Below are positions 1 to 46,020 of a stretch of DNA of 46,020 nt, one piece after another. A model generated the notes under the pieces. The model saw nothing but the letters and a program-made list of their open reading frames with translations, was not told the DNA's origin and did not search any database. Each line of letters opens with the position of its first letter. The first letter of the stretch is position 1. The stretch is from an uncultured Lachnospiraceae bacterium (GTDB lineage: Bacteria; Bacillota; Clostridia; Lachnospirales; Lachnospiraceae), in the NCBI GenBank assembly GCA_947245585.1, contig CAMXPV010000032.1:1-46020 (forward strand), in the 5' to 3' direction. A program made the translations under genes and the position numbers.

Positions 1-11
1 AGGGGGTTCGG

Positions 12-311
12 CTAAGTGTGGCGAAAATTCATCGTCACGTTTTCGAGAATCCGGGTTACATATGGCGCTAAACATAATTCATCTTCATTTTTAAAGCGAT
101 GGTTCGGATAGGACGCGAATTTTCCATAATAAACGTCCTCCAGATAAGGAGACGGTTCCGTAAAATACATAGACGGATGGGTAATCTGGTCGCAAACCAA
201 CATGCCAATGGACGGTATATCATTCGGCAGTGACAATACAAACTCCTTATAGATTCCCACATCCGTATAAAGACTGGTTTCCAGGTAGCGTTGATACCAT
301 GTTTCCTTCAT
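12..311 (-). CDS. Hypothetical protein, possibly the N-terminal part of a transglutaminase-like protein
   Basis: This is a 99-residue protein with no signal peptide or membrane segment, rich in aromatic and acidic residues (motifs SLPNDIPSIG and QITHPSMYF). Its start follows the N-terminus of longer clostridial transglutaminase-like proteins as I remember them, but the frame stops at a TAG near the window edge. It may therefore be a short homologue or a truncated copy. An AGGAGG ribosome site lies 13-14 nt upstream of the ATG, inside a small hairpin. It is downstream of the PP2C phosphatase on the same strand, about 75 nt away, and could be co-transcribed. The function is unknown and the family link is a weak inference. 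Confidence 0.45.
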   Translation of the reverse strand: MKETWYQRYLETSLYTDVGIYKEFVLSLPNDIPSIGMLVCDQITHPSMYFTEPSPYLEDVYYGKFASYPNHRFKNEDELCLAPYVTRILENVTMNFRHT

Positions 312-325
312 GCGATTTTTATAAC

Positions 326-345
326 CTCCTAATGATTTTTAGGAG
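326..345 (-). promoter_or_regulatory. Hairpin over the ribosome binding site of the 12-311 gene
   Basis: A 7-bp inverted repeat (CTCCTAA / TTAGGAG, 6-nt loop) includes most of the AGGAGG ribosome site of the next gene. In the mRNA this site would be partly double-stranded, which could lower translation or make it conditional. Only the repeat is seen; regulation is inferred. Confidence 0.35.
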
Positions 346-385
346 TAGGCGCCCGCTCTAAAATCATGCTATCAAATAAAAAAAA

Positions 386-1774
386 TTAGGTCAAGCCATT
401 CTCCGCCATCCGCTCCCTGTATTCCACACAAAGCATGGTGATATCGTCAAACTGGGGTGCATTCCCCACAAAGGCATCTATATCCGCTCTCACAGCAGCC
501 AATAATTCCTCGGGTCTTTTTTCCGTATTCCTTTTCAGCACCTTTCCAAGCCGTTCCATTCCATAAAGCTCCTCATCTTTGTTGGTGGCTTCCGTCACGC
601 CGTCCGTGTATTGGAATATTTTGTCACCCGGCGAAAGCTGCATACTTCCACACTGATATTTCATATGTTCCATTCCCGCAAGGACAAACCCCGGCTTCAC
701 TTTATAAGCTTCAAAAGGTCCCCCGGCTCTGGCAATAAAGGTAATCTCATGTCCTGCATTCACAAAGCAGAATTCTCCCGATACCAAATCAAGCACGCCT
801 TCAAACGCGGTGATAAACATGCCTTCCTGATTGGAATCACACAGCAGGTCATTCACCTGGGAAAATACGTCCTCGAGATTGGTGTCCGGCCTCGTGCGGT
901 CTTTGATCAAGGTCTTTCCGATTACCATAAACAAGGCTGCCGGAACGCCTTTTCCCGACACATCCGCAATCACAATGGCAAGATGTCTTTCATCCACCAT
1001 AAAAAAGTCGTAAAAATCTCCTCCCACTTCCCTTGCCGGTGCCATGGAAGCATAAATATCAAATTCCGGCCGCTCCGGAAATGCCGGAAATATACAGGGA
1101 AGCATGTCCGCCTGAATCCGGTTGGCAACATCCAGCTCCGTCTCGATCCGCTGACGATCCTCACTGTCCTTTGCCTGCTGTCCCAGAAGCCCTCTGGTCC
1201 TTCCCGCCAATGTCGTACATATGGTAGATAATCCCCACAGGGCCGCCGCCCGGGTCAGCACGATGAACATCGTCGCCTCATAAAGAAGCTTTTTCGTTAT
1301 CACCCTGGGCCCCTCATAGTATGCTGCATTCAACAGCATCTGATCCCATTCTCCGTAAAACATTCCAATGTAAATAGAGGCGGAAAATAAAATCTGGGAC
1401 ACCACCAACGTGACCGTTGTCAGTCTTTTGGAATAGTAATGGCAGCTCAGCATAAGGGGCAGCGTCCACACCAACACCCCATGCTTTGGCATGGCGCTGG
1501 AAAGAATAAAGACCCCCACAATAGAGCAACACAGCACCACATATTTCATCCATCCCCTGCTGCCTCCTGTCAGACGGCACAGCAGGGAAGGCATCCAAAA
1601 GCAAATAATGACCACCGGCATCGCCGTATTCATAATCGTTAACGGCATGGTAAAAATACGCAGCAAGGTAAAAATCCATGCCGCCGCGCATACCAGACTG
1701 CACATCACCAGACATTTGGCGGCATACTTGTTTGCCTTTACTTCATTTTCGTAGAAGATATTTCGTTCCTTCAT
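386..1774 (-). CDS. Membrane-bound PP2C/SpoIIE-type serine phosphatase (RsbU-like)
   Basis: This 462-residue protein has an N-terminal half with about five hydrophobic segments (roughly residues 15-180), a short linker helix, and a C-terminal SpoIIE/PP2C domain (roughly 220-455). The metal-binding signatures are visible: GGDFYDF, DVSGKG, and FDDIT near the end. Such proteins dephosphorylate anti-anti-sigma factors or similar phosphoserine partners in response to membrane signals. The start chosen is the ATG of MKERN because GGGAGG precedes it by 7 nt; an upstream in-frame start would add 19 residues without a ribosome site. No anti-sigma or antagonist gene is adjacent, so the target is unknown. 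The family call is firm; the role in the cell is inference. Confidence 0.9.
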   Translation of the reverse strand: MKERNIFYENEVKANKYAAKCLVMCSLVCAAAWIFTLLRIFTMPLTIMNTAMPVVIICFWMPSLLCRLTGGSRGWMKYVVLCCSIVGVFILSSAMPKHGVLVWTLPLMLSCHYYSKRLTTVTLVVSQILFSASIYIGMFYGEWDQMLLNAAYYEGPRVITKKLLYEATMFIVLTRAAALWGLSTICTTLAGRTRGLLGQQAKDSEDRQRIETELDVANRIQADMLPCIFPAFPERPEFDIYASMAPAREVGGDFYDFFMVDERHLAIVIADVSGKGVPAALFMVIGKTLIKDRTRPDTNLEDVFSQVNDLLCDSNQEGMFITAFEGVLDLVSGEFCFVNAGHEITFIARAGGPFEAYKVKPGFVLAGMEHMKYQCGSMQLSPGDKIFQYTDGVTEATNKDEELYGMERLGKVLKRNTEKRPEELLAAVRADIDAFVGNAPQFDDITMLCVEYRERMAENGLT

Positions 1775-2067
1775 AATCCTACCTCCCTGGTTCTGCCTCT
1801 TTGCAGTCCGCTTCCAAAAGCATAACTCCACACAGTTTATTCTCCGGGCTAATTCATACTATTTTAATTAAACCAGAAAACTGCCTTATTTTTTTCTCTT
1901 TGAGTATAAATTGTAATTTTTTCAGCATATTTTGCACTTAGTTTACATAATTCTGAAACATTCTAGAGGCTCTTTATTCATTTTCTGAAAAAAATAGATA
2001 GGATAACCCCCTTTTCTATGCTATATTATATATATACTATTACAAGTTCAACTGGAGGTATTTCATT
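1775..2067. promoter_or_regulatory. Divergent AT-rich intergenic promoter region
   Basis: About 290 nt separate the phosphatase (minus) from the DUF2442-type gene (plus). It is very AT-rich and has no credible gene. For the plus-strand gene an extended -10, TGC followed by TATATT, is seen near 2018-2026, with GGAGG at about 2054 before the ATG at 2068. No clear -35 is present. I see no riboswitch fold. Confidence 0.45.
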
Positions 2068-2310
2068 ATGTTGAGACCAACCGCCATTCGAGCAAAAGCA
2101 ATCTGCGCCTACCAAATTTTAGTCGAATTTGATAATGGTGAGAAAAAGAATTTTGATGTGGAACCCTATATAAAAGGCGACTGGTATGGACAATTAAGAG
2201 CTTATGAATACTTTAAACGCGTTTCGACAGACGGCTTTACCGTCGTATGGCCTGACGGACAGGATATCTGTCCGGACGAACTATATGATATGGGAACACT
2301 CGTTTCATAG
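2068..2310 (+). CDS. DUF2442-type small protein
   Basis: This 80-residue soluble protein has the pattern of the DUF2442 fold: an N-terminal strand with an LVEFDNGEKK motif, a central YFKRV segment and a C-terminal WPDGQDICPDELYD motif. In many bacteria these proteins sit beside a DUF4160 partner and are suspected to be toxin-antitoxin-like or regulatory, but no DUF4160 gene is present here. The ATG has GGAGG 9 nt upstream. It is one of the few plus-strand genes in the window and forms its own unit, closed by the hairpin at 2321-2346. The family match is good; the molecular function is not known. Confidence 0.8.
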   Translation: MLRPTAIRAKAICAYQILVEFDNGEKKNFDVEPYIKGDWYGQLRAYEYFKRVSTDGFTVVWPDGQDICPDELYDMGTLVS

Positions 2311-2320
2311 ACTTCTTGAA

Positions 2321-2346
2321 AATAGGAGGGTAAAAACCCTCCTATT
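2321..2346. terminator. Bidirectional terminator between the DUF2442-type gene and pncB
   Basis: An 11-bp perfect inverted repeat, AATAGGAGGGT and ACCCTCCTATT around an AAAA loop, sits in the gap between the convergent genes and overlaps the pncB stop codon. The stem is flanked by modest T-rich sequence on both strands, so it plausibly ends both transcripts. Confidence 0.7.
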
Positions 2347-3553
2347 CGTATCTCATCCTCCAGTCAATACACCTCTGTAAATATTCCACATACTCGGGAT
2401 TCTGGCACATCCCCTTTCCGTCCACATCCGAAAGTTTCGCCACATCCTGGCCATTGCATTTTGTCACCTTCATCACGATATTTAAAGGCTCCGCTTCCGT
2501 GTCATTGGAGATATAGGTGCCTATTCCGAAAGCCACCTTCACCCTGCCTTCAAAATAGCGGAAAATATCATTTGCCTTCTTAAAATCCAGACTGTCGGAG
2601 AAGAGCAGGGTTTTTGTCGCAGGGTCAATTCCCAGTTTTTCATAATGCGCAATAATACTTTCTCCCCACGCGTAGGGGTCTCCGCTGTCATGCCGCACAC
2701 CGGAATACAGGGTGGCAAAGGTCAGGTTAAAATCCTTCAGGAAACAGGGGGTCGTAATCGTATCCGTCAGCGCGATTCCGTTTAATATCCCGTATTCCTT
2801 TACCCATTCATCCATGGCGTACCAGTTGGAGTAGGCCGGGTTGTGCTTATGATTCCCCTGTCCCACGCACATAATATACTCATGAGCCTGCGTCCCGACC
2901 GGTTTTTTACCCGTCATTTTTGCCAGATAGACATTGGATGTCCCGACAAATACGGAATTGGCGTACTCCGCCTCCGCCAGTCTTCTGATCGCCATCTCCT
3001 GCGCCTCCGCCGACAACCGTCTCCTCAAACCGAACTCGCTGAAATCAGACAAATGGTATCTGCCGTCATCCTTTTCCAACCACTTTACTTTCTCTTCCAG
3101 CTTCTCCCGAAATGTCTGCAACAGATGCCCGTAATCATAGGCCATGCGGAAATAAACCTCATTTACAATGGCAAGGGTGGGAATTTCATACATGGATGTG
3201 TTCAGCCATGTCCCTCTGGTCTCTATGGAAAGGCCATAGGAAGCATCCGTCCCAATCTGAAAATCTTCGTATCTGGGTCGCCATAACCGCAGAAAATCTA
3301 TGTAACTGCCCTTGATCCATAAAATGTTGTCCAGATACTGCAATTCCTCTTCCGTAAATCGAAGATCACAAAAATGTTTAATCTGCTCTCTCACTTCCTC
3401 GACCATTTCCGGCGTGAAATGCACATCTTTGTTTCGGCATTTGAAAGTCCAGGTTGTTTTGTAATCGGAAAACTGGTGAAAAATGACCTGCCCCATGGAA
3501 AACTTGTACATATCCGTTTCCAGAAGACTTGTTATGATTGGTTTTAACTTCAT
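2342..3553 (-). CDS. pncB: Nicotinate phosphoribosyltransferase
   Basis: PncB converts nicotinate plus PRPP to nicotinate mononucleotide, using ATP, in the Preiss-Handler route to NAD. The 403-residue length matches the bacterial PncB type. The N-terminal TDMYKFSMGQ segment, the central GTSNVYLA and GTQAHEYIMC motifs and the phosphate-binding region near SGVRHDSGDPY are all present. It lies 12 nt downstream of pncA, so the two steps of niacin salvage are co-transcribed. The frame is intact. Transcription probably starts at the promoter at 4202-4231. Confidence 0.95.
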   Translation of the reverse strand: MKLKPIITSLLETDMYKFSMGQVIFHQFSDYKTTWTFKCRNKDVHFTPEMVEEVREQIKHFCDLRFTEEELQYLDNILWIKGSYIDFLRLWRPRYEDFQIGTDASYGLSIETRGTWLNTSMYEIPTLAIVNEVYFRMAYDYGHLLQTFREKLEEKVKWLEKDDGRYHLSDFSEFGLRRRLSAEAQEMAIRRLAEAEYANSVFVGTSNVYLAKMTGKKPVGTQAHEYIMCVGQGNHKHNPAYSNWYAMDEWVKEYGILNGIALTDTITTPCFLKDFNLTFATLYSGVRHDSGDPYAWGESIIAHYEKLGIDPATKTLLFSDSLDFKKANDIFRYFEGRVKVAFGIGTYISNDTEAEPLNIVMKVTKCNGQDVAKLSDVDGKGMCQNPEYVEYLQRCIDWRMRYE

Positions 3554-3565
3554 AGCGCTGCTCTC

Positions 3566-4096
3566 CTATTCTCCCATCACAGTAATCTGGCACATTTTCA
3601 TGGTCTCTAAAGCCGCTTTGTGGGACTGCGGCGTTACGCCCGCACAGCAGCCCGCATCCACCGTTATCGTTTCCTCCGGAAAATGGGCTTTTACAAGCAG
3701 AACGTTGGACACCACGCAGATATCGGTACACAGTCCCAAGAATTCGATCTCCAGATCATCATTACCCTTGATTTTCCGAATCTCGTCCGGCAGCTCGACG
3801 GAACCGAAGGTTCCCTTTTCCAAAACCGTATACGCCTTACTTGACAGTGCTGCCTTTACCTTTTCATTGAGCTGCCAGCCGTTCGTCCCTTTGATGCAGT
3901 GAGGAACCGGCAGCTTCTTTCCCTCCGCCGTCTCCATATAGTTATCCGAATGGGTATCAAGCGTGACAAAAATACTGCCCTCAAAATTTTTAATTTTGTC
4001 CGCCACCCGGTCTACGATTCCTGCCGCCTCGCTTGTGCCTAACGCACCGTCAACAAAATCGTTCTGCATGTCCACTACCACTAAAATTTTCTGCAT
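3566..4096 (-). CDS. pncA: Nicotinamidase, isochorismatase superfamily
   Basis: PncA hydrolyses nicotinamide to nicotinate and ammonia, feeding PncB downstream. The 176-residue protein carries the catalytic set: Asp9 in VVVDMQ, Lys94 in EKGTFG and Cys127 in GLCTDICV. Metal ligands are Asp47 and His49 in LDTHSD, and His66. The start is taken at MQKIL, where AAAGGA lies 4-5 nt upstream; an in-frame start 18 nt earlier has no better site. Being first in the pncA-pncB operon, next to the twin-palindrome promoter, suggests control by NAD or niacin status, though no regulator gene is in the window. Confidence 0.93.
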   Translation of the reverse strand: MQKILVVVDMQNDFVDGALGTSEAAGIVDRVADKIKNFEGSIFVTLDTHSDNYMETAEGKKLPVPHCIKGTNGWQLNEKVKAALSSKAYTVLEKGTFGSVELPDEIRKIKGNDDLEIEFLGLCTDICVVSNVLLVKAHFPEETITVDAGCCAGVTPQSHKAALETMKMCQITVMGE

Positions 4097-4163
4097 GGTT
4101 TCCTTTCCCATCACTTTCCGCCCGAAATATCCGTTTGCCTCTATTTCGATTGCTTTGTTTTAT

Positions 4164-4192
4164 TCGACCGTTGTCGACTCGGTTTGTACCGA
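4164..4192 (-). promoter_or_regulatory. Two neighbouring palindromic operators upstream of pncAB
   Basis: Two perfect 14-nt dyads of the same architecture lie side by side: TCGACCGTTGTCGA (4164-4177) and TCGGTTTGTACCGA (4179-4192). Each has 5-bp arms around a 4-nt spacer, with centres 15 bp apart. They lie just downstream of the predicted -10 box, where a bound repressor would block transcription. The regulator is unknown; the motif does not let me choose among the known NAD-metabolism repressors. Confidence 0.6.
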
Positions 4193-4201
4193 ATTAACTA
4201 T

Positions 4202-4231
4202 ATTCTAATTTAGAATCCCTCCCTCTGTCAA
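4202..4231 (-). promoter_or_regulatory. Sigma-70-like promoter of pncAB
   Basis: On the minus strand TTGACA (complement of 4226-4231) is followed after 18 nt by TAGAAT (complement of 4202-4207). The -10 box lies within a 7-bp-arm palindrome, 4202-4216. The pncA start is about 105 nt downstream. Confidence 0.65.
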
Positions 4232-4246
4232 CACATGGAAAGCTTG

Positions 4247-5592
4247 TTAGTCAATTACCACCGTCCCAATCGTATTTGCCCCTATCGCAATCTGCGCCAT
4301 CTGCTCTCCCAGACGGACATTAACCGAAAGCGTATGATCGGTTCTGTTTAAAAGCACAGCCGCTATCTGTCCATCCGGATTGATAAACGCCGTCGCCTCC
4401 AGTTCATCCGAATAGGAGCTGCTGCCGATCCGCTCAGCCCCCGGTTTGATAAAATGTGTAAAATGCCATAGATAGTCCGCCGTGTTTCTCCGAAGCAATT
4501 CCTTTTTCTGCGTGTCAAATAAGAAAGGCGCATCGCAGAAATTTCCCACATGATTCGGCCCTCCCTTTTCATCTAACACGATATTCCAGTCATAAAACCC
4601 ATTCATACCGTGATTCATATTGCCGATCATATCATGGGCATACTTCTGCGCATTTTTCAGGAAATCATCCGCTGCAAATTTACAGTATTCAATACAGGCT
4701 TCGGAAAGGATCAGTTTCTTATCCGGAAATTTGTCATGTATCATGGACAGTGCCTCAAAATGGTCGCCGCTGTACCAATGGAATGCGATACCCGCCACCA
4801 TATGATCGGTCGTCTCATCTATGATCTCGCAGGCCCGCTCATAAGCGCGTTCCTTATTGTGGTCCCAGATAAATACCTCGATATCGGTAAGATGATTCTC
4901 CTGTAGTGCAGGCCACATATAATCCCGCAAAAACTCCTTTTCCTGCCTGGCCGTATACACGCAGGAATCCCATGTCTGCACCGCCTTGGGTTCATTTTGC
5001 AGGCTGATGCGCCTGACCAGATATCCCCGGTTTCGATATTCCCGGATATAGCGGCAGATGTAATCCGCCCAGGTCTTTTTATACTCCGGTTTTAGCTCCC
5101 CACCGTTGTTTCTGTCCCGTTATTCTTCATATAAGCCGGCGGGCTCCATGGCGTAAGCATGATTTCCAGATTTTTCCCGTATACGGTCTGCGCGTCATCC
5201 AATAATGGCAGAATGCTTTTTTCCACCCGCTTCATCTGAAAAGCGGAAAATGCGCTATCCTGCGCGTTTTCCACCGCCTCGTAATGTCCTAGCGAAAAAT
5301 CGCAGCTGTCAATCGGAATCCGCACCATACGGTATCCCATACAATCCGCCGCAAAGTATTCCCGCAGCATTTCTTCTTTCTGCCCCTTTTCCATTTGGCC
5401 GTATATATACCCGGCCGACTCCGTAAGCGCCCCGCCAAATCCCTCAAACGTCTGATAAGTCACAGACGGATAAAGATTGAAAAGCTGATTTTCTTCTCCG
5501 CCGTCAGACACAAACTCCAGTTTCTTTTCTTCCCTCTGCCTCTCCCCCTTATCATACCATGTGCCGATATAGGTCATTTTTTTCCCGTTCAT
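4247..5592 (-). pseudogene. GH30 family glycoside hydrolase, broken by a single-base frameshift
   Basis: With the frame restored this is a 448-residue GH30 enzyme (glucosylceramidase / beta-1,6-glucanase type), the usual length for the family. The N-terminal part (4-residue motif GFGG near residue 52; TPWSPPAYMKNNG near 150) reads from 5592 to about 5118, then runs into a TAG-less stop at 5092. In the next frame the protein continues through WADYICRYI and the acid/base motif SLQNEP, and then the nucleophile motif LSEACIE. One base is missing near 5111-5119, by a GGG run. There is no signal peptide, so an intact enzyme would act on imported oligosaccharides. It starts 19 nt after the response regulator with a good GAGGG site. 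Either a real frameshift or a sequence error explains this. Confidence 0.85.
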
Positions 5593-5610
5593 CCTACTGC
5601 CCTCACTTTT

Positions 5611-6345
5611 CTATTGATTTTGTTTTCGATACTCCGATGGCGACTGCCCCTTGATTTTCTTAAATACCCGGGAGAAATATTTTTCATCCTTAAACCCCAC
5701 CCGGTAAGCAATCTCATAGGTTTTCAGATAATTTTGCTGCAAATAAGTGCAGGCATGTTCGATCCGCACCTCGTTCAGGTAATCGACAAATCCCTTTGCC
5801 ATCTGCTTTTGAAATAAAGTGGACAGATAGCCCGCCGATATCCCAATTTTTTGCGCCACATCCGACAACATGAGATTTTCATAATAATGCTCTTCCACAT
5901 ATTCTTTCGCCTGCTCCACCAGATAATTTTTCTCTTCTGTTATCTGCGGCTGTTCTTTTTCCACTTTGCCGAATAATTGATCTGCCGCATGATTTGCCAT
6001 CTGCAGGATATCGGAAGAGCGAACAGGTTTTAACAGGTATTCCTTTGCACCCAACCGTAACGCCTGCTGACAGTATTTGAACTCATCATAAGCGCTCAAA
6101 ATCATCGTATACGGCAGAATTCCCGCTCGTTTTGCCTCCTGCATCACCTCGATCCCGGTCAGTAACGGCATCTGTACATCCAGGAACAAAATATCCGGTT
6201 TATCCCGAAAAATAATGTCCACCGCCTCCTGTCCATTGGAGGCCAATAATATTTTATCGAAGCGATCTGTATGTAATTGAATGTATTTTGCAATCCCGTT
6301 GCGAATCGTGTCCTCATCATCCGCAATCAATATTTTAATTCTCAT
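5611..6345 (-). CDS. YesN-like response regulator with AraC-type DNA-binding domain
   Basis: This 244-residue regulator has a receiver domain (residues 1-120; acidic pair Asp9-Asp10, phosphoacceptor Asp56 in LFLDVQMP, Lys near 106 in LLKPV) and two helix-turn-helix motifs of the AraC type at the C-terminus (roughly 145-242, ending in the typical GFKDEKYFSRVFKK and SPSEYR signatures). The start at MRIKI overlaps the end of the kinase gene by 11 nt and has GGAGGA upstream, so the pair is translationally coupled. It probably activates the adjacent sugar transporter and GH30 genes when the kinase senses the sugar. Confidence 0.93.
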   Translation of the reverse strand: MRIKILIADDEDTIRNGIAKYIQLHTDRFDKILLASNGQEAVDIIFRDKPDILFLDVQMPLLTGIEVMQEAKRAGILPYTMILSAYDEFKYCQQALRLGAKEYLLKPVRSSDILQMANHAADQLFGKVEKEQPQITEEKNYLVEQAKEYVEEHYYENLMLSDVAQKIGISAGYLSTLFQKQMAKGFVDYLNEVRIEHACTYLQQNYLKTYEIAYRVGFKDEKYFSRVFKKIKGQSPSEYRKQNQ

Positions 6346-8164
6346 TGTTCCTGCTCTCCTCCAACCCACAAGGAACCTTTATCACTACTGTCGTTCCCTT
6401 CCCGATGCCGCTCTCAATATGTAATTCATAGTTTTCACGGTACATAAGCTCCAACCGTTCTTTTACATTCTTGATCGCATACCTTCCGATACGTTGGCTC
6501 GCATACTTGCGCGTATCCGCCTGATCCCAAATTGCGTCCAACTGCTCCTTACTCATACCGACACCGGTGTCCGTTATCCGGAAAATCATATCATGTTTCT
6601 CTTTTCTCCCACGTACAGCCAAAGTGTAACTGCCATCTGCACTCTCAAATCCATGTACAATGGCATTTTCCACGAAAGGCTGCAGAATCAGTTTGGGAAT
6701 TTTCTCCTCCAAAATCTCTGGTTCCAGAGAAATCTCGTAAGTCAGCCTCTTTCCAAAGCGCATTTTCTGAATCTGCAGATACCGTTCCAGAAGCTCTGCC
6801 TCCGTCCGTACTGTTACAATACCATTTCCTCTGTTCAAAACGAGCCGAAACAGTTGGGAAAGGGACAAAATATCCTCCGCAATCTCATCGTTGCCCGACT
6901 CTGTCGCCTTCCAGTACAGCGAGTCCAATGTATTATAGAGAAAGTGGGGATTGATCTGTGCCTGAAGCGTATCAAGCTCGCTCTCCCTCTCCTTAATTGC
7001 CAGAATATAGTTTTTATCAATCAGTTCCCGAATATCGTCCACCATCCTGTTAAAGCATGCCGAAGCCTCACCCACCTCATCCTGGGTCATGACTTCCACT
7101 TTCTGACTGAAATCTCCCTGCATAAACTTTTCCATCGCCACCCGCAAACTATAAAGCGGTTTGGAGACAATGTCCGAAACAACCCGTAAAACGGGATAAA
7201 GGCCAATCAGGAAACCAACCAACAGAGCTAACGGCGCTAACAGAATCGTATTACTCATATCTCTCCATCCCACCCGCTGCACAATCTCATAGATCATGGT
7301 GCCGGTCTCTTCGTTCCGGCAGCGATAGATGTGATAGCCCTCCCAACTGCTCTTCTGCAGGACTTCTCTGCCCATGGGCTCAGAAGATTTCTGTGCAATG
7401 ATCTCCGATACCAACGCATCGTCGATATCCCCACAGCGCACAAGCTCCGCACCGTATTCGCTCATAACTACCACAGACTCCTGCTTCCCCTGCAGTGAAT
7501 TTCTGCAAATCCCGTCATAGAGTTCCGCCGAGGAACCGATCACCAAATAACCGAGCTTATGTTTCCGCGCCATGTCATATATTTCACGATACATTACGAT
7601 CTTGTCATTCTGATTTACCTGATAGGTGTCGGTCTGGCCATGCCCAATCCGCTGCCAGAGAAATTTCCCTTTTTCCTGTACGGCAAGCTTATATATCTCC
7701 TGATCTCTTACCTGTTCCATATTGCCCAGATAAGAAGACGACCGGTCAATACAATTTAAATAGGGATTGACTCCGTTTTCCGGATAAACGGCTATGCTTT
7801 TAATCTGTCCGCTGATGGCTATCATATCCTGTATCATCTGCATGGGCGCACGATTCTGCCATAGTCTGCTGTCCCTGTTCAGCACCTCCGGCTCATCCGA
7901 TGTCAATATCTTTTTTATTTCGTCGTTGATGCTGATATAGGTACCCATCTCTTTCATATCGCTTTGCAGTACATGGATACTGTCCGAAATATTCCGCACA
8001 TTCTGAATGCAGCGTTCCTCCTCGCTTTTTACCGCTGACCTGTAATTATGCACAAGAAGGAGGATGCTGATTAGCAGAAGAATTGGCGTGATAATCGCAT
8101 AGCTGTAGAACACCAGTTTTTTGCGAATACTCATTCTGGAAGTCCAATTTCTAATCTGTCTCAT
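6335..8164 (-). CDS. YesM-like sensor histidine kinase
   Basis: This 609-residue kinase has TM1 (about 17-38), an extracytoplasmic sensor domain (about 40-300), TM2 (about 305-327), HAMP (about 330-385), the His_kinase domain with phosphoacceptor His407 in QINPHFLYNTLD, and a HATPase with DTGVGM and GKGTTV motifs. This is the layout of Firmicutes kinases that sense oligosaccharides with a binding protein. The ATG at 8164 was chosen because GGAGG lies 5 nt upstream. It lies between the permease genes and its regulator in one minus-strand run. The frame is intact, even though the binding protein it may need is interrupted. Confidence 0.93.
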   Translation of the reverse strand: MRQIRNWTSRMSIRKKLVFYSYAIITPILLLISILLLVHNYRSAVKSEEERCIQNVRNISDSIHVLQSDMKEMGTYISINDEIKKILTSDEPEVLNRDSRLWQNRAPMQMIQDMIAISGQIKSIAVYPENGVNPYLNCIDRSSSYLGNMEQVRDQEIYKLAVQEKGKFLWQRIGHGQTDTYQVNQNDKIVMYREIYDMARKHKLGYLVIGSSAELYDGICRNSLQGKQESVVVMSEYGAELVRCGDIDDALVSEIIAQKSSEPMGREVLQKSSWEGYHIYRCRNEETGTMIYEIVQRVGWRDMSNTILLAPLALLVGFLIGLYPVLRVVSDIVSKPLYSLRVAMEKFMQGDFSQKVEVMTQDEVGEASACFNRMVDDIRELIDKNYILAIKERESELDTLQAQINPHFLYNTLDSLYWKATESGNDEIAEDILSLSQLFRLVLNRGNGIVTVRTEAELLERYLQIQKMRFGKRLTYEISLEPEILEEKIPKLILQPFVENAIVHGFESADGSYTLAVRGRKEKHDMIFRITDTGVGMSKEQLDAIWDQADTRKYASQRIGRYAIKNVKERLELMYRENYELHIESGIGKGTTVVIKVPCGLEESRNNEN

Positions 8165-8205
8165 AGCACCCTCCATCATTTCAAAAAAATAAAATACGAC
8201 TTATT

Positions 8206-9042
8206 TTATCCTTTTACCGCCCCCATTGCAACACCCTTGGTAATGTGTTTATTTAAGAGCACGTACACAATAACCGCCGGAGCCGCCGTCAACGCCATAA
8301 CCGCAAACTGCACCGCATAGTTGGAGGAATACTCTCCGGTAAACTCCAATACGGAAAAGGGCAGCGTCTTCCACTTCGGCGTACTCAAATAGGTACTTGC
8401 CATCATAAACTCATTCCAGTTATTTAAGAAAGTCATAATCGCCACCGTTGCAATGGAGGGCTTCAGAAGAGGCGTCACAATCTGAAAAACAATCCTGTAA
8501 ATTCCACAACCGTCCATCACTGCTGCCTCCTCCAATTCCTTTGGCAAAGATTGGATAAAGCCTGTCATTAAAAACATGCCCTGTGGCAGGGAAAACGCCA
8601 CATACGGAATCAGAAGCGCCCAAATCGTGTCTGTCAGGTGAAAATTACTGTATATTTTATAGTTGGGAAGCAGCGTCGCGTGAATCGGAATCATCATTCC
8701 CATTACAAGCAGTGTGCTTACCAAACCGCTCAACTTCCATTTCATGCGCTGGCAGGCGAACGCCGCCATAATGGATATGATTACAACCAGAATCACCGCC
8801 AACGTATTAATCAGAACACTGTTTTTCAAATAATGTAAAAAATTACCGTCTACAAACGCCTTCACATAGTTATCCCAGCGTATTTTTTCCGGAATAATCA
8901 GCAACCCGTTCGTAAACATCTCGTTACTGCTGCCAAGTGAAAAATCCACAAGCCAGATCAGGGGAAACAACTGGATGACCGCAACCATTACCAATACAAT
9001 CCACAAAATAATTTTACCGATTTTCTTATCATTTTCTTTCAT
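8206..9042 (-). CDS. CUT1 sugar ABC transporter permease, MalG type
   Basis: This is a 278-residue inner-membrane permease with about six hydrophobic segments and the EAA loop that contacts the ATPase (KELEEAAVMDGCG near residue 172). The short N-terminus and the ending with GVAMGAVKG are typical of MalG-like subunits. It pairs with the MalF-like permease 11 nt upstream. No ATPase is in this locus, as is usual for Firmicutes CUT1 systems that share an MsmX-type ATPase encoded elsewhere. The substrate is probably a beta-glucoside or glucan oligosaccharide, judging from the GH30 gene. Confidence 0.92.
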   Translation of the reverse strand: MKENDKKIGKIILWIVLVMVAVIQLFPLIWLVDFSLGSSNEMFTNGLLIIPEKIRWDNYVKAFVDGNFLHYLKNSVLINTLAVILVVIISIMAAFACQRMKWKLSGLVSTLLVMGMMIPIHATLLPNYKIYSNFHLTDTIWALLIPYVAFSLPQGMFLMTGFIQSLPKELEEAAVMDGCGIYRIVFQIVTPLLKPSIATVAIMTFLNNWNEFMMASTYLSTPKWKTLPFSVLEFTGEYSSNYAVQFAVMALTAAPAVIVYVLLNKHITKGVAMGAVKG

Positions 9043-9053
9043 GCCGCCACCTC

Positions 9054-9929
9054 CTACGCTTCTTTCTTATCCCTGAATACGGTATTCAGCGCCACTGTTG
9101 CCAACACGCAAATGATGATAAATACCACGCCAATCGCATTTCCATATCCGTACTTAAACGCCTTGAATGCCTGCTGATACAAATAGTTCGCTGCAAACTG
9201 TGTGCTGTTGTTAGGGCCGCCGTTTGTCAATAAGTATACGGTTTCCATCTGCTTCAAAGCGGAAATAATCGCCATCGTCACATTGATCTGGATCACCGGC
9301 TTCATAAGAGGCAGGGTTATCCGGAAAAAGGTCGTCCACCAGTTCGCGCCATCGATAGAGGCCGCTTCATATAAAACCGGATCAATATTTTTAATTCCGG
9401 TATAATAAATTAGCATTCCCCAACCAAACCCGTGCCAGATCAGGACGATCAGCACAGACCAAATGGCATTTTGATGGGAAAGCCAGTTTATCTTTCCCGG
9501 ATGTCCAAAGGCTTTTGCAATATTATTTAACAATCCAAAATCCGGGTTGTAGATAAATTTCCAGAGATAGGCGATTACCGCCACGGAAATGACATTCGGT
9601 ATGAAATAGATACAGCGAAACACCCCCTCTGCCTTTCCCTGCAGCTTATCCAGCACCGCAGCAACCAGAATCGCCAACGGATGCTGAATGCAGATAAACC
9701 CGATGGCCAACAGCAGTGAATTTTTTAAAGATCTGCCAAAAGCGCTGTCATGAAACAAATTCACATAATTGTCAAAGCCGGTAAATTGTGCCTCCCCCAT
9801 ACCCGAATAATCGGTAAATCCGTAATAGACGCTTAAGCAGATCGGTGCCAATACCGCAAACAGGAAAACCAACAATCCCGGCAGTACCAGACTGAAAATC
9901 ACCGGCTTATTGCTATACAGTTTTTTCAT
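9054..9929 (-). CDS. CUT1 sugar ABC transporter permease, MalF type
   Basis: This 291-residue permease has about six membrane segments and an EAA loop (DPVLYEAASIDGANWW). The start at MKKLYSNK has AAAGGAG 6-7 nt upstream; in-frame codons further up would run through the intergenic hairpin and are not used here. It is separated from the binding-protein gene by a stem-loop with a T-tract that could lower permease expression relative to the binding protein, as is common in such operons. Confidence 0.92.
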   Translation of the reverse strand: MKKLYSNKPVIFSLVLPGLLVFLFAVLAPICLSVYYGFTDYSGMGEAQFTGFDNYVNLFHDSAFGRSLKNSLLLAIGFICIQHPLAILVAAVLDKLQGKAEGVFRCIYFIPNVISVAVIAYLWKFIYNPDFGLLNNIAKAFGHPGKINWLSHQNAIWSVLIVLIWHGFGWGMLIYYTGIKNIDPVLYEAASIDGANWWTTFFRITLPLMKPVIQINVTMAIISALKQMETVYLLTNGGPNNSTQFAANYLYQQAFKAFKYGYGNAIGVVFIIICVLATVALNTVFRDKKEA

Positions 9930-9970
9930 AAGAATCTCCTTTCTCGCAAACAGAAATTCGTATTTTGGAC

Positions 9971-10018
9971 AAAAAGAGAGGGCGCTGCAAAAGTAACTTT
10001 CTTTTGAAACACCCTCTC
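9971..10018 (-). terminator. Attenuating stem-loop between binding-protein and permease genes
   Basis: On the minus strand a long interrupted stem (outer arms GAGAGGG/CCCTCTC, inner arms CAAAAG/CTTTTG) is followed by TTTTT. It sits between a binding-protein gene and its permeases, where partial terminators or processing hairpins commonly set the expression ratio. Confidence 0.6.
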
Positions 10019-10043
10019 CCCTGTCATTCAACGAATTTGCATT

Positions 10044-11432
10044 TTACTTACATGCCGCACCGATTGCCGCAAGGAAGTCTTCCACGGATGTAGAACCGTT
10101 GGATACACCCTGAATCTCGCTCTCAATCGCTGTCTTGAAGGCAGAAGGGCCACAGTCGTTGATCGGTGTACCGGAAACGCTGGTTGCATTCTTCAAAATA
10201 TCCATGATCTGTTTTTGAAGCTCTGTCTCATTGCCGGTCAGATATGCTGTCTGATCCTGTGCGGACATGCCTACACCATTCTCCCAACCGTACTTGGAAA
10301 GCTTATCCGGCTGATACATATAATTCAGGAACTTGATCGCCTCATCCTTCACCGCAGAGTTTGCAGATACCGCATAACCACCGCCGTTCCATGCTGCGAT
10401 ATCGGTTGCTTTGCCCTTACCGCCATCTATTACAGGCATGGTAAACGCACGGATGTTGTCGCGGATTTCGGGCGCGATGTCCTCATTGAGCGCCATGGAA
10501 GCGTCCCAGCTTCCCATGCAGTACATTGCCGCCTGTCCGTTGGTGAAAAGGTTCATGGTCGTGCCGTAATCCTGGGAATCATATCCCACCTGGAACATAC
10601 CCGCGTCCGCAAAATCCACAAGGATCTGTGTCGCCTATTTGATTTCCGGCGCCGTAAAATCTCCTGTCGCAATCGCATTGCTGACGATATCCGCGTAGCC
10701 AGTGCCTGCAACCTTCACCATAATATCTGTCAGGAAGCATGCCATCGGCCAACCGTCTCCGCCGTCCATAGCAACTGGCGTAATTCCCGCCGCCTGAATA
10801 TCCGCACAGAGTGTCAAAAGTTCATCCGTGGTAGCCGGAACCTTCCAGCCATTGTCATCAAACATCTTCTGGTTATAGTAGAAAAGCATGATATCCGTGT
10901 TTCTCGGCAGACCATACAGCTTTCCATCCTTCTTGAAGCCTTCCAACGATCCGGCGATGAAACCGTAGTCCAGATAATCCTCTTCATTCAATTCCGCCAG
11001 TACCCCGGCATCTAAAACTTCATCGAGGAAAGAAGGCTGTCCCCAGATGCTGACCACGTCCGGCATACCGTCCATGGCATACGCTTTGAACTTTGTCTTA
11101 TATGCCTCCTCGTCGAGCGCTTCCACCTCAATGGTGACATTCGTGTTTTCTGCCATGTACTCATCAATAATTTTCTGCTCTACCAACCCCTGGCCGTTTT
11201 TGCGGTCAGGCAGGTTTGAAAACAGCTTAATGGTAACCGCTTCCCCGGAAGCCTCCGCAGATGCCTCTGAATCCCCTGCAGGCGCCGGCTCCTGTGCCGT
11301 CTCCTGTGCTGCCGGTTCATTCTCTGCTGCCGGTGTCACTGCAGGCGCACTGTCTTTTGAGCCGCCGCAGCCTGCAAGCATGGACATTGTCATCGCTGCT
11401 GTAAGCATGGTTGCAATTACTTTTTTCTTCAT
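10044..11432 (-). pseudogene. Sugar ABC transporter substrate-binding lipoprotein interrupted by an in-frame TAG
   Basis: This is a family 1 extracellular solute-binding protein with lipobox LAGC at Cys22, an acidic Ala/Pro/Glu linker, then the mature domain. After TAPEIK the same frame has TAG (10635-10637) and then continues as ATQILVDFADAGMF to the natural end, giving about 462 codons in all. No frame change is needed, so one substitution (for example from CAG or GAG) accounts for it. Without readthrough, an unstable 265-residue fragment is made and sugar uptake should fail. It heads the operon of two permeases, YesM/YesN-like proteins and GH30. Sequencing error is possible but would be a second, independent error in this locus. 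Confidence 0.88.
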
Positions 11433-11710
11433 CTCTTATCCTCCCGTTTTGTAAGATTGTTTTGATGGTTTTATGTTATCATTCCGGAAAACAGGTTTAC
11501 AGATATCTATTTTTCAAAATGGTGGAGTATTTTCATATATTATTTTCTATAAAAAAAGACTATAACCAATATTGTTATAGCCTGAAAATTAAAATTTTCT
11601 ATCTAGTGAAAACCATGTGGATTTCACGAGATAATCACGAGATAGCCAATTGTATTCATACCTTTAAAATTGTAGGTTTTTCCCTAACTTTTCTACTTTT
11701 CACGAGATAA
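11433..11710. promoter_or_regulatory. AT-rich intergenic region with a repeated 19-mer
   Basis: This 278-nt gap lies upstream of the sugar-binding-protein gene and downstream of the AlbA_2 gene. It must hold the sugar operon promoter, but I cannot assign clear boxes. A 19-nt sequence, TTTCACGAGATAATCACGA, occurs at 11622-11640 and again at 11698-11716, reaching into the end of the AlbA_2 gene. An inverted partial copy at 11601-11611 makes an 11-bp stem with the first copy. No gene is seen. Confidence 0.5.
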
Positions 11711-11716
11711 TCACGA
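11622..11716 (+). repeat. Pair of 19-nt direct repeats
   Basis: Two identical copies of TTTCACGAGATAATCACGA start 76 nt apart, at 11622 and 11698. The second overlaps the stop codon of the AlbA_2-type gene. They may be regulator sites or the trace of an insertion or recombination boundary for that AT-rich gene. Confidence 0.6.
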
Positions 11717-13246
11717 AGTAGTCCGGCTCATATGCTTTTTTAATAAGTCCATTGCCATCTGTATTTGTGTCCAAAATTCTACGCTCTCCATTTCTATTGT
11801 ATACTTGGTTGAGGGTCCGTTTCCAATTTTTCTGATTAATTCGTTGTCCTCAAGTATTTTTATACTGGCTCTCACTCGATATTCTGTCATATTCAATGCC
11901 TTTTTCATAGCATTAACGGATTGGGCTTGGCTGCTTTTCACAATATATCTCAAAACGTTTTTTTCATCAGCCGCCAAATTCGGATAAGAATCCACTAAAT
12001 CAATATTCCATATTTTAAGTTCCGTTCGCTCTATATTGGTTTGTATTTCTGGCCTTCTGCAATCATTTTGCATAGCAGTCTTATATATCAATGGCCCGCC
12101 AAATCCCTGCCTTTCAGATACTCCTAATAAACGAAACAATTTCATAATAGTTTCATTCCGTGGCCTTGAATCGCCTCCAAGAAAAAACTGCTCTGTTGAT
12201 ATAAGCATTTTCCCGGGATTCACAAAGCAAAACCAACCATCATATACATCTATTTTTACGGTTGGATACCCTTGAACATAATCCGCATGCGCCAGACAAT
12301 TAACAAGACATTCCCGGATCGTCTCATCAAAATCGGATAAAGGAAGCCTCTGTTGCTCATTATCTAAAACAAATGATTCCTGTAATAATATTTTAATTTT
12401 ATCAAATACAATATTATAGAAATTATATATATTCATTTCATAATCATTTGGTTCGTCATCCGATACACGATCTGACCACCTAGGATTATTGCCTCTCCTG
12501 TTAAAGAAATCTAAATGGAAGTGCGGAAATATCTCCTTTATTGAATTACATTTACCTAAAAATAATAATGTTCCTCTTTTTATTTTCAATTCTTCCGTAT
12601 TTCTATCTTTATAGCATGCGCCTATTTCATTTAAAAACTGCTGATTATCCATTTCAATATATCGTTTTTTGGGAAATCGTTTACTTACACGTTCTTTATA
12701 GGTTATAACAGAGTCAATATCTAAATCATCTATTGTGAAGTGATCCGCCGGCTGATTATCTTGCTCAGGCTGCGCATTCCTCATAAAAGCTGCCAACTCC
12801 TCTTTTGTTGCCCTCCTATCCCCATCGCCGGTTCGAATCCATGTGTTTTCAAGCTTATTACCTATATAAATCGGCTTCATGTTTTCCGCCGCTTCCTTTA
12901 CATATACTATGATAATAGTTTTTCCGTCAATAACATATGTATTCACATCCTGATTATTTACATTCCTGAAACTAACCTTGTTTGTATTGGAAAGCTGATC
13001 CCATAAACTCGTCAATGTTTTTTCTGAGTTTCCAACTCCAACAATCTCGTTTTTCCCCTCTCTTTCCACCACTCCAAGAATAATCCATCCGCCAGATGTA
13101 TTCGAAAAAGCGGAATAGCTTTCCCAAAATGAATTTGGCAGCTCATTAGCCTTTTTTAATTCAATAAAATATCTTTCATGTATATTTAGTAACCACTCTT
13201 TTAATTCTTCCTCTGAAATTTGTTCAGGATTTTTCGTATCCTCCAT
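11711..13246 (-). CDS. AlbA_2 / Schlafen-like domain ATP-binding regulator
   Basis: This is a protein of about 511 residues. The N-terminal AlbA_2 domain (about 15-160) shows the family pattern: acidic FIELKKA start, AFSNTSGGWIILGV, and IRTGDGDRRATKEEL. A HATPase_c_4-like domain follows (about 310-425; IRECLVNCLAHADY, then SERQGFGGP), and a winged-helix segment ends the protein. Such proteins are usually transcription regulators, and some belong to defence or mobile regions. AAAGGG precedes the chosen ATG; starts 6 or 15 nt further upstream are possible. Base composition is clearly more AT-rich than its neighbours, which suggests horizontal acquisition. No partner gene is obvious. Confidence 0.85.
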   Translation of the reverse strand: MEDTKNPEQISEEELKEWLLNIHERYFIELKKANELPNSFWESYSAFSNTSGGWIILGVVEREGKNEIVGVGNSEKTLTSLWDQLSNTNKVSFRNVNNQDVNTYVIDGKTIIIVYVKEAAENMKPIYIGNKLENTWIRTGDGDRRATKEELAAFMRNAQPEQDNQPADHFTIDDLDIDSVITYKERVSKRFPKKRYIEMDNQQFLNEIGACYKDRNTEELKIKRGTLLFLGKCNSIKEIFPHFHLDFFNRRGNNPRWSDRVSDDEPNDYEMNIYNFYNIVFDKIKILLQESFVLDNEQQRLPLSDFDETIRECLVNCLAHADYVQGYPTVKIDVYDGWFCFVNPGKMLISTEQFFLGGDSRPRNETIMKLFRLLGVSERQGFGGPLIYKTAMQNDCRRPEIQTNIERTELKIWNIDLVDSYPNLAADEKNVLRYIVKSSQAQSVNAMKKALNMTEYRVRASIKILEDNELIRKIGNGPSTKYTIEMESVEFWTQIQMAMDLLKKHMSRTTS

Positions 13247-13266
13247 TTTCATCCCTTTCACTCACT

Positions 13267-14067
13267 CTACCTCACCTCAATCACCTGCGACACCTCGCTG
13301 CGCTTCGCCACATACAGGGGAAAATCATTCCCACTGTACTTAGTGTCCGACATGGTGACCTCCAACCGTACCGACTCGTAAGCCAGCTCCGGCAGGTTGT
13401 TTTCCTTACTCAGATGCCCTAACACGATGGCCTGCATATTGTCGTTTAGGAGACGGCTTAACAGCTTCCCTGCCGACTCGTTTGACAAATGCCCCCTCTC
13501 CCCCAGAATCCGCTGTTTCAGATAATAGGGATAGGGGCCAACCTGTAACATGTGGATATCATGATTGGCCTCCAAATACAAAAGGTCTAAGTTCCGCAGA
13601 CACTCCACCGTATAATCGTTGTAACATCCCAAATCCGTAATCAGCCCAATCCGCCTCCCGTCATAATCAATCCGGTAGGCCACCGGATCCGCCGCATCAT
13701 GGGAGGTGCGCAGGGGATAGAGGGAGATATCTTTGATCGTACATTTCTCGTCGGGGGTAATAATCTGAAAGAGTGACGCATCAATCTCCCCCACCGAGGA
13801 GGACTGCATGACCGCCTCCGCCGTCCCTCGTGTCGCATAAATCGGCACCCCGTATTTTCTGGAAAGCACGCCCAGACCGCTGATGTGATCGGCGTGCTCA
13901 TGGGTGATACAGATCGCGTCAATATCCCGCATGGACAGGCCCAACTCCCGCAGACCCGCCTCCGTCCGTTTCCCGCTGATTCCCACATCCACCAACAGGT
14001 GGGTAGTATCGCTCCCCACGTAGATACAATTTCCGCTGCTGCCGCTTGCAATGCTGCATAGTCTCAT
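13267..14067 (-). CDS. walJ: WalJ/YycJ-like metallo-beta-lactamase-fold nuclease
   Basis: This 266-residue protein has the MBL-fold core: the SGSSGNC start, the THEHADH metal motif at 55-61, and later His and Asp ligands (TSHDAAD, EANHD, GHLS). WalJ/YycJ proteins act on DNA ends and affect coordination of replication and division in Firmicutes. Here the gene is not with walRK but downstream of the ftsA-like gene, in a replication and division run. It starts 59 nt after that gene, beyond a hairpin, with AAAGG as a weak ribosome site 11 nt before the ATG. Confidence 0.85.
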   Translation of the reverse strand: MRLCSIASGSSGNCIYVGSDTTHLLVDVGISGKRTEAGLRELGLSMRDIDAICITHEHADHISGLGVLSRKYGVPIYATRGTAEAVMQSSSVGEIDASLFQIITPDEKCTIKDISLYPLRTSHDAADPVAYRIDYDGRRIGLITDLGCYNDYTVECLRNLDLLYLEANHDIHMLQVGPYPYYLKQRILGERGHLSNESAGKLLSRLLNDNMQAIVLGHLSKENNLPELAYESVRLEVTMSDTKYSGNDFPLYVAKRSEVSQVIEVR

Positions 14068-14079
14068 AGTTATGTAAAC

Positions 14080-14105
14080 CTTTTTTTGCGGCCGTGAACC
14101 CTTTC
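14080..14105. repeat. Intergenic stem-loop between the ftsA-like gene and walJ
   Basis: An 11-bp stem with one wobble pair (GCGGCCGTGAA / TTCACAGCCGC) encloses a 4-nt loop. A T-rich tail follows only on the plus strand, opposite to the genes, so it is either a terminator for antisense RNA or a processing hairpin between the two minus-strand genes. Confidence 0.5.
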
Positions 14106-14125
14106 ACAGCCGCCCTTCTTTTTTC

Positions 14126-16477
14126 TTATTGTTTCCAGTAAATCTCGATCACATCCCCGCTTCGGATGCTCTCCATATACTGCGCTTCTCTGCCATTTAA
14201 ATTAGTCACAATGCCGCTTCCCTGGGGCTTAGACAAATCAAAATCAATATACTCAAACACATCCACAAACACATAATTCTTTTTACCGGTAAGTTTGATC
14301 TGTTCGCCGTTCACCGTCACGATAATGGACAGGGGCACATGCTTGTTCAGAATTTCTTCTCTCCGCTTATTTTCCTCTTCCTTCGCACGGGCCGCTTCCT
14401 CCTCCCTTGCTCTGGCTTTGGCTTTCGCTTCCTCCTCGGCACGCTTCACGCCGGGTCCCATCACAATCCTTGCGCCCTTCTGCTTCTGTTCTCCGTCCGT
14501 GCCTGAACCATCCGTCCCGCTTTCCGGAGTAAGCGGCTCTTCCGTGCCGTCATGAACCACTCCTTGCGCTGCGCTCTGTGAACCGTCAGCCGTATCTGTT
14601 CCCATTCCGGACGATGCTGTCATCCTGGAAGCCGTCATCGTAAAGCCAGCCGTACCCGCAGGTCTGTCACTCTGCGCCGGCTTTTCCTCCTGCTCCGCCT
14701 GTTCATAAAACTCCACATCGGAAAGCTGCAATTCCTCCAATGTCCAGATCACCGAAAAGTTTTCATAAACCTTCGTATCCATATCCGCAACTTTGTTATT
14801 GACATAGATATTCATATTCCAGTCGATGACCACATCCATAAACTCCGAAATCTGCCGCACCGTATAGTAGCCCAGAATCTCGACCTCATCGTTTTCCTGA
14901 ATCTCGTAGTATTCGGACTGCAGCTCCCCGTTTACGCTGGCAAACTTCGGTAAATCCACCTTCTTCTCGTTGACTTCCACCCACATTTTGGAGCCGAACT
15001 CCGGCAGCTGCCCAAGGGTCATCCGCGCCGGATCGCCCGCGGTGGATTCAATCACGCGGATCTGGTCGTTTGGATGAATCAGGGTATAGATGTCCGCCTC
15101 GTTTCCGTTTAAGGTAATCTGCGCCGCCTCACCCGGTTCTCCCCTTGCAATGCGGGGTTTCCCGTTCACCGTAAAGTTGAGCTCTTTCCCCCGTTTCGGG
15201 AAAAGGCCGTCGCTTGCAAACTCCGCCTGCATGGCCGCATCCACCACTGCCGCTTTGCTGTTATCATAAATCTTTACGCGCTGATCGTTAAAATAGACAA
15301 AGATAAAGTTGTTGCTCTGCTCATAGAAACTTAAGCAGATGCCAATAGGGGTCACCATCAGGGAATCCCTTCTGGCATCCTCCTCCAAAAAGGTGATGTC
15401 CTGCATAACCTCCCCGCCTCTGACCGCCACACGCTCGCTCTGAATGTCCAGTTTCTTCGCAAGCGCCTCGGTGTACCCCGGAAGCTTGCCGCCGCCGCCC
15501 ACCACGAAAACGGCGCTCACGGATTTATTCCCGTTTAACTCCTTGATCTTCTCCGCAACCTGACTGGTCATATTGTCAATCACATCTGCCGCAACGCGCT
15601 CCACCTCTTCTGTGGTGATCGTCTGTGTCAGCCCCATGATATCCTTATACTCAATCACGTCCTTTACGCCGGTCTCCCTCTTGATCTGTTCCGCCGTAGC
15701 AAAATCCACAAGACAGTGTTTTGCCACCACTTCCGTCAGAGAGTCCCCCGCAATGGGAATCATACCGTAAGCGATAATGCTGCCGTCCCTTGTAACAGAG
15801 ATATCGGAAGTGCCTGCACCCACATCCACCAACGCAATATTTAACATCCGGTACATTTCCGGAATCGCCACCTGAATCGCAGCGATCGGCTCCAACGTCA
15901 GATTCACTACATCTAACCCGGCAACTTCCACTGCCTTATAAAGACCGTCCACCACATCCTCCGGCAGGAAGGTGGCAATCAAATCCGCGCCTATGGTCTT
16001 GGCCTTGTGCCCTTCCAGATTCCCTATGGTGTAACCATTCATATAATAGCGCACAACCGAATATCCCACGCAGTAGAACTTCATATCCAGATTATTTTTT
16101 TCTAAAAACTCTGCGTAGGCTCTCTCCACACCCAGAGAATCCAATGCGTAAATATCCTCTCCGGTGATTTCCCTCTCGCCTTCCATATCCTGGTCCACGC
16201 GCAGGGTCACCGTCTGTAACACACGCCCTGCCGCCGCAATACAGACATCTTTTAAAGGCCTGCCGATCCGCTCCTCAATCTCCGCCTTGACCTCTTTTAT
16301 GGTGCCTCCCACCTTATAAATATCATGGATCTGCCCGTCCAACATGGCCCGTGTCTGATGTTCCCTGATACTCTGCGTCACCACATGAAATTTACCGCCC
16401 GTGCGATAACCTACCGTACCGACAATACTCCTTGTTCCGATATCCAGACCAAACACCAACTGTCCCGGAAATTTCAT
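14126..16477 (-). CDS. Large FtsA-like actin-fold ATPase with C-terminal extension
   Basis: This 783-residue protein has an FtsA/PilM-type actin ATPase in the first 400 residues: FGLDIGTRS (phosphate 1), VDVGAGTSDIS (phosphate 2) and VVGGGGKLPG (adenosine). FtsA itself is about 420 residues. Here a further 380 residues carry beta-rich segments, a Ser/Thr/Gly linker, a charged Lys/Glu/Ala coiled-coil stretch and a final small domain. Annotations of such clostridial proteins often say cell division protein FtsA; a true ftsZ-adjacent FtsA may lie elsewhere. Its ATG overlaps the coaE stop as ATGA, so translation is coupled; a GTG 12 nt upstream with GGGGGA is an alternative start. A role in division or cell-shape scaffolding is inferred. 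Confidence 0.82.
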   Translation of the reverse strand: MKFPGQLVFGLDIGTRSIVGTVGYRTGGKFHVVTQSIREHQTRAMLDGQIHDIYKVGGTIKEVKAEIEERIGRPLKDVCIAAAGRVLQTVTLRVDQDMEGEREITGEDIYALDSLGVERAYAEFLEKNNLDMKFYCVGYSVVRYYMNGYTIGNLEGHKAKTIGADLIATFLPEDVVDGLYKAVEVAGLDVVNLTLEPIAAIQVAIPEMYRMLNIALVDVGAGTSDISVTRDGSIIAYGMIPIAGDSLTEVVAKHCLVDFATAEQIKRETGVKDVIEYKDIMGLTQTITTEEVERVAADVIDNMTSQVAEKIKELNGNKSVSAVFVVGGGGKLPGYTEALAKKLDIQSERVAVRGGEVMQDITFLEEDARRDSLMVTPIGICLSFYEQSNNFIFVYFNDQRVKIYDNSKAAVVDAAMQAEFASDGLFPKRGKELNFTVNGKPRIARGEPGEAAQITLNGNEADIYTLIHPNDQIRVIESTAGDPARMTLGQLPEFGSKMWVEVNEKKVDLPKFASVNGELQSEYYEIQENDEVEILGYYTVRQISEFMDVVIDWNMNIYVNNKVADMDTKVYENFSVIWTLEELQLSDVEFYEQAEQEEKPAQSDRPAGTAGFTMTASRMTASSGMGTDTADGSQSAAQGVVHDGTEEPLTPESGTDGSGTDGEQKQKGARIVMGPGVKRAEEEAKAKARAREEEAARAKEEENKRREEILNKHVPLSIIVTVNGEQIKLTGKKNYVFVDVFEYIDFDLSKPQGSGIVTNLNGREAQYMESIRSGDVIEIYWKQ

Positions 16478-17082
16478 TGCTTCTGCCACCGATCTTCCCC
16501 CAATTCTTTCTCTATTTGTGTGTAAACGCCCTGAAGCGTTCCATTGTTTTCTATTACCACATCACAGTGCCTTCGGAACTCTTCCTCCGAAAGCTGACTT
16601 TTCAAAATGGAATTGATCTTCTCATCCGTGTATCCCCTGCTAGTTTTTAACCTCTGCCGCCTGATTTCTTCCCCGGCATGGATATACCACATCTCATCCA
16701 CAATTCCGGCATAGCCTTCCTCGATCAAAAGAGCCGCTTCGATAAACAAAAATTTTATTTCCCCCGCTGTCCGCTCTTTCTCGATCTGCGCAGTCAAATA
16801 GGCTTTTACCGCCGGATGCACAATCCCGTTTACCCCTTTGAGAAGGGTTTTATCGCCAAAAATTTTTGCCGCCATCTTCTGTTTGTCTATCCTGCCTTCT
16901 GCATCCAAAATGTCATCTCCCAGAAGGGCCCGCAGCGGTTCATAGCAAACGCCGTCCGGTTCCTCCAACCGGTGCGCCGCCTGATCTGCCATGATCACAC
17001 GACAGTCGCTTCTTTTGTCTAGCCACGCCAACACTTCCGACTTTCCCGCGCCCACGCCGCCCGTGACTCCGATCACTCTCAT
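16474..17082 (-). CDS. coaE: Dephospho-CoA kinase
   Basis: CoaE phosphorylates dephospho-CoA at the 3'-OH, the last step of coenzyme A synthesis. The 202-residue protein has the P-loop TGGVGAGKS (7-15), the lid and acceptor region around EAALLIEEG, and the RGYTDEKI motif. The start at MRVIG has AGGA 5 nt upstream; longer in-frame starts overlap polA and lack a site. It begins 8 nt after polA ends and overlaps the next gene by ATGA, so polA, coaE and the ftsA-like gene are one transcript. Confidence 0.95.
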   Translation of the reverse strand: MRVIGVTGGVGAGKSEVLAWLDKRSDCRVIMADQAAHRLEEPDGVCYEPLRALLGDDILDAEGRIDKQKMAAKIFGDKTLLKGVNGIVHPAVKAYLTAQIEKERTAGEIKFLFIEAALLIEEGYAGIVDEMWYIHAGEEIRRQRLKTSRGYTDEKINSILKSQLSEEEFRRHCDVVIENNGTLQGVYTQIEKELGEDRWQKQ

Positions 17083-17089
17083 ACACATC

Positions 17090-19822
17090 CTATTTTGCCT
17101 CATACCAGTCCGTTCCCGTATGCAGATCAATTTCCAGAACCACCGACAAATCCGCCGCCTGCTGCATCTCTTCCGTCAGAATCCGCCGCACCTGTTCTTC
17201 CTCTCCGGCGCAAGTCTCTATGAGAAGTTCATCGTGTACCTGCAAAATCAACCGGGACTTTAAATTCTCACTGTGAAGTTTCTCCCAGACACGGATCATG
17301 GCGATTTTCATAATGTCCGCCGCTGTCCCCTGAATGGGCGAATTCATGGCCACCCGCTCGCCGAAGGACCGCTGCATGAAATTATTGGAGGACAGCTCCG
17401 GAATGGGCCGCCTGCGCCCGTACATCGTCGTCACATAGCTCTTCTCCTTCGCCTCTTCCACCATCCGGTCCAAAAATTGTTTCACTCCCGGATAGGTCTT
17501 AAAATACTGCTCGATATACTCGGCCGCCTCCTTCTTGGAAATGCTCAAATCCTGACTCAGTCCAAAGGAGCTGATGCCGTAAACAATGCCGAAATTGACC
17601 GCCTTGGCGTTTCGCCGCTGCAGGTCCGTCACCTCCTCAAAGGGCGTGTGGAACACCTTGGAGGCAGTGATCCTGTGAATATCTTCATCCATCCGGTATG
17701 CCTCGATCAATTGCTTATCCTCGGACATGTGCGCCAGAATCCGCAGTTCAATCTGGGAGTAATCCGCATCCATGAAAAGACAGCCCTCCCTGGGGACAAA
17801 CACCTTGCGTATCCGCCGCCCCAACTCCATGCGCATGGGGATGTTTTGAAGATTTGGCTCTGTGGAGCTGATCCGCCCGGTGGCGGTGATGGTCTGATTA
17901 AAGGTCGAGTGAATCCGGCCATCCTCCGCAATGCAGGCCGCCAGTCCCTCCGCGTAGGTGGACTTTAATTTCATCAATCCACGGTACTCCAAGATATCAG
18001 ATACGATCGGATAATCCGGTGCTAACTTCTCTAGCACATCCGCCGCCGTGGAATACCCGGTCTTCGTCTTCTTGCCGCCCTTGATGCCCATTTTCTCAAA
18101 AAGCACTTCTGCAAGCTGTTTGGGCGAATTGATATTAAAGCTGCAGTCCGCCTGCCGGTAAACTGCCTGCTCCAACTCTTCGATCCTGCCGGTAAGCGCT
18201 TCCCCGTAGGCTTTCAACGCCTCGGGCTGTGCCCGAACACCTATCCGCTCCATATCGTAAAGCACTCTGGAAAGGGGCATCTCCACCTCGTAGAACAGCT
18301 CGTCCATCCCCTGCTCCACAAGCTTTTCTCTCAAAATCCGCGCCGCCGCAAGACAGACATAAGCCTGATAACAGGCGTACTGCGCAAAATCTTCCGGCGC
18401 TTTCTCCCAGGCCGCCGCATAAGTCCCTTTCCCACAGACCTGCGCCCGGTCGGAAATGGTAAGACCCAGATACTCTCCCGCAATATCCTCCGTCTGGTAA
18501 TCGCTTTTCAGCGGATTGATAAGATAGGCCGCAATCAAAATGTCAAAATATCTTTTCTCCCTGTAAGGGCAAAGTGCATCCTGTTTCCCCACAGGATCCC
18601 GCCACATACTCTCCTCACCGCACTCTTCAATCATCCCGTAAACGGATTTCATGTCAAACGCATTAAGTTTACATAACTTGTCCCTATTCAAGGCCACAAG
18701 ACGTTCCCGCAGATAATCGGCGGTTACCTCTCCCTGACAGGGGATAAAAACCACAGTTTCTTCGTCCGCCGCAAGGGCTGCGCCCATGCAGACCGCTTCT
18801 GCACCCCTTCCGTCGCAAAAAAGCGCCAGTCCGATCTCCCGCTCTTTCCCCGTCTGTCCGCCGCTCTCCCGGCACGCCCCAAAAAAGGCCTCCGCCTGCG
18901 CCAAATCCGTCAGGGTACGAAAATGCTCCTCCTGACTGTTGACCACAGCCACATCCCTGTCAAAGCGGGACAGGATATTTTTAAATTCCAACCGCTTGCA
19001 GAGCACATAGGCTTCCTCGGTATAAAAATTGCCCATCCTCGCCTGCTCAAAGTCAAAGGCGATCTCTGCGTCCACATTGATGGTGGCTAGGGTTTTGCTT
19101 AAATCCGCAAGCTCCCTGTTGGCAATCAGGGATTCCCGGATCGACTTTTTGGAAATTTCCTCCACATGGGCGTAGATATTGTCAAGCGAACCATAGGTTA
19201 CCATCAGCTCCGTGGCCGTCTTTTCCCCCACCTTGGGCACGCCGGGAATATTGTCCGCCGTGTCCCCCATAAGCGCCTTCAAATCAATAAACTGAATGGG
19301 ATCTACCTGATAGGCAGCCTCCACATCCTTCGCGTAATAATCCTCCACCTGCGTCCTGCCGCCCTTTGTCTTGGGAATCCGGATGCGAATGTGATCCGTA
19401 GCCACCTGTAACAGATCCCTGTCTCCTGACACCAGAGAGACTTCCATTCCTTCCCGCTCGGCACGCTTCGCAATGGTTCCCAGAATATCATCCGCCTCCA
19501 AGCCTGCCTGCTCCACCACGCAGATGCCCATAGCCTGCAGCATCTGTTTCATCACCGGCACCTGTTCTCTAAGCTCCGTTGGCATGGGTTTTCTCGTGCC
19601 CTTATATTCCTTGTAGATCTCATGGCGGAAGGTGGGCGCATGGACATCAAAAGCCACTGCCAAATAATCCGCCTGCTCCTCCTCAAGAATCTTAAACATA
19701 ATATTTAAAAAGCCGTACACTGCGTTCGTGTGCAGTCCCTGCCCGTTGGTCAGTTCCGGTACGCCGTAAAACGCTCTGTTCAGTATGCTGTGTCCGTCAA
19801 TCAAAACCAGTTTCAAAGCCAT
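17090..19822 (-). CDS. polA: DNA polymerase I
   Basis: This 910-residue enzyme for repair synthesis and primer removal has a 5'-3' nuclease domain (1-290; IDGHSILNRAFYG, GDRDLLQV, GDTADNIPGV), a middle 3'-5' exonuclease-like domain (about 310-500) that lacks the usual catalytic acidic set, and the polymerase domain (about 530-910). Polymerase motif A (DADYSQIELR), motif B (RRNAKAVNFGIVYG) and motif C (VHDELL) are intact. Loss of the proofreading site is usual in Bacillus-type Pol I. GAGGGG lies about 11 nt before the ATG. Confidence 0.97.
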   Translation of the reverse strand: MALKLVLIDGHSILNRAFYGVPELTNGQGLHTNAVYGFLNIMFKILEEEQADYLAVAFDVHAPTFRHEIYKEYKGTRKPMPTELREQVPVMKQMLQAMGICVVEQAGLEADDILGTIAKRAEREGMEVSLVSGDRDLLQVATDHIRIRIPKTKGGRTQVEDYYAKDVEAAYQVDPIQFIDLKALMGDTADNIPGVPKVGEKTATELMVTYGSLDNIYAHVEEISKKSIRESLIANRELADLSKTLATINVDAEIAFDFEQARMGNFYTEEAYVLCKRLEFKNILSRFDRDVAVVNSQEEHFRTLTDLAQAEAFFGACRESGGQTGKEREIGLALFCDGRGAEAVCMGAALAADEETVVFIPCQGEVTADYLRERLVALNRDKLCKLNAFDMKSVYGMIEECGEESMWRDPVGKQDALCPYREKRYFDILIAAYLINPLKSDYQTEDIAGEYLGLTISDRAQVCGKGTYAAAWEKAPEDFAQYACYQAYVCLAAARILREKLVEQGMDELFYEVEMPLSRVLYDMERIGVRAQPEALKAYGEALTGRIEELEQAVYRQADCSFNINSPKQLAEVLFEKMGIKGGKKTKTGYSTAADVLEKLAPDYPIVSDILEYRGLMKLKSTYAEGLAACIAEDGRIHSTFNQTITATGRISSTEPNLQNIPMRMELGRRIRKVFVPREGCLFMDADYSQIELRILAHMSEDKQLIEAYRMDEDIHRITASKVFHTPFEEVTDLQRRNAKAVNFGIVYGISSFGLSQDLSISKKEAAEYIEQYFKTYPGVKQFLDRMVEEAKEKSYVTTMYGRRRPIPELSSNNFMQRSFGERVAMNSPIQGTAADIMKIAMIRVWEKLHSENLKSRLILQVHDELLIETCAGEEEQVRRILTEEMQQAADLSVVLEIDLHTGTDWYEAK

Positions 19823-19877
19823 ATATTCTAAGCCCCTCTATCCGTCATACGCCGCCCCGGACGCTGTCAATTTTGCG

Positions 19878-20198
19878 CTAGATTGATACGATGATCAGCG
19901 CTGCGATAATCGCCGCCGCCACAGCGGCCTCCAATACCAAAAGGATATGCCGCAGGACACGATTGACCCGGATCCTGTTATCCGCATTTTCAAGCCTCGA
20001 CGTAAGCGCTTCCTGCAGGTTAAAATTATTGCCCTGCTCCAGCTGTTCCATACCCTCCGCCACAAGAAATTGAATGGATAACTCCTCCATACATTCCGGG
20101 CAGTCCTCAATATGTTCCACAAACTCCGCCAGACCCCTTCCATCCATCTCATCATTCAGGAAGGCCGGTATTTTCTTCTCTGCCTCTTTACAGTTCAT
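19878..20198 (-). CDS. Small anti-sigma-like membrane protein with zf-HC2 motif
   Basis: This 106-residue protein has an N-terminal zinc-binding anti-sigma motif, HIEDCPEC (HxxxCxxC), a linker helix, and one C-terminal transmembrane segment (about 85-105) ending at the membrane. This is the layout of ZAS-type anti-sigma factors, but no ECF sigma gene is next to it. The start at MNCKEAEKK was taken because GGGCGGG precedes it and because the upstream in-frame sequence runs through the terminator of the muramidase gene. It may act on a distant sigma factor or have lost its partner. Confidence 0.78.
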   Translation of the reverse strand: MNCKEAEKKIPAFLNDEMDGRGLAEFVEHIEDCPECMEELSIQFLVAEGMEQLEQGNNFNLQEALTSRLENADNRIRVNRVLRHILLVLEAAVAAAIIAALIIVSI

Positions 20199-20315
20199 TA
20201 CCCGCCCACGCCTTTCCAACTGCGGAGAATGCTGTTTTTCAGGCATTCTCACGCGATGCGCCCATACAGATTTTATTATATACCATGACCGGAATATTGG
20301 AAAGAGATTTTTTAC

Positions 20316-20353
20316 GCAAAAACAGAGCCCCTTCCTTCCTTGAAGTGGCTCTG
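20316..20353 (-). terminator. Terminator of the muramidase gene
   Basis: On the minus strand CAGAGCC and GGCTCTG form a 7-bp stem around a 17-nt purine-rich loop, followed by TTTTTG. It lies about 45 nt past the stop codon of the GH25 gene. Confidence 0.75.
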
Positions 20354-20398
20354 CTGCCTGTTGCCATATCTGTTTTTGTCCCATTTTAACACTCGGAC

Positions 20399-21772
20399 TT
20401 ATTTGGACACGCGGCCCTCGTTCACCCCGCAGTTAATGTAATGCTCGTAATACTTCATCAAATCGTCACCAAAGGCCTCCGCCAAATCCGGATTGTTCTC
20501 TCTGTAAACATTAATGGAAAACTGCTCTGAGGACTGCCTGCCCTCTTTGATGCCGGTATTCACAAAATGATCGTACAACGCCTTGGCCTCACTGCCGCAG
20601 GAGGCATATACATCCGGGTTATTCCGCGCATAATAAGCGGCGTTAAAAGCTGCATTGTCATAGGCATCCGAAACCGGTATCTCCTCTGTCGCAACACCGT
20701 TTCCGTCTACCGTATAGTTCGTGCCTTCCACGGTTACAGTCACATCTCTTTGCAATGCGCCCGTGGCAGGATCATAATAATATAAGTTCCCGTCCGGCCT
20801 GGTAATCAGACCTCTCTGCATCACCGCATTCTCATCGAAATAATAATCCTGGCCCTCAATCGTCACTGCATCCCGCAGAGCGTGTCCGTCCTGTGTGGCC
20901 AGATAATATCTTCCGGTTTCATCCTCAAACCAACAGCCCTTCTGCACAAATCCGCTTTCATCCAGACGGTATTTATTATTGTCCCAGTTTACCCAACCGT
21001 TTCTCTGCATCCGGTAGCCCGCATAGAACACCGTCTGGTCTCCGCGAGCCGCAAAACCGTCCGCTACGATCACGGAAGAATAATCCTTAAACTGGTAATT
21101 CATATCCACTCTGGTGGGAATGCCTGGCACACTGCCGTGGGAAGTATGCTGCCAAAACGCGGCGTTTCCATTATACTCAAGGGAATCCGCATACTGGGCC
21201 ACCCACTTGTCATAACCGATATTTCCAATCTTATCCCGGAACATATTCCTACTGGAATAGACCACCGGATAATATCCGTTTGCTTCAATAATAGAGCAGA
21301 AGGCGTTAATCATTTCCTGCAGCTGCGCCTGAGACATATTTTTGTGATTGGGCGCTTCCACATCGTAGACCACCGGATAGCTGACCGTATAATTGCCGAT
21401 CCACTGTATCAATTGGTTCGCTTCATTCTTCGCCTCTTCCACACTATTCGCATAGGAATAAAGATATACGCCTGTACGCAGACCTGCCGCATTGGCGCCG
21501 CGCATATTCGCATCAAAGTAAGGATCGACACCCGAGTTGGTGCTGCCGGCCTTCACAAACACAAAAGACACCCCAGAAGACGGCACCTTGCTCCAGTCTA
21601 TACCCAGATTATGCTTGGAAACGTCGATGCCTCTGGCAATGGAGCTTCCGGCTCCCACCGCCTCCACGTGAAGCCCCGGCACAAATGCCAACGCCCCCGC
21701 AAGACACAGTGCGGTAATCTGCTTCATTCCTTTGTTCAATATATGTAACAATGCCTTTTTATGTTTTATCAT
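20399..21772 (-). CDS. Secreted GH25 muramidase with wall-binding repeats
   Basis: This 457-residue protein begins with a signal peptide (about 1-38) and then a GH25 lysozyme domain (about 45-240) with ARGIDVSKHN and the catalytic YDVEAP motif. It cleaves the beta-1,4 bond between MurNAc and GlcNAc. Next come glucan- or choline-binding-like repeats (GWVNWDNNKYRLDESG, YYFDENAVMQRG, LYYYDPATGAL) and two C-terminal repeats of the YARNNPDVY...GIKEGRQ type. The start at MIKHKK follows GGAAGG. It stands alone, with its own terminator, and is likely a wall-remodelling enzyme. Confidence 0.92.
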   Translation of the reverse strand: MIKHKKALLHILNKGMKQITALCLAGALAFVPGLHVEAVGAGSSIARGIDVSKHNLGIDWSKVPSSGVSFVFVKAGSTNSGVDPYFDANMRGANAAGLRTGVYLYSYANSVEEAKNEANQLIQWIGNYTVSYPVVYDVEAPNHKNMSQAQLQEMINAFCSIIEANGYYPVVYSSRNMFRDKIGNIGYDKWVAQYADSLEYNGNAAFWQHTSHGSVPGIPTRVDMNYQFKDYSSVIVADGFAARGDQTVFYAGYRMQRNGWVNWDNNKYRLDESGFVQKGCWFEDETGRYYLATQDGHALRDAVTIEGQDYYFDENAVMQRGLITRPDGNLYYYDPATGALQRDVTVTVEGTNYTVDGNGVATEEIPVSDAYDNAAFNAAYYARNNPDVYASCGSEAKALYDHFVNTGIKEGRQSSEQFSINVYRENNPDLAEAFGDDLMKYYEHYINCGVNEGRVSK

Positions 21773-21836
21773 TTGTACCTTCCGTTCCTTTTTCCTTCGT
21801 TTTGACAGCCGCCAATATAACATTTTTCGCAACACC

Positions 21837-21875
21837 TTTGTTACAAAAGTGTTACATTTCGTCATATTATGTAAC
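21837..21875. promoter_or_regulatory. GTTACA repeats upstream of the muramidase gene
   Basis: TGTTACA occurs twice in tandem near 21838-21857, and GTTACAT (21851-21857) with ATGTAAC (21869-21875) forms an inverted repeat with an 11-nt spacer. The cluster lies 65-105 nt before the muramidase start and looks like an operator. I do not see an unambiguous promoter. Confidence 0.4.
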
Positions 21876-21949
21876 CGTCTTGTAAAACTATATCATGACT
21901 TTACGGAAATGTACAGTAAAACTTTTGCTTTTTTAGTGGAAATTTCTTC

Positions 21950-22702
21950 CTAGATAACGTAGTCGTAATCTTTCAGCACGCGCCGCAGAAACTGAATCGT
22001 CCTCTCCTCTTTTGGTTTTGTGAATATCTGCTCCGCGCTGCCCTGCTCCACAATCACGCCGCCATCCATAAAAATCACCTTACTTGCAACCTCCTGCGCA
22101 AAGGTCATTTCGTGGGTGACGACAATCATCGTAGCCCCCTCCTTCGCCAACTTCTTCATCACCGCAAGCACCTCCCCGATCAGCTCCGGGTCAAGGGCTG
22201 AAGTTGGCTCGTCAAAAAGCAGTACGTCCGGATTAACCGCGATCGCCCTTGCAATACCGACCCTCTGCTGCTGCCCGCCGGACAGTTGAGAGGGGTAGTA
22301 ATCATACCGCTTTGAAAGCCCCACCTTATCAAGAGCAGCCTTTGCCCGCGCAAGAGCTTCCTCCTTCGGCACCTTTCTCGCCACGGCCAGTCCCTCCATC
22401 ACATTTTCCAGAGCCGTCTTATTTTGAAACAGATTATAATTCTGAAAGACAAAGGCCGTCTTTTTTCTCACCTTGGAGACAACCGCCTTGGAGGCGCTCT
22501 TTAATTCCGTATGAATCTCGTCAAAGTCCATGGTGCCGCCGTCCGCCCGCTCCAAAAAATTCAGGCAGCGCAGAAGCGTTGTCTTTCCCGAACCGCTGGG
22601 GCCGAGAATCACCACGATATCTCCTTTTTTCACTTCTATAGTAACGCCCCGGAGCACCTGATTTTCCCCGAAGGCTTTCTGCACATTTTTTACCTGTAAC
22701 AT
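21950..22702 (-). CDS. Polar amino-acid ABC transporter ATP-binding protein
   Basis: This is a 250-residue ATPase of the GlnQ/TcyC type with Walker [11 protein letters not shown]-loop VFQNYNLF, signature [14 protein letters not shown], Walker [15 protein letters not shown] and the H-loop VTHEM. It energises uptake through the two permeases upstream. The start is MLQVKNV, with GGAG 6 nt before it; the open frame further upstream has no good site. It is the last gene of the operon that begins with the UroD-like gene. The substrate is not given by the sequence; cystine or another sulfur amino acid is an inference from the operon. Confidence 0.92.
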
Positions 22703-22749
22703 ATCCTGCTCCGTTCCGCCGCCCGAAGGACGGCCTGTTTTCTCTTTTC

Positions 22750-23463
22750 TCAGGAAACGGCCGGCTTCTTGTAAGCCGCCGCTCCGCGCTCCGTCAGATG
22801 AAATACGCCCTGCACCCCGCTGCACAGGAAAATATAAACCACAAAGATGACCAGATAAGCCTCCAGATAATTGTAGCCGAAGGACGCGTCGATCTTGGCG
22901 ATTGCCGTGATATCCTTCACCGTCATCATAAAGGCAAGGGAGGTGCTCTTCAAAAGGCTGACTGTGGTGTTACAGATATTCGGAAGCGCCGACACAAGCG
23001 CCTGCGGAATGATAATCCTGACATACGCCTGCGGCGCGGACATGCCGATCGAAAGCGCCGCCTCCAACTGGCCTTTGTTTACGGTGGAAAGCGCCGAACG
23101 GAACACTTCCGAGAGCACCGCCGTGGTGTTCAATATAAATACCACATAGGCGTAGAAAATCGGATCGATCGTAAATATATTGAAGGATAATCCCAACACC
23201 CCTTTGATCAGATAATTGAGCACGGTGGGCAGAAGGCTGTACAGGAAAAGGATTTGCAGTACCACCGGCGTTCCGCGGATCACCGATACATAGGCCGCAA
23301 TGATCCTCCTCCCAATCTTACCCTCCCCCGATTTTGATACCGCCATCAGGAATCCAAGCGGTGCGGCGCATAAAAGTGTTACCACCACGATATTGAGTGT
23401 CACGGGTATGCCCTGTAACACATGCAAAAAAGTTGTCAGCATAAACTGTGTATCTAACTGCAT
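22750..23463 (-). CDS. Polar amino-acid ABC transporter permease
   Basis: This is a 237-residue HisM/TcyB-type permease with about five membrane segments and the ATPase-contact loop ([17 protein letters not shown], about 155-172). The ATG at 23463 has GAAAGGAGG about 9 nt upstream and lies a few bases inside the end of the preceding permease gene, so the two are translated together. With the other permease it forms the membrane channel of a PAAT-family importer. Confidence 0.92.
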
Positions 23464-24170
23464 TTTCCCGCGCCTCCTTTCTCCTGTTTCACCGGCGACA
23501 AACGCCGTTCCCATATTCCCGCGCCCTTTTCCACCAGAATGGTCAGCCCCCAGTACAGAAGGAACAGGGCCAGATAAATTTCCAAACTGTAAGAACCGTG
23601 ATTCTGCCCGATCATCAGCTGTCCCTTTCCCATAATGTCAATCAGTCCTATGGTATAGGCTAACGACCCTTCTTTCATGAGATTTACTAAGGCGTTGGTG
23701 AAGTTTGGAATCGCCACTCTGACGCACTGGGGCAGGACAATCCGATAAAAGGCCTGAAATTCCGTCAATCCAATGCTGACCGCCGCCTCCCTCTGCCCTC
23801 TGTCCACCGCCTCGTAGGCGGAGCGGAAAACCTCCGCCATGGAAGCGGCAAACAAGAGGGAAAATGTAGTGATTACAAAAAATCCTTTGCCCGCGTCATT
23901 GATATTGATGCCAAACACATTTAAAAACTCCGGCAGTCCGTAATAAATCAAAAATAATAAAACGATGGAGGGCACACAGCGTATCACATAAATATACAAA
24001 TTTGCGAAAACCCGTCCCACTCTGCCCCTCCTGATTCTGCCCGCCGCAAGGAAGATTCCAAGCAGGCTGCCGAAAAATACCGTACCGATCACAATCGCGG
24101 CAGTCACGGGCAGATAAAGAATTAACTGGGGTAATGCCTCAAAAATATATTGTGGATGAAATGGCCGCAT
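23454..24170 (-). CDS. Polar amino-acid ABC transporter permease
   Basis: This is a 238-residue permease, a paralogue of the next gene, with the contact loop GQREAAVSIGLTEFQAF and the N-terminal membrane segment typical of the HisQ/HisM family. It ends 10 nt inside the following gene. GAGAGGA lies about 6 nt before the ATG. Two different permeases imply a heterodimeric channel. Confidence 0.92.
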   Translation of the reverse strand: MRPFHPQYIFEALPQLILYLPVTAAIVIGTVFFGSLLGIFLAAGRIRRGRVGRVFANLYIYVIRCVPSIVLLFLIYYGLPEFLNVFGININDAGKGFFVITTFSLLFAASMAEVFRSAYEAVDRGQREAAVSIGLTEFQAFYRIVLPQCVRVAIPNFTNALVNLMKEGSLAYTIGLIDIMGKGQLMIGQNHGSYSLEIYLALFLLYWGLTILVEKGAGIWERRLSPVKQEKGGAGKCS

Positions 24171-24204
24171 AACGCATCCTCTCCTCTATCCGGCGATCCG
24201 GTTA

Positions 24205-25179
24205 TTACAAGTCGTCGCCGATCTGATATCCCTCCGGTACATAATCAAACAGACTATACCCAAAGTATTCCTGCTGCAATTTTTCCAATGTGCCGTCCGC
24301 CTGAAGCTTCTCCCAAGCCTCGTCGTAAGCGTCTGCAAGCGCCTGATTGCCACTAGCAAACAGCGGCCATGTGGGAATGCCCTCGTAGTCGATATAAGTC
24401 AATTTATCCACAAAATCATGGTACTCTCCGTCTTCTGCCAGTACGTTTGCGTCAAAGGAAGTCTTGATATTGATATAGGCATCATATCTGCCCTCTAGCA
24501 CCCACTGATAAGCGTCCGCCGCCTCAAACTGATCGCCCGCGACCAGATTGATGGGCTGCTCCGGATGTTTTTTATTATAATTGTCCACAATCGTATACTG
24601 CGCGTTCTGTGCGCCGATGGGAACCAGATTGCCGCTGTATGCCGCAAAGGACTCCAAATCCTTGATCTGATCCGCATCCTCGCTGCGAATGGCAATGCCG
24701 ATTATGCTCGTACCGATATAGTGCTTCGGGAAAACAAACTTTTCAGACCGCTCCTTCGTCCACCAGACACCCTTTGTGCCCACATCATATTTACCGGATT
24801 CTATTCCGATCAGCAAATCGTCGTCCGTTGTGCCCACATACTCAAACTCGTACTGGGGAAGCAGTTCGTCCACCGCCTTTAACACCGCCACCTCGTAGCC
24901 GTCGGACTCGCCGTTCTCATTAATGAAGTCATAAGGCTTGTAAGCCTGCGTATGCGCCACCGTAATTTTGGTAACCCCGTCCGCCTGTTGTGCGCCCTCG
25001 TCCCCGGACGCCTGCTGCGCCGCCTCATTGTTCTTTGCCTGCGCCTGAATGGCCGAGCCGCCTGCGGAATCAGCACTCCCGCAAGCCGTGGCGCCGATTC
25101 CCAACGCCGCGATCACGCTTACCGCCGCAATTTTTCTCCCTGCTTTTACTGCGCTCACTGTTGTAATCTTCTTTTTCAT
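24205..25179 (-). CDS. Amino-acid-binding lipoprotein of the ABC transporter
   Basis: This 324-residue family 3 solute-binding protein has a signal peptide with lipobox ATAC (about residue 33), an Ala/Gln/Asn-rich linker, and a periplasmic-binding fold starting with ITVAHTQAYKPYDF and containing the family motif DVGTKGVWWTKERSEKFVFP. It captures the substrate outside the membrane for the two permeases downstream. It directly follows the UroD-like gene. The ligand is unknown; the fold fits cystine, arginine and glutamine binders alike. Confidence 0.92.
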   Translation of the reverse strand: MKKKITTVSAVKAGRKIAAVSVIAALGIGATACGSADSAGGSAIQAQAKNNEAAQQASGDEGAQQADGVTKITVAHTQAYKPYDFINENGESDGYEVAVLKAVDELLPQYEFEYVGTTDDDLLIGIESGKYDVGTKGVWWTKERSEKFVFPKHYIGTSIIGIAIRSEDADQIKDLESFAAYSGNLVPIGAQNAQYTIVDNYNKKHPEQPINLVAGDQFEAADAYQWVLEGRYDAYINIKTSFDANVLAEDGEYHDFVDKLTYIDYEGIPTWPLFASGNQALADAYDEAWEKLQADGTLEKLQQEYFGYSLFDYVPEGYQIGDDL

Positions 25180-25249
25180 AATAGTTCTCCTCCTGTCTTC
25201 TCTTTGTTTCCTTTTTTCTGTCTTCCAATTATCGTCCTGTCATATAGTC

Positions 25250-26242
25250 TTACTTTCCATAAGTTTCGGCTGCTTTCCGCACCCATTCCAGTCTCTCAAG
25301 GGGCGTGTCCGAGGGAATCGTGCAGTCCGCGCCCAAAATCACGCCGGTCGTTCCCGCCTCCTCCAAAAGCCTTCTTGCCTCATTCTCCACTTCCTCTTTG
25401 CTTCCCCTGTAGAGAACCCCGTTTTTCGTATTGTCGAAGCCGCCGATCACAGCACGGCCGCCGAACAGCTTTTTCCCCTCGTTCAAGGAAACCCGCTCTA
25501 CAACCACCGCCCAATTGATGACCTTCACATCATAATCCTTATAGACCGAAAGATCATTTCTGGCCCCCTCGTAGCCGCAGATATGTAAAATGTTGTAATC
25601 GCTGACCGCATTGGCCACGTTCAGAACACCCTGCTCGCTCGGCGTAATATACTTGTGATAGAGCTCCTTGCTCACCGCCTTGTCCTGTATGTTCTTCGTG
25701 CTCAGGTAAATACCGTCCGCTTTGCCCTCCGTGATTACCTTGAAGGCCAGTCTCGCCAGATCCTGCTTGATTACGTTCAACACATAGGCCAGCTTCTCAG
25801 GCTCGTTTTTGATCAGCTCCGCAAGCGTCAAACCGCTGCCCGATTCCTCCAGTACAAATCCCAAAACCGTCGCCGGTGCAAAGATGTTATAGAAGGTTGT
25901 CACCTCATTCCCGAAACGGTCTGTCAATTCTTTTACCAAGGCGGTCTGCGCGTCAACCCATTCATCCACCAGACCACTCTTCGCCTTTAGCAGATCCTCC
26001 GCTTTTTCCACCTTCTCAAGCGTAGGGTTGGGATAACGGAAATAGCCGTCGCTCATCAGCTTTACAAAATCCGGTTTAAAAGAATCGTAGAATTGGAAAT
26101 GTCCCTCCACATTCTTCCGGATGATCTCCGGTTTTTCGGTAAACAAATCGTCCGGCGCAAAATGGAACCAGAAGCCCACCGGAACCCTCTCAGTTTTCTT
26201 GTTGTCAAACGCATCCAATACCAGTTGTCTCTTATCGCTCAT
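25250..26242 (-). CDS. Uroporphyrinogen decarboxylase-family protein with zinc/thiol methyltransferase signature
   Basis: This 330-residue TIM-barrel protein of the UroD superfamily is unlikely to be haem HemE. It keeps HICG (His220, Cys222) and a late Cys307 in GADCTIP, the H-x-C...C zinc set of MtaA/MtbA/CmuA-like methyltransferases, which move methyl groups to thiols, often from a corrinoid. No corrinoid protein or haem gene is adjacent. Instead it leads an amino-acid transporter operon, so it probably acts on the imported compound, plausibly a sulfur or methylated amino acid. GAGGAG lies 7-8 nt before the ATG. The family is sure; the reaction is inference. Confidence 0.85.
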   Translation of the reverse strand: MSDKRQLVLDAFDNKKTERVPVGFWFHFAPDDLFTEKPEIIRKNVEGHFQFYDSFKPDFVKLMSDGYFRYPNPTLEKVEKAEDLLKAKSGLVDEWVDAQTALVKELTDRFGNEVTTFYNIFAPATVLGFVLEESGSGLTLAELIKNEPEKLAYVLNVIKQDLARLAFKVITEGKADGIYLSTKNIQDKAVSKELYHKYITPSEQGVLNVANAVSDYNILHICGYEGARNDLSVYKDYDVKVINWAVVVERVSLNEGKKLFGGRAVIGGFDNTKNGVLYRGSKEEVENEARRLLEEAGTTGVILGADCTIPSDTPLERLEWVRKAAETYGK

Positions 26243-26476
26243 TATTTTCTCCTCTTTTTTCTTTAAACTTTCTGCTTATAAGCAGATTCGAGATGCTGCG
26301 CATCTCTCATTCGCGTTGCTCGCCGTAAGTCTCCCGAAGCATACATTCATGCAAGCATGATGTCTGCTTCGTCAGCCTTCCTTCTCTGCTTATGCGCGCA
26401 AAAAAACAGGCCCGCAAGCCTGTCGCCACAATCTGTTTTCCATTCCACCCTATATGCATGGCATCGTGAAAATTTC
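26243..26476 (-). promoter_or_regulatory. Structured leader between the small Cys-rich gene and the UroD-like gene
   Basis: These 234 nt contain, in transcript order, the terminator at 26399-26423, a long imperfect hairpin (26335-26371; 16 of 17-18 positions pair around an AA turn), a 7-bp hairpin (26290-26306) and a 16-nt perfect palindrome TCTGCTTATAAGCAGA (26271-26286). Then come GAGGAG and the UroD-like ATG. The density of hairpins suggests RNA-level control of the transporter operon or an inserted intergenic repeat. Short open frames crossing this region look like chance. Confidence 0.6.
26399..26423 (-). terminator. Terminator / candidate attenuator after the Cys-rich small gene
   Basis: On the minus strand ACAGGC and GCCTGT form a stem around a short GC-rich loop (TTGCGG), followed directly by seven T residues. 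It is a textbook intrinsic terminator, 54 nt past the stop codon of the 47-codon gene and about 155 nt before the UroD-like start. Confidence 0.85.
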
Positions 26477-26620
26477 CTAAGATCGTCTGCACGTTTCAAG
26501 CTTCGCTTCTTGTTCTTTATATAATTGCGCATCGGCCGCGCATGACATACAACAGCAGCACATACACATACCCCTGCCCATACACATCATTGTTGCCACC
26601 ATCGTTCCTGTCTGTCTCAT
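26477..26620 (-). CDS. 47-residue Cys/Met-rich small protein or leader peptide
   Basis: This short gene has 47 codons from an ATG with GGGAG about 8 nt upstream to TAG. It contains eight Cys and seven internal Met. The core is CMGRGMCMCCCCMSC (residues 13-27), with four consecutive Cys codons (TGC TGC TGT TGT), followed by a charged helical tail with one more Cys (44). A TTGACA-17-TAATAT promoter precedes it and a strong terminator follows it, before an operon for an amino-acid importer and a zinc/thiol methyltransferase-like protein. The likeliest reading is a leader peptide whose translation senses Cys (or Met) charging. The alternative is a free thiol-rich peptide. It does not match SCIFF. 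This is inference from pattern. Confidence 0.6.
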   Translation of the reverse strand: MRQTGTMVATMMCMGRGMCMCCCCMSCAADAQLYKEQEAKLETCRRS

Positions 26621-26648
26621 CTCTTTTCTCCCTTCTTTACTGCATTTT

Positions 26649-26688
26649 CTTATTTCATATTATTCCTAGCGGATAAATATGAAATAAG
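26649..26688 (-). promoter_or_regulatory. Perfect 13-bp inverted repeat at the predicted mRNA start
   Basis: Arms CTTATTTCATATT and AATATGAAATAAG flank a 14-nt spacer. The repeat begins about 9 nt after the -10 box of the small Cys-rich gene, so it can be an operator at the start site or a stabilising 5' hairpin in the RNA. Confidence 0.65.
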
Positions 26689-26697
26689 CTTACATGA

Positions 26698-26726
26698 ATA
26701 TTACCACGCTGTTTTTCTTTTGTCAA
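26698..26726 (-). promoter_or_regulatory. Strong sigma-70-like promoter of the Cys-rich gene and transporter operon
   Basis: Minus-strand TTGACA (complement of 26721-26726) is followed after exactly 17 nt by TAATAT (complement of 26698-26703). The predicted start lies about 70-75 nt before the small gene, and no other good promoter is seen before the UroD-like gene. Confidence 0.75.
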
Positions 26727-26785
26727 CAAGTAATTTCAAATTTTTTAAAGTTGTCCTGAAAACGCCGCAGGCAAAACAAAAGAAG

Positions 26786-26837
26786 CCGTGGTATTTCCTC
26801 CGCAGCTTCTTTTTCATGTACATAAGCGTTGTACATG
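26786..26837. terminator. Hairpin pair: bidirectional terminator and adjacent inverted repeat
   Basis: AGAAGC and GCTTCT form a stem (about 26781-26811) with T-rich tails on both strands, so it may end transcripts either way. Next to it, CATGTACA and TGTACATG (26815-26837) form a perfect 8-bp inverted repeat with a 7-nt spacer. No gene is obvious upstream on either strand. Confidence 0.5.
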
Positions 26838-26912
26838 TTCCCCTTTTACGTTTCCATACTATCATATTTTTTCCGCCTTTTAAACTGTAGCTTATCGCGC
26901 TGTAACAAGGGA

Positions 26913-26941
26913 TTGCCTGACATAAAAAACTCTGCTATAAT
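26913..26941 (+). promoter_or_regulatory. Plus-strand promoter with extended -10
   Basis: TTGCCT (26913-26918) is followed after 17 nt by TATAAT (26936-26941), with TGC directly before the -10 box. It would drive the short unit that ends at the hairpin 27413-27436. Confidence 0.6.
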
Positions 26942-27006
26942 AATCCCGATTCCAAAGCAAAAACACATAGCTTTTATGACGGATCGGTTTACGGCATACA
27001 AAAACA

Positions 27007-27435
27007 ATGAGAGAAAAAACCTGTAAAAAACCACTGTGTCTTATTTACATACTGACCCTGCTTTTCTGGAGCGTAATCTCTGGATCGGTTTCCGCTTCCG
27101 AAATTACCGGGGTGGTTTGCGGTGAATCTGATTGTTATGTAAACCACGTTTCGCCTACCACCCTCATCTCATTGGACAAACGTCTTCCCCTCCGGGAAAA
27201 TCTGTCCGCACGTGGATCCGAAGGCCTGGAAACTTTGTCCGCCACCGGAAGCCAACGTATGAAACCTTTGTCTCGCTCTGTCAGACATACTGCCGCGAAT
27301 CTCATTCCCTGTCACTCTTACGATAATTTATACGCCATCGGCAGACAATTTCACCAGCATCAAATAGCGATCCACAGCCTTTGCGGCATCATTATAACAA
27401 ATTACATTCATCATCAGGATGGCCAAAAATCCTGA
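27007..27435 (+). CDS. Hypothetical secreted protein
   Basis: This is a 142-residue frame starting with a typical signal peptide (basic MREKTCKK, hydrophobic core, ASE-type cleavage near residue 31). The mature part has four Cys and a His/Gln-rich tail, and resembles no family I know. Support comes from its surroundings: a good promoter about 65 nt upstream and an intrinsic terminator overlapping its stop codon. Against it, there is no clear ribosome site, and the composition of the tail is unusual. It could be a decayed gene or a small RNA unit in which the reading frame is by chance. Confidence 0.4.
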   Translation: MREKTCKKPLCLIYILTLLFWSVISGSVSASEITGVVCGESDCYVNHVSPTTLISLDKRLPLRENLSARGSEGLETLSATGSQRMKPLSRSVRHTAANLIPCHSYDNLYAIGRQFHQHQIAIHSLCGIIITNYIHHQDGQKS

Positions 27436-27445
27436 TTCCTTTTTC
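27413..27445 (+). terminator. Terminator at the end of the plus-strand unit
   Basis: ATCAGGAT and ATCCTGAT form a perfect 8-bp stem with an 8-nt loop, followed by TCCTTTTT. The stem includes the stop codon of the preceding reading frame. Confidence 0.65.
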
Positions 27446-27485
27446 ACCCCATGATGTTTTAAATGGTTCGATCAGGCACGATCAT

Positions 27486-27521
27486 AAAAAACCGCGCCGT
27501 TTTTTTGCTGTGCGGTTTTCA
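27486..27521. terminator. Hairpin upstream of the 47-residue membrane protein gene
   Basis: AAAACCGC and GCGGTTTT pair around a T-rich loop. On the minus strand the stem ends in six T residues; on the plus strand it ends in four. It lies about 37 nt before the next plus-strand start and may be a terminator or a leader structure. Confidence 0.45.
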
Positions 27522-27557
27522 TCAGATTTTATTTGTGAAAAAGGAGATTATCATAAA

Positions 27558-27701
27558 ATGAATATTGGAATTTTATTACTGATTATTGTCGGAGGCGCCG
27601 CAGGCGGATTGTCTACGCTTTATCTTCTCGTTTCCTTCGTGGGGACATTGGGATATAAAATCTACAGAAAAGTAAAATTTGGAGCGTCTTTGTACGACTA
27701 A
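27558..27701 (+). CDS. 47-residue single-pass membrane protein
   Basis: This short protein starts at an ATG with AAGGAG 12 nt upstream. It is one long hydrophobic segment rich in Gly (residues 4-33), then a basic and aromatic tail (KIYRKVKFGASLYD). The longer open frame in front has no start signal. A strong terminator follows within 20 nt, so it is a stand-alone unit. The function is unknown; small membrane proteins of this kind may modulate a transporter or act as a toxin, but nothing here decides. Confidence 0.68.
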   Translation: MNIGILLLIIVGGAAGGLSTLYLLVSFVGTLGYKIYRKVKFGASLYD

Positions 27702-27718
27702 AAAAGATATGATAACAC

Positions 27719-27753
27719 AAAAAGGCCTGCCATATTCGGCAGGTCTTTTTGTA
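27719..27753. terminator. Bidirectional terminator between the small membrane gene and fic
   Basis: AGGCCTGCC pairs with GGCAGGTCT (one wobble) around a 6-nt loop, with A5/T5 runs on the outside. It serves the 47-residue gene on the plus strand and the Fic gene on the minus strand, which converge here. Confidence 0.85.
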
Positions 27754-27785
27754 CGGTCATTTCTAGCTCTTATTTCATTCGTTTG

Positions 27786-28523
27786 CTACATAAAATATCT
27801 ACATTTCTCCAAATAAAATTGCTGTTCTTTTTCAAACAAAGTGCACAGCTTATCTACACTTTTTTCTTCTCTATATTCTTTTAATGCCTCCAGATATTGA
27901 TTTCTGTTTGCATCCTCAATCACAATCGGCACGATCCCGTTTTTCAGACATTCCCTAAAAAGGAGCATTCTACCGGTTCTTCCATTCCCGTCCTGAAACG
28001 GATGAATACTTTCAAATCTCGCATGAAACTCAGCCAATACGGAAATGCTAATCTCCTGTGCATGATACCACTCCAATAACAAACACATTTCCCGCTCAAC
28101 ACTTTGCGGTTCCACTGTCTGATACATTCCAATCATGTTAGGACGCTTCTTATAATCCCCGATGGCATACCCGTTTGCACGATCTTCAAACACACCTGAT
28201 TTCAATTCATAATGATACTGCTTGATCAATTCCTGTGTCAGAGGTTCAGCCAAGGTGTCCAACATCCGATTGAACATAAGAAAATGCCCGTTCATTTCCT
28301 CGACATCTTTTGCTCTGTAATAATCATCCGATTTCGGCAGTGTCCCATGGTCAAACAGCGAGGCCGTCTGTTCCTCCGTAAGCGTGCTGCCCTCTATCTT
28401 ATTTGAATTATAAGCAAGCAGGCGCTGTGTAAAAGCGTAGATGCCAGATCTGTCAAATTTCTCTTTTTCTATTTGAAATCTTCCTAGCAGGAAATCCAAA
28501 ACCTCTTTCTTTTCATTCTCCAT
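27786..28523 (-). CDS. Fic-domain adenylyltransferase, class II
   Basis: This 245-residue enzyme has the complete Fic motif HPFQDGNGRTGR (174-185), so it should transfer AMP or another nucleotide moiety to a hydroxyl on a target protein. An N-terminal inhibitory motif SNKIEG (40-45), matching [S/T]xxxE[G/N], marks self-inhibition by an internal helix (class II), so no separate antitoxin is expected, and none is seen. The start at MENEKK has GAGGAAA about 12 nt upstream. The region before it is rich in hairpins. The physiological target is unknown. Confidence 0.9.
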   Translation of the reverse strand: MENEKKEVLDFLLGRFQIEKEKFDRSGIYAFTQRLLAYNSNKIEGSTLTEEQTASLFDHGTLPKSDDYYRAKDVEEMNGHFLMFNRMLDTLAEPLTQELIKQYHYELKSGVFEDRANGYAIGDYKKRPNMIGMYQTVEPQSVEREMCLLLEWYHAQEISISVLAEFHARFESIHPFQDGNGRTGRMLLFRECLKNGIVPIVIEDANRNQYLEALKEYREEKSVDKLCTLFEKEQQFYLEKCRYFM

Positions 28524-28547
28524 ATGCCATGATTTCCTCTTTGTAAT

Positions 28548-28627
28548 CGAGTAGGGAAGATCCTTCTTCCCCCTACTCGCCGCGCCGCCCGCACGTTGCG
28601 TCAGCAACAATATTCCCTGTGCGGGCG
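28548..28627. repeat. Two strong inverted repeats upstream of fic
   Basis: CGAGTAGGG/CCCTACTCG (28548-28579) and CGCCCGCAC/GTGCGGGCG (28586-28627) are perfect 9-bp pairs, each with a further inner pairing. They lie in the gap between the tRNA terminator and the Fic start and may control fic expression or be remnants of a small mobile repeat. Confidence 0.55.
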
Positions 28628-28635
28628 TGTGAATA

Positions 28636-28668
28636 TAAAAGAAGACATTAGTAATATCCTAATGTCTT
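28636..28668 (-). terminator. Terminator of tRNA-Leu
   Basis: On the minus strand AAGACATTAG and CTAATGTCTT form a 10-bp stem with a 7-nt loop, followed by CTTTTATA. It lies 17 nt past the tRNA 3' end. Confidence 0.8.
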
Positions 28669-28684
28669 TGACTATTGAAAACAA

Positions 28685-28767
28685 TGCTGGTGGTGGGACT
28701 TGAACCCACACGTGGTTGCCCACAACAGATTTTGAGTCTGCCTCGTCTGCCATTCCGACACACCAGC
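28685..28767 (-). tRNA. tRNA-Leu (anticodon CAA)
   Basis: The cloverleaf is complete: acceptor arms GCTGGTG/CACCAGC with discriminator A, a long variable arm typical of class II tRNA, T-loop GTTCAAGTC, and anticodon loop CTCAAAA, giving anticodon CAA for UUG codons. CCA is not encoded. It is a single tRNA with its own terminator. Confidence 0.93.
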
Positions 28768-28775
28768 TTACAAGA

Positions 28776-28805
28776 AACTCGGCTGCCATAAATTGTAACC
28801 GAGTT
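28776..28805 (-). terminator. Weak hairpin at the end of the XrtG operon
   Basis: AACTCGG and CCGAGTT form a 7-bp stem about 35 nt past the last gene of the operon, with only a TTTCTTG tail. It lies just upstream of the tRNA, so readthrough into the tRNA is possible. Confidence 0.4.
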
Positions 28806-28841
28806 ATATCTTACCACATCGGCACACCGTTGGCAAGTTTT

Positions 28842-29297
28842 TTAATTCATTTTTCTGCTTTCACCGTAGAGTCCCATATTTTTTCTTGTAATATTATCAT
28901 ACCACTCATCCCAAATATCGTCTTCATCAAACAGCGCATTGATAATATAAGAACGGGTCGGCGTTTCACTCACCTCAAGCATAATTAAAATCCATCCCAG
29001 TTTAATAATATTGTCCTGAATGAGTCTGAAAAAATATTTCGCGGCGTTCTCCACCGTAGGCACCGTCTTGTCAAAAGGCGGACAGCTGTTTAAAAGTTTG
29101 TCCTGGTACTGCTCCATGATTTCATCCATCTTCCGCTCAATATTGGCAAACGGTGTCATTTCGCTCTGTGTTGAAATCACGCTGATAATGATTTCCCACG
29201 TATGCGGATGCACCTCTCCGGGTTTATCGTCCACAATAATATAATGGTTCATATTCAGGTAAAATTTAAATTTATATTGTCTGTACGCGTTTTCCAT
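28842..29297 (-). CDS. PTPS/QueD-like protein of the exosortase G locus (second copy)
   Basis: This 151-residue protein has the 6-pyruvoyl-tetrahydropterin synthase fold. The zinc ligands seem to be kept: His18 in MNH, and His30 and His32 in HPH. The catalytic Cys that QueD enzymes carry shortly before the HxH motif is absent. Family motifs PPFDKTVPTVEN and EVSETPTRSY are present. It overlaps the glycosyltransferase gene by 26 nt and has AGAGGAGAG upstream. Proteins of this subfamily are known only from XrtG loci, and their reaction is unknown. It is not expected to make queuosine precursors. Confidence 0.82.
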   Translation of the reverse strand: MENAYRQYKFKFYLNMNHYIIVDDKPGEVHPHTWEIIISVISTQSEMTPFANIERKMDEIMEQYQDKLLNSCPPFDKTVPTVENAAKYFFRLIQDNIIKLGWILIMLEVSETPTRSYIINALFDEDDIWDEWYDNITRKNMGLYGESRKMN

Positions 29298-30687
29298 GAG
29301 CTCTCCTCTGTTTTGACGGTTTTAAAGGTTTTTCCAATATTTTGAGCAGCAGCGTCCGTATCCCAAATAGAAAGAAAAAATCATGCCGCACCGTCTCGTT
29401 TATCATCTTACGCTCTTCCGTAAAGGTCAGTGTCTTCCAACTGCTCTTGCGCTTAATGGAATTGATAATTCCCGCAAACCTGACAAAGAAGGCAAAAAGA
29501 TTATAGATCGGCAGTGCGAACAGATAGAGCAGCTTTCTTGCATAATACCGGCGCAGCGAAGAATATCCTTTCAAAAACGAAATGATATTCAAATAGTATA
29601 AAAAGGAACTGAACACATAAAGCACATAGATCAGCACGCAGGCGATCACGACATTGTGGAAATTATAATTCATGCAGCCGAGTGCAATCAAAACAAAATA
29701 CCAGATCATACGCGGAAAAGCAAATGTATGGTCTGTCATCAGCAGACGAATGACAAAATCATTAAAATATCCCGTGATTGGTCTGTGCAGCTTATTTTTC
29801 AGGAACATATGGGAGACTTCCAGTTCGCCAATCTGCCATCTCTGCCGCTGCGTGTAGAACTTATTGACGCTTTCAATCGGATCCACCATGAAAATGGCAT
29901 CATTGCACAGGTGCACCTTTTTCTTCAAAATCGCACGAATCTGGAACGTCAGGTGCGTATCTTCGCAGATTGTGTTCGTGTTATACAAGAACGTTTTCAT
30001 CAATACCGATTTTCGGAAAGAAGAAAAAGCTCCCGACAACGTGTAAATACTGTTAAACTGCGATTCAAAGTTTCGGCCTGCCAAAAACGCCTGCGCATAC
30101 TCCATAAATTCCAGTTTCCGAAACTGCTTTAGGAAAAAGCCCTTCGTCTCCTCAATCAGGGCAGGCTCAATCAGGATTACGCCCGTCATACAGTCGATAT
30201 CGGAATAGGTCTCAAACTGCCTGACAATATTCATCAGCGCATGCTCGTCCAAAACACCGTCACTGTCGATATTGATCACGTATTTACCGTTGCTGTTAAA
30301 AATGGCTTTGTTCAGCGCCTTCGACTTTCCCTGTTTAGAGTGCATCCACCACATGGCAAGCTCCGGAAAAGCGATCTGCGCCTTCTGGAAAATTTCAAAA
30401 CTGTCATCTTTTGATCCGTTATCCACAAGCATAATTTCAATCAAATGATTCGGATACGTGGAAAGATGAACAGATTCTATACAGCGGTATAACGTCTGTC
30501 CGGAATTATAAACCGGTATCATCAAAGTGATATTTGGCAGATAATCCAACTTGATATCCTTGGCAATCCTGACACGCTTAAACAATAAAATAAAGAAGTT
30601 GCCCACCGCCGGAATAATCTCTATGATAAGGGGAATGATAATCCACGCCGCCCAGAAAAAAATTTCATTCGCTAACCTCGTTATCAT
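29272..30687 (-). CDS. Exosortase G-associated processive family 2 glycosyltransferase
   Basis: This 471-residue membrane enzyme has one N-terminal TM segment, a GT-A domain with LVDNGS, NIDSDG and CEDTHLT acidic motifs, and the QRQRW signature (about residue 278), then several C-terminal TM segments. D,D,D,QxxRW is the set of processive polymer synthases such as cellulose and hyaluronan synthase. It probably makes a surface polysaccharide and pushes it across the membrane. The start is the ATG with GGAGAG 7 nt upstream; it overlaps xrtG by 23 nt. Overlaps with both neighbours show obligatory co-expression. Confidence 0.9.
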   Translation of the reverse strand: MITRLANEIFFWAAWIIIPLIIEIIPAVGNFFILLFKRVRIAKDIKLDYLPNITLMIPVYNSGQTLYRCIESVHLSTYPNHLIEIMLVDNGSKDDSFEIFQKAQIAFPELAMWWMHSKQGKSKALNKAIFNSNGKYVINIDSDGVLDEHALMNIVRQFETYSDIDCMTGVILIEPALIEETKGFFLKQFRKLEFMEYAQAFLAGRNFESQFNSIYTLSGAFSSFRKSVLMKTFLYNTNTICEDTHLTFQIRAILKKKVHLCNDAIFMVDPIESVNKFYTQRQRWQIGELEVSHMFLKNKLHRPITGYFNDFVIRLLMTDHTFAFPRMIWYFVLIALGCMNYNFHNVVIACVLIYVLYVFSSFLYYLNIISFLKGYSSLRRYYARKLLYLFALPIYNLFAFFVRFAGIINSIKRKSSWKTLTFTEERKMINETVRHDFFFLFGIRTLLLKILEKPLKPSKQRRAHGKRVQTI

Positions 30688-31273
30688 ATCCAAACTCTCC
30701 TACTCGTTGTTTACGTATCTGTGCCCTTGTGAACACATAAAAATACAATATAATGGACAGCGCATAGAAAATCAATCTTCCCACAATCGTATGCGCAACG
30801 TAATAAGATTCATTGCCAAACCAGTTAATAATCAGACATATGGAAAAAAGCCTGATAATATTTGCCGCCATAATCCACAAAATGCCCACCAACGACAATA
30901 TCAGTTTTTCCTTCTTCGAATACACGGCAAAAAACCATACCAGAGAGATAAACACCAAAATCTCAATCACACCGCCACACTCAAAATCCACATAGAGGGA
31001 AATGGGCCCGTCCGCATTTTCCACAAAAAGAATCGAATGCGACGTATATGCCTTAAAGATCCCCAAAGCATTTCCAAGAAGTCCCGTCAAAAAGCAGGTC
31101 AGCGTCGTTAATATTTTTGTCAGAACATTCCTCAACAGGAAAAAAGAAAACAGAAATGTTCCGATACTGCCGATCAGAAAATAGAAAAACTCCAGTTTCC
31201 TTCTTTTAAAAACTGTCAGAATATAAATCCAGACAACAATCAGTAAAATATATAAGACTGCAAATTTAAGCAT
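30665..31273 (-). CDS. xrtG: Exosortase family protein XrtG
   Basis: This 202-residue integral membrane protein has about six to seven hydrophobic segments. The exosortase triad is visible: Cys99 in FECGG, Arg141 in ANIIRL and His161 in VAHTIVGR. Exosortases cut C-terminal sorting tails and are thought to pass the substrate to a new linkage. XrtG is the Gram-positive form whose substrate and product are not proven. It directly follows the first PTPS-like gene (no gap) and overlaps the glycosyltransferase, with GGGGGG upstream. The candidate substrate is the secreted protein at 31738. Confidence 0.88.
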   Translation of the reverse strand: MLKFAVLYILLIVVWIYILTVFKRRKLEFFYFLIGSIGTFLFSFFLLRNVLTKILTTLTCFLTGLLGNALGIFKAYTSHSILFVENADGPISLYVDFECGGVIEILVFISLVWFFAVYSKKEKLILSLVGILWIMAANIIRLFSICLIINWFGNESYYVAHTIVGRLIFYALSIILYFYVFTRAQIRKQRVGEFGYDNEVSE

Positions 31274-31741
31274 CTATTCCATTCCCCCCTGCTGCTCTGC
31301 ATATCTTTTGTGAACTCTCTCACAGTATTCCTCTACGGATTTTTCCAAAGCCAGACTGTATACATTTCCAAACATCGGCCTCTCTCCGACACAGTATGAT
31401 GAAATCGGACTGTCCCCCATTTCCAAAAGGAGAAGCTTCATCCCGTTTCTTTTAAAAATCGGTTTCAGATCCCAGTAAAATGCTTCGCCCATGTTCTCCA
31501 AAGTCGGCACGGTTTCCGTAAACGGAGACAGCTCATTTAAGCGGATTCCCCGATATCGATCAAAATAGCGCTTTAAAATGTTCTCCGTGTTCAGGAAAAT
31601 AGGATGGTCTTCCTGCTCTTCTATGACATAGATGCCCACACAAAATGTGTGGGCATGCATCTTTCTCGGATCATCTGGCGTCAAATTGTGCATCGCATTA
31701 AAAGTTATATGGTATAAATACGCTTCATGCCTCTCGCTCAT
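31274..31741 (-). CDS. PTPS/QueD-like protein of the exosortase G locus (first copy)
   Basis: This 155-residue protein is a diverged paralogue of the one at 28842. The His18, His29 and His31 positions match the zinc ligands, and LSPFTETVPTLEN and LEMGDSPISSY match the family pattern. The Cys nucleophile of true QueD is again absent (the loop reads TPDDPRKMHAH). It overlaps the end of the secreted-protein gene by 4 nt (ATGA) and abuts xrtG. Two copies in one operon may act as a heteromer or on two related substrates. Confidence 0.82.
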   Translation of the reverse strand: MSERHEAYLYHITFNAMHNLTPDDPRKMHAHTFCVGIYVIEEQEDHPIFLNTENILKRYFDRYRGIRLNELSPFTETVPTLENMGEAFYWDLKPIFKRNGMKLLLLEMGDSPISSYCVGERPMFGNVYSLALEKSVEEYCERVHKRYAEQQGGME

Positions 31742-33228
31742 GCAATGCCAAATCCTTCCTTCTCATTTTTCTTCTTAATCAGCATGCAGCTTGTGGGTAC
31801 CAGTAAAAATGCTGCCGCAGCAAAGGGTTCTGCGCCGGTTGACGCGCCCGCCGTGTGAATCTTATCCTTCATCAGGTTCGGTGTAAAGAATCCGATCATA
31901 CTGTAATTATCCAGATTGATATTCGGATTCTGCTTTATGAACTCGGACATGGGAATCTTCAGTTCCAGTTCGTTGTTCAGATTGTTTTCATTGATCTTAT
32001 AATAAGCAACCGCGCCGTCTGTCAGCACATAGGACCAGGAGCTGTCACGGTGTCTGACCTCAACCGCATATACGCCCGGCTCTCCACTATTAAAGGAAAG
32101 CTGATTCCCGTTCGGCCACTGTACCTGATAGGCCGCCATCTGCTCATTGTCAATCCAGAACTGGAAATCATTTCCGTTGGCAATCTGCCCATCCTTAAAC
32201 TCCCTCGCATAAACGATACGCAGATATACGTTCTCGCCGTCGCTGTAGAGCTTCATTTCATGCCGCACATCCGTGCTGTTCGTCTCTGTATAGTGCTCCC
32301 CGTCCACCCATGCGTCCGGTTTATCCCAGTTAAATTCGTAAGAAGGCGGGACGTCGTCCCATCCGGTGAAACTGCCGTCCACCGCCGGAGCGGATGAGCT
32401 GCTGCCAAGCGCTGATTCCAATTTATGTTCAACGGCCTCGACAACCTCCTCCAACACCGTCTTATCTTCTTCCGTCGCTGCTTCCCCGTCCTGCACAGCT
32501 CCCGCCGCGCCCTGGCTGATTACCATCACCAGATTGCCGTTCTCGTCCACGTAGCTGTCCATAATCGTGCCTGCGGGAACCTCATCGGATATCATATACT
32601 GCTTCACCGCGTTGGTTTCGCCGTCATAGTTTTCCGCAATGGTATTATAATCCACGCCTACCAACTCGGAGGGCTTCACCTCTTCGCCGTTCTTGTTTAC
32701 GAATGTCTGCTCAGGCTGTGCACCCTCCGTTGAATCCGCCGCTGCCTCGCCGTTCTCTCCCGCCGCGCCGTCCGGATTCTGGGCATCCTGCTCCGTATTT
32801 CCTTCCTGGCCATCTCCTGACCCTTCCGTCGTCTCACCGGAACCGTTCGTGTCCGTTACGGGAGCCTGTGTCTCTGTGCCCTCCGTCTTACCGGTCTCCG
32901 CGTCTGCGGGGGTGGTATTCTCTGCCGGAGTGGTCGTCTCTGTGGGAGCCGTATTCTCCGTCGGAGTGGTCGTCTCCGCGGGAGCCGTATTCTCTGCCGG
33001 AGCGGTTGTCTCCGTGGGAGCCGTATTCTCCTCCTGATTCGCTTCACTGTCGTTTCTTTCTTCCCCGGCATCCTGGGAAGGTGCGGCCTCGTCAGAAGAA
33101 TGATCGTCCGATGTCTCCCCAACCTCTGTCAAATCTTCCTCCTGTGCCGATACGAGCTGAAAGTTCGCACTGACCAACGCCACAGATAACAACATGGTGA
33201 GCGCCAACTTCTTTGTCTGCCTCCTCAT
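31738..33228 (-). CDS. Secreted Thr/Pro/Glu-rich protein with C-terminal sorting-like tail
   Basis: This 496-residue protein has a signal peptide (about 1-29), an acidic Thr/Pro/Ala/Glu-rich stretch with ENTAPTETT-type repeats (about 60-170), a small beta domain, and a C-terminal beta-rich domain (about 290-455) like a carbohydrate-binding module (DGSFTGWDDVPP start). The tail is THTAG-like ...TAGASTGAEPF, then a hydrophobic segment, then IKKKNEKE. This layout resembles the Firmicu-CTERM type and has no LPxTG, so XrtG is the likely processing enzyme. The Pro/Thr region is a likely glycan attachment zone. GGAGG lies 9 nt before the ATG. Confidence 0.78.
   Translation of the reverse strand: MRRQTKKLALTMLLSVALVSANFQLVSAQEEDLTEVGETSDDHSSDEAAPSQDAGEERNDSEANQEENTAPTETTAPAENTAPAETTTPTENTAPTETTTPAENTTPADAETGKTEGTETQAPVTDTNGSGETTEGSGDGQEGNTEQDAQNPDGAAGENGEAAADSTEGAQPEQTFVNKNGEEVKPSELVGVDYNTIAENYDGETNAVKQYMISDEVPAGTIMDSYVDENGNLVMVISQGAAGAVQDGEAATEEDKTVLEEVVEAVEHKLESALGSSSSAPAVDGSFTGWDDVPPSYEFNWDKPDAWVDGEHYTETNSTDVRHEMKLYSDGENVYLRIVYAREFKDGQIANGNDFQFWIDNEQMAAYQVQWPNGNQLSFNSGEPGVYAVEVRHRDSSWSYVLTDGAVAYYKINENNLNNELELKIPMSEFIKQNPNINLDNYSMIGFFTPNLMKDKIHTAGASTGAEPFAAAAFLLVPTSCMLIKKKNEKEGFGIA
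32895..33045 (-). repeat. Imperfect 24-nt-unit tandem repeats encoding a Thr/Pro/Glu stretch
   Basis: The coding sequence repeats units for ENTAPTETT / ENTAPAETT about six times, with high identity between units. Such a stretch can vary in length by slippage, which would change the length of the surface-exposed linker. Confidence 0.7.
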
Positions 33229-33243
33229 ACCTTCGTCCTCCTT

Positions 33244-35649
33244 TTACATAACTCGTTTTTCACTATAGGTTTCATTATCTTCCAACAGAACATAGATGGC
33301 AATCCACATAATTCCCAGTATCACGATGCCAAGGATACTGAGAAACATGCCTTCCCCATGTCCCGCTTGAACAATCCGCAGTGTCGTATCTCCCTGATTC
33401 ACAACGAAAAGATTTTCCTGCATGGCAATAATTCTGTCCGACTCTAGCGCATCCACACCGGCAATATTACAATTCACATGGTCATCCTGTGCACGTACAA
33501 TAATCCGGGACACATCCCTCTCAACCTGTAAAGGAGCGATAACAGGCTGCGGCAAATCTTCCGACGATAACGCCATCGCCTCATCGAGAAAGCGTTTCAA
33601 ATCCTGATTGTGCGTCGTCAGATAATAATACACCAGATTGAATCCCATGAACGTGACATTCGGATCATGATTCTGTCCCCAGTATACCAGATGGCTCTTG
33701 TCCTCGTAGGCCGTTTCTTTAATCACGTCCTCGCATCCCGAAACATAAACCGTATCCCAGACAGAGTATCTGCCTGCCTGAAAATCCAGTTTAAACTGGT
33801 TGCCATTATCATTTTCCAAAACCGGGAAATCCTCAAAAAACTGTACAAACTGCGCATAAGCGCCCATAAACTCATTTTTCCCGGTTACAGCGTTTATCGG
33901 AATATGCTGCATATCTATGTATACTTCCGTCCCTTTCACAGACAACTCTTTCAGCATGTTCTCCGCTTTTTCCTTATCGCGGTATGTGAAACCGGACAGA
34001 TATAGTTTATGATACTTAGACAATTCCTCTATCGTGTAATCATCTATGCAATCACTGGCCCCGCTCCCGAAAGAAGGATAAATGTAACTGATATAATATG
34101 CGCTCTCTCCGATCGCCAGATTCTCATAGTTTGTAATCACGCCGTAGGCGCTCTCCACCGCCGTTTCCTTGAACACAATCACATTTTCGTTTTCCGCCAC
34201 GACCTCATACCCGTTTCGTCCGGCGGCGGCAGTCAGGTTCTCGTAAGCGCCCTGCTCCAAAAGTGATTTCAAAATAACTGCCGTATCATTGCCATACAAC
34301 AGCAATCTGTCAAACATATAATCATAAAAACCGTCAAAAAACGCTTCGTTCAGCGACGTCTGATTCCGCATCGTCAACGCGTTCTCATAGTCCCAGCCAA
34401 ACATGGAATCCACACCCTGGCGGGAAAAATACCACTGGGGAAAGGCTCCGAGCGTCGCCATGTCCATAAGCGCGATCCTGTTATCTGTCCATGACACCGC
34501 ATCCGCCAATAAATAGTCGTCAATCAGCGCCTCACTGTCCTGCAGTGCGTATTCGCCCTCCTGCAGGGACAAAATCAGCGGAATGCCGTCTCCCACCATC
34601 ACACACAGGGCAATCAACAAAAAGAGCATTCTCAGCCGATCCCAGAGCAGCAGTGTAAATAAAAGAACTGCTGTAATAGAAATCAAATACCAGTAACTTC
34701 TTTGCAGCGTCGGCGAGGAGATCAATTTCCTGACCGGTTCCATCACTGAAAAGGATAGCACGCAAAAGATAATTGTCAGAAAAAATCCCGCAAACCGCTT
34801 CCTGTCCGTCGTGATCAGCCCAAGTATCGCAATCGCCAAAATCGGAATCCCCAACGAAAGCTCAACATCCCACTGCGAAGAATGGGGCCTTGTCAGCAGT
34901 CCGCCGGATAAAGCGGGATACAGAAAATATCCCATAACCACATACAACAGTAAAATATCACCGATGGCCGCCGTTTCAAATTTCCATTCCTTTACAGCCA
35001 TCCCGTAGAAAATAAGGTATACCGCCAACACCCCGCCGAAAGCAATAGCGAGAATATAATGCGATAAAACCAAAAGACACATCATAACTGAAAACGGCAA
35101 AATCGCCAGTCTGTTCTTCCATAAAATAAAGCTATATAAAAAATAAAGAATGCCCGGAATCAACGCAAGCCCCATAACAACATCCAGACTGCCTTCCAGA
35201 ACAACCGCCGTAAATGTCGATGGCAGCAAAAGAAACGCCGTTCCGGCAAAAAAGGCCGCCACTATTTTTCTCTGTTTCACGCCAAACAGAAAAAAGCCCA
35301 TCATGGAAACAAACGCCATGATCCCGTAAAAAATACAGATACTAATATGGAAATCCGCACCAAAGATCCCGGAAATCATGACAATGATCACATAAACGGT
35401 CGGCGGGGAATACCGAAAAATCTCATAACCGTTATACCAGTTTTCCGCATATAGCGGAAATAAGGCGCCTTCCCGCATGGCGGCCGCAACCTGATCCAAT
35501 TTATATAACTGGGCATATACGGCATCCCCGTGCAGATATAATCCGGAAACATAGAGAAAAAACCCCACGCACGCGGCAATTACAATAGATAATATGACCG
35601 ATGTTATGTAGTTGCTTGCCCTATGAGCTACGCGGACAGTTGTTTTCAT
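33244..35649 (-). CDS. Large PTPS-related multi-TM membrane protein
   Basis: This 801-residue protein has about 11-12 transmembrane segments in the first 370 residues (GDAVYAQLYKLDQV after TM1 resembles the acidic loop of GT-C enzymes), a large extracytoplasmic domain (about 375-765), and a final TM segment. It resembles membrane proteins described as 6-pyruvoyl-tetrahydropterin synthase-related, or YfhO-like, found near XrtG. A lipid-linked glycosyl transfer step is plausible. It starts with GAAGG upstream and ends 15 nt before the secreted-protein start. No function is established. Confidence 0.75.
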   Translation of the reverse strand: MKTTVRVAHRASNYITSVILSIVIAACVGFFLYVSGLYLHGDAVYAQLYKLDQVAAAMREGALFPLYAENWYNGYEIFRYSPPTVYVIIVMISGIFGADFHISICIFYGIMAFVSMMGFFLFGVKQRKIVAAFFAGTAFLLLPSTFTAVVLEGSLDVVMGLALIPGILYFLYSFILWKNRLAILPFSVMMCLLVLSHYILAIAFGGVLAVYLIFYGMAVKEWKFETAAIGDILLLYVVMGYFLYPALSGGLLTRPHSSQWDVELSLGIPILAIAILGLITTDRKRFAGFFLTIIFCVLSFSVMEPVRKLISSPTLQRSYWYLISITAVLLFTLLLWDRLRMLFLLIALCVMVGDGIPLILSLQEGEYALQDSEALIDDYLLADAVSWTDNRIALMDMATLGAFPQWYFSRQGVDSMFGWDYENALTMRNQTSLNEAFFDGFYDYMFDRLLLYGNDTAVILKSLLEQGAYENLTAAAGRNGYEVVAENENVIVFKETAVESAYGVITNYENLAIGESAYYISYIYPSFGSGASDCIDDYTIEELSKYHKLYLSGFTYRDKEKAENMLKELSVKGTEVYIDMQHIPINAVTGKNEFMGAYAQFVQFFEDFPVLENDNGNQFKLDFQAGRYSVWDTVYVSGCEDVIKETAYEDKSHLVYWGQNHDPNVTFMGFNLVYYYLTTHNQDLKRFLDEAMALSSEDLPQPVIAPLQVERDVSRIIVRAQDDHVNCNIAGVDALESDRIIAMQENLFVVNQGDTTLRIVQAGHGEGMFLSILGIVILGIMWIAIYVLLEDNETYSEKRVM

Positions 35650-35796
35650 TTGCCTTCAACGCTTTCCGAATCTCTTAACCGATAGTTCCGTGTATGTTTT
35701 TCACCCCTACACCTCACCTATTTTTATTATAATACCACAATTTCCGCAATCAGGCAATGCTTTCAGTTAATTATCCCCCCTGAATTTTCAGACAAT
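35650..35796 (-). promoter_or_regulatory. Gap with a probable promoter for the XrtG operon
   Basis: A minus-strand TATAAT (near 35725-35735) lies about 85 nt before the 33244-35649 gene, with only a weak -35 match. A CCCTGAATT/AATTCAGGG hairpin (35778-35802) covers the stop codon of the lipoprotein gene and lacks a T-tract. The operon may therefore start here and also receive readthrough. Confidence 0.45.
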
Positions 35797-38073
35797 TCAG
35801 GGTAGTTTGGTAAACTGTTCCTGCAACATATAATAACTTTTCCTCAAGCGTTCAAAATAAGGATAATAGTCCCACTCTTCCCATTCATATGGACTCATTT
35901 GAATCACTTTTTCTTTGTCTTCCGCAAGCCCAATCCTGATATTTTCCACAAAAGTTCCTGAAATCCCATTATTTTTCCAAAAGTCATCCTCGATCTCTTT
36001 TCTCGACGGATCTCTAAAATTGAGCAAAAGCCATGGAATGCGGATTTCCAAAATATCGCCCTCATAGCAGAAATCAGCAAGGGAATTATACTCCTCCGAA
36101 TCAAAATCACTGGTTCCATACACAAGTCTGCCCGCCGGAAAACGCTGCAGCGGAATGATCTCTATGCGGTCCTGCAACACCAGTTCCCGTTCCACCAGAT
36201 AATAGATCGGCTGAAATATCGTATTGTCCGGCTGTTTCATTTCCGCAGTCGTCTGAATTTCTCTGTCATATTTATCATATTCATACTGGTATAAATCGTA
36301 ATAGCTCTGCACCAACATCTGTGTATCTTCTTGCCCGTCTACAACAAGCATGAAATCTGCCGCCGCGCCGAGTTTCTTATCCTCATACACAGCGCTTCCC
36401 GAATTAGGTGTGACATCAAAAGGAACGTAAAACCGCTCGGAATCATAATCCGCCCCTTCTTTCCGGATCATCAGGTAAAGATAGGTGCAGTCGTGCTTGA
36501 CCGACAAAGCCGCATCCGCCGTCTCCACCAAAACATCTTCCGCAGTCCAGTCCGAATCATCACCGTCTATGACAACAGTTTCCTTTCCTTCCCCCGCCAC
36601 AAAATCTAAGAGGCCAAAATGCTGTTCACAGGTCATCATGTCACACCAGTACGCCCTGCGGTCGGGATTTGTGTAGGCTTCCGTATTCCACGTTCTCTTA
36701 AACCACTCGTCCTGCCATGTAAAAACAATGCCCCCGGCATAGCCGGTGTCGTAAATATCCTCCATCATGGACACAAGCATTTCACCCTGTTGGGTCTCCG
36801 ACTTATTGCCCTGATCAAATCCCGTATAAATATTGGCATGGGTCATTCCCCTCGATACAGGAATGCCAAATTCCGCCACAAGCACCGGTATATGATGCTC
36901 TTTCATCAAGTCCTCCAGATAGGCTTTGTAGGTATTGACCTTTCCCTCCTCATCCTTGTAATTGCTGTATTCCAACTCCGTATACAGAAAGTTTGGATAG
37001 TACGGATAGATATGATAAGACGCAAACAGGCCGCAGGGAAAAGCCTCAGACACGTCCAGATTCTCCACATTCAAATCTACGCTGTACTCTTCCGCCATCG
37101 TTTCACTGGGGTGCTCCAGGATGTCCGCCGTAGGCCAGTTTGAATAGCTGAGAGGCCTCTGCATCCCATACTTCTCTGTCTCATAGTCCAGAATATAATC
37201 TCCCGTCTGGGCCCAGAACACCTCAAAGGGTTCCAACTGGTCGGCGCTGATATATTTCCCCTCATAGGAATGAATATCCGGATTGCACTCATTGGTCGTC
37301 GATACAAATGTGGCATCCGATTCAATCCCCAAAATCCAGCCAATCACATAAGAAGAGACATCATACCGGTATGTTCCGCAGGCCTTTCCCGCCTGTTTTG
37401 CAATCGTGCAGTTACCGTGCAGAAGGTCTACAATGTCCCGCATATCCTGCTGTAAAATCGCATACAGCTGCCCATCAAAGGCATTCGCCGTTTCCACCAA
37501 TCTCGTCTCGTCATACCATGTGCCATGGAAAAGGTAAAGCGGTTCTTTCGCTTTCTGGTTAAACTCATAAAAGGCTTCATAAAATTCAGGAGGCTGTACC
37601 GTATAGACCCTGATACAGTTTGCGTTCATCTCACTGATCTGTCTGAACCACCTGGCATACTCCTCTTTCGTAATCGCTGTCTCTCCCGGAAAATAGCCAG
37701 GTTTGCCAAGCCCCAGATTGACCCCTTTCAGGTAAATATCTTCAAACTCCGTTCCATTATATACGCTGAGATATTTCCCTTCCGCTTTGAAATAGTAACT
37801 GACACCGTCAGAAACGCAGGGCTCTATTCTGTTTTCCGGCTGTATCTGCATTTCCCCTGTTTCCTCTTCGGGGGTTCCTGACTCTTGCGCATCCACTTCT
37901 TCCTGCACCGCTTCCGCCCCATCCGTTCCCTGAGACTCTATATGGACGCTTCTGTCTCCCTCCTCAGCCGGCAATTCCTCTATTTTTTTCCCGTAATCGC
38001 TCTGACATGCCGATAAAAAAAGCAGAAGCATAGACAAAGAAACCGCCGTTATCCTCCTATTTACCCCTTTCAT
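35797..38073 (-). CDS. Clan-A-like glycoside hydrolase lipoprotein of the XrtG locus
   Basis: This 758-residue lipoprotein has lipobox LSAC at Cys23, an acidic linker to about 85, then a TIM-barrel (about 95-470) with the look of clan GH-A: candidate acid/base Glu251 in LGIESD, nucleophile Glu401 in LVAEFGIP, 150 residues apart. The C-terminal part (about 495-758) is a beta-rich domain beginning VIDGDDSDWTAEDV. It is outside the cell, fixed to the membrane, and could trim or transfer the polymer made by the locus. The exact GH family is not recognised. It lies 148 nt upstream of the membrane protein gene. Confidence 0.78.
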   Translation of the reverse strand: MKGVNRRITAVSLSMLLLFLSACQSDYGKKIEELPAEEGDRSVHIESQGTDGAEAVQEEVDAQESGTPEEETGEMQIQPENRIEPCVSDGVSYYFKAEGKYLSVYNGTEFEDIYLKGVNLGLGKPGYFPGETAITKEEYARWFRQISEMNANCIRVYTVQPPEFYEAFYEFNQKAKEPLYLFHGTWYDETRLVETANAFDGQLYAILQQDMRDIVDLLHGNCTIAKQAGKACGTYRYDVSSYVIGWILGIESDATFVSTTNECNPDIHSYEGKYISADQLEPFEVFWAQTGDYILDYETEKYGMQRPLSYSNWPTADILEHPSETMAEEYSVDLNVENLDVSEAFPCGLFASYHIYPYYPNFLYTELEYSNYKDEEGKVNTYKAYLEDLMKEHHIPVLVAEFGIPVSRGMTHANIYTGFDQGNKSETQQGEMLVSMMEDIYDTGYAGGIVFTWQDEWFKRTWNTEAYTNPDRRAYWCDMMTCEQHFGLLDFVAGEGKETVVIDGDDSDWTAEDVLVETADAALSVKHDCTYLYLMIRKEGADYDSERFYVPFDVTPNSGSAVYEDKKLGAAADFMLVVDGQEDTQMLVQSYYDLYQYEYDKYDREIQTTAEMKQPDNTIFQPIYYLVERELVLQDRIEIIPLQRFPAGRLVYGTSDFDSEEYNSLADFCYEGDILEIRIPWLLLNFRDPSRKEIEDDFWKNNGISGTFVENIRIGLAEDKEKVIQMSPYEWEEWDYYPYFERLRKSYYMLQEQFTKLP

Positions 38074-38112
38074 ATAAAAATGTTCCCCTTCCAGGTTTCC
38101 CTCAATTATATA

Positions 38113-39384
38113 TCACAGCCCTAACTTTTCATACACATTGAAACCGTCAAGTGTCGCAAAATAGTCTTTCGGTGTCTCGGCCCGCCTGATCAACTGTACG
38201 CTTCCGTCTTCTTTCAGCAGAAGCTCAGCCGATTTTAACTTGCCATTGTAATTGTATCCCATGGCATATCCGTGGGCTCCTGTATCGTGAATCACCAGAT
38301 AATCCCCTCTGTCTATCTCTGGCAGTTCTCTGTCAATGGCAAACTTGTCATTATTTTCGCAAAGAGAACCCGTTACGTCATATACATGATCACAGGGCGC
38401 ATTTTCCTTTCCCAGTACCGTAATATGATGATAAGCGCCATACATCGCGGGCCGCATCAGATTGACCGCACAGGCATCCACACCAATATACTCTTTGTGG
38501 GTATGCTTCTCATGAATCGCCTTCGTCACAAGAGCGCCGTAAGGCCCCGTCATGAAACGGCCCATCTCCGTATAAATAGCAGTCTCTCCCATACCTGCCG
38601 GCACAAGCACCTCGTCAAACACCCGGTGTACCCCTTCGCCGATGGCACGGATATCATTGGCCTGTTGGTCCGGTTGATAGGCAATTCCCACACCGCCGGA
38701 AAGATTGATGAACTCGATCTGCACGCCTACCCTTTCCTTGACCTGAACCGCCACTTCAAAAAGCTGTTTCGCCAACTGCGGATAGTATTCGTTCGTCACC
38801 GTATTGCTCGCGAGAAAAGCGTGTAAGCCAAAATGCTTCACCCCTTTTTCCTTTAACATACGATAGCCTTCAAAAAGCTGTTCCGGTGTAAAGCCATACT
38901 TGGAATCTCCCGGATTGTCCATGATACCGTTGCTTAACTGAAATACGCCGCCCGGATTATACCGACAGCTCATGGTCTCAGGCAGTTTTCCCAAAATCTT
39001 TTCTACAAACTCTATATGCGTAATGTCATCCAGATTGATGATGCCGCCCACCTGCGCGCAATACGCATACTCCTGCGCCGGCGTGTCGTTGGAGGAAAAC
39101 ATGATATCTTTGCCGTTAATGCCAAGGGCGTTGCTCAACATCAACTCCGTCAGCGATGAGCAGTCGCAGCCTGCACCGTACTCGTGCATGATCTGAATGA
39201 GAAAAGGATTCGGACATGCCTTCACCGCAAAATACTCCTTAAACCCTTTATTCCATGAAAAAGCCTCCTGCACAGCCTTCGCATTTTCCCTGATTCCCTT
39301 TTCATCATAAATATAAAAAGGCGTCGGGTAAGTCTTTACAATCTCCTCTATCTGTTCCTTTGTTACAAACGGTGTTTTTTTCAT
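38113..39384 (-). CDS. lysA: Diaminopimelate decarboxylase
   Basis: LysA, PLP-dependent, makes L-lysine from meso-diaminopimelate. The 423-residue protein has the PLP lysine Lys55 in YFAVKACPNP, the CDCSS motif, the SGGVG phosphate loop, and the second-domain CAVNLMRP and GAHGYAMGY motifs. The start is the ATG of MKKTPF, about 12 nt after GGAG; the frame is open far upstream but without a start signal. Some members of this fold use carboxynorspermidine instead, but no polyamine gene is near. It precedes the XrtG locus by 39 nt and may supply some readthrough. Confidence 0.87.
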   Translation of the reverse strand: MKKTPFVTKEQIEEIVKTYPTPFYIYDEKGIRENAKAVQEAFSWNKGFKEYFAVKACPNPFLIQIMHEYGAGCDCSSLTELMLSNALGINGKDIMFSSNDTPAQEYAYCAQVGGIINLDDITHIEFVEKILGKLPETMSCRYNPGGVFQLSNGIMDNPGDSKYGFTPEQLFEGYRMLKEKGVKHFGLHAFLASNTVTNEYYPQLAKQLFEVAVQVKERVGVQIEFINLSGGVGIAYQPDQQANDIRAIGEGVHRVFDEVLVPAGMGETAIYTEMGRFMTGPYGALVTKAIHEKHTHKEYIGVDACAVNLMRPAMYGAYHHITVLGKENAPCDHVYDVTGSLCENNDKFAIDRELPEIDRGDYLVIHDTGAHGYAMGYNYNGKLKSAELLLKEDGSVQLIRRAETPKDYFATLDGFNVYEKLGL

Positions 39385-39481
39385 CTTTAGACCATGCTCC
39401 TTTCGTAAGCGCATTTTTATCTTACACTTTGCTTTCTCTTTTGTAAATATGCAAATCGTTTCTTCTGGCACATAAAACATG

Positions 39482-39515
39482 AATGGCACCGGAAAGAACT
39501 GCCTCCAATGCCATT
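39482..39515 (-). terminator. Probable terminator between ung and lysA
   Basis: AATGGCA and TGCCATT with inner G-U and G-C pairs form an 11-bp stem around a 12-nt loop on the minus strand, followed by CATGTTTT. It lies about 40 nt past ung. Confidence 0.5.
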
Positions 39516-39555
39516 TCATTTATATAAATATTTTTTGATTCCACTCATTCTTTAT

Positions 39556-40236
39556 TCAATTAAGATTCTCTATCTGCCAGTCAATCGGTTCTATTCCATT
39601 GGCTTTCAGAAACTCGTTGCATTGGCTAAAGTGCCTGCATCCGAAAAATCCCCGGTATGCCGAAAGTGGACTCGGATGCGGTGCCTTTAAAATCATATGC
39701 TTTGGATTGGTGAGCATGGGGATTTTACTCTGCGCGGGACGCCCCCACAAGAGATACACAATCGGCCGGTCCTGCTCATTTACAGCCCGGATAACCGCAT
39801 CTGTAAACTCCTCCCATCCTTTTCCCTGATGGGAATTTGCCTGATGGGCCCGCACAGTCAATACGGTATTCAACAAAAGTACGCCCTGATCTGCCCATTT
39901 TTTCAAATATCCGTTATCGGGAATATAACAGCCCAAATCCTCGTGCAATTCTTGATAAATATTTTGCAGAGACGGCGGAATCTCCCTCTGGTCGGGCAGC
40001 ACGGAAAAGCTCATACCGTGGGCCTGGTGTTCATTGTGATAAGGGTCTTGTCCCAAAAGCAGTACCTTCACTTTTTCTAAAGGCGTAAAATGAAACGCAT
40101 TGAAAATATCATTGGCGGGCGGATAAATCACCCGCTTGCTATACTCGTCTTTTACAAACAGATACAGATTTTTATAATAAGGCTTATGAAATTCACCGTC
40201 CAGAGCCTGCGCCCAACCGCCTTCCAACATTGCCAT
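39556..40236 (-). CDS. ung: Uracil-DNA glycosylase
   Basis: Ung removes uracil from DNA, the first step of base excision repair. The 226-residue protein has the water-activating motif GQDPYH (62-67, Asp64), the LLLNTVLTV strand, and the DNA-intercalation motif HPSPLSA. The start at MAMLEGG has GGAGG about 10 nt upstream; the open frame further up overlaps hisF. It is the last gene after acidic-repeat protein, hisH and hisF, and is probably co-transcribed. Confidence 0.95.
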   Translation of the reverse strand: MAMLEGGWAQALDGEFHKPYYKNLYLFVKDEYSKRVIYPPANDIFNAFHFTPLEKVKVLLLGQDPYHNEHQAHGMSFSVLPDQREIPPSLQNIYQELHEDLGCYIPDNGYLKKWADQGVLLLNTVLTVRAHQANSHQGKGWEEFTDAVIRAVNEQDRPIVYLLWGRPAQSKIPMLTNPKHMILKAPHPSPLSAYRGFFGCRHFSQCNEFLKANGIEPIDWQIENLN

Positions 40237-40271
40237 ATCCGTTTCTCCTCCTGCGCTTCCCCGACTCAAAG

Positions 40272-41033
40272 TTACAACCGCACGGAAATCCCCTTATCCC
40301 TCAAGTATTTCTTTAAATCCCGTATCTCCAACTCTTTAAAATGGAACAAAGACGCCGCCAGGGCCGCCTCCGCTTTCCCCTCCGTGAAGGCCTCATAAAA
40401 GTGCTCCATGGTTCCCGCGCCTCCCGAGGCAATCACCGGGATCGACACGTTTTCCGCCACAGCTCTTGTCAATTCCAGATCATAACCGGCTTTTGTGCCA
40501 TCACCGTCCATACTGGTCAGAAGGATTTCTCCTGCCCCAAGCTTTTCCGCTTTCATGGCCCACTCCACCGCATCGATTCCCATATCTACGCGGCCGCCGT
40601 TTTTGTAGATAGTAAACCCGTCTCCGTCCGCACGCCTTTTGGCATCAATCGCCACCACCACGCACTGGCTGCCAAACTTATCCGCCGCTTCACTGATCAG
40701 GTTTGGGTTCATGATCGCCGCCGAATTGACAGAAACTTTGTCCGCCCCTTCCCGCAAAATTGCCTTAAAGTCCTCCACCGTGCGGATACCGCCGCCCACC
40801 GTAAAAGGAATAAACACCCTCTCCGCCACCCTGCGCACCATTTCCACCGCAGTGTTTCTCGCATCGGACGATGCCGTGATATCCAAAAAAACCAACTCGT
40901 CTGCCCCCGACTTATCGTAGGCGGCGCCTACCTCCGCCGGATCGCCCGCATCCGTAAAATTAATGAAATTGACACCCTTTACCACCCTGCCGTTTTTTAC
41001 GTCAAGACAGGGAATAATCCGCTTTGTGTGCAT
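40272..41033 (-). CDS. hisF: Imidazole glycerol phosphate synthase cyclase subunit
   Basis: HisF joins ammonia to PRFAR, forming IGP and AICAR in histidine synthesis. The 253-residue TIM barrel has both catalytic aspartates, Asp11 ([10 protein letters not shown]) and Asp130 (AIDAKR), and the phosphate loops GGGIR and ASGGAG. GGAG lies 8 nt before the ATG. It works as a complex with HisH, encoded 15 nt upstream. The other his genes are not in the window. Confidence 0.97.
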
Positions 41034-41048
41034 ATGCAGCGCTCCATC

Positions 41049-41654
41049 CTATATATTCAGGAAATTTTGTAGTATCTTAAGTCCTGTCTCAGAGCTCTTC
41101 TCCGGATGAAACTGACAGGCAAACAGATTTCCCTGCTCCACTGAAGCATGAATCGTCACTCCGTACTCCGTGGCCGCCGTCACAATCTGCGGGTCTTTTG
41201 CCTGCAAGTAATAGGAGTGTACAAAATACACATAAGCCCCCGGTTCCATTCCCTGAAACAGCCGTCCCTTGTTTGGAAATGTCAGGGAATTCCATCCGAC
41301 ATGAGGGATTTTCAAACCATCCCCCTCGGGAATGCGCAAAATCTTTCCCGACAGAAGTCCAAGTCCCTCTATTCCGGGTGCCTCCTCGCTGCTCTCGAAC
41401 ATCAACTGCAAGCCCAGACAGATGCCCAAAAAGGGAAGCCCTTGATTTTTTGCTTCGCGGATTGTATCGACTAATCCAAATTTTTCCAACTTATCCATGG
41501 CATCGCCGAAAGCGCCCACACCCGGCAGGATCACATGATCCGCCGACAAAATGGTCTTCCTGTCCCTTGTCACAACGGCCTCATGACCAAGCAATTCAAC
41601 CGCCTTCTCTACGCTTCTGATATTGCCGGCATCATAGTCAATAATCGCGACCAT
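41049..41654 (-). CDS. hisH: Imidazole glycerol phosphate synthase glutaminase subunit
   Basis: HisH hydrolyses glutamine and passes ammonia to HisF. The 201-residue class I amidotransferase has the nucleophile Cys79 in GICLG, and His183 and Glu185 in FHPEKS. The start codon overlaps the stop of the acidic-repeat gene by one base (TAATG), so translation is coupled. The pairing with an unrelated acidic membrane protein is unusual for histidine synthesis. Confidence 0.96.
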   Translation of the reverse strand: MVAIIDYDAGNIRSVEKAVELLGHEAVVTRDRKTILSADHVILPGVGAFGDAMDKLEKFGLVDTIREAKNQGLPFLGICLGLQLMFESSEEAPGIEGLGLLSGKILRIPEGDGLKIPHVGWNSLTFPNKGRLFQGMEPGAYVYFVHSYYLQAKDPQIVTAATEYGVTIHASVEQGNLFACQFHPEKSSETGLKILQNFLNI

Positions 41655-43912
41655 TACTCTGTCCCTTCATCCGTCGCTGCTTCCCCCGAGGGATTCTCCT
41701 CCGGTTGCAGTTCTACCTCTATTTCAGTCTCTCCGTCTATTCCACCAATTCGCTCTATGATCTCTTCTTCCTCCGGCAGTACATCCTGTACGCCTTCCTC
41801 AGTCTCCTCTGCACCGTATATCTCCCCATCGATGACAGCCTGCAGCTTTCGGGTATATTCCTCATCATCCTCCGATGCCAGAATATCAAATGCATCTTGC
41901 TCAGAAAGCCCGAAGTTTGCAGCCAGTCTCTCCAGAATCTGTGCGTAAATATCGTTGACTTCAGCCACCACATGATAGGTCTCCGCTTCTGGCAGGATCA
42001 TCTGATAACGTTCCACGCCGATAATCAAAGCGTTCAAAGCCTCCAACCGCATATCAAGTTTGATATAGTTATCATAGGAGGAAAGCTTTCTGTCCATCTG
42101 TAAAATCAAATTGCTTCCCTGGAAGATAGCCTCATCCTGCTCACTTAATTCTTTACCATACAGCAGATCATATACTGCCGCATATTCACCCTGATCGTAA
42201 GCAGTATGTGCGTCCCTCTTCTGCACCGTATCCGGCAGAATCGTGGAGAGCACAATAATACCCGCTCCTATGGTGCCGCAGAACAGGAAGACCGTAATCA
42301 CTTTCTTTTTGGAAAGTTTCTTCTCCGGAGGCGCTAACAGATCTACTTCTTCTTCCTTCTTCTTTTTCTCTTTTTTCTTCTTTTCCTTTTTAGGCTTCTT
42401 TGCCTTCTTTTCCTCCTCTTCCCCTTCTTTTCCTTTCTTTCCCTTCTTATTTTTCTTCTTTTTCTTCTTTTTCCCTTTTTTATCCTCGTCGCTCAGTTCC
42501 TGCAAAAGTTCTTTATTTTCGTCGGAAACCGTTCCCATCTCTCCGTCATTGCCTGCCAGAATCTCCGCTGCAAGAGGATCATCATCTTCATCACTCTCAA
42601 GCAGAAAATCCAAAAGTCTTGCAAAAAATCCCGGCTTCTTTTCTTTCTGTGGTGTCCCTGGCGTTTCCATTTCCCCCAAGAGAGCTTCCAGCTCATCACC
42701 TGCTCCCTCGGCTTCTTCGCCGTCACCTTTCTTCTTTTTGCCAAACAGCTTCTTACGTTTCTTTTTCTCTTTCTTGCCCTGGCCGTCGTTGCCCTCACGT
42801 TCTGCCACCTCTTCCGGTGACAGCTCACGAATCCCTTCAGCCTCTCTTGCCGCCTCGTCGCTCTCAAACAAATCGAAACTACCGTCTTCGTCTACGCCCT
42901 CCAACATGGCCAACATATCGTCATCCGCTGAGACACCCTGTTCAGATTCCCCTAAAAGATCATTGATCTCCGACAAATCTTCATCATGATCCATACCGGC
43001 TAACAACGCGGACAGATCATCATCTCCTTCATCTTCTGTCTCCTCAAGTGCAAAACTATCCACTGCTTCGTCTTCCGTAGACATATCACCACTTAACAGA
43101 CGGTCAATGTCTTCCTCTGACATGAAACCATCCGCATCCTCCTCCAAATTTTCAGACTCCTCTGCCGACAAATCATCTAATGACAGATCATCCATAGCAA
43201 GTTCTTCCGAACCGCTCTCCCCCATATCCAAATCATCTAGCGACAGATCATCCAACGCATCCAAAGCGCCCTCATCCGTCTCCTCCGATTCCAAACCGTC
43301 TAGCGACAGATCATCCAACGCGTCCAAAGCGCTCTCATCCGTCTCCTCCGATTCCAAACCGTCTAGCGACAGATCATCTAGCGCATCCAAAGCGCCCTCA
43401 TCCGTCTCCTCTAATTCCAAACCGTCTAGCGACAGATCATCCAACGAAAACTCGTCCGTAGGCAGTTCTTCCGAACCGATCTCTCCCATATCCAAATCAT
43501 CCAATGACAGATCATCTGGCGCATCCAGAGCGCCCTCATCCATCTCCTCTGATTCCAGATCATCCAGCGGCAGCTCTTCTATCATGAAGTCATCCGGATC
43601 TGCAGAACTTTCATCTGAGACATCCAAATCAGTTTCATCAGCATGATTCTCGTCCATGAAAGCCAACATGTCTTCCACATCATCCTCTGAATCCTGCTCC
43701 TGCGTCCTTTCCTCTTCGCCGCCCAACGTACCCATGGAGACTAACATCTCCTCTATCTCGTCCGGAGACATAGCCTTTCCGGCATCTGCAGCCCTGTTCT
43801 CCAAGGGCGCACCCTGAGACTCTTCGGTTACAGGCTTTTCTTCCTCATCAGATTTTCCGCCGCTCAATATAGAATCTAATAAACTGTCTAAATACTCTTC
43901 ACTTGAACTCAT
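41654..43912 (-). CDS. Acidic repeat membrane protein with Lys-rich segment
   Basis: This 752-residue protein of unknown role has a long cytoplasmic acidic N-terminus (about 1-360) rich in Asp, Glu, Leu and Ser, with near-identical 21-residue repeats (ALDALDDLSLDGLESEETDE type). A strongly basic Lys-rich stretch follows (about 480-540), then one TM segment (about 545-570), and a helical TPR-like C-terminus outside the membrane, ending in an acidic tail. Alternating acidic and basic blocks suggest intramolecular or scaffold interactions. It leads the hisH-hisF-ung transcript with an extended -10 promoter at 43950. I know no family name for it. Confidence 0.85.
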   Translation of the reverse strand: MSSSEEYLDSLLDSILSGGKSDEEEKPVTEESQGAPLENRAADAGKAMSPDEIEEMLVSMGTLGGEEERTQEQDSEDDVEDMLAFMDENHADETDLDVSDESSADPDDFMIEELPLDDLESEEMDEGALDAPDDLSLDDLDMGEIGSEELPTDEFSLDDLSLDGLELEETDEGALDALDDLSLDGLESEETDESALDALDDLSLDGLESEETDEGALDALDDLSLDDLDMGESGSEELAMDDLSLDDLSAEESENLEEDADGFMSEEDIDRLLSGDMSTEDEAVDSFALEETEDEGDDDLSALLAGMDHDEDLSEINDLLGESEQGVSADDDMLAMLEGVDEDGSFDLFESDEAAREAEGIRELSPEEVAEREGNDGQGKKEKKKRKKLFGKKKKGDGEEAEGAGDELEALLGEMETPGTPQKEKKPGFFARLLDFLLESDEDDDPLAAEILAGNDGEMGTVSDENKELLQELSDEDKKGKKKKKKKNKKGKKGKEGEEEEKKAKKPKKEKKKKEKKKKEEEVDLLAPPEKKLSKKKVITVFLFCGTIGAGIIVLSTILPDTVQKRDAHTAYDQGEYAAVYDLLYGKELSEQDEAIFQGSNLILQMDRKLSSYDNYIKLDMRLEALNALIIGVERYQMILPEAETYHVVAEVNDIYAQILERLAANFGLSEQDAFDILASEDDEEYTRKLQAVIDGEIYGAEETEEGVQDVLPEEEEIIERIGGIDGETEIEVELQPEENPSGEAATDEGTE
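43248..43436 (-). repeat. Three tandem 63-bp in-frame repeats
   Basis: Units at 43248-43310, 43311-43373 and 43374-43436 are almost identical and encode 21 residues each; diverged copies flank them. The period is a multiple of three, so copy-number change would keep the frame. Confidence 0.85.
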
Positions 43913-43949
43913 AGCTTCTCCCCTATATTTTTATGTCACACTACATCAC

Positions 43950-43978
43950 ATTTTATCACAAAATATTCTATTTAACAA
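43950..43978 (-). promoter_or_regulatory. Promoter of the acidic-repeat gene and hisHF-ung
   Basis: Minus-strand TTGTTA (complement of 43973-43978) and TAAAAT (complement of 43950-43955) are 17 nt apart, with TGA before the -10 (extended -10). The gene starts about 38 nt downstream. Confidence 0.65.
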
Positions 43979-43993
43979 ATCCCTTTCTACAAT

Positions 43994-44806
43994 CTATATA
44001 CTGTATTTTTCCAACGACACAAGAAAATCGATAGGATTTTCTGCAATTCCTCTGCTTCTGCCTGCTATTTCCTCCCCTGTCTGGTAAAGATGCGGGTGTA
44101 CCCGATACAAAAAAGCCTTTTGATTGTAATACACTACTTTTTCAAAAGGAAAACGAACAATTCCAGGATAGGCCATTCCTACTCCCAATTCCAATACGCA
44201 CAATTTTTTGTTTACCGTGCCTTGCAGCCATTTCGTATAGCCGTTCCACCTTTCCAAATAGCCCTCCTGCGCATACTGCTCCACACCAAGTTGATTAAAC
44301 CGAAGCTTTTCGCCGCAAAGACTGCATGTCGGCTCCTCCAGTGCCGCAAGAGGCATCTCCCCTCTATAGTAACGCATTACCGCCTCATAGCTTTCCTCCG
44401 GCATCTGCGTCAACTTCCCCGCACAGTTTTTGTCACACTGCATCATACGAAAGCCGCCGCAGGGAGACACCACCTTTGTCTCGTCAAATTCTCCGCCATA
44501 CACATAATCGTCCATACAGAGCGATACGATGAAGTAGTTTTTCCCTTTCAGTATCTTCCCCAACATGCGATAAGCTCTGTCCCATCTCTCTTCACGCCCA
44601 CGGCGTAAAATCATCTTCTGTAAAAACGGTGCAATCCAGACATAGCGATCATCGCCCTCTGTCTCTGCCTCTATTTCCCGATATCGGCTGTCCTGCAAAA
44701 GCACATTCCAATCGTACTGACACGCCTCTCCGATCCCCACAAGAACAAGCTCGGCATCCTGTATTTTTTCTTTCAATTCCAACTGCGTTATATCCATATC
44801 CTTCAT
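43994..44806 (-). CDS. SIR2-like zinc protein
   Basis: This 270-residue protein has an N-terminal Rossmann-like start (ELVLVGIGEA, then acidic helices), a zinc pair of Cys motifs (Cys124/Cys128 and Cys161/Cys164) as in sirtuins, and the late LELGVGMAYPGIVRFPFE motif that resembles the NAD-end of SIR2-like proteins. The classical catalytic His and GAGxS loop are not clear, so deacetylase or NADase activity is uncertain. It is a separate gene upstream of the acidic-repeat unit. The start codon is tentative: GAGG lies 11 nt before M1, and M4 is an option. Confidence 0.7.
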   Translation of the reverse strand: MKDMDITQLELKEKIQDAELVLVGIGEACQYDWNVLLQDSRYREIEAETEGDDRYVWIAPFLQKMILRRGREERWDRAYRMLGKILKGKNYFIVSLCMDDYVYGGEFDETKVVSPCGGFRMMQCDKNCAGKLTQMPEESYEAVMRYYRGEMPLAALEEPTCSLCGEKLRFNQLGVEQYAQEGYLERWNGYTKWLQGTVNKKLCVLELGVGMAYPGIVRFPFEKVVYYNQKAFLYRVHPHLYQTGEEIAGRSRGIAENPIDFLVSLEKYSI

Positions 44807-44832
44807 TCCTATGTATACCTCAGTGCATAAAC

Positions 44833-44855
44833 AAGGCCGGGAGTCTCCCGGCCTT
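44833..44855 (-). terminator. Terminator of cheV
   Basis: AAGGCCGGGA and TCCCGGCCTT form a 10-bp GC-rich stem with a very short loop; TTGTTT follows on the minus strand. It lies 25 nt past cheV, in the gap before the SIR2-like gene. Confidence 0.8.
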
Positions 44856-44879
44856 TACCATTTCATGAATCCTGCGTGT

Positions 44880-45782
44880 TTATCGATTATCCAAGACCAA
44901 CTCATCCACCACACGCACTAAATTGCCGATCTCCGGCTTAGAAAGCTGCGCATTCGCACCGAGCGCTTCTCCCTTTCTCTTCATATCATCATTGACCAGA
45001 GATGAGAAAATAACGATCGGTATATCTTTCGTCTCCTCATCTGTCTTCACCAACTTTGTGAGCCTGTGTCCATCCATAAGCGGCATCTCAATATCTGTGA
45101 TGATACACTGGACATGATCTCTGAGCGTACCTTCCTTTTTGCACTCCTGAATCACATCATACGCCTGCTGTCCATTCTCTGTGTGAATCAAATTCACATA
45201 GCCCGCCTTATGTAGGGAATCTACAATCAGCTTATTAAGAAGCGGTGAATCCTCTGCAATCAGAATCGGTACATCAATCCTGTGTCTCTCACCCAATTCC
45301 TCAATGTCAGCAACCTTAAGTCCTGTCTCCGGATTGATATCCGTCACGATCTTCTCAAAGTCCAGAATAATAATCAATCTGTCATCAAACTTGATGATAC
45401 CTGTCGATACGCCGTCCTCCGATGTGGATATCGTGGAACCCGGCTTAATAATCTCTCTCCAAGATACACGATGGATTCCTACTACAGAGTCCACATGAAA
45501 CGCAATATCCAACTTATTAAAGTTCGTGATGATAAAAAGGCCACCCGGCTCGGATACGCCCCTCTGTAAACAATTTTTCAGATCAATCGCTGTAATCATC
45601 GTATCGCGCGGCATAAATATGCCTTCAATACTCGGATGTGAATTCGGCACTGGCGTCACTTCCATATAATTGATGATCTCTTTGATCTTAGCGACATTGA
45701 TACCGTAAGCATTTCCATCCAGTCTAAACTCCAGTACCTCTAGCTCATTTGTTCCGTTTTCAAGCAGAATCTTCGTATCCAT
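44880..45782 (-). CDS. cheV: Chemotaxis coupling protein CheV
   Basis: This is a 300-residue fusion of a CheW-like domain (about 10-150; GNAYGINVAKIKEI, IDLKNCL, ILDFEKI) to a receiver domain (about 170-295) with phosphoacceptor Asp in IITDIEMP, acidic pocket AEDSPL and Lys in LSKPEIG. CheV couples receptors to CheA and adjusts adaptation. It is alone here, with no other chemotaxis gene in the window, so the cell is likely motile with the main cluster elsewhere. The start is the ATG with GAGGTGG 5 nt upstream. Confidence 0.93.
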   Translation of the reverse strand: MDTKILLENGTNELEVLEFRLDGNAYGINVAKIKEIINYMEVTPVPNSHPSIEGIFMPRDTMITAIDLKNCLQRGVSEPGGLFIITNFNKLDIAFHVDSVVGIHRVSWREIIKPGSTISTSEDGVSTGIIKFDDRLIIILDFEKIVTDINPETGLKVADIEELGERHRIDVPILIAEDSPLLNKLIVDSLHKAGYVNLIHTENGQQAYDVIQECKKEGTLRDHVQCIITDIEMPLMDGHRLTKLVKTDEETKDIPIVIFSSLVNDDMKRKGEALGANAQLSKPEIGNLVRVVDELVLDNR

Positions 45783-45916
45783 GTAATCCACCTCACGTTA
45801 TATATTTAGAAAATACCTTATAATCTTTCAGATTGCTTATTCATTTCGCATAATTCAAAAAAAATTCGGCGCAATCTCAGATTTATCTTATTATATCACA
45901 AAAAAAAATAAAATAA

Positions 45917-45948
45917 AACACTAATTACATTTTTTTGTAATTAGTGTT
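45917..45948 (-). terminator. Terminator of a gene beyond the right edge
   Basis: AACACTAATTAC and GTAATTAGTGTT form a perfect 12-bp stem with an 8-nt loop; on the minus strand a long T-rich tail (TTTTATTTTATTTTTT) follows. It would close a minus-strand transcript that starts outside the window and insulate cheV. Confidence 0.75.
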
Positions 45949-46020
45949 GCAAAATTGGCAACATACCCTCAAAACCGATACTGAATCTCCTTCATCCTCT
46001 GTCTTTATCCTCAACCCGCG
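45925..46020 (-). CDS. Possible 3' end of a gene beyond the window
   Basis: A minus-strand frame without stops runs from the window edge for 31 codons to TAA. It ends VCCQFCNTNYKKM, which has three Cys close together. It overlaps the terminator stem, which argues against it, and the length is too short to judge. Confidence 0.2.
   Translation of the reverse strand, partial: RGLRIKTEDEGDSVSVLRVCCQFCNTNYKKM

What the first reader, a model, noticed from the sequence alone, without database searches (positions are those of the whole stretch)
26243..26726. Cys-codon leader peptide and terminator ahead of an amino-acid importer: candidate cysteine attenuation system
Seen: a TTGACA-17-TAATAT promoter, a 47-codon gene with good ribosome site and four consecutive Cys codons inside CMGRGMCMCCCCMSC, then an intrinsic terminator with a seven-T tail, then an operon for a UroD-fold protein with HxC...C and a polar amino-acid ABC importer. 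Known: Cys-rich upstream peptides control sulfur genes by ribosome attenuation in actinobacteria (general knowledge), and leader peptides rich in the regulated amino acid are classic. Inference: slow translation at Cys (or Met) codons prevents termination and turns on sulfur amino-acid uptake. Caveats: the Cys run is over 100 nt from the terminator, and I could not find a convincing antiterminator pairing by eye.
Basis: partly seen in the sequence, partly recalled or inferred. Interest (0 to 1): 0.85.

Follow-up and report, generated by a model that had tools for sequence, protein, structure and literature searches.

The report
Cysteine-codon attenuator before amino-acid importer
Ahead of genes for an amino-acid importer and a methyltransferase-like enzyme, a Lachnospiraceae bacterium and five relatives carry a tiny gene with a run of cysteine codons, an RNA stop signal, and a matching RNA stretch that can pair with half of that stop signal; together they likely form a switch predicted to turn the importer on when cysteine runs short.

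Summary
Five other genomes keep the same order. Of 18 distinct leader peptides 18 contain CCC and 16 contain MSC. It pairs in 41 of 42 cells over six genomes, is the best of 175 alignment positions (97.6%; next 71.4%), changes together with the terminator, occurs in two reading frames, and lies 45-48 nt after the Cys run. Two relatives show decay: one lacks the antiterminator; one has leader codons 1-6 fused in frame to the UroD-like gene. An operator-like element after the -10 box also precedes a trans-sulfuration gene in one relative. Most likely: ribosome-mediated transcription attenuation responding to Cys-tRNA. Sensing, and how a finished ribosome disables the antiterminator, are inferred. 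Known mechanism, new leader family; my searches found no earlier report.

The parts
26698..26726 (-). Promoter TTGACA-17-TAATAT, TG before the second hexamer
   Evidence: same place and 17-nt spacing in 8 of 8 aligned loci
26650..26687 (-). Operator-like inverted repeat just after the -10 box (core TCATAY-N8-TAKGRAWA)
   Evidence: Core exact in 7 of 8 loci, L061 departs in the last base; 14-15 nt after the -10 box in all 8; binding protein inferred only
26628..26634 (-). Shine-Dalgarno-like AAGGGAG of the leader ORF
   Evidence: Sequence
26477..26620 (-). Leader peptide ORF, 47 codons, Cys- and Met-rich
26540..26566 (-). Conserved CMCCCCMSC stretch; four consecutive Cys codons at 26560-26549
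   Evidence: Invariant columns C, M, C, C, C, M, S, C in six leaders; for coordinates
26497..26503 (-). Antiterminator strand AAGCUUG (consensus RAGYYUG)
   Evidence: 41 of 42 cells pair with the terminator 5' arm in six genomes; best of 175 positions
26400..26422 (-). Intrinsic terminator CAGGCUUGCGGGCCUG plus U7; its 5' arm 26422-26416 is shared with the antiterminator
25250..26242 (-). UroD-fold protein, 330 aa, HxC...C (inferred zinc-thiolate methyltransferase)
   Evidence: PF01208 2.2e-21; invariant H220, C222, C307; model and fold matches
24205..25179 (-). Family-3 solute-binding lipoprotein of the importer
   Evidence: PF00497 1.4e-23
23454..24170 (-). Importer permease 1
   Evidence: PF00528; best NCBIfam model is the cystine permease, below its cut-off
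22750..23514 (-). Importer permease 2
   Evidence: PF00528; HisM and cystine permease models nearly tied, both below cut-off
21950..22702 (-). Importer ATPase (start at 22702 inferred from MLQVKN; listed ORF begins at 22825)
   Evidence: Best NCBIfam model TcyN, below its cut-off

Best explanation
This 5' leader is likely a ribosome-mediated transcription attenuator in which slow decoding of a run of cysteine codons in a 47-codon leader peptide would let an antiterminator form and so would switch on an operon for a UroD-like protein and a PAAT-type importer. Shown: promoter, leader ORF, Cys run, terminator and downstream operon occur together in six genomes; RAGYYUG near the 3' end of the leader ORF is complementary to the terminator's 5' arm, the two change together, and RAGYYUG starts 45-48 nt after the Cys run in all six. 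Inferred: when Cys-tRNA is scarce the ribosome stalls on the Cys run, RAGYYUG stays free and pairs with the terminator's 5' arm (on); when cysteine is plentiful the ribosome runs to the end of the ORF and disturbs the antiterminator, so that the terminator forms (off). Also inferred: the operator-like element after the -10 box, which recurs at a trans-sulfuration gene in a relative, adds control of initiation.
For: Order promoter / Cys leader / terminator / UroD-like gene in own, G462, G370, G454, L059, L061. CCC in 18 of 18 and MSC in 16 of 18 distinct leader peptides; Cys run length varies (CCC, CCCC, CMCMCCC). Antiterminator: 41 of 42 cells paired, slid controls 4.9-54.8%; first of 175 alignment positions, 97.6% against 71.4% for the second; the only 7-of-7 complement in 5 of 6 leaders. 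G to A in the arm of L059 and L061 goes with C to U in the terminator's 3' arm and U in RAGYYUG. Motif in frame 0 in five genomes and frame 2 in G370, so it is kept as RNA. Gap Cys run to RAGYYUG 45-48 nt. Folding with a ribosome held on the Cys run, before the terminator 3' arm exists: P(antiterminator) 0.97, 0.35, 0.98, 0.98, 1.00, 0.70. Natural losses in G456 and G429, with promoter kept. Sulfur context. No T-box or other riboswitch in Rfam.
Against: No experiment. With the whole terminator made and the ribosome on the Cys run, the antiterminator wins at equilibrium in own, G370 and L059, but the terminator wins in G462, G454 and L061. G462 has an A-C mismatch in the helix. 39 of 500 letter shuffles reach the observed pairing, and single-leader shuffles reach the observed run in 103, 1325, 216, 16, 13, 111 of 2000; the six genomes are related. 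RAGYYUG starts 9-34 nt before the stop, so in most a ribosome at the stop would not cover it; with only the stop footprint masked P(terminator) is 0.01, 0.00, 0.72, 0.43, 0.97, 0.64. The Cys-codon hairpin is no better than synonymous recodings. Met and Ser conservation is unexplained.
Confidence: 0.7

Rival explanations
1. Nascent-peptide sensor: the peptide CM(C)3-4xMSC itself arrests the ribosome, in response to a thiol, metal or redox signal or to methionine, and sets the same antiterminator switch; Cys-tRNA charging is not what is read.
For: Met and Ser of CMCCCxMSC are invariant in six leaders, MSC in 16 of 18, and 5-9 Met per leader; Ser codon differs in L061 (TCT against TCA), so the residue is kept rather than the base.
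Against: Cys run length varies and residues are inserted in it (CMCMCCC, CMRCCC); no known arrest motif was recognised (recall, not a search).
Confidence: 0.15
2. Control lies only in the operator at the promoter; the terminator just lowers expression by a constant factor and the Cys peptide is incidental.
For: Operator-like element in 8 of 8 loci, including G429 which has lost the leader.
Against: Six leaders keep Cys codons and the terminator-antiterminator complementarity.
Confidence: 0.08
3. The ORF encodes a small working protein (for example a metal- or thiol-binding peptide) with its own terminator, and the UroD operon is reached by leaky read-through.
For: Good ribosome site, conserved Cys-rich core.
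Against: C-terminal half diverges in sequence and reading frame while RAGYYUG is kept as RNA; G429 and protein P0021 (51 contigs) lack the core.
Confidence: 0.05

Closest known systems
uORFC-8-2 motif upstream of cysS in Rhodobacterales (PMC8632094, passages read)
   Same: Short ORF with tandem Cys codons followed by an intrinsic terminator; proposed ribosome-mediated attenuation
   Different: Alphaproteobacteria, cysS target, two Cys codons inside a stem; here Lachnospiraceae, UroD-like gene and importer, 3-4 Cys codons in CMCCCxMSC, antiterminator strand after the Cys run in the ORF
Cys leader peptides of mycobacterial cys operons (PMC1262725, passages and conclusion read; Canestrari 2020 seen only as a title in reference lists)
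   Same: Cys-codon leader ahead of sulfur genes
   Different: There the Cys runs lie near the stop and no terminator hairpin was found; here an intrinsic terminator and a covarying antiterminator are present
Classical trp/his-type attenuators (recalled)
   Same: Leader peptide with codons of the regulated amino acid; mutually exclusive antiterminator and terminator sharing one arm
   Different: No supported 1:2 hairpin; the antiterminator strand lies in the ORF 45-48 nt after the Cys run

Membership tests
Ribosome-mediated transcription attenuator | Translated short leader ORF with ribosome site upstream of the operon | tested here: met
   ORF, ribosome site and coding-level conservation in six genomes; translation itself not measured
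Ribosome-mediated transcription attenuator | Run of codons for a related amino acid | tested here: met
   CCC in 18 of 18 leaders; link of the operon to sulfur is by context
Ribosome-mediated transcription attenuator | Intrinsic terminator between leader ORF and first gene | tested here: met
Ribosome-mediated transcription attenuator | Antiterminator that excludes the terminator | tested here: met
   Shared 5' arm, covariation; one mismatch in G462
Ribosome-mediated transcription attenuator | Ribosome position decides between the two helices | tested here: inconclusive
   Folding supports the stalled state before the 3' arm is made; at equilibrium 3 of 6; release state depends on assumptions
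Ribosome-mediated transcription attenuator | Read-through rises when the amino acid is limiting | not testable with these tools
   Needs experiment
T-box, S-box or other Rfam riboswitch | Match to the family model at gathering score | tested here: not met
   Only a tRNA matches in the window
uORFC-8-2 | Upstream of cysS in Rhodobacterales with the published two-stem structure | tested here: not met
   Different gene and taxon; published structure model itself was not compared
CymR/IscR (Rrf2) regulon | Operator bound by the Rrf2 regulator | tested here: inconclusive
   One Rrf2 protein over the cut-off in each of 3 genomes; similar element at a trans-sulfuration gene in G370 and a near match in G462, none on that strand in own and G045; 16 sites against 6 for the reversed control in 7 genomes
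MtaA/CmuA/MtbA methyltransferases | Score over the NCBIfam cut-off | tested here: not met
   Best 50.7 bits against cut-off 244; same superfamily fold and HxC...C residues

The most novel reading that the evidence does not exclude
A two-layer sulfur switch in Clostridia: a Rrf2-like operator at the promoter, plus a leader whose nascent chain CM(C)3-4xMSC reads Cys and Met supply (or thiol state) on the ribosome, with the antiterminator strand written into the end of the leader ORF and cleared directly by the ribosome without a 1:2 hairpin; relatives lose the switch by decay or by in-frame fusion of the leader start to the first gene.
Probability: 0.2. Interest if true: 0.78.

Novelty: new member of a known kind. 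Interest (0 to 1): 0.58.

Why it matters
[quoted passage not shown] A peptide-coding Cys attenuator with a covarying antiterminator in Lachnospiraceae would show that this clade also uses ribosome-mediated attenuation, for sulfur uptake. It gives a handle on an uncharacterised UroD-fold protein and importer, and nature has supplied matched alleles (intact, antiterminator lost, leader fused away) that make the mechanism directly testable.

Tried and rejected
A hairpin enclosing the Cys codons (RNAalifold consensus) was considered as a trp-like pause hairpin and rejected: of 1000 synonymous recodings 449, 183, 989, 192, 452 and 664 fold as well or better (own, G462, G370, G454, L059, L061).

A helix between leader codons 2-5 (AGACAGG) and the terminator's 3' arm plus U tract appears in free folds of some leaders (own, G454), has by eye no counterpart in G370, L059 or L061, and would form too late to prevent termination: set aside.

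The 59 genome-contig stretches with the CMCCxxMSC pattern were judged from the translated ORF: 4 (L045, L059, L061, L076) read as leaders; 55 were dropped as chance or low complexity, without looking at their neighbours. L045 and L076 lie on contigs of the same length as G454:C135 and G370:C41 and are not counted as extra genomes. A stricter form of the pattern gave nothing in viral contigs. The pattern occurs in 2 of 397 family genomes although 23 of 397 have a UroD relative at E <= 1e-60. In the genus, 9 of 77 genomes have the UroD-like gene at E <= 1e-80: 4 with an intact leader (own included), 1 truncated (G456), 1 fused (G429), 1 whose contig starts inside the gene (G423), 2 diverged copies without leader (G463, G421).

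The full operator pattern with up to 3 mismatches found only the window's own site, on both strands. The shorter pattern gave 16 sites in 7 genomes, 6 for the reversed control; 6 of the 16 are the UroD sites, one more (L114) stands at a promoter, and the other nine looked like chance by eye. The first terminator pair count used columns off by one: 44.4% paired; its own slide of -1 gives 100%, and one search has the right helix. A DNA search for further leaders in the genus added none. The literature search matched 18,119 papers on loose terms, 15 listed, none relevant. A paper search for UroD-family methyltransferase with importer gave none.

Full report
OBSERVATION. On the minus strand the window shows TTGACA-17-TAATAT (26726-26698), a Shine-Dalgarno-like AAGGGAG, a 47-codon ORF (26620-26477), a terminator CAGGCTTGCGGGCCTG-T7 (26422-26400) and the UroD-like gene from 26242. 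The ORF holds 8 Cys and 8 Met in 47 residues; at the Cys frequency of 11 other window proteins (0.0091) 8 or more Cys has P = 1.1e-8. The scan lists no minus-strand promoter between terminator and gene (consensus only). Rfam at gathering scores gives only a tRNA in the window.

OPERON. UroD-like protein (PF01208, 2.2e-21), family-3 solute-binding lipoprotein, two permeases, ATPase. Best NCBIfam models for permease 1 and the ATPase are cystine ones; for the binding protein a Lys/Arg/Orn model scores first and a cystine model second; for permease 2 HisM is just ahead of cystine. All these are below their cut-offs, so the substrate is not settled. H220, C222 and C307 are invariant in 33 homologues (33 chosen of the 120 listed, with the window's own). 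The AlphaFold model (mean pLDDT 94.7) matches UroD structures, the M. mazei methyltransferase 4ay8/4ay7 and, weaker, MetE. A zinc-thiolate methyltransferase role is inferred.

CONSERVATION. The UroD protein has relatives at E <= 1e-60 in 23 of 397 family genomes; the nearest, G370, has a leader MRKAMMKMMGCQERRACMCCCGMSC... and a terminator in front. A CMCCxxMSC DNA pattern hits 2 of 397 family genomes, own and G370, and 59 stretches of genome contigs, of which 4 read as leaders; all 4 stand before the same operon (L045 and L076 are G454 and G370 again). In the genus 9 of 77 genomes have the gene at E <= 1e-80: intact leaders in own, G462, G370, G454; G456 keeps Cys codons and terminator but lacks the region between; G429 has codons MRQTGT fused in frame to MSDK of the UroD-like protein, with promoter and operator-like element kept; G423's contig begins inside the gene; G463 and G421 have diverged copies behind other genes of the operon. 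With L059 and L061 this makes six genomes with an intact leader. The fused form is also protein P0021, listed on 51 contigs. A profile search gave 12 leader peptides, one being the window's own. Of 18 distinct leader peptides (6 intact genes, 11 database peptides, G456) 18 contain CCC, 16 MSC and 16 codons compatible with the RNA motif below; many are close relatives of one another. In the six genes the conserved Cys codons change only in their third base.

ANTITERMINATOR. Near the 3' end of the ORF lies RAGYYUG (own 26503-26497), complementary to the terminator 5' arm CAGRCUY. On the six-genome alignment A2 41 of 42 cells pair; slid controls give 4.9 to 54.8%; two pairs have double changes; but 39 of 500 letter shuffles reach the same pairing. 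Over 175 usable alignment positions this one ranks first (97.6%; next 71.4%); it is the only 7-of-7 complement in 5 of 6 leaders, and G462 has 6 of 7, tied with another place. L059 and L061 have G to A in the arm, with C to U in the terminator's 3' arm and U in the antiterminator; G370 and G454 show the wobble intermediate. The motif is in frame 0 in five genomes and frame 2 in G370: it is kept as RNA. The gap from the end of the CCC run to RAGYYUG is 45, 45, 47, 45, 48, 48 nt. Single-leader shuffles reach the observed run in 103, 1325, 216, 16, 13 and 111 of 2000 (own, G462, G370, G454, L059, L061), so the case rests on the comparison, and the six are related.

MECHANISM. In folding (order own, G462, G370, G454, L059, L061): with a ribosome held on the Cys run and the terminator's 3' arm not yet made, P(antiterminator) is 0.97, 0.35, 0.98, 0.98, 1.00, 0.70. 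With the full terminator made, the antiterminator keeps 0.85, 0.00, 0.95, 0.00, 0.99, 0.00, so three of six switch to the terminator at equilibrium. Without ribosome it is 0.83, 0.49, 0.94, 0.97, 0.72, 0.31. With a ribosome at the stop and only downstream RNA folding (antiterminator excluded by construction) P(terminator) is 0.64, 0.90, 0.97, 0.98, 0.97, 0.50; with only the stop footprint masked it is 0.01, 0.00, 0.72, 0.43, 0.97, 0.64. My reading: a stall on Cys gives read-through, completion gives termination. How completion disables RAGYYUG, which starts 9 to 34 nt before the stop, is the weakest step. A pause hairpin over the Cys codons was tested and not supported.

SULFUR CONTEXT. TCATAY-N8-TAKGRAWA stands 14-15 nt after the -10 box in all 8 aligned loci, exact in 7, L061 off in the last base. 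G370 has the element at the promoter of a gene of the cystathionine gamma-synthase/lyase family. Of 9 such genes looked at, G370 has it, G462 has a near match further upstream, five others have TAGGAA sequences, own and G045 have none on that strand. In G045 such a gene (below equivalog cut-offs) and a PatB-family C-S lyase (over its cut-off) lie directly beside the UroD-importer operon. One Rrf2 protein over the cut-off exists in each of three genomes, next to an IscU-like gene in G454 (named by eye). PMC3828012 describes CymR and IscR motifs as similar (passages). I do not assign the element to CymR.

LITERATURE. Cys-codon attenuators are known: uORFC-8-2 before cysS in Rhodobacterales (PMC8632094, passages); candidate leaders without terminators in mycobacteria and others, and the remark on Firmicutes (PMC1262725, passages and conclusion); Canestrari 2020, seen only as a title in reference lists (not held). 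Searches listed no report of such a leader in Lachnospiraceae; most subscription papers are not in that library.

VERDICT. It is a new leader family of a known kind of switch; the response to cysteine is untested.

Noticed in passing
window 28842-31741 (minus strand): Exosortase XrtG cluster: XrtG (TIGR03110), its glycosyltransferase (TIGR03111) and two 6-pyruvoyl-tetrahydropterin-synthase-related proteins (TIGR03112), all over their cut-offs.
   Followed up: partly
window 26271-26376: A 106-bp repeat lies between terminator and UroD-like gene; 8 matches in the own genome, itself included and two of them short; by eye not present in the relatives' gaps. A later insertion, perhaps changing the RNA.
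   Followed up: partly
G429 (L095, L102) and protein P0021: Natural in-frame fusion of leader codons MRQTGT to the UroD-like start, removing Cys run and terminator but keeping promoter and operator-like element.
   Followed up: partly
window 26573-26567 and homologous places in relatives: GGGUAUG just before the Cys run also complements the terminator 5' arm in 6 of 7 pairs in own, G370, G454, L059 and G456; a stalled ribosome would cover it. Meaning unknown.
   Followed up: no
window 27007-27435 (plus strand): 142-aa ORF with a signal-like N-terminus and no NCBIfam match at 1e-10; a relative lies near the operon in G429 (L102:1326-1754).
   Followed up: no
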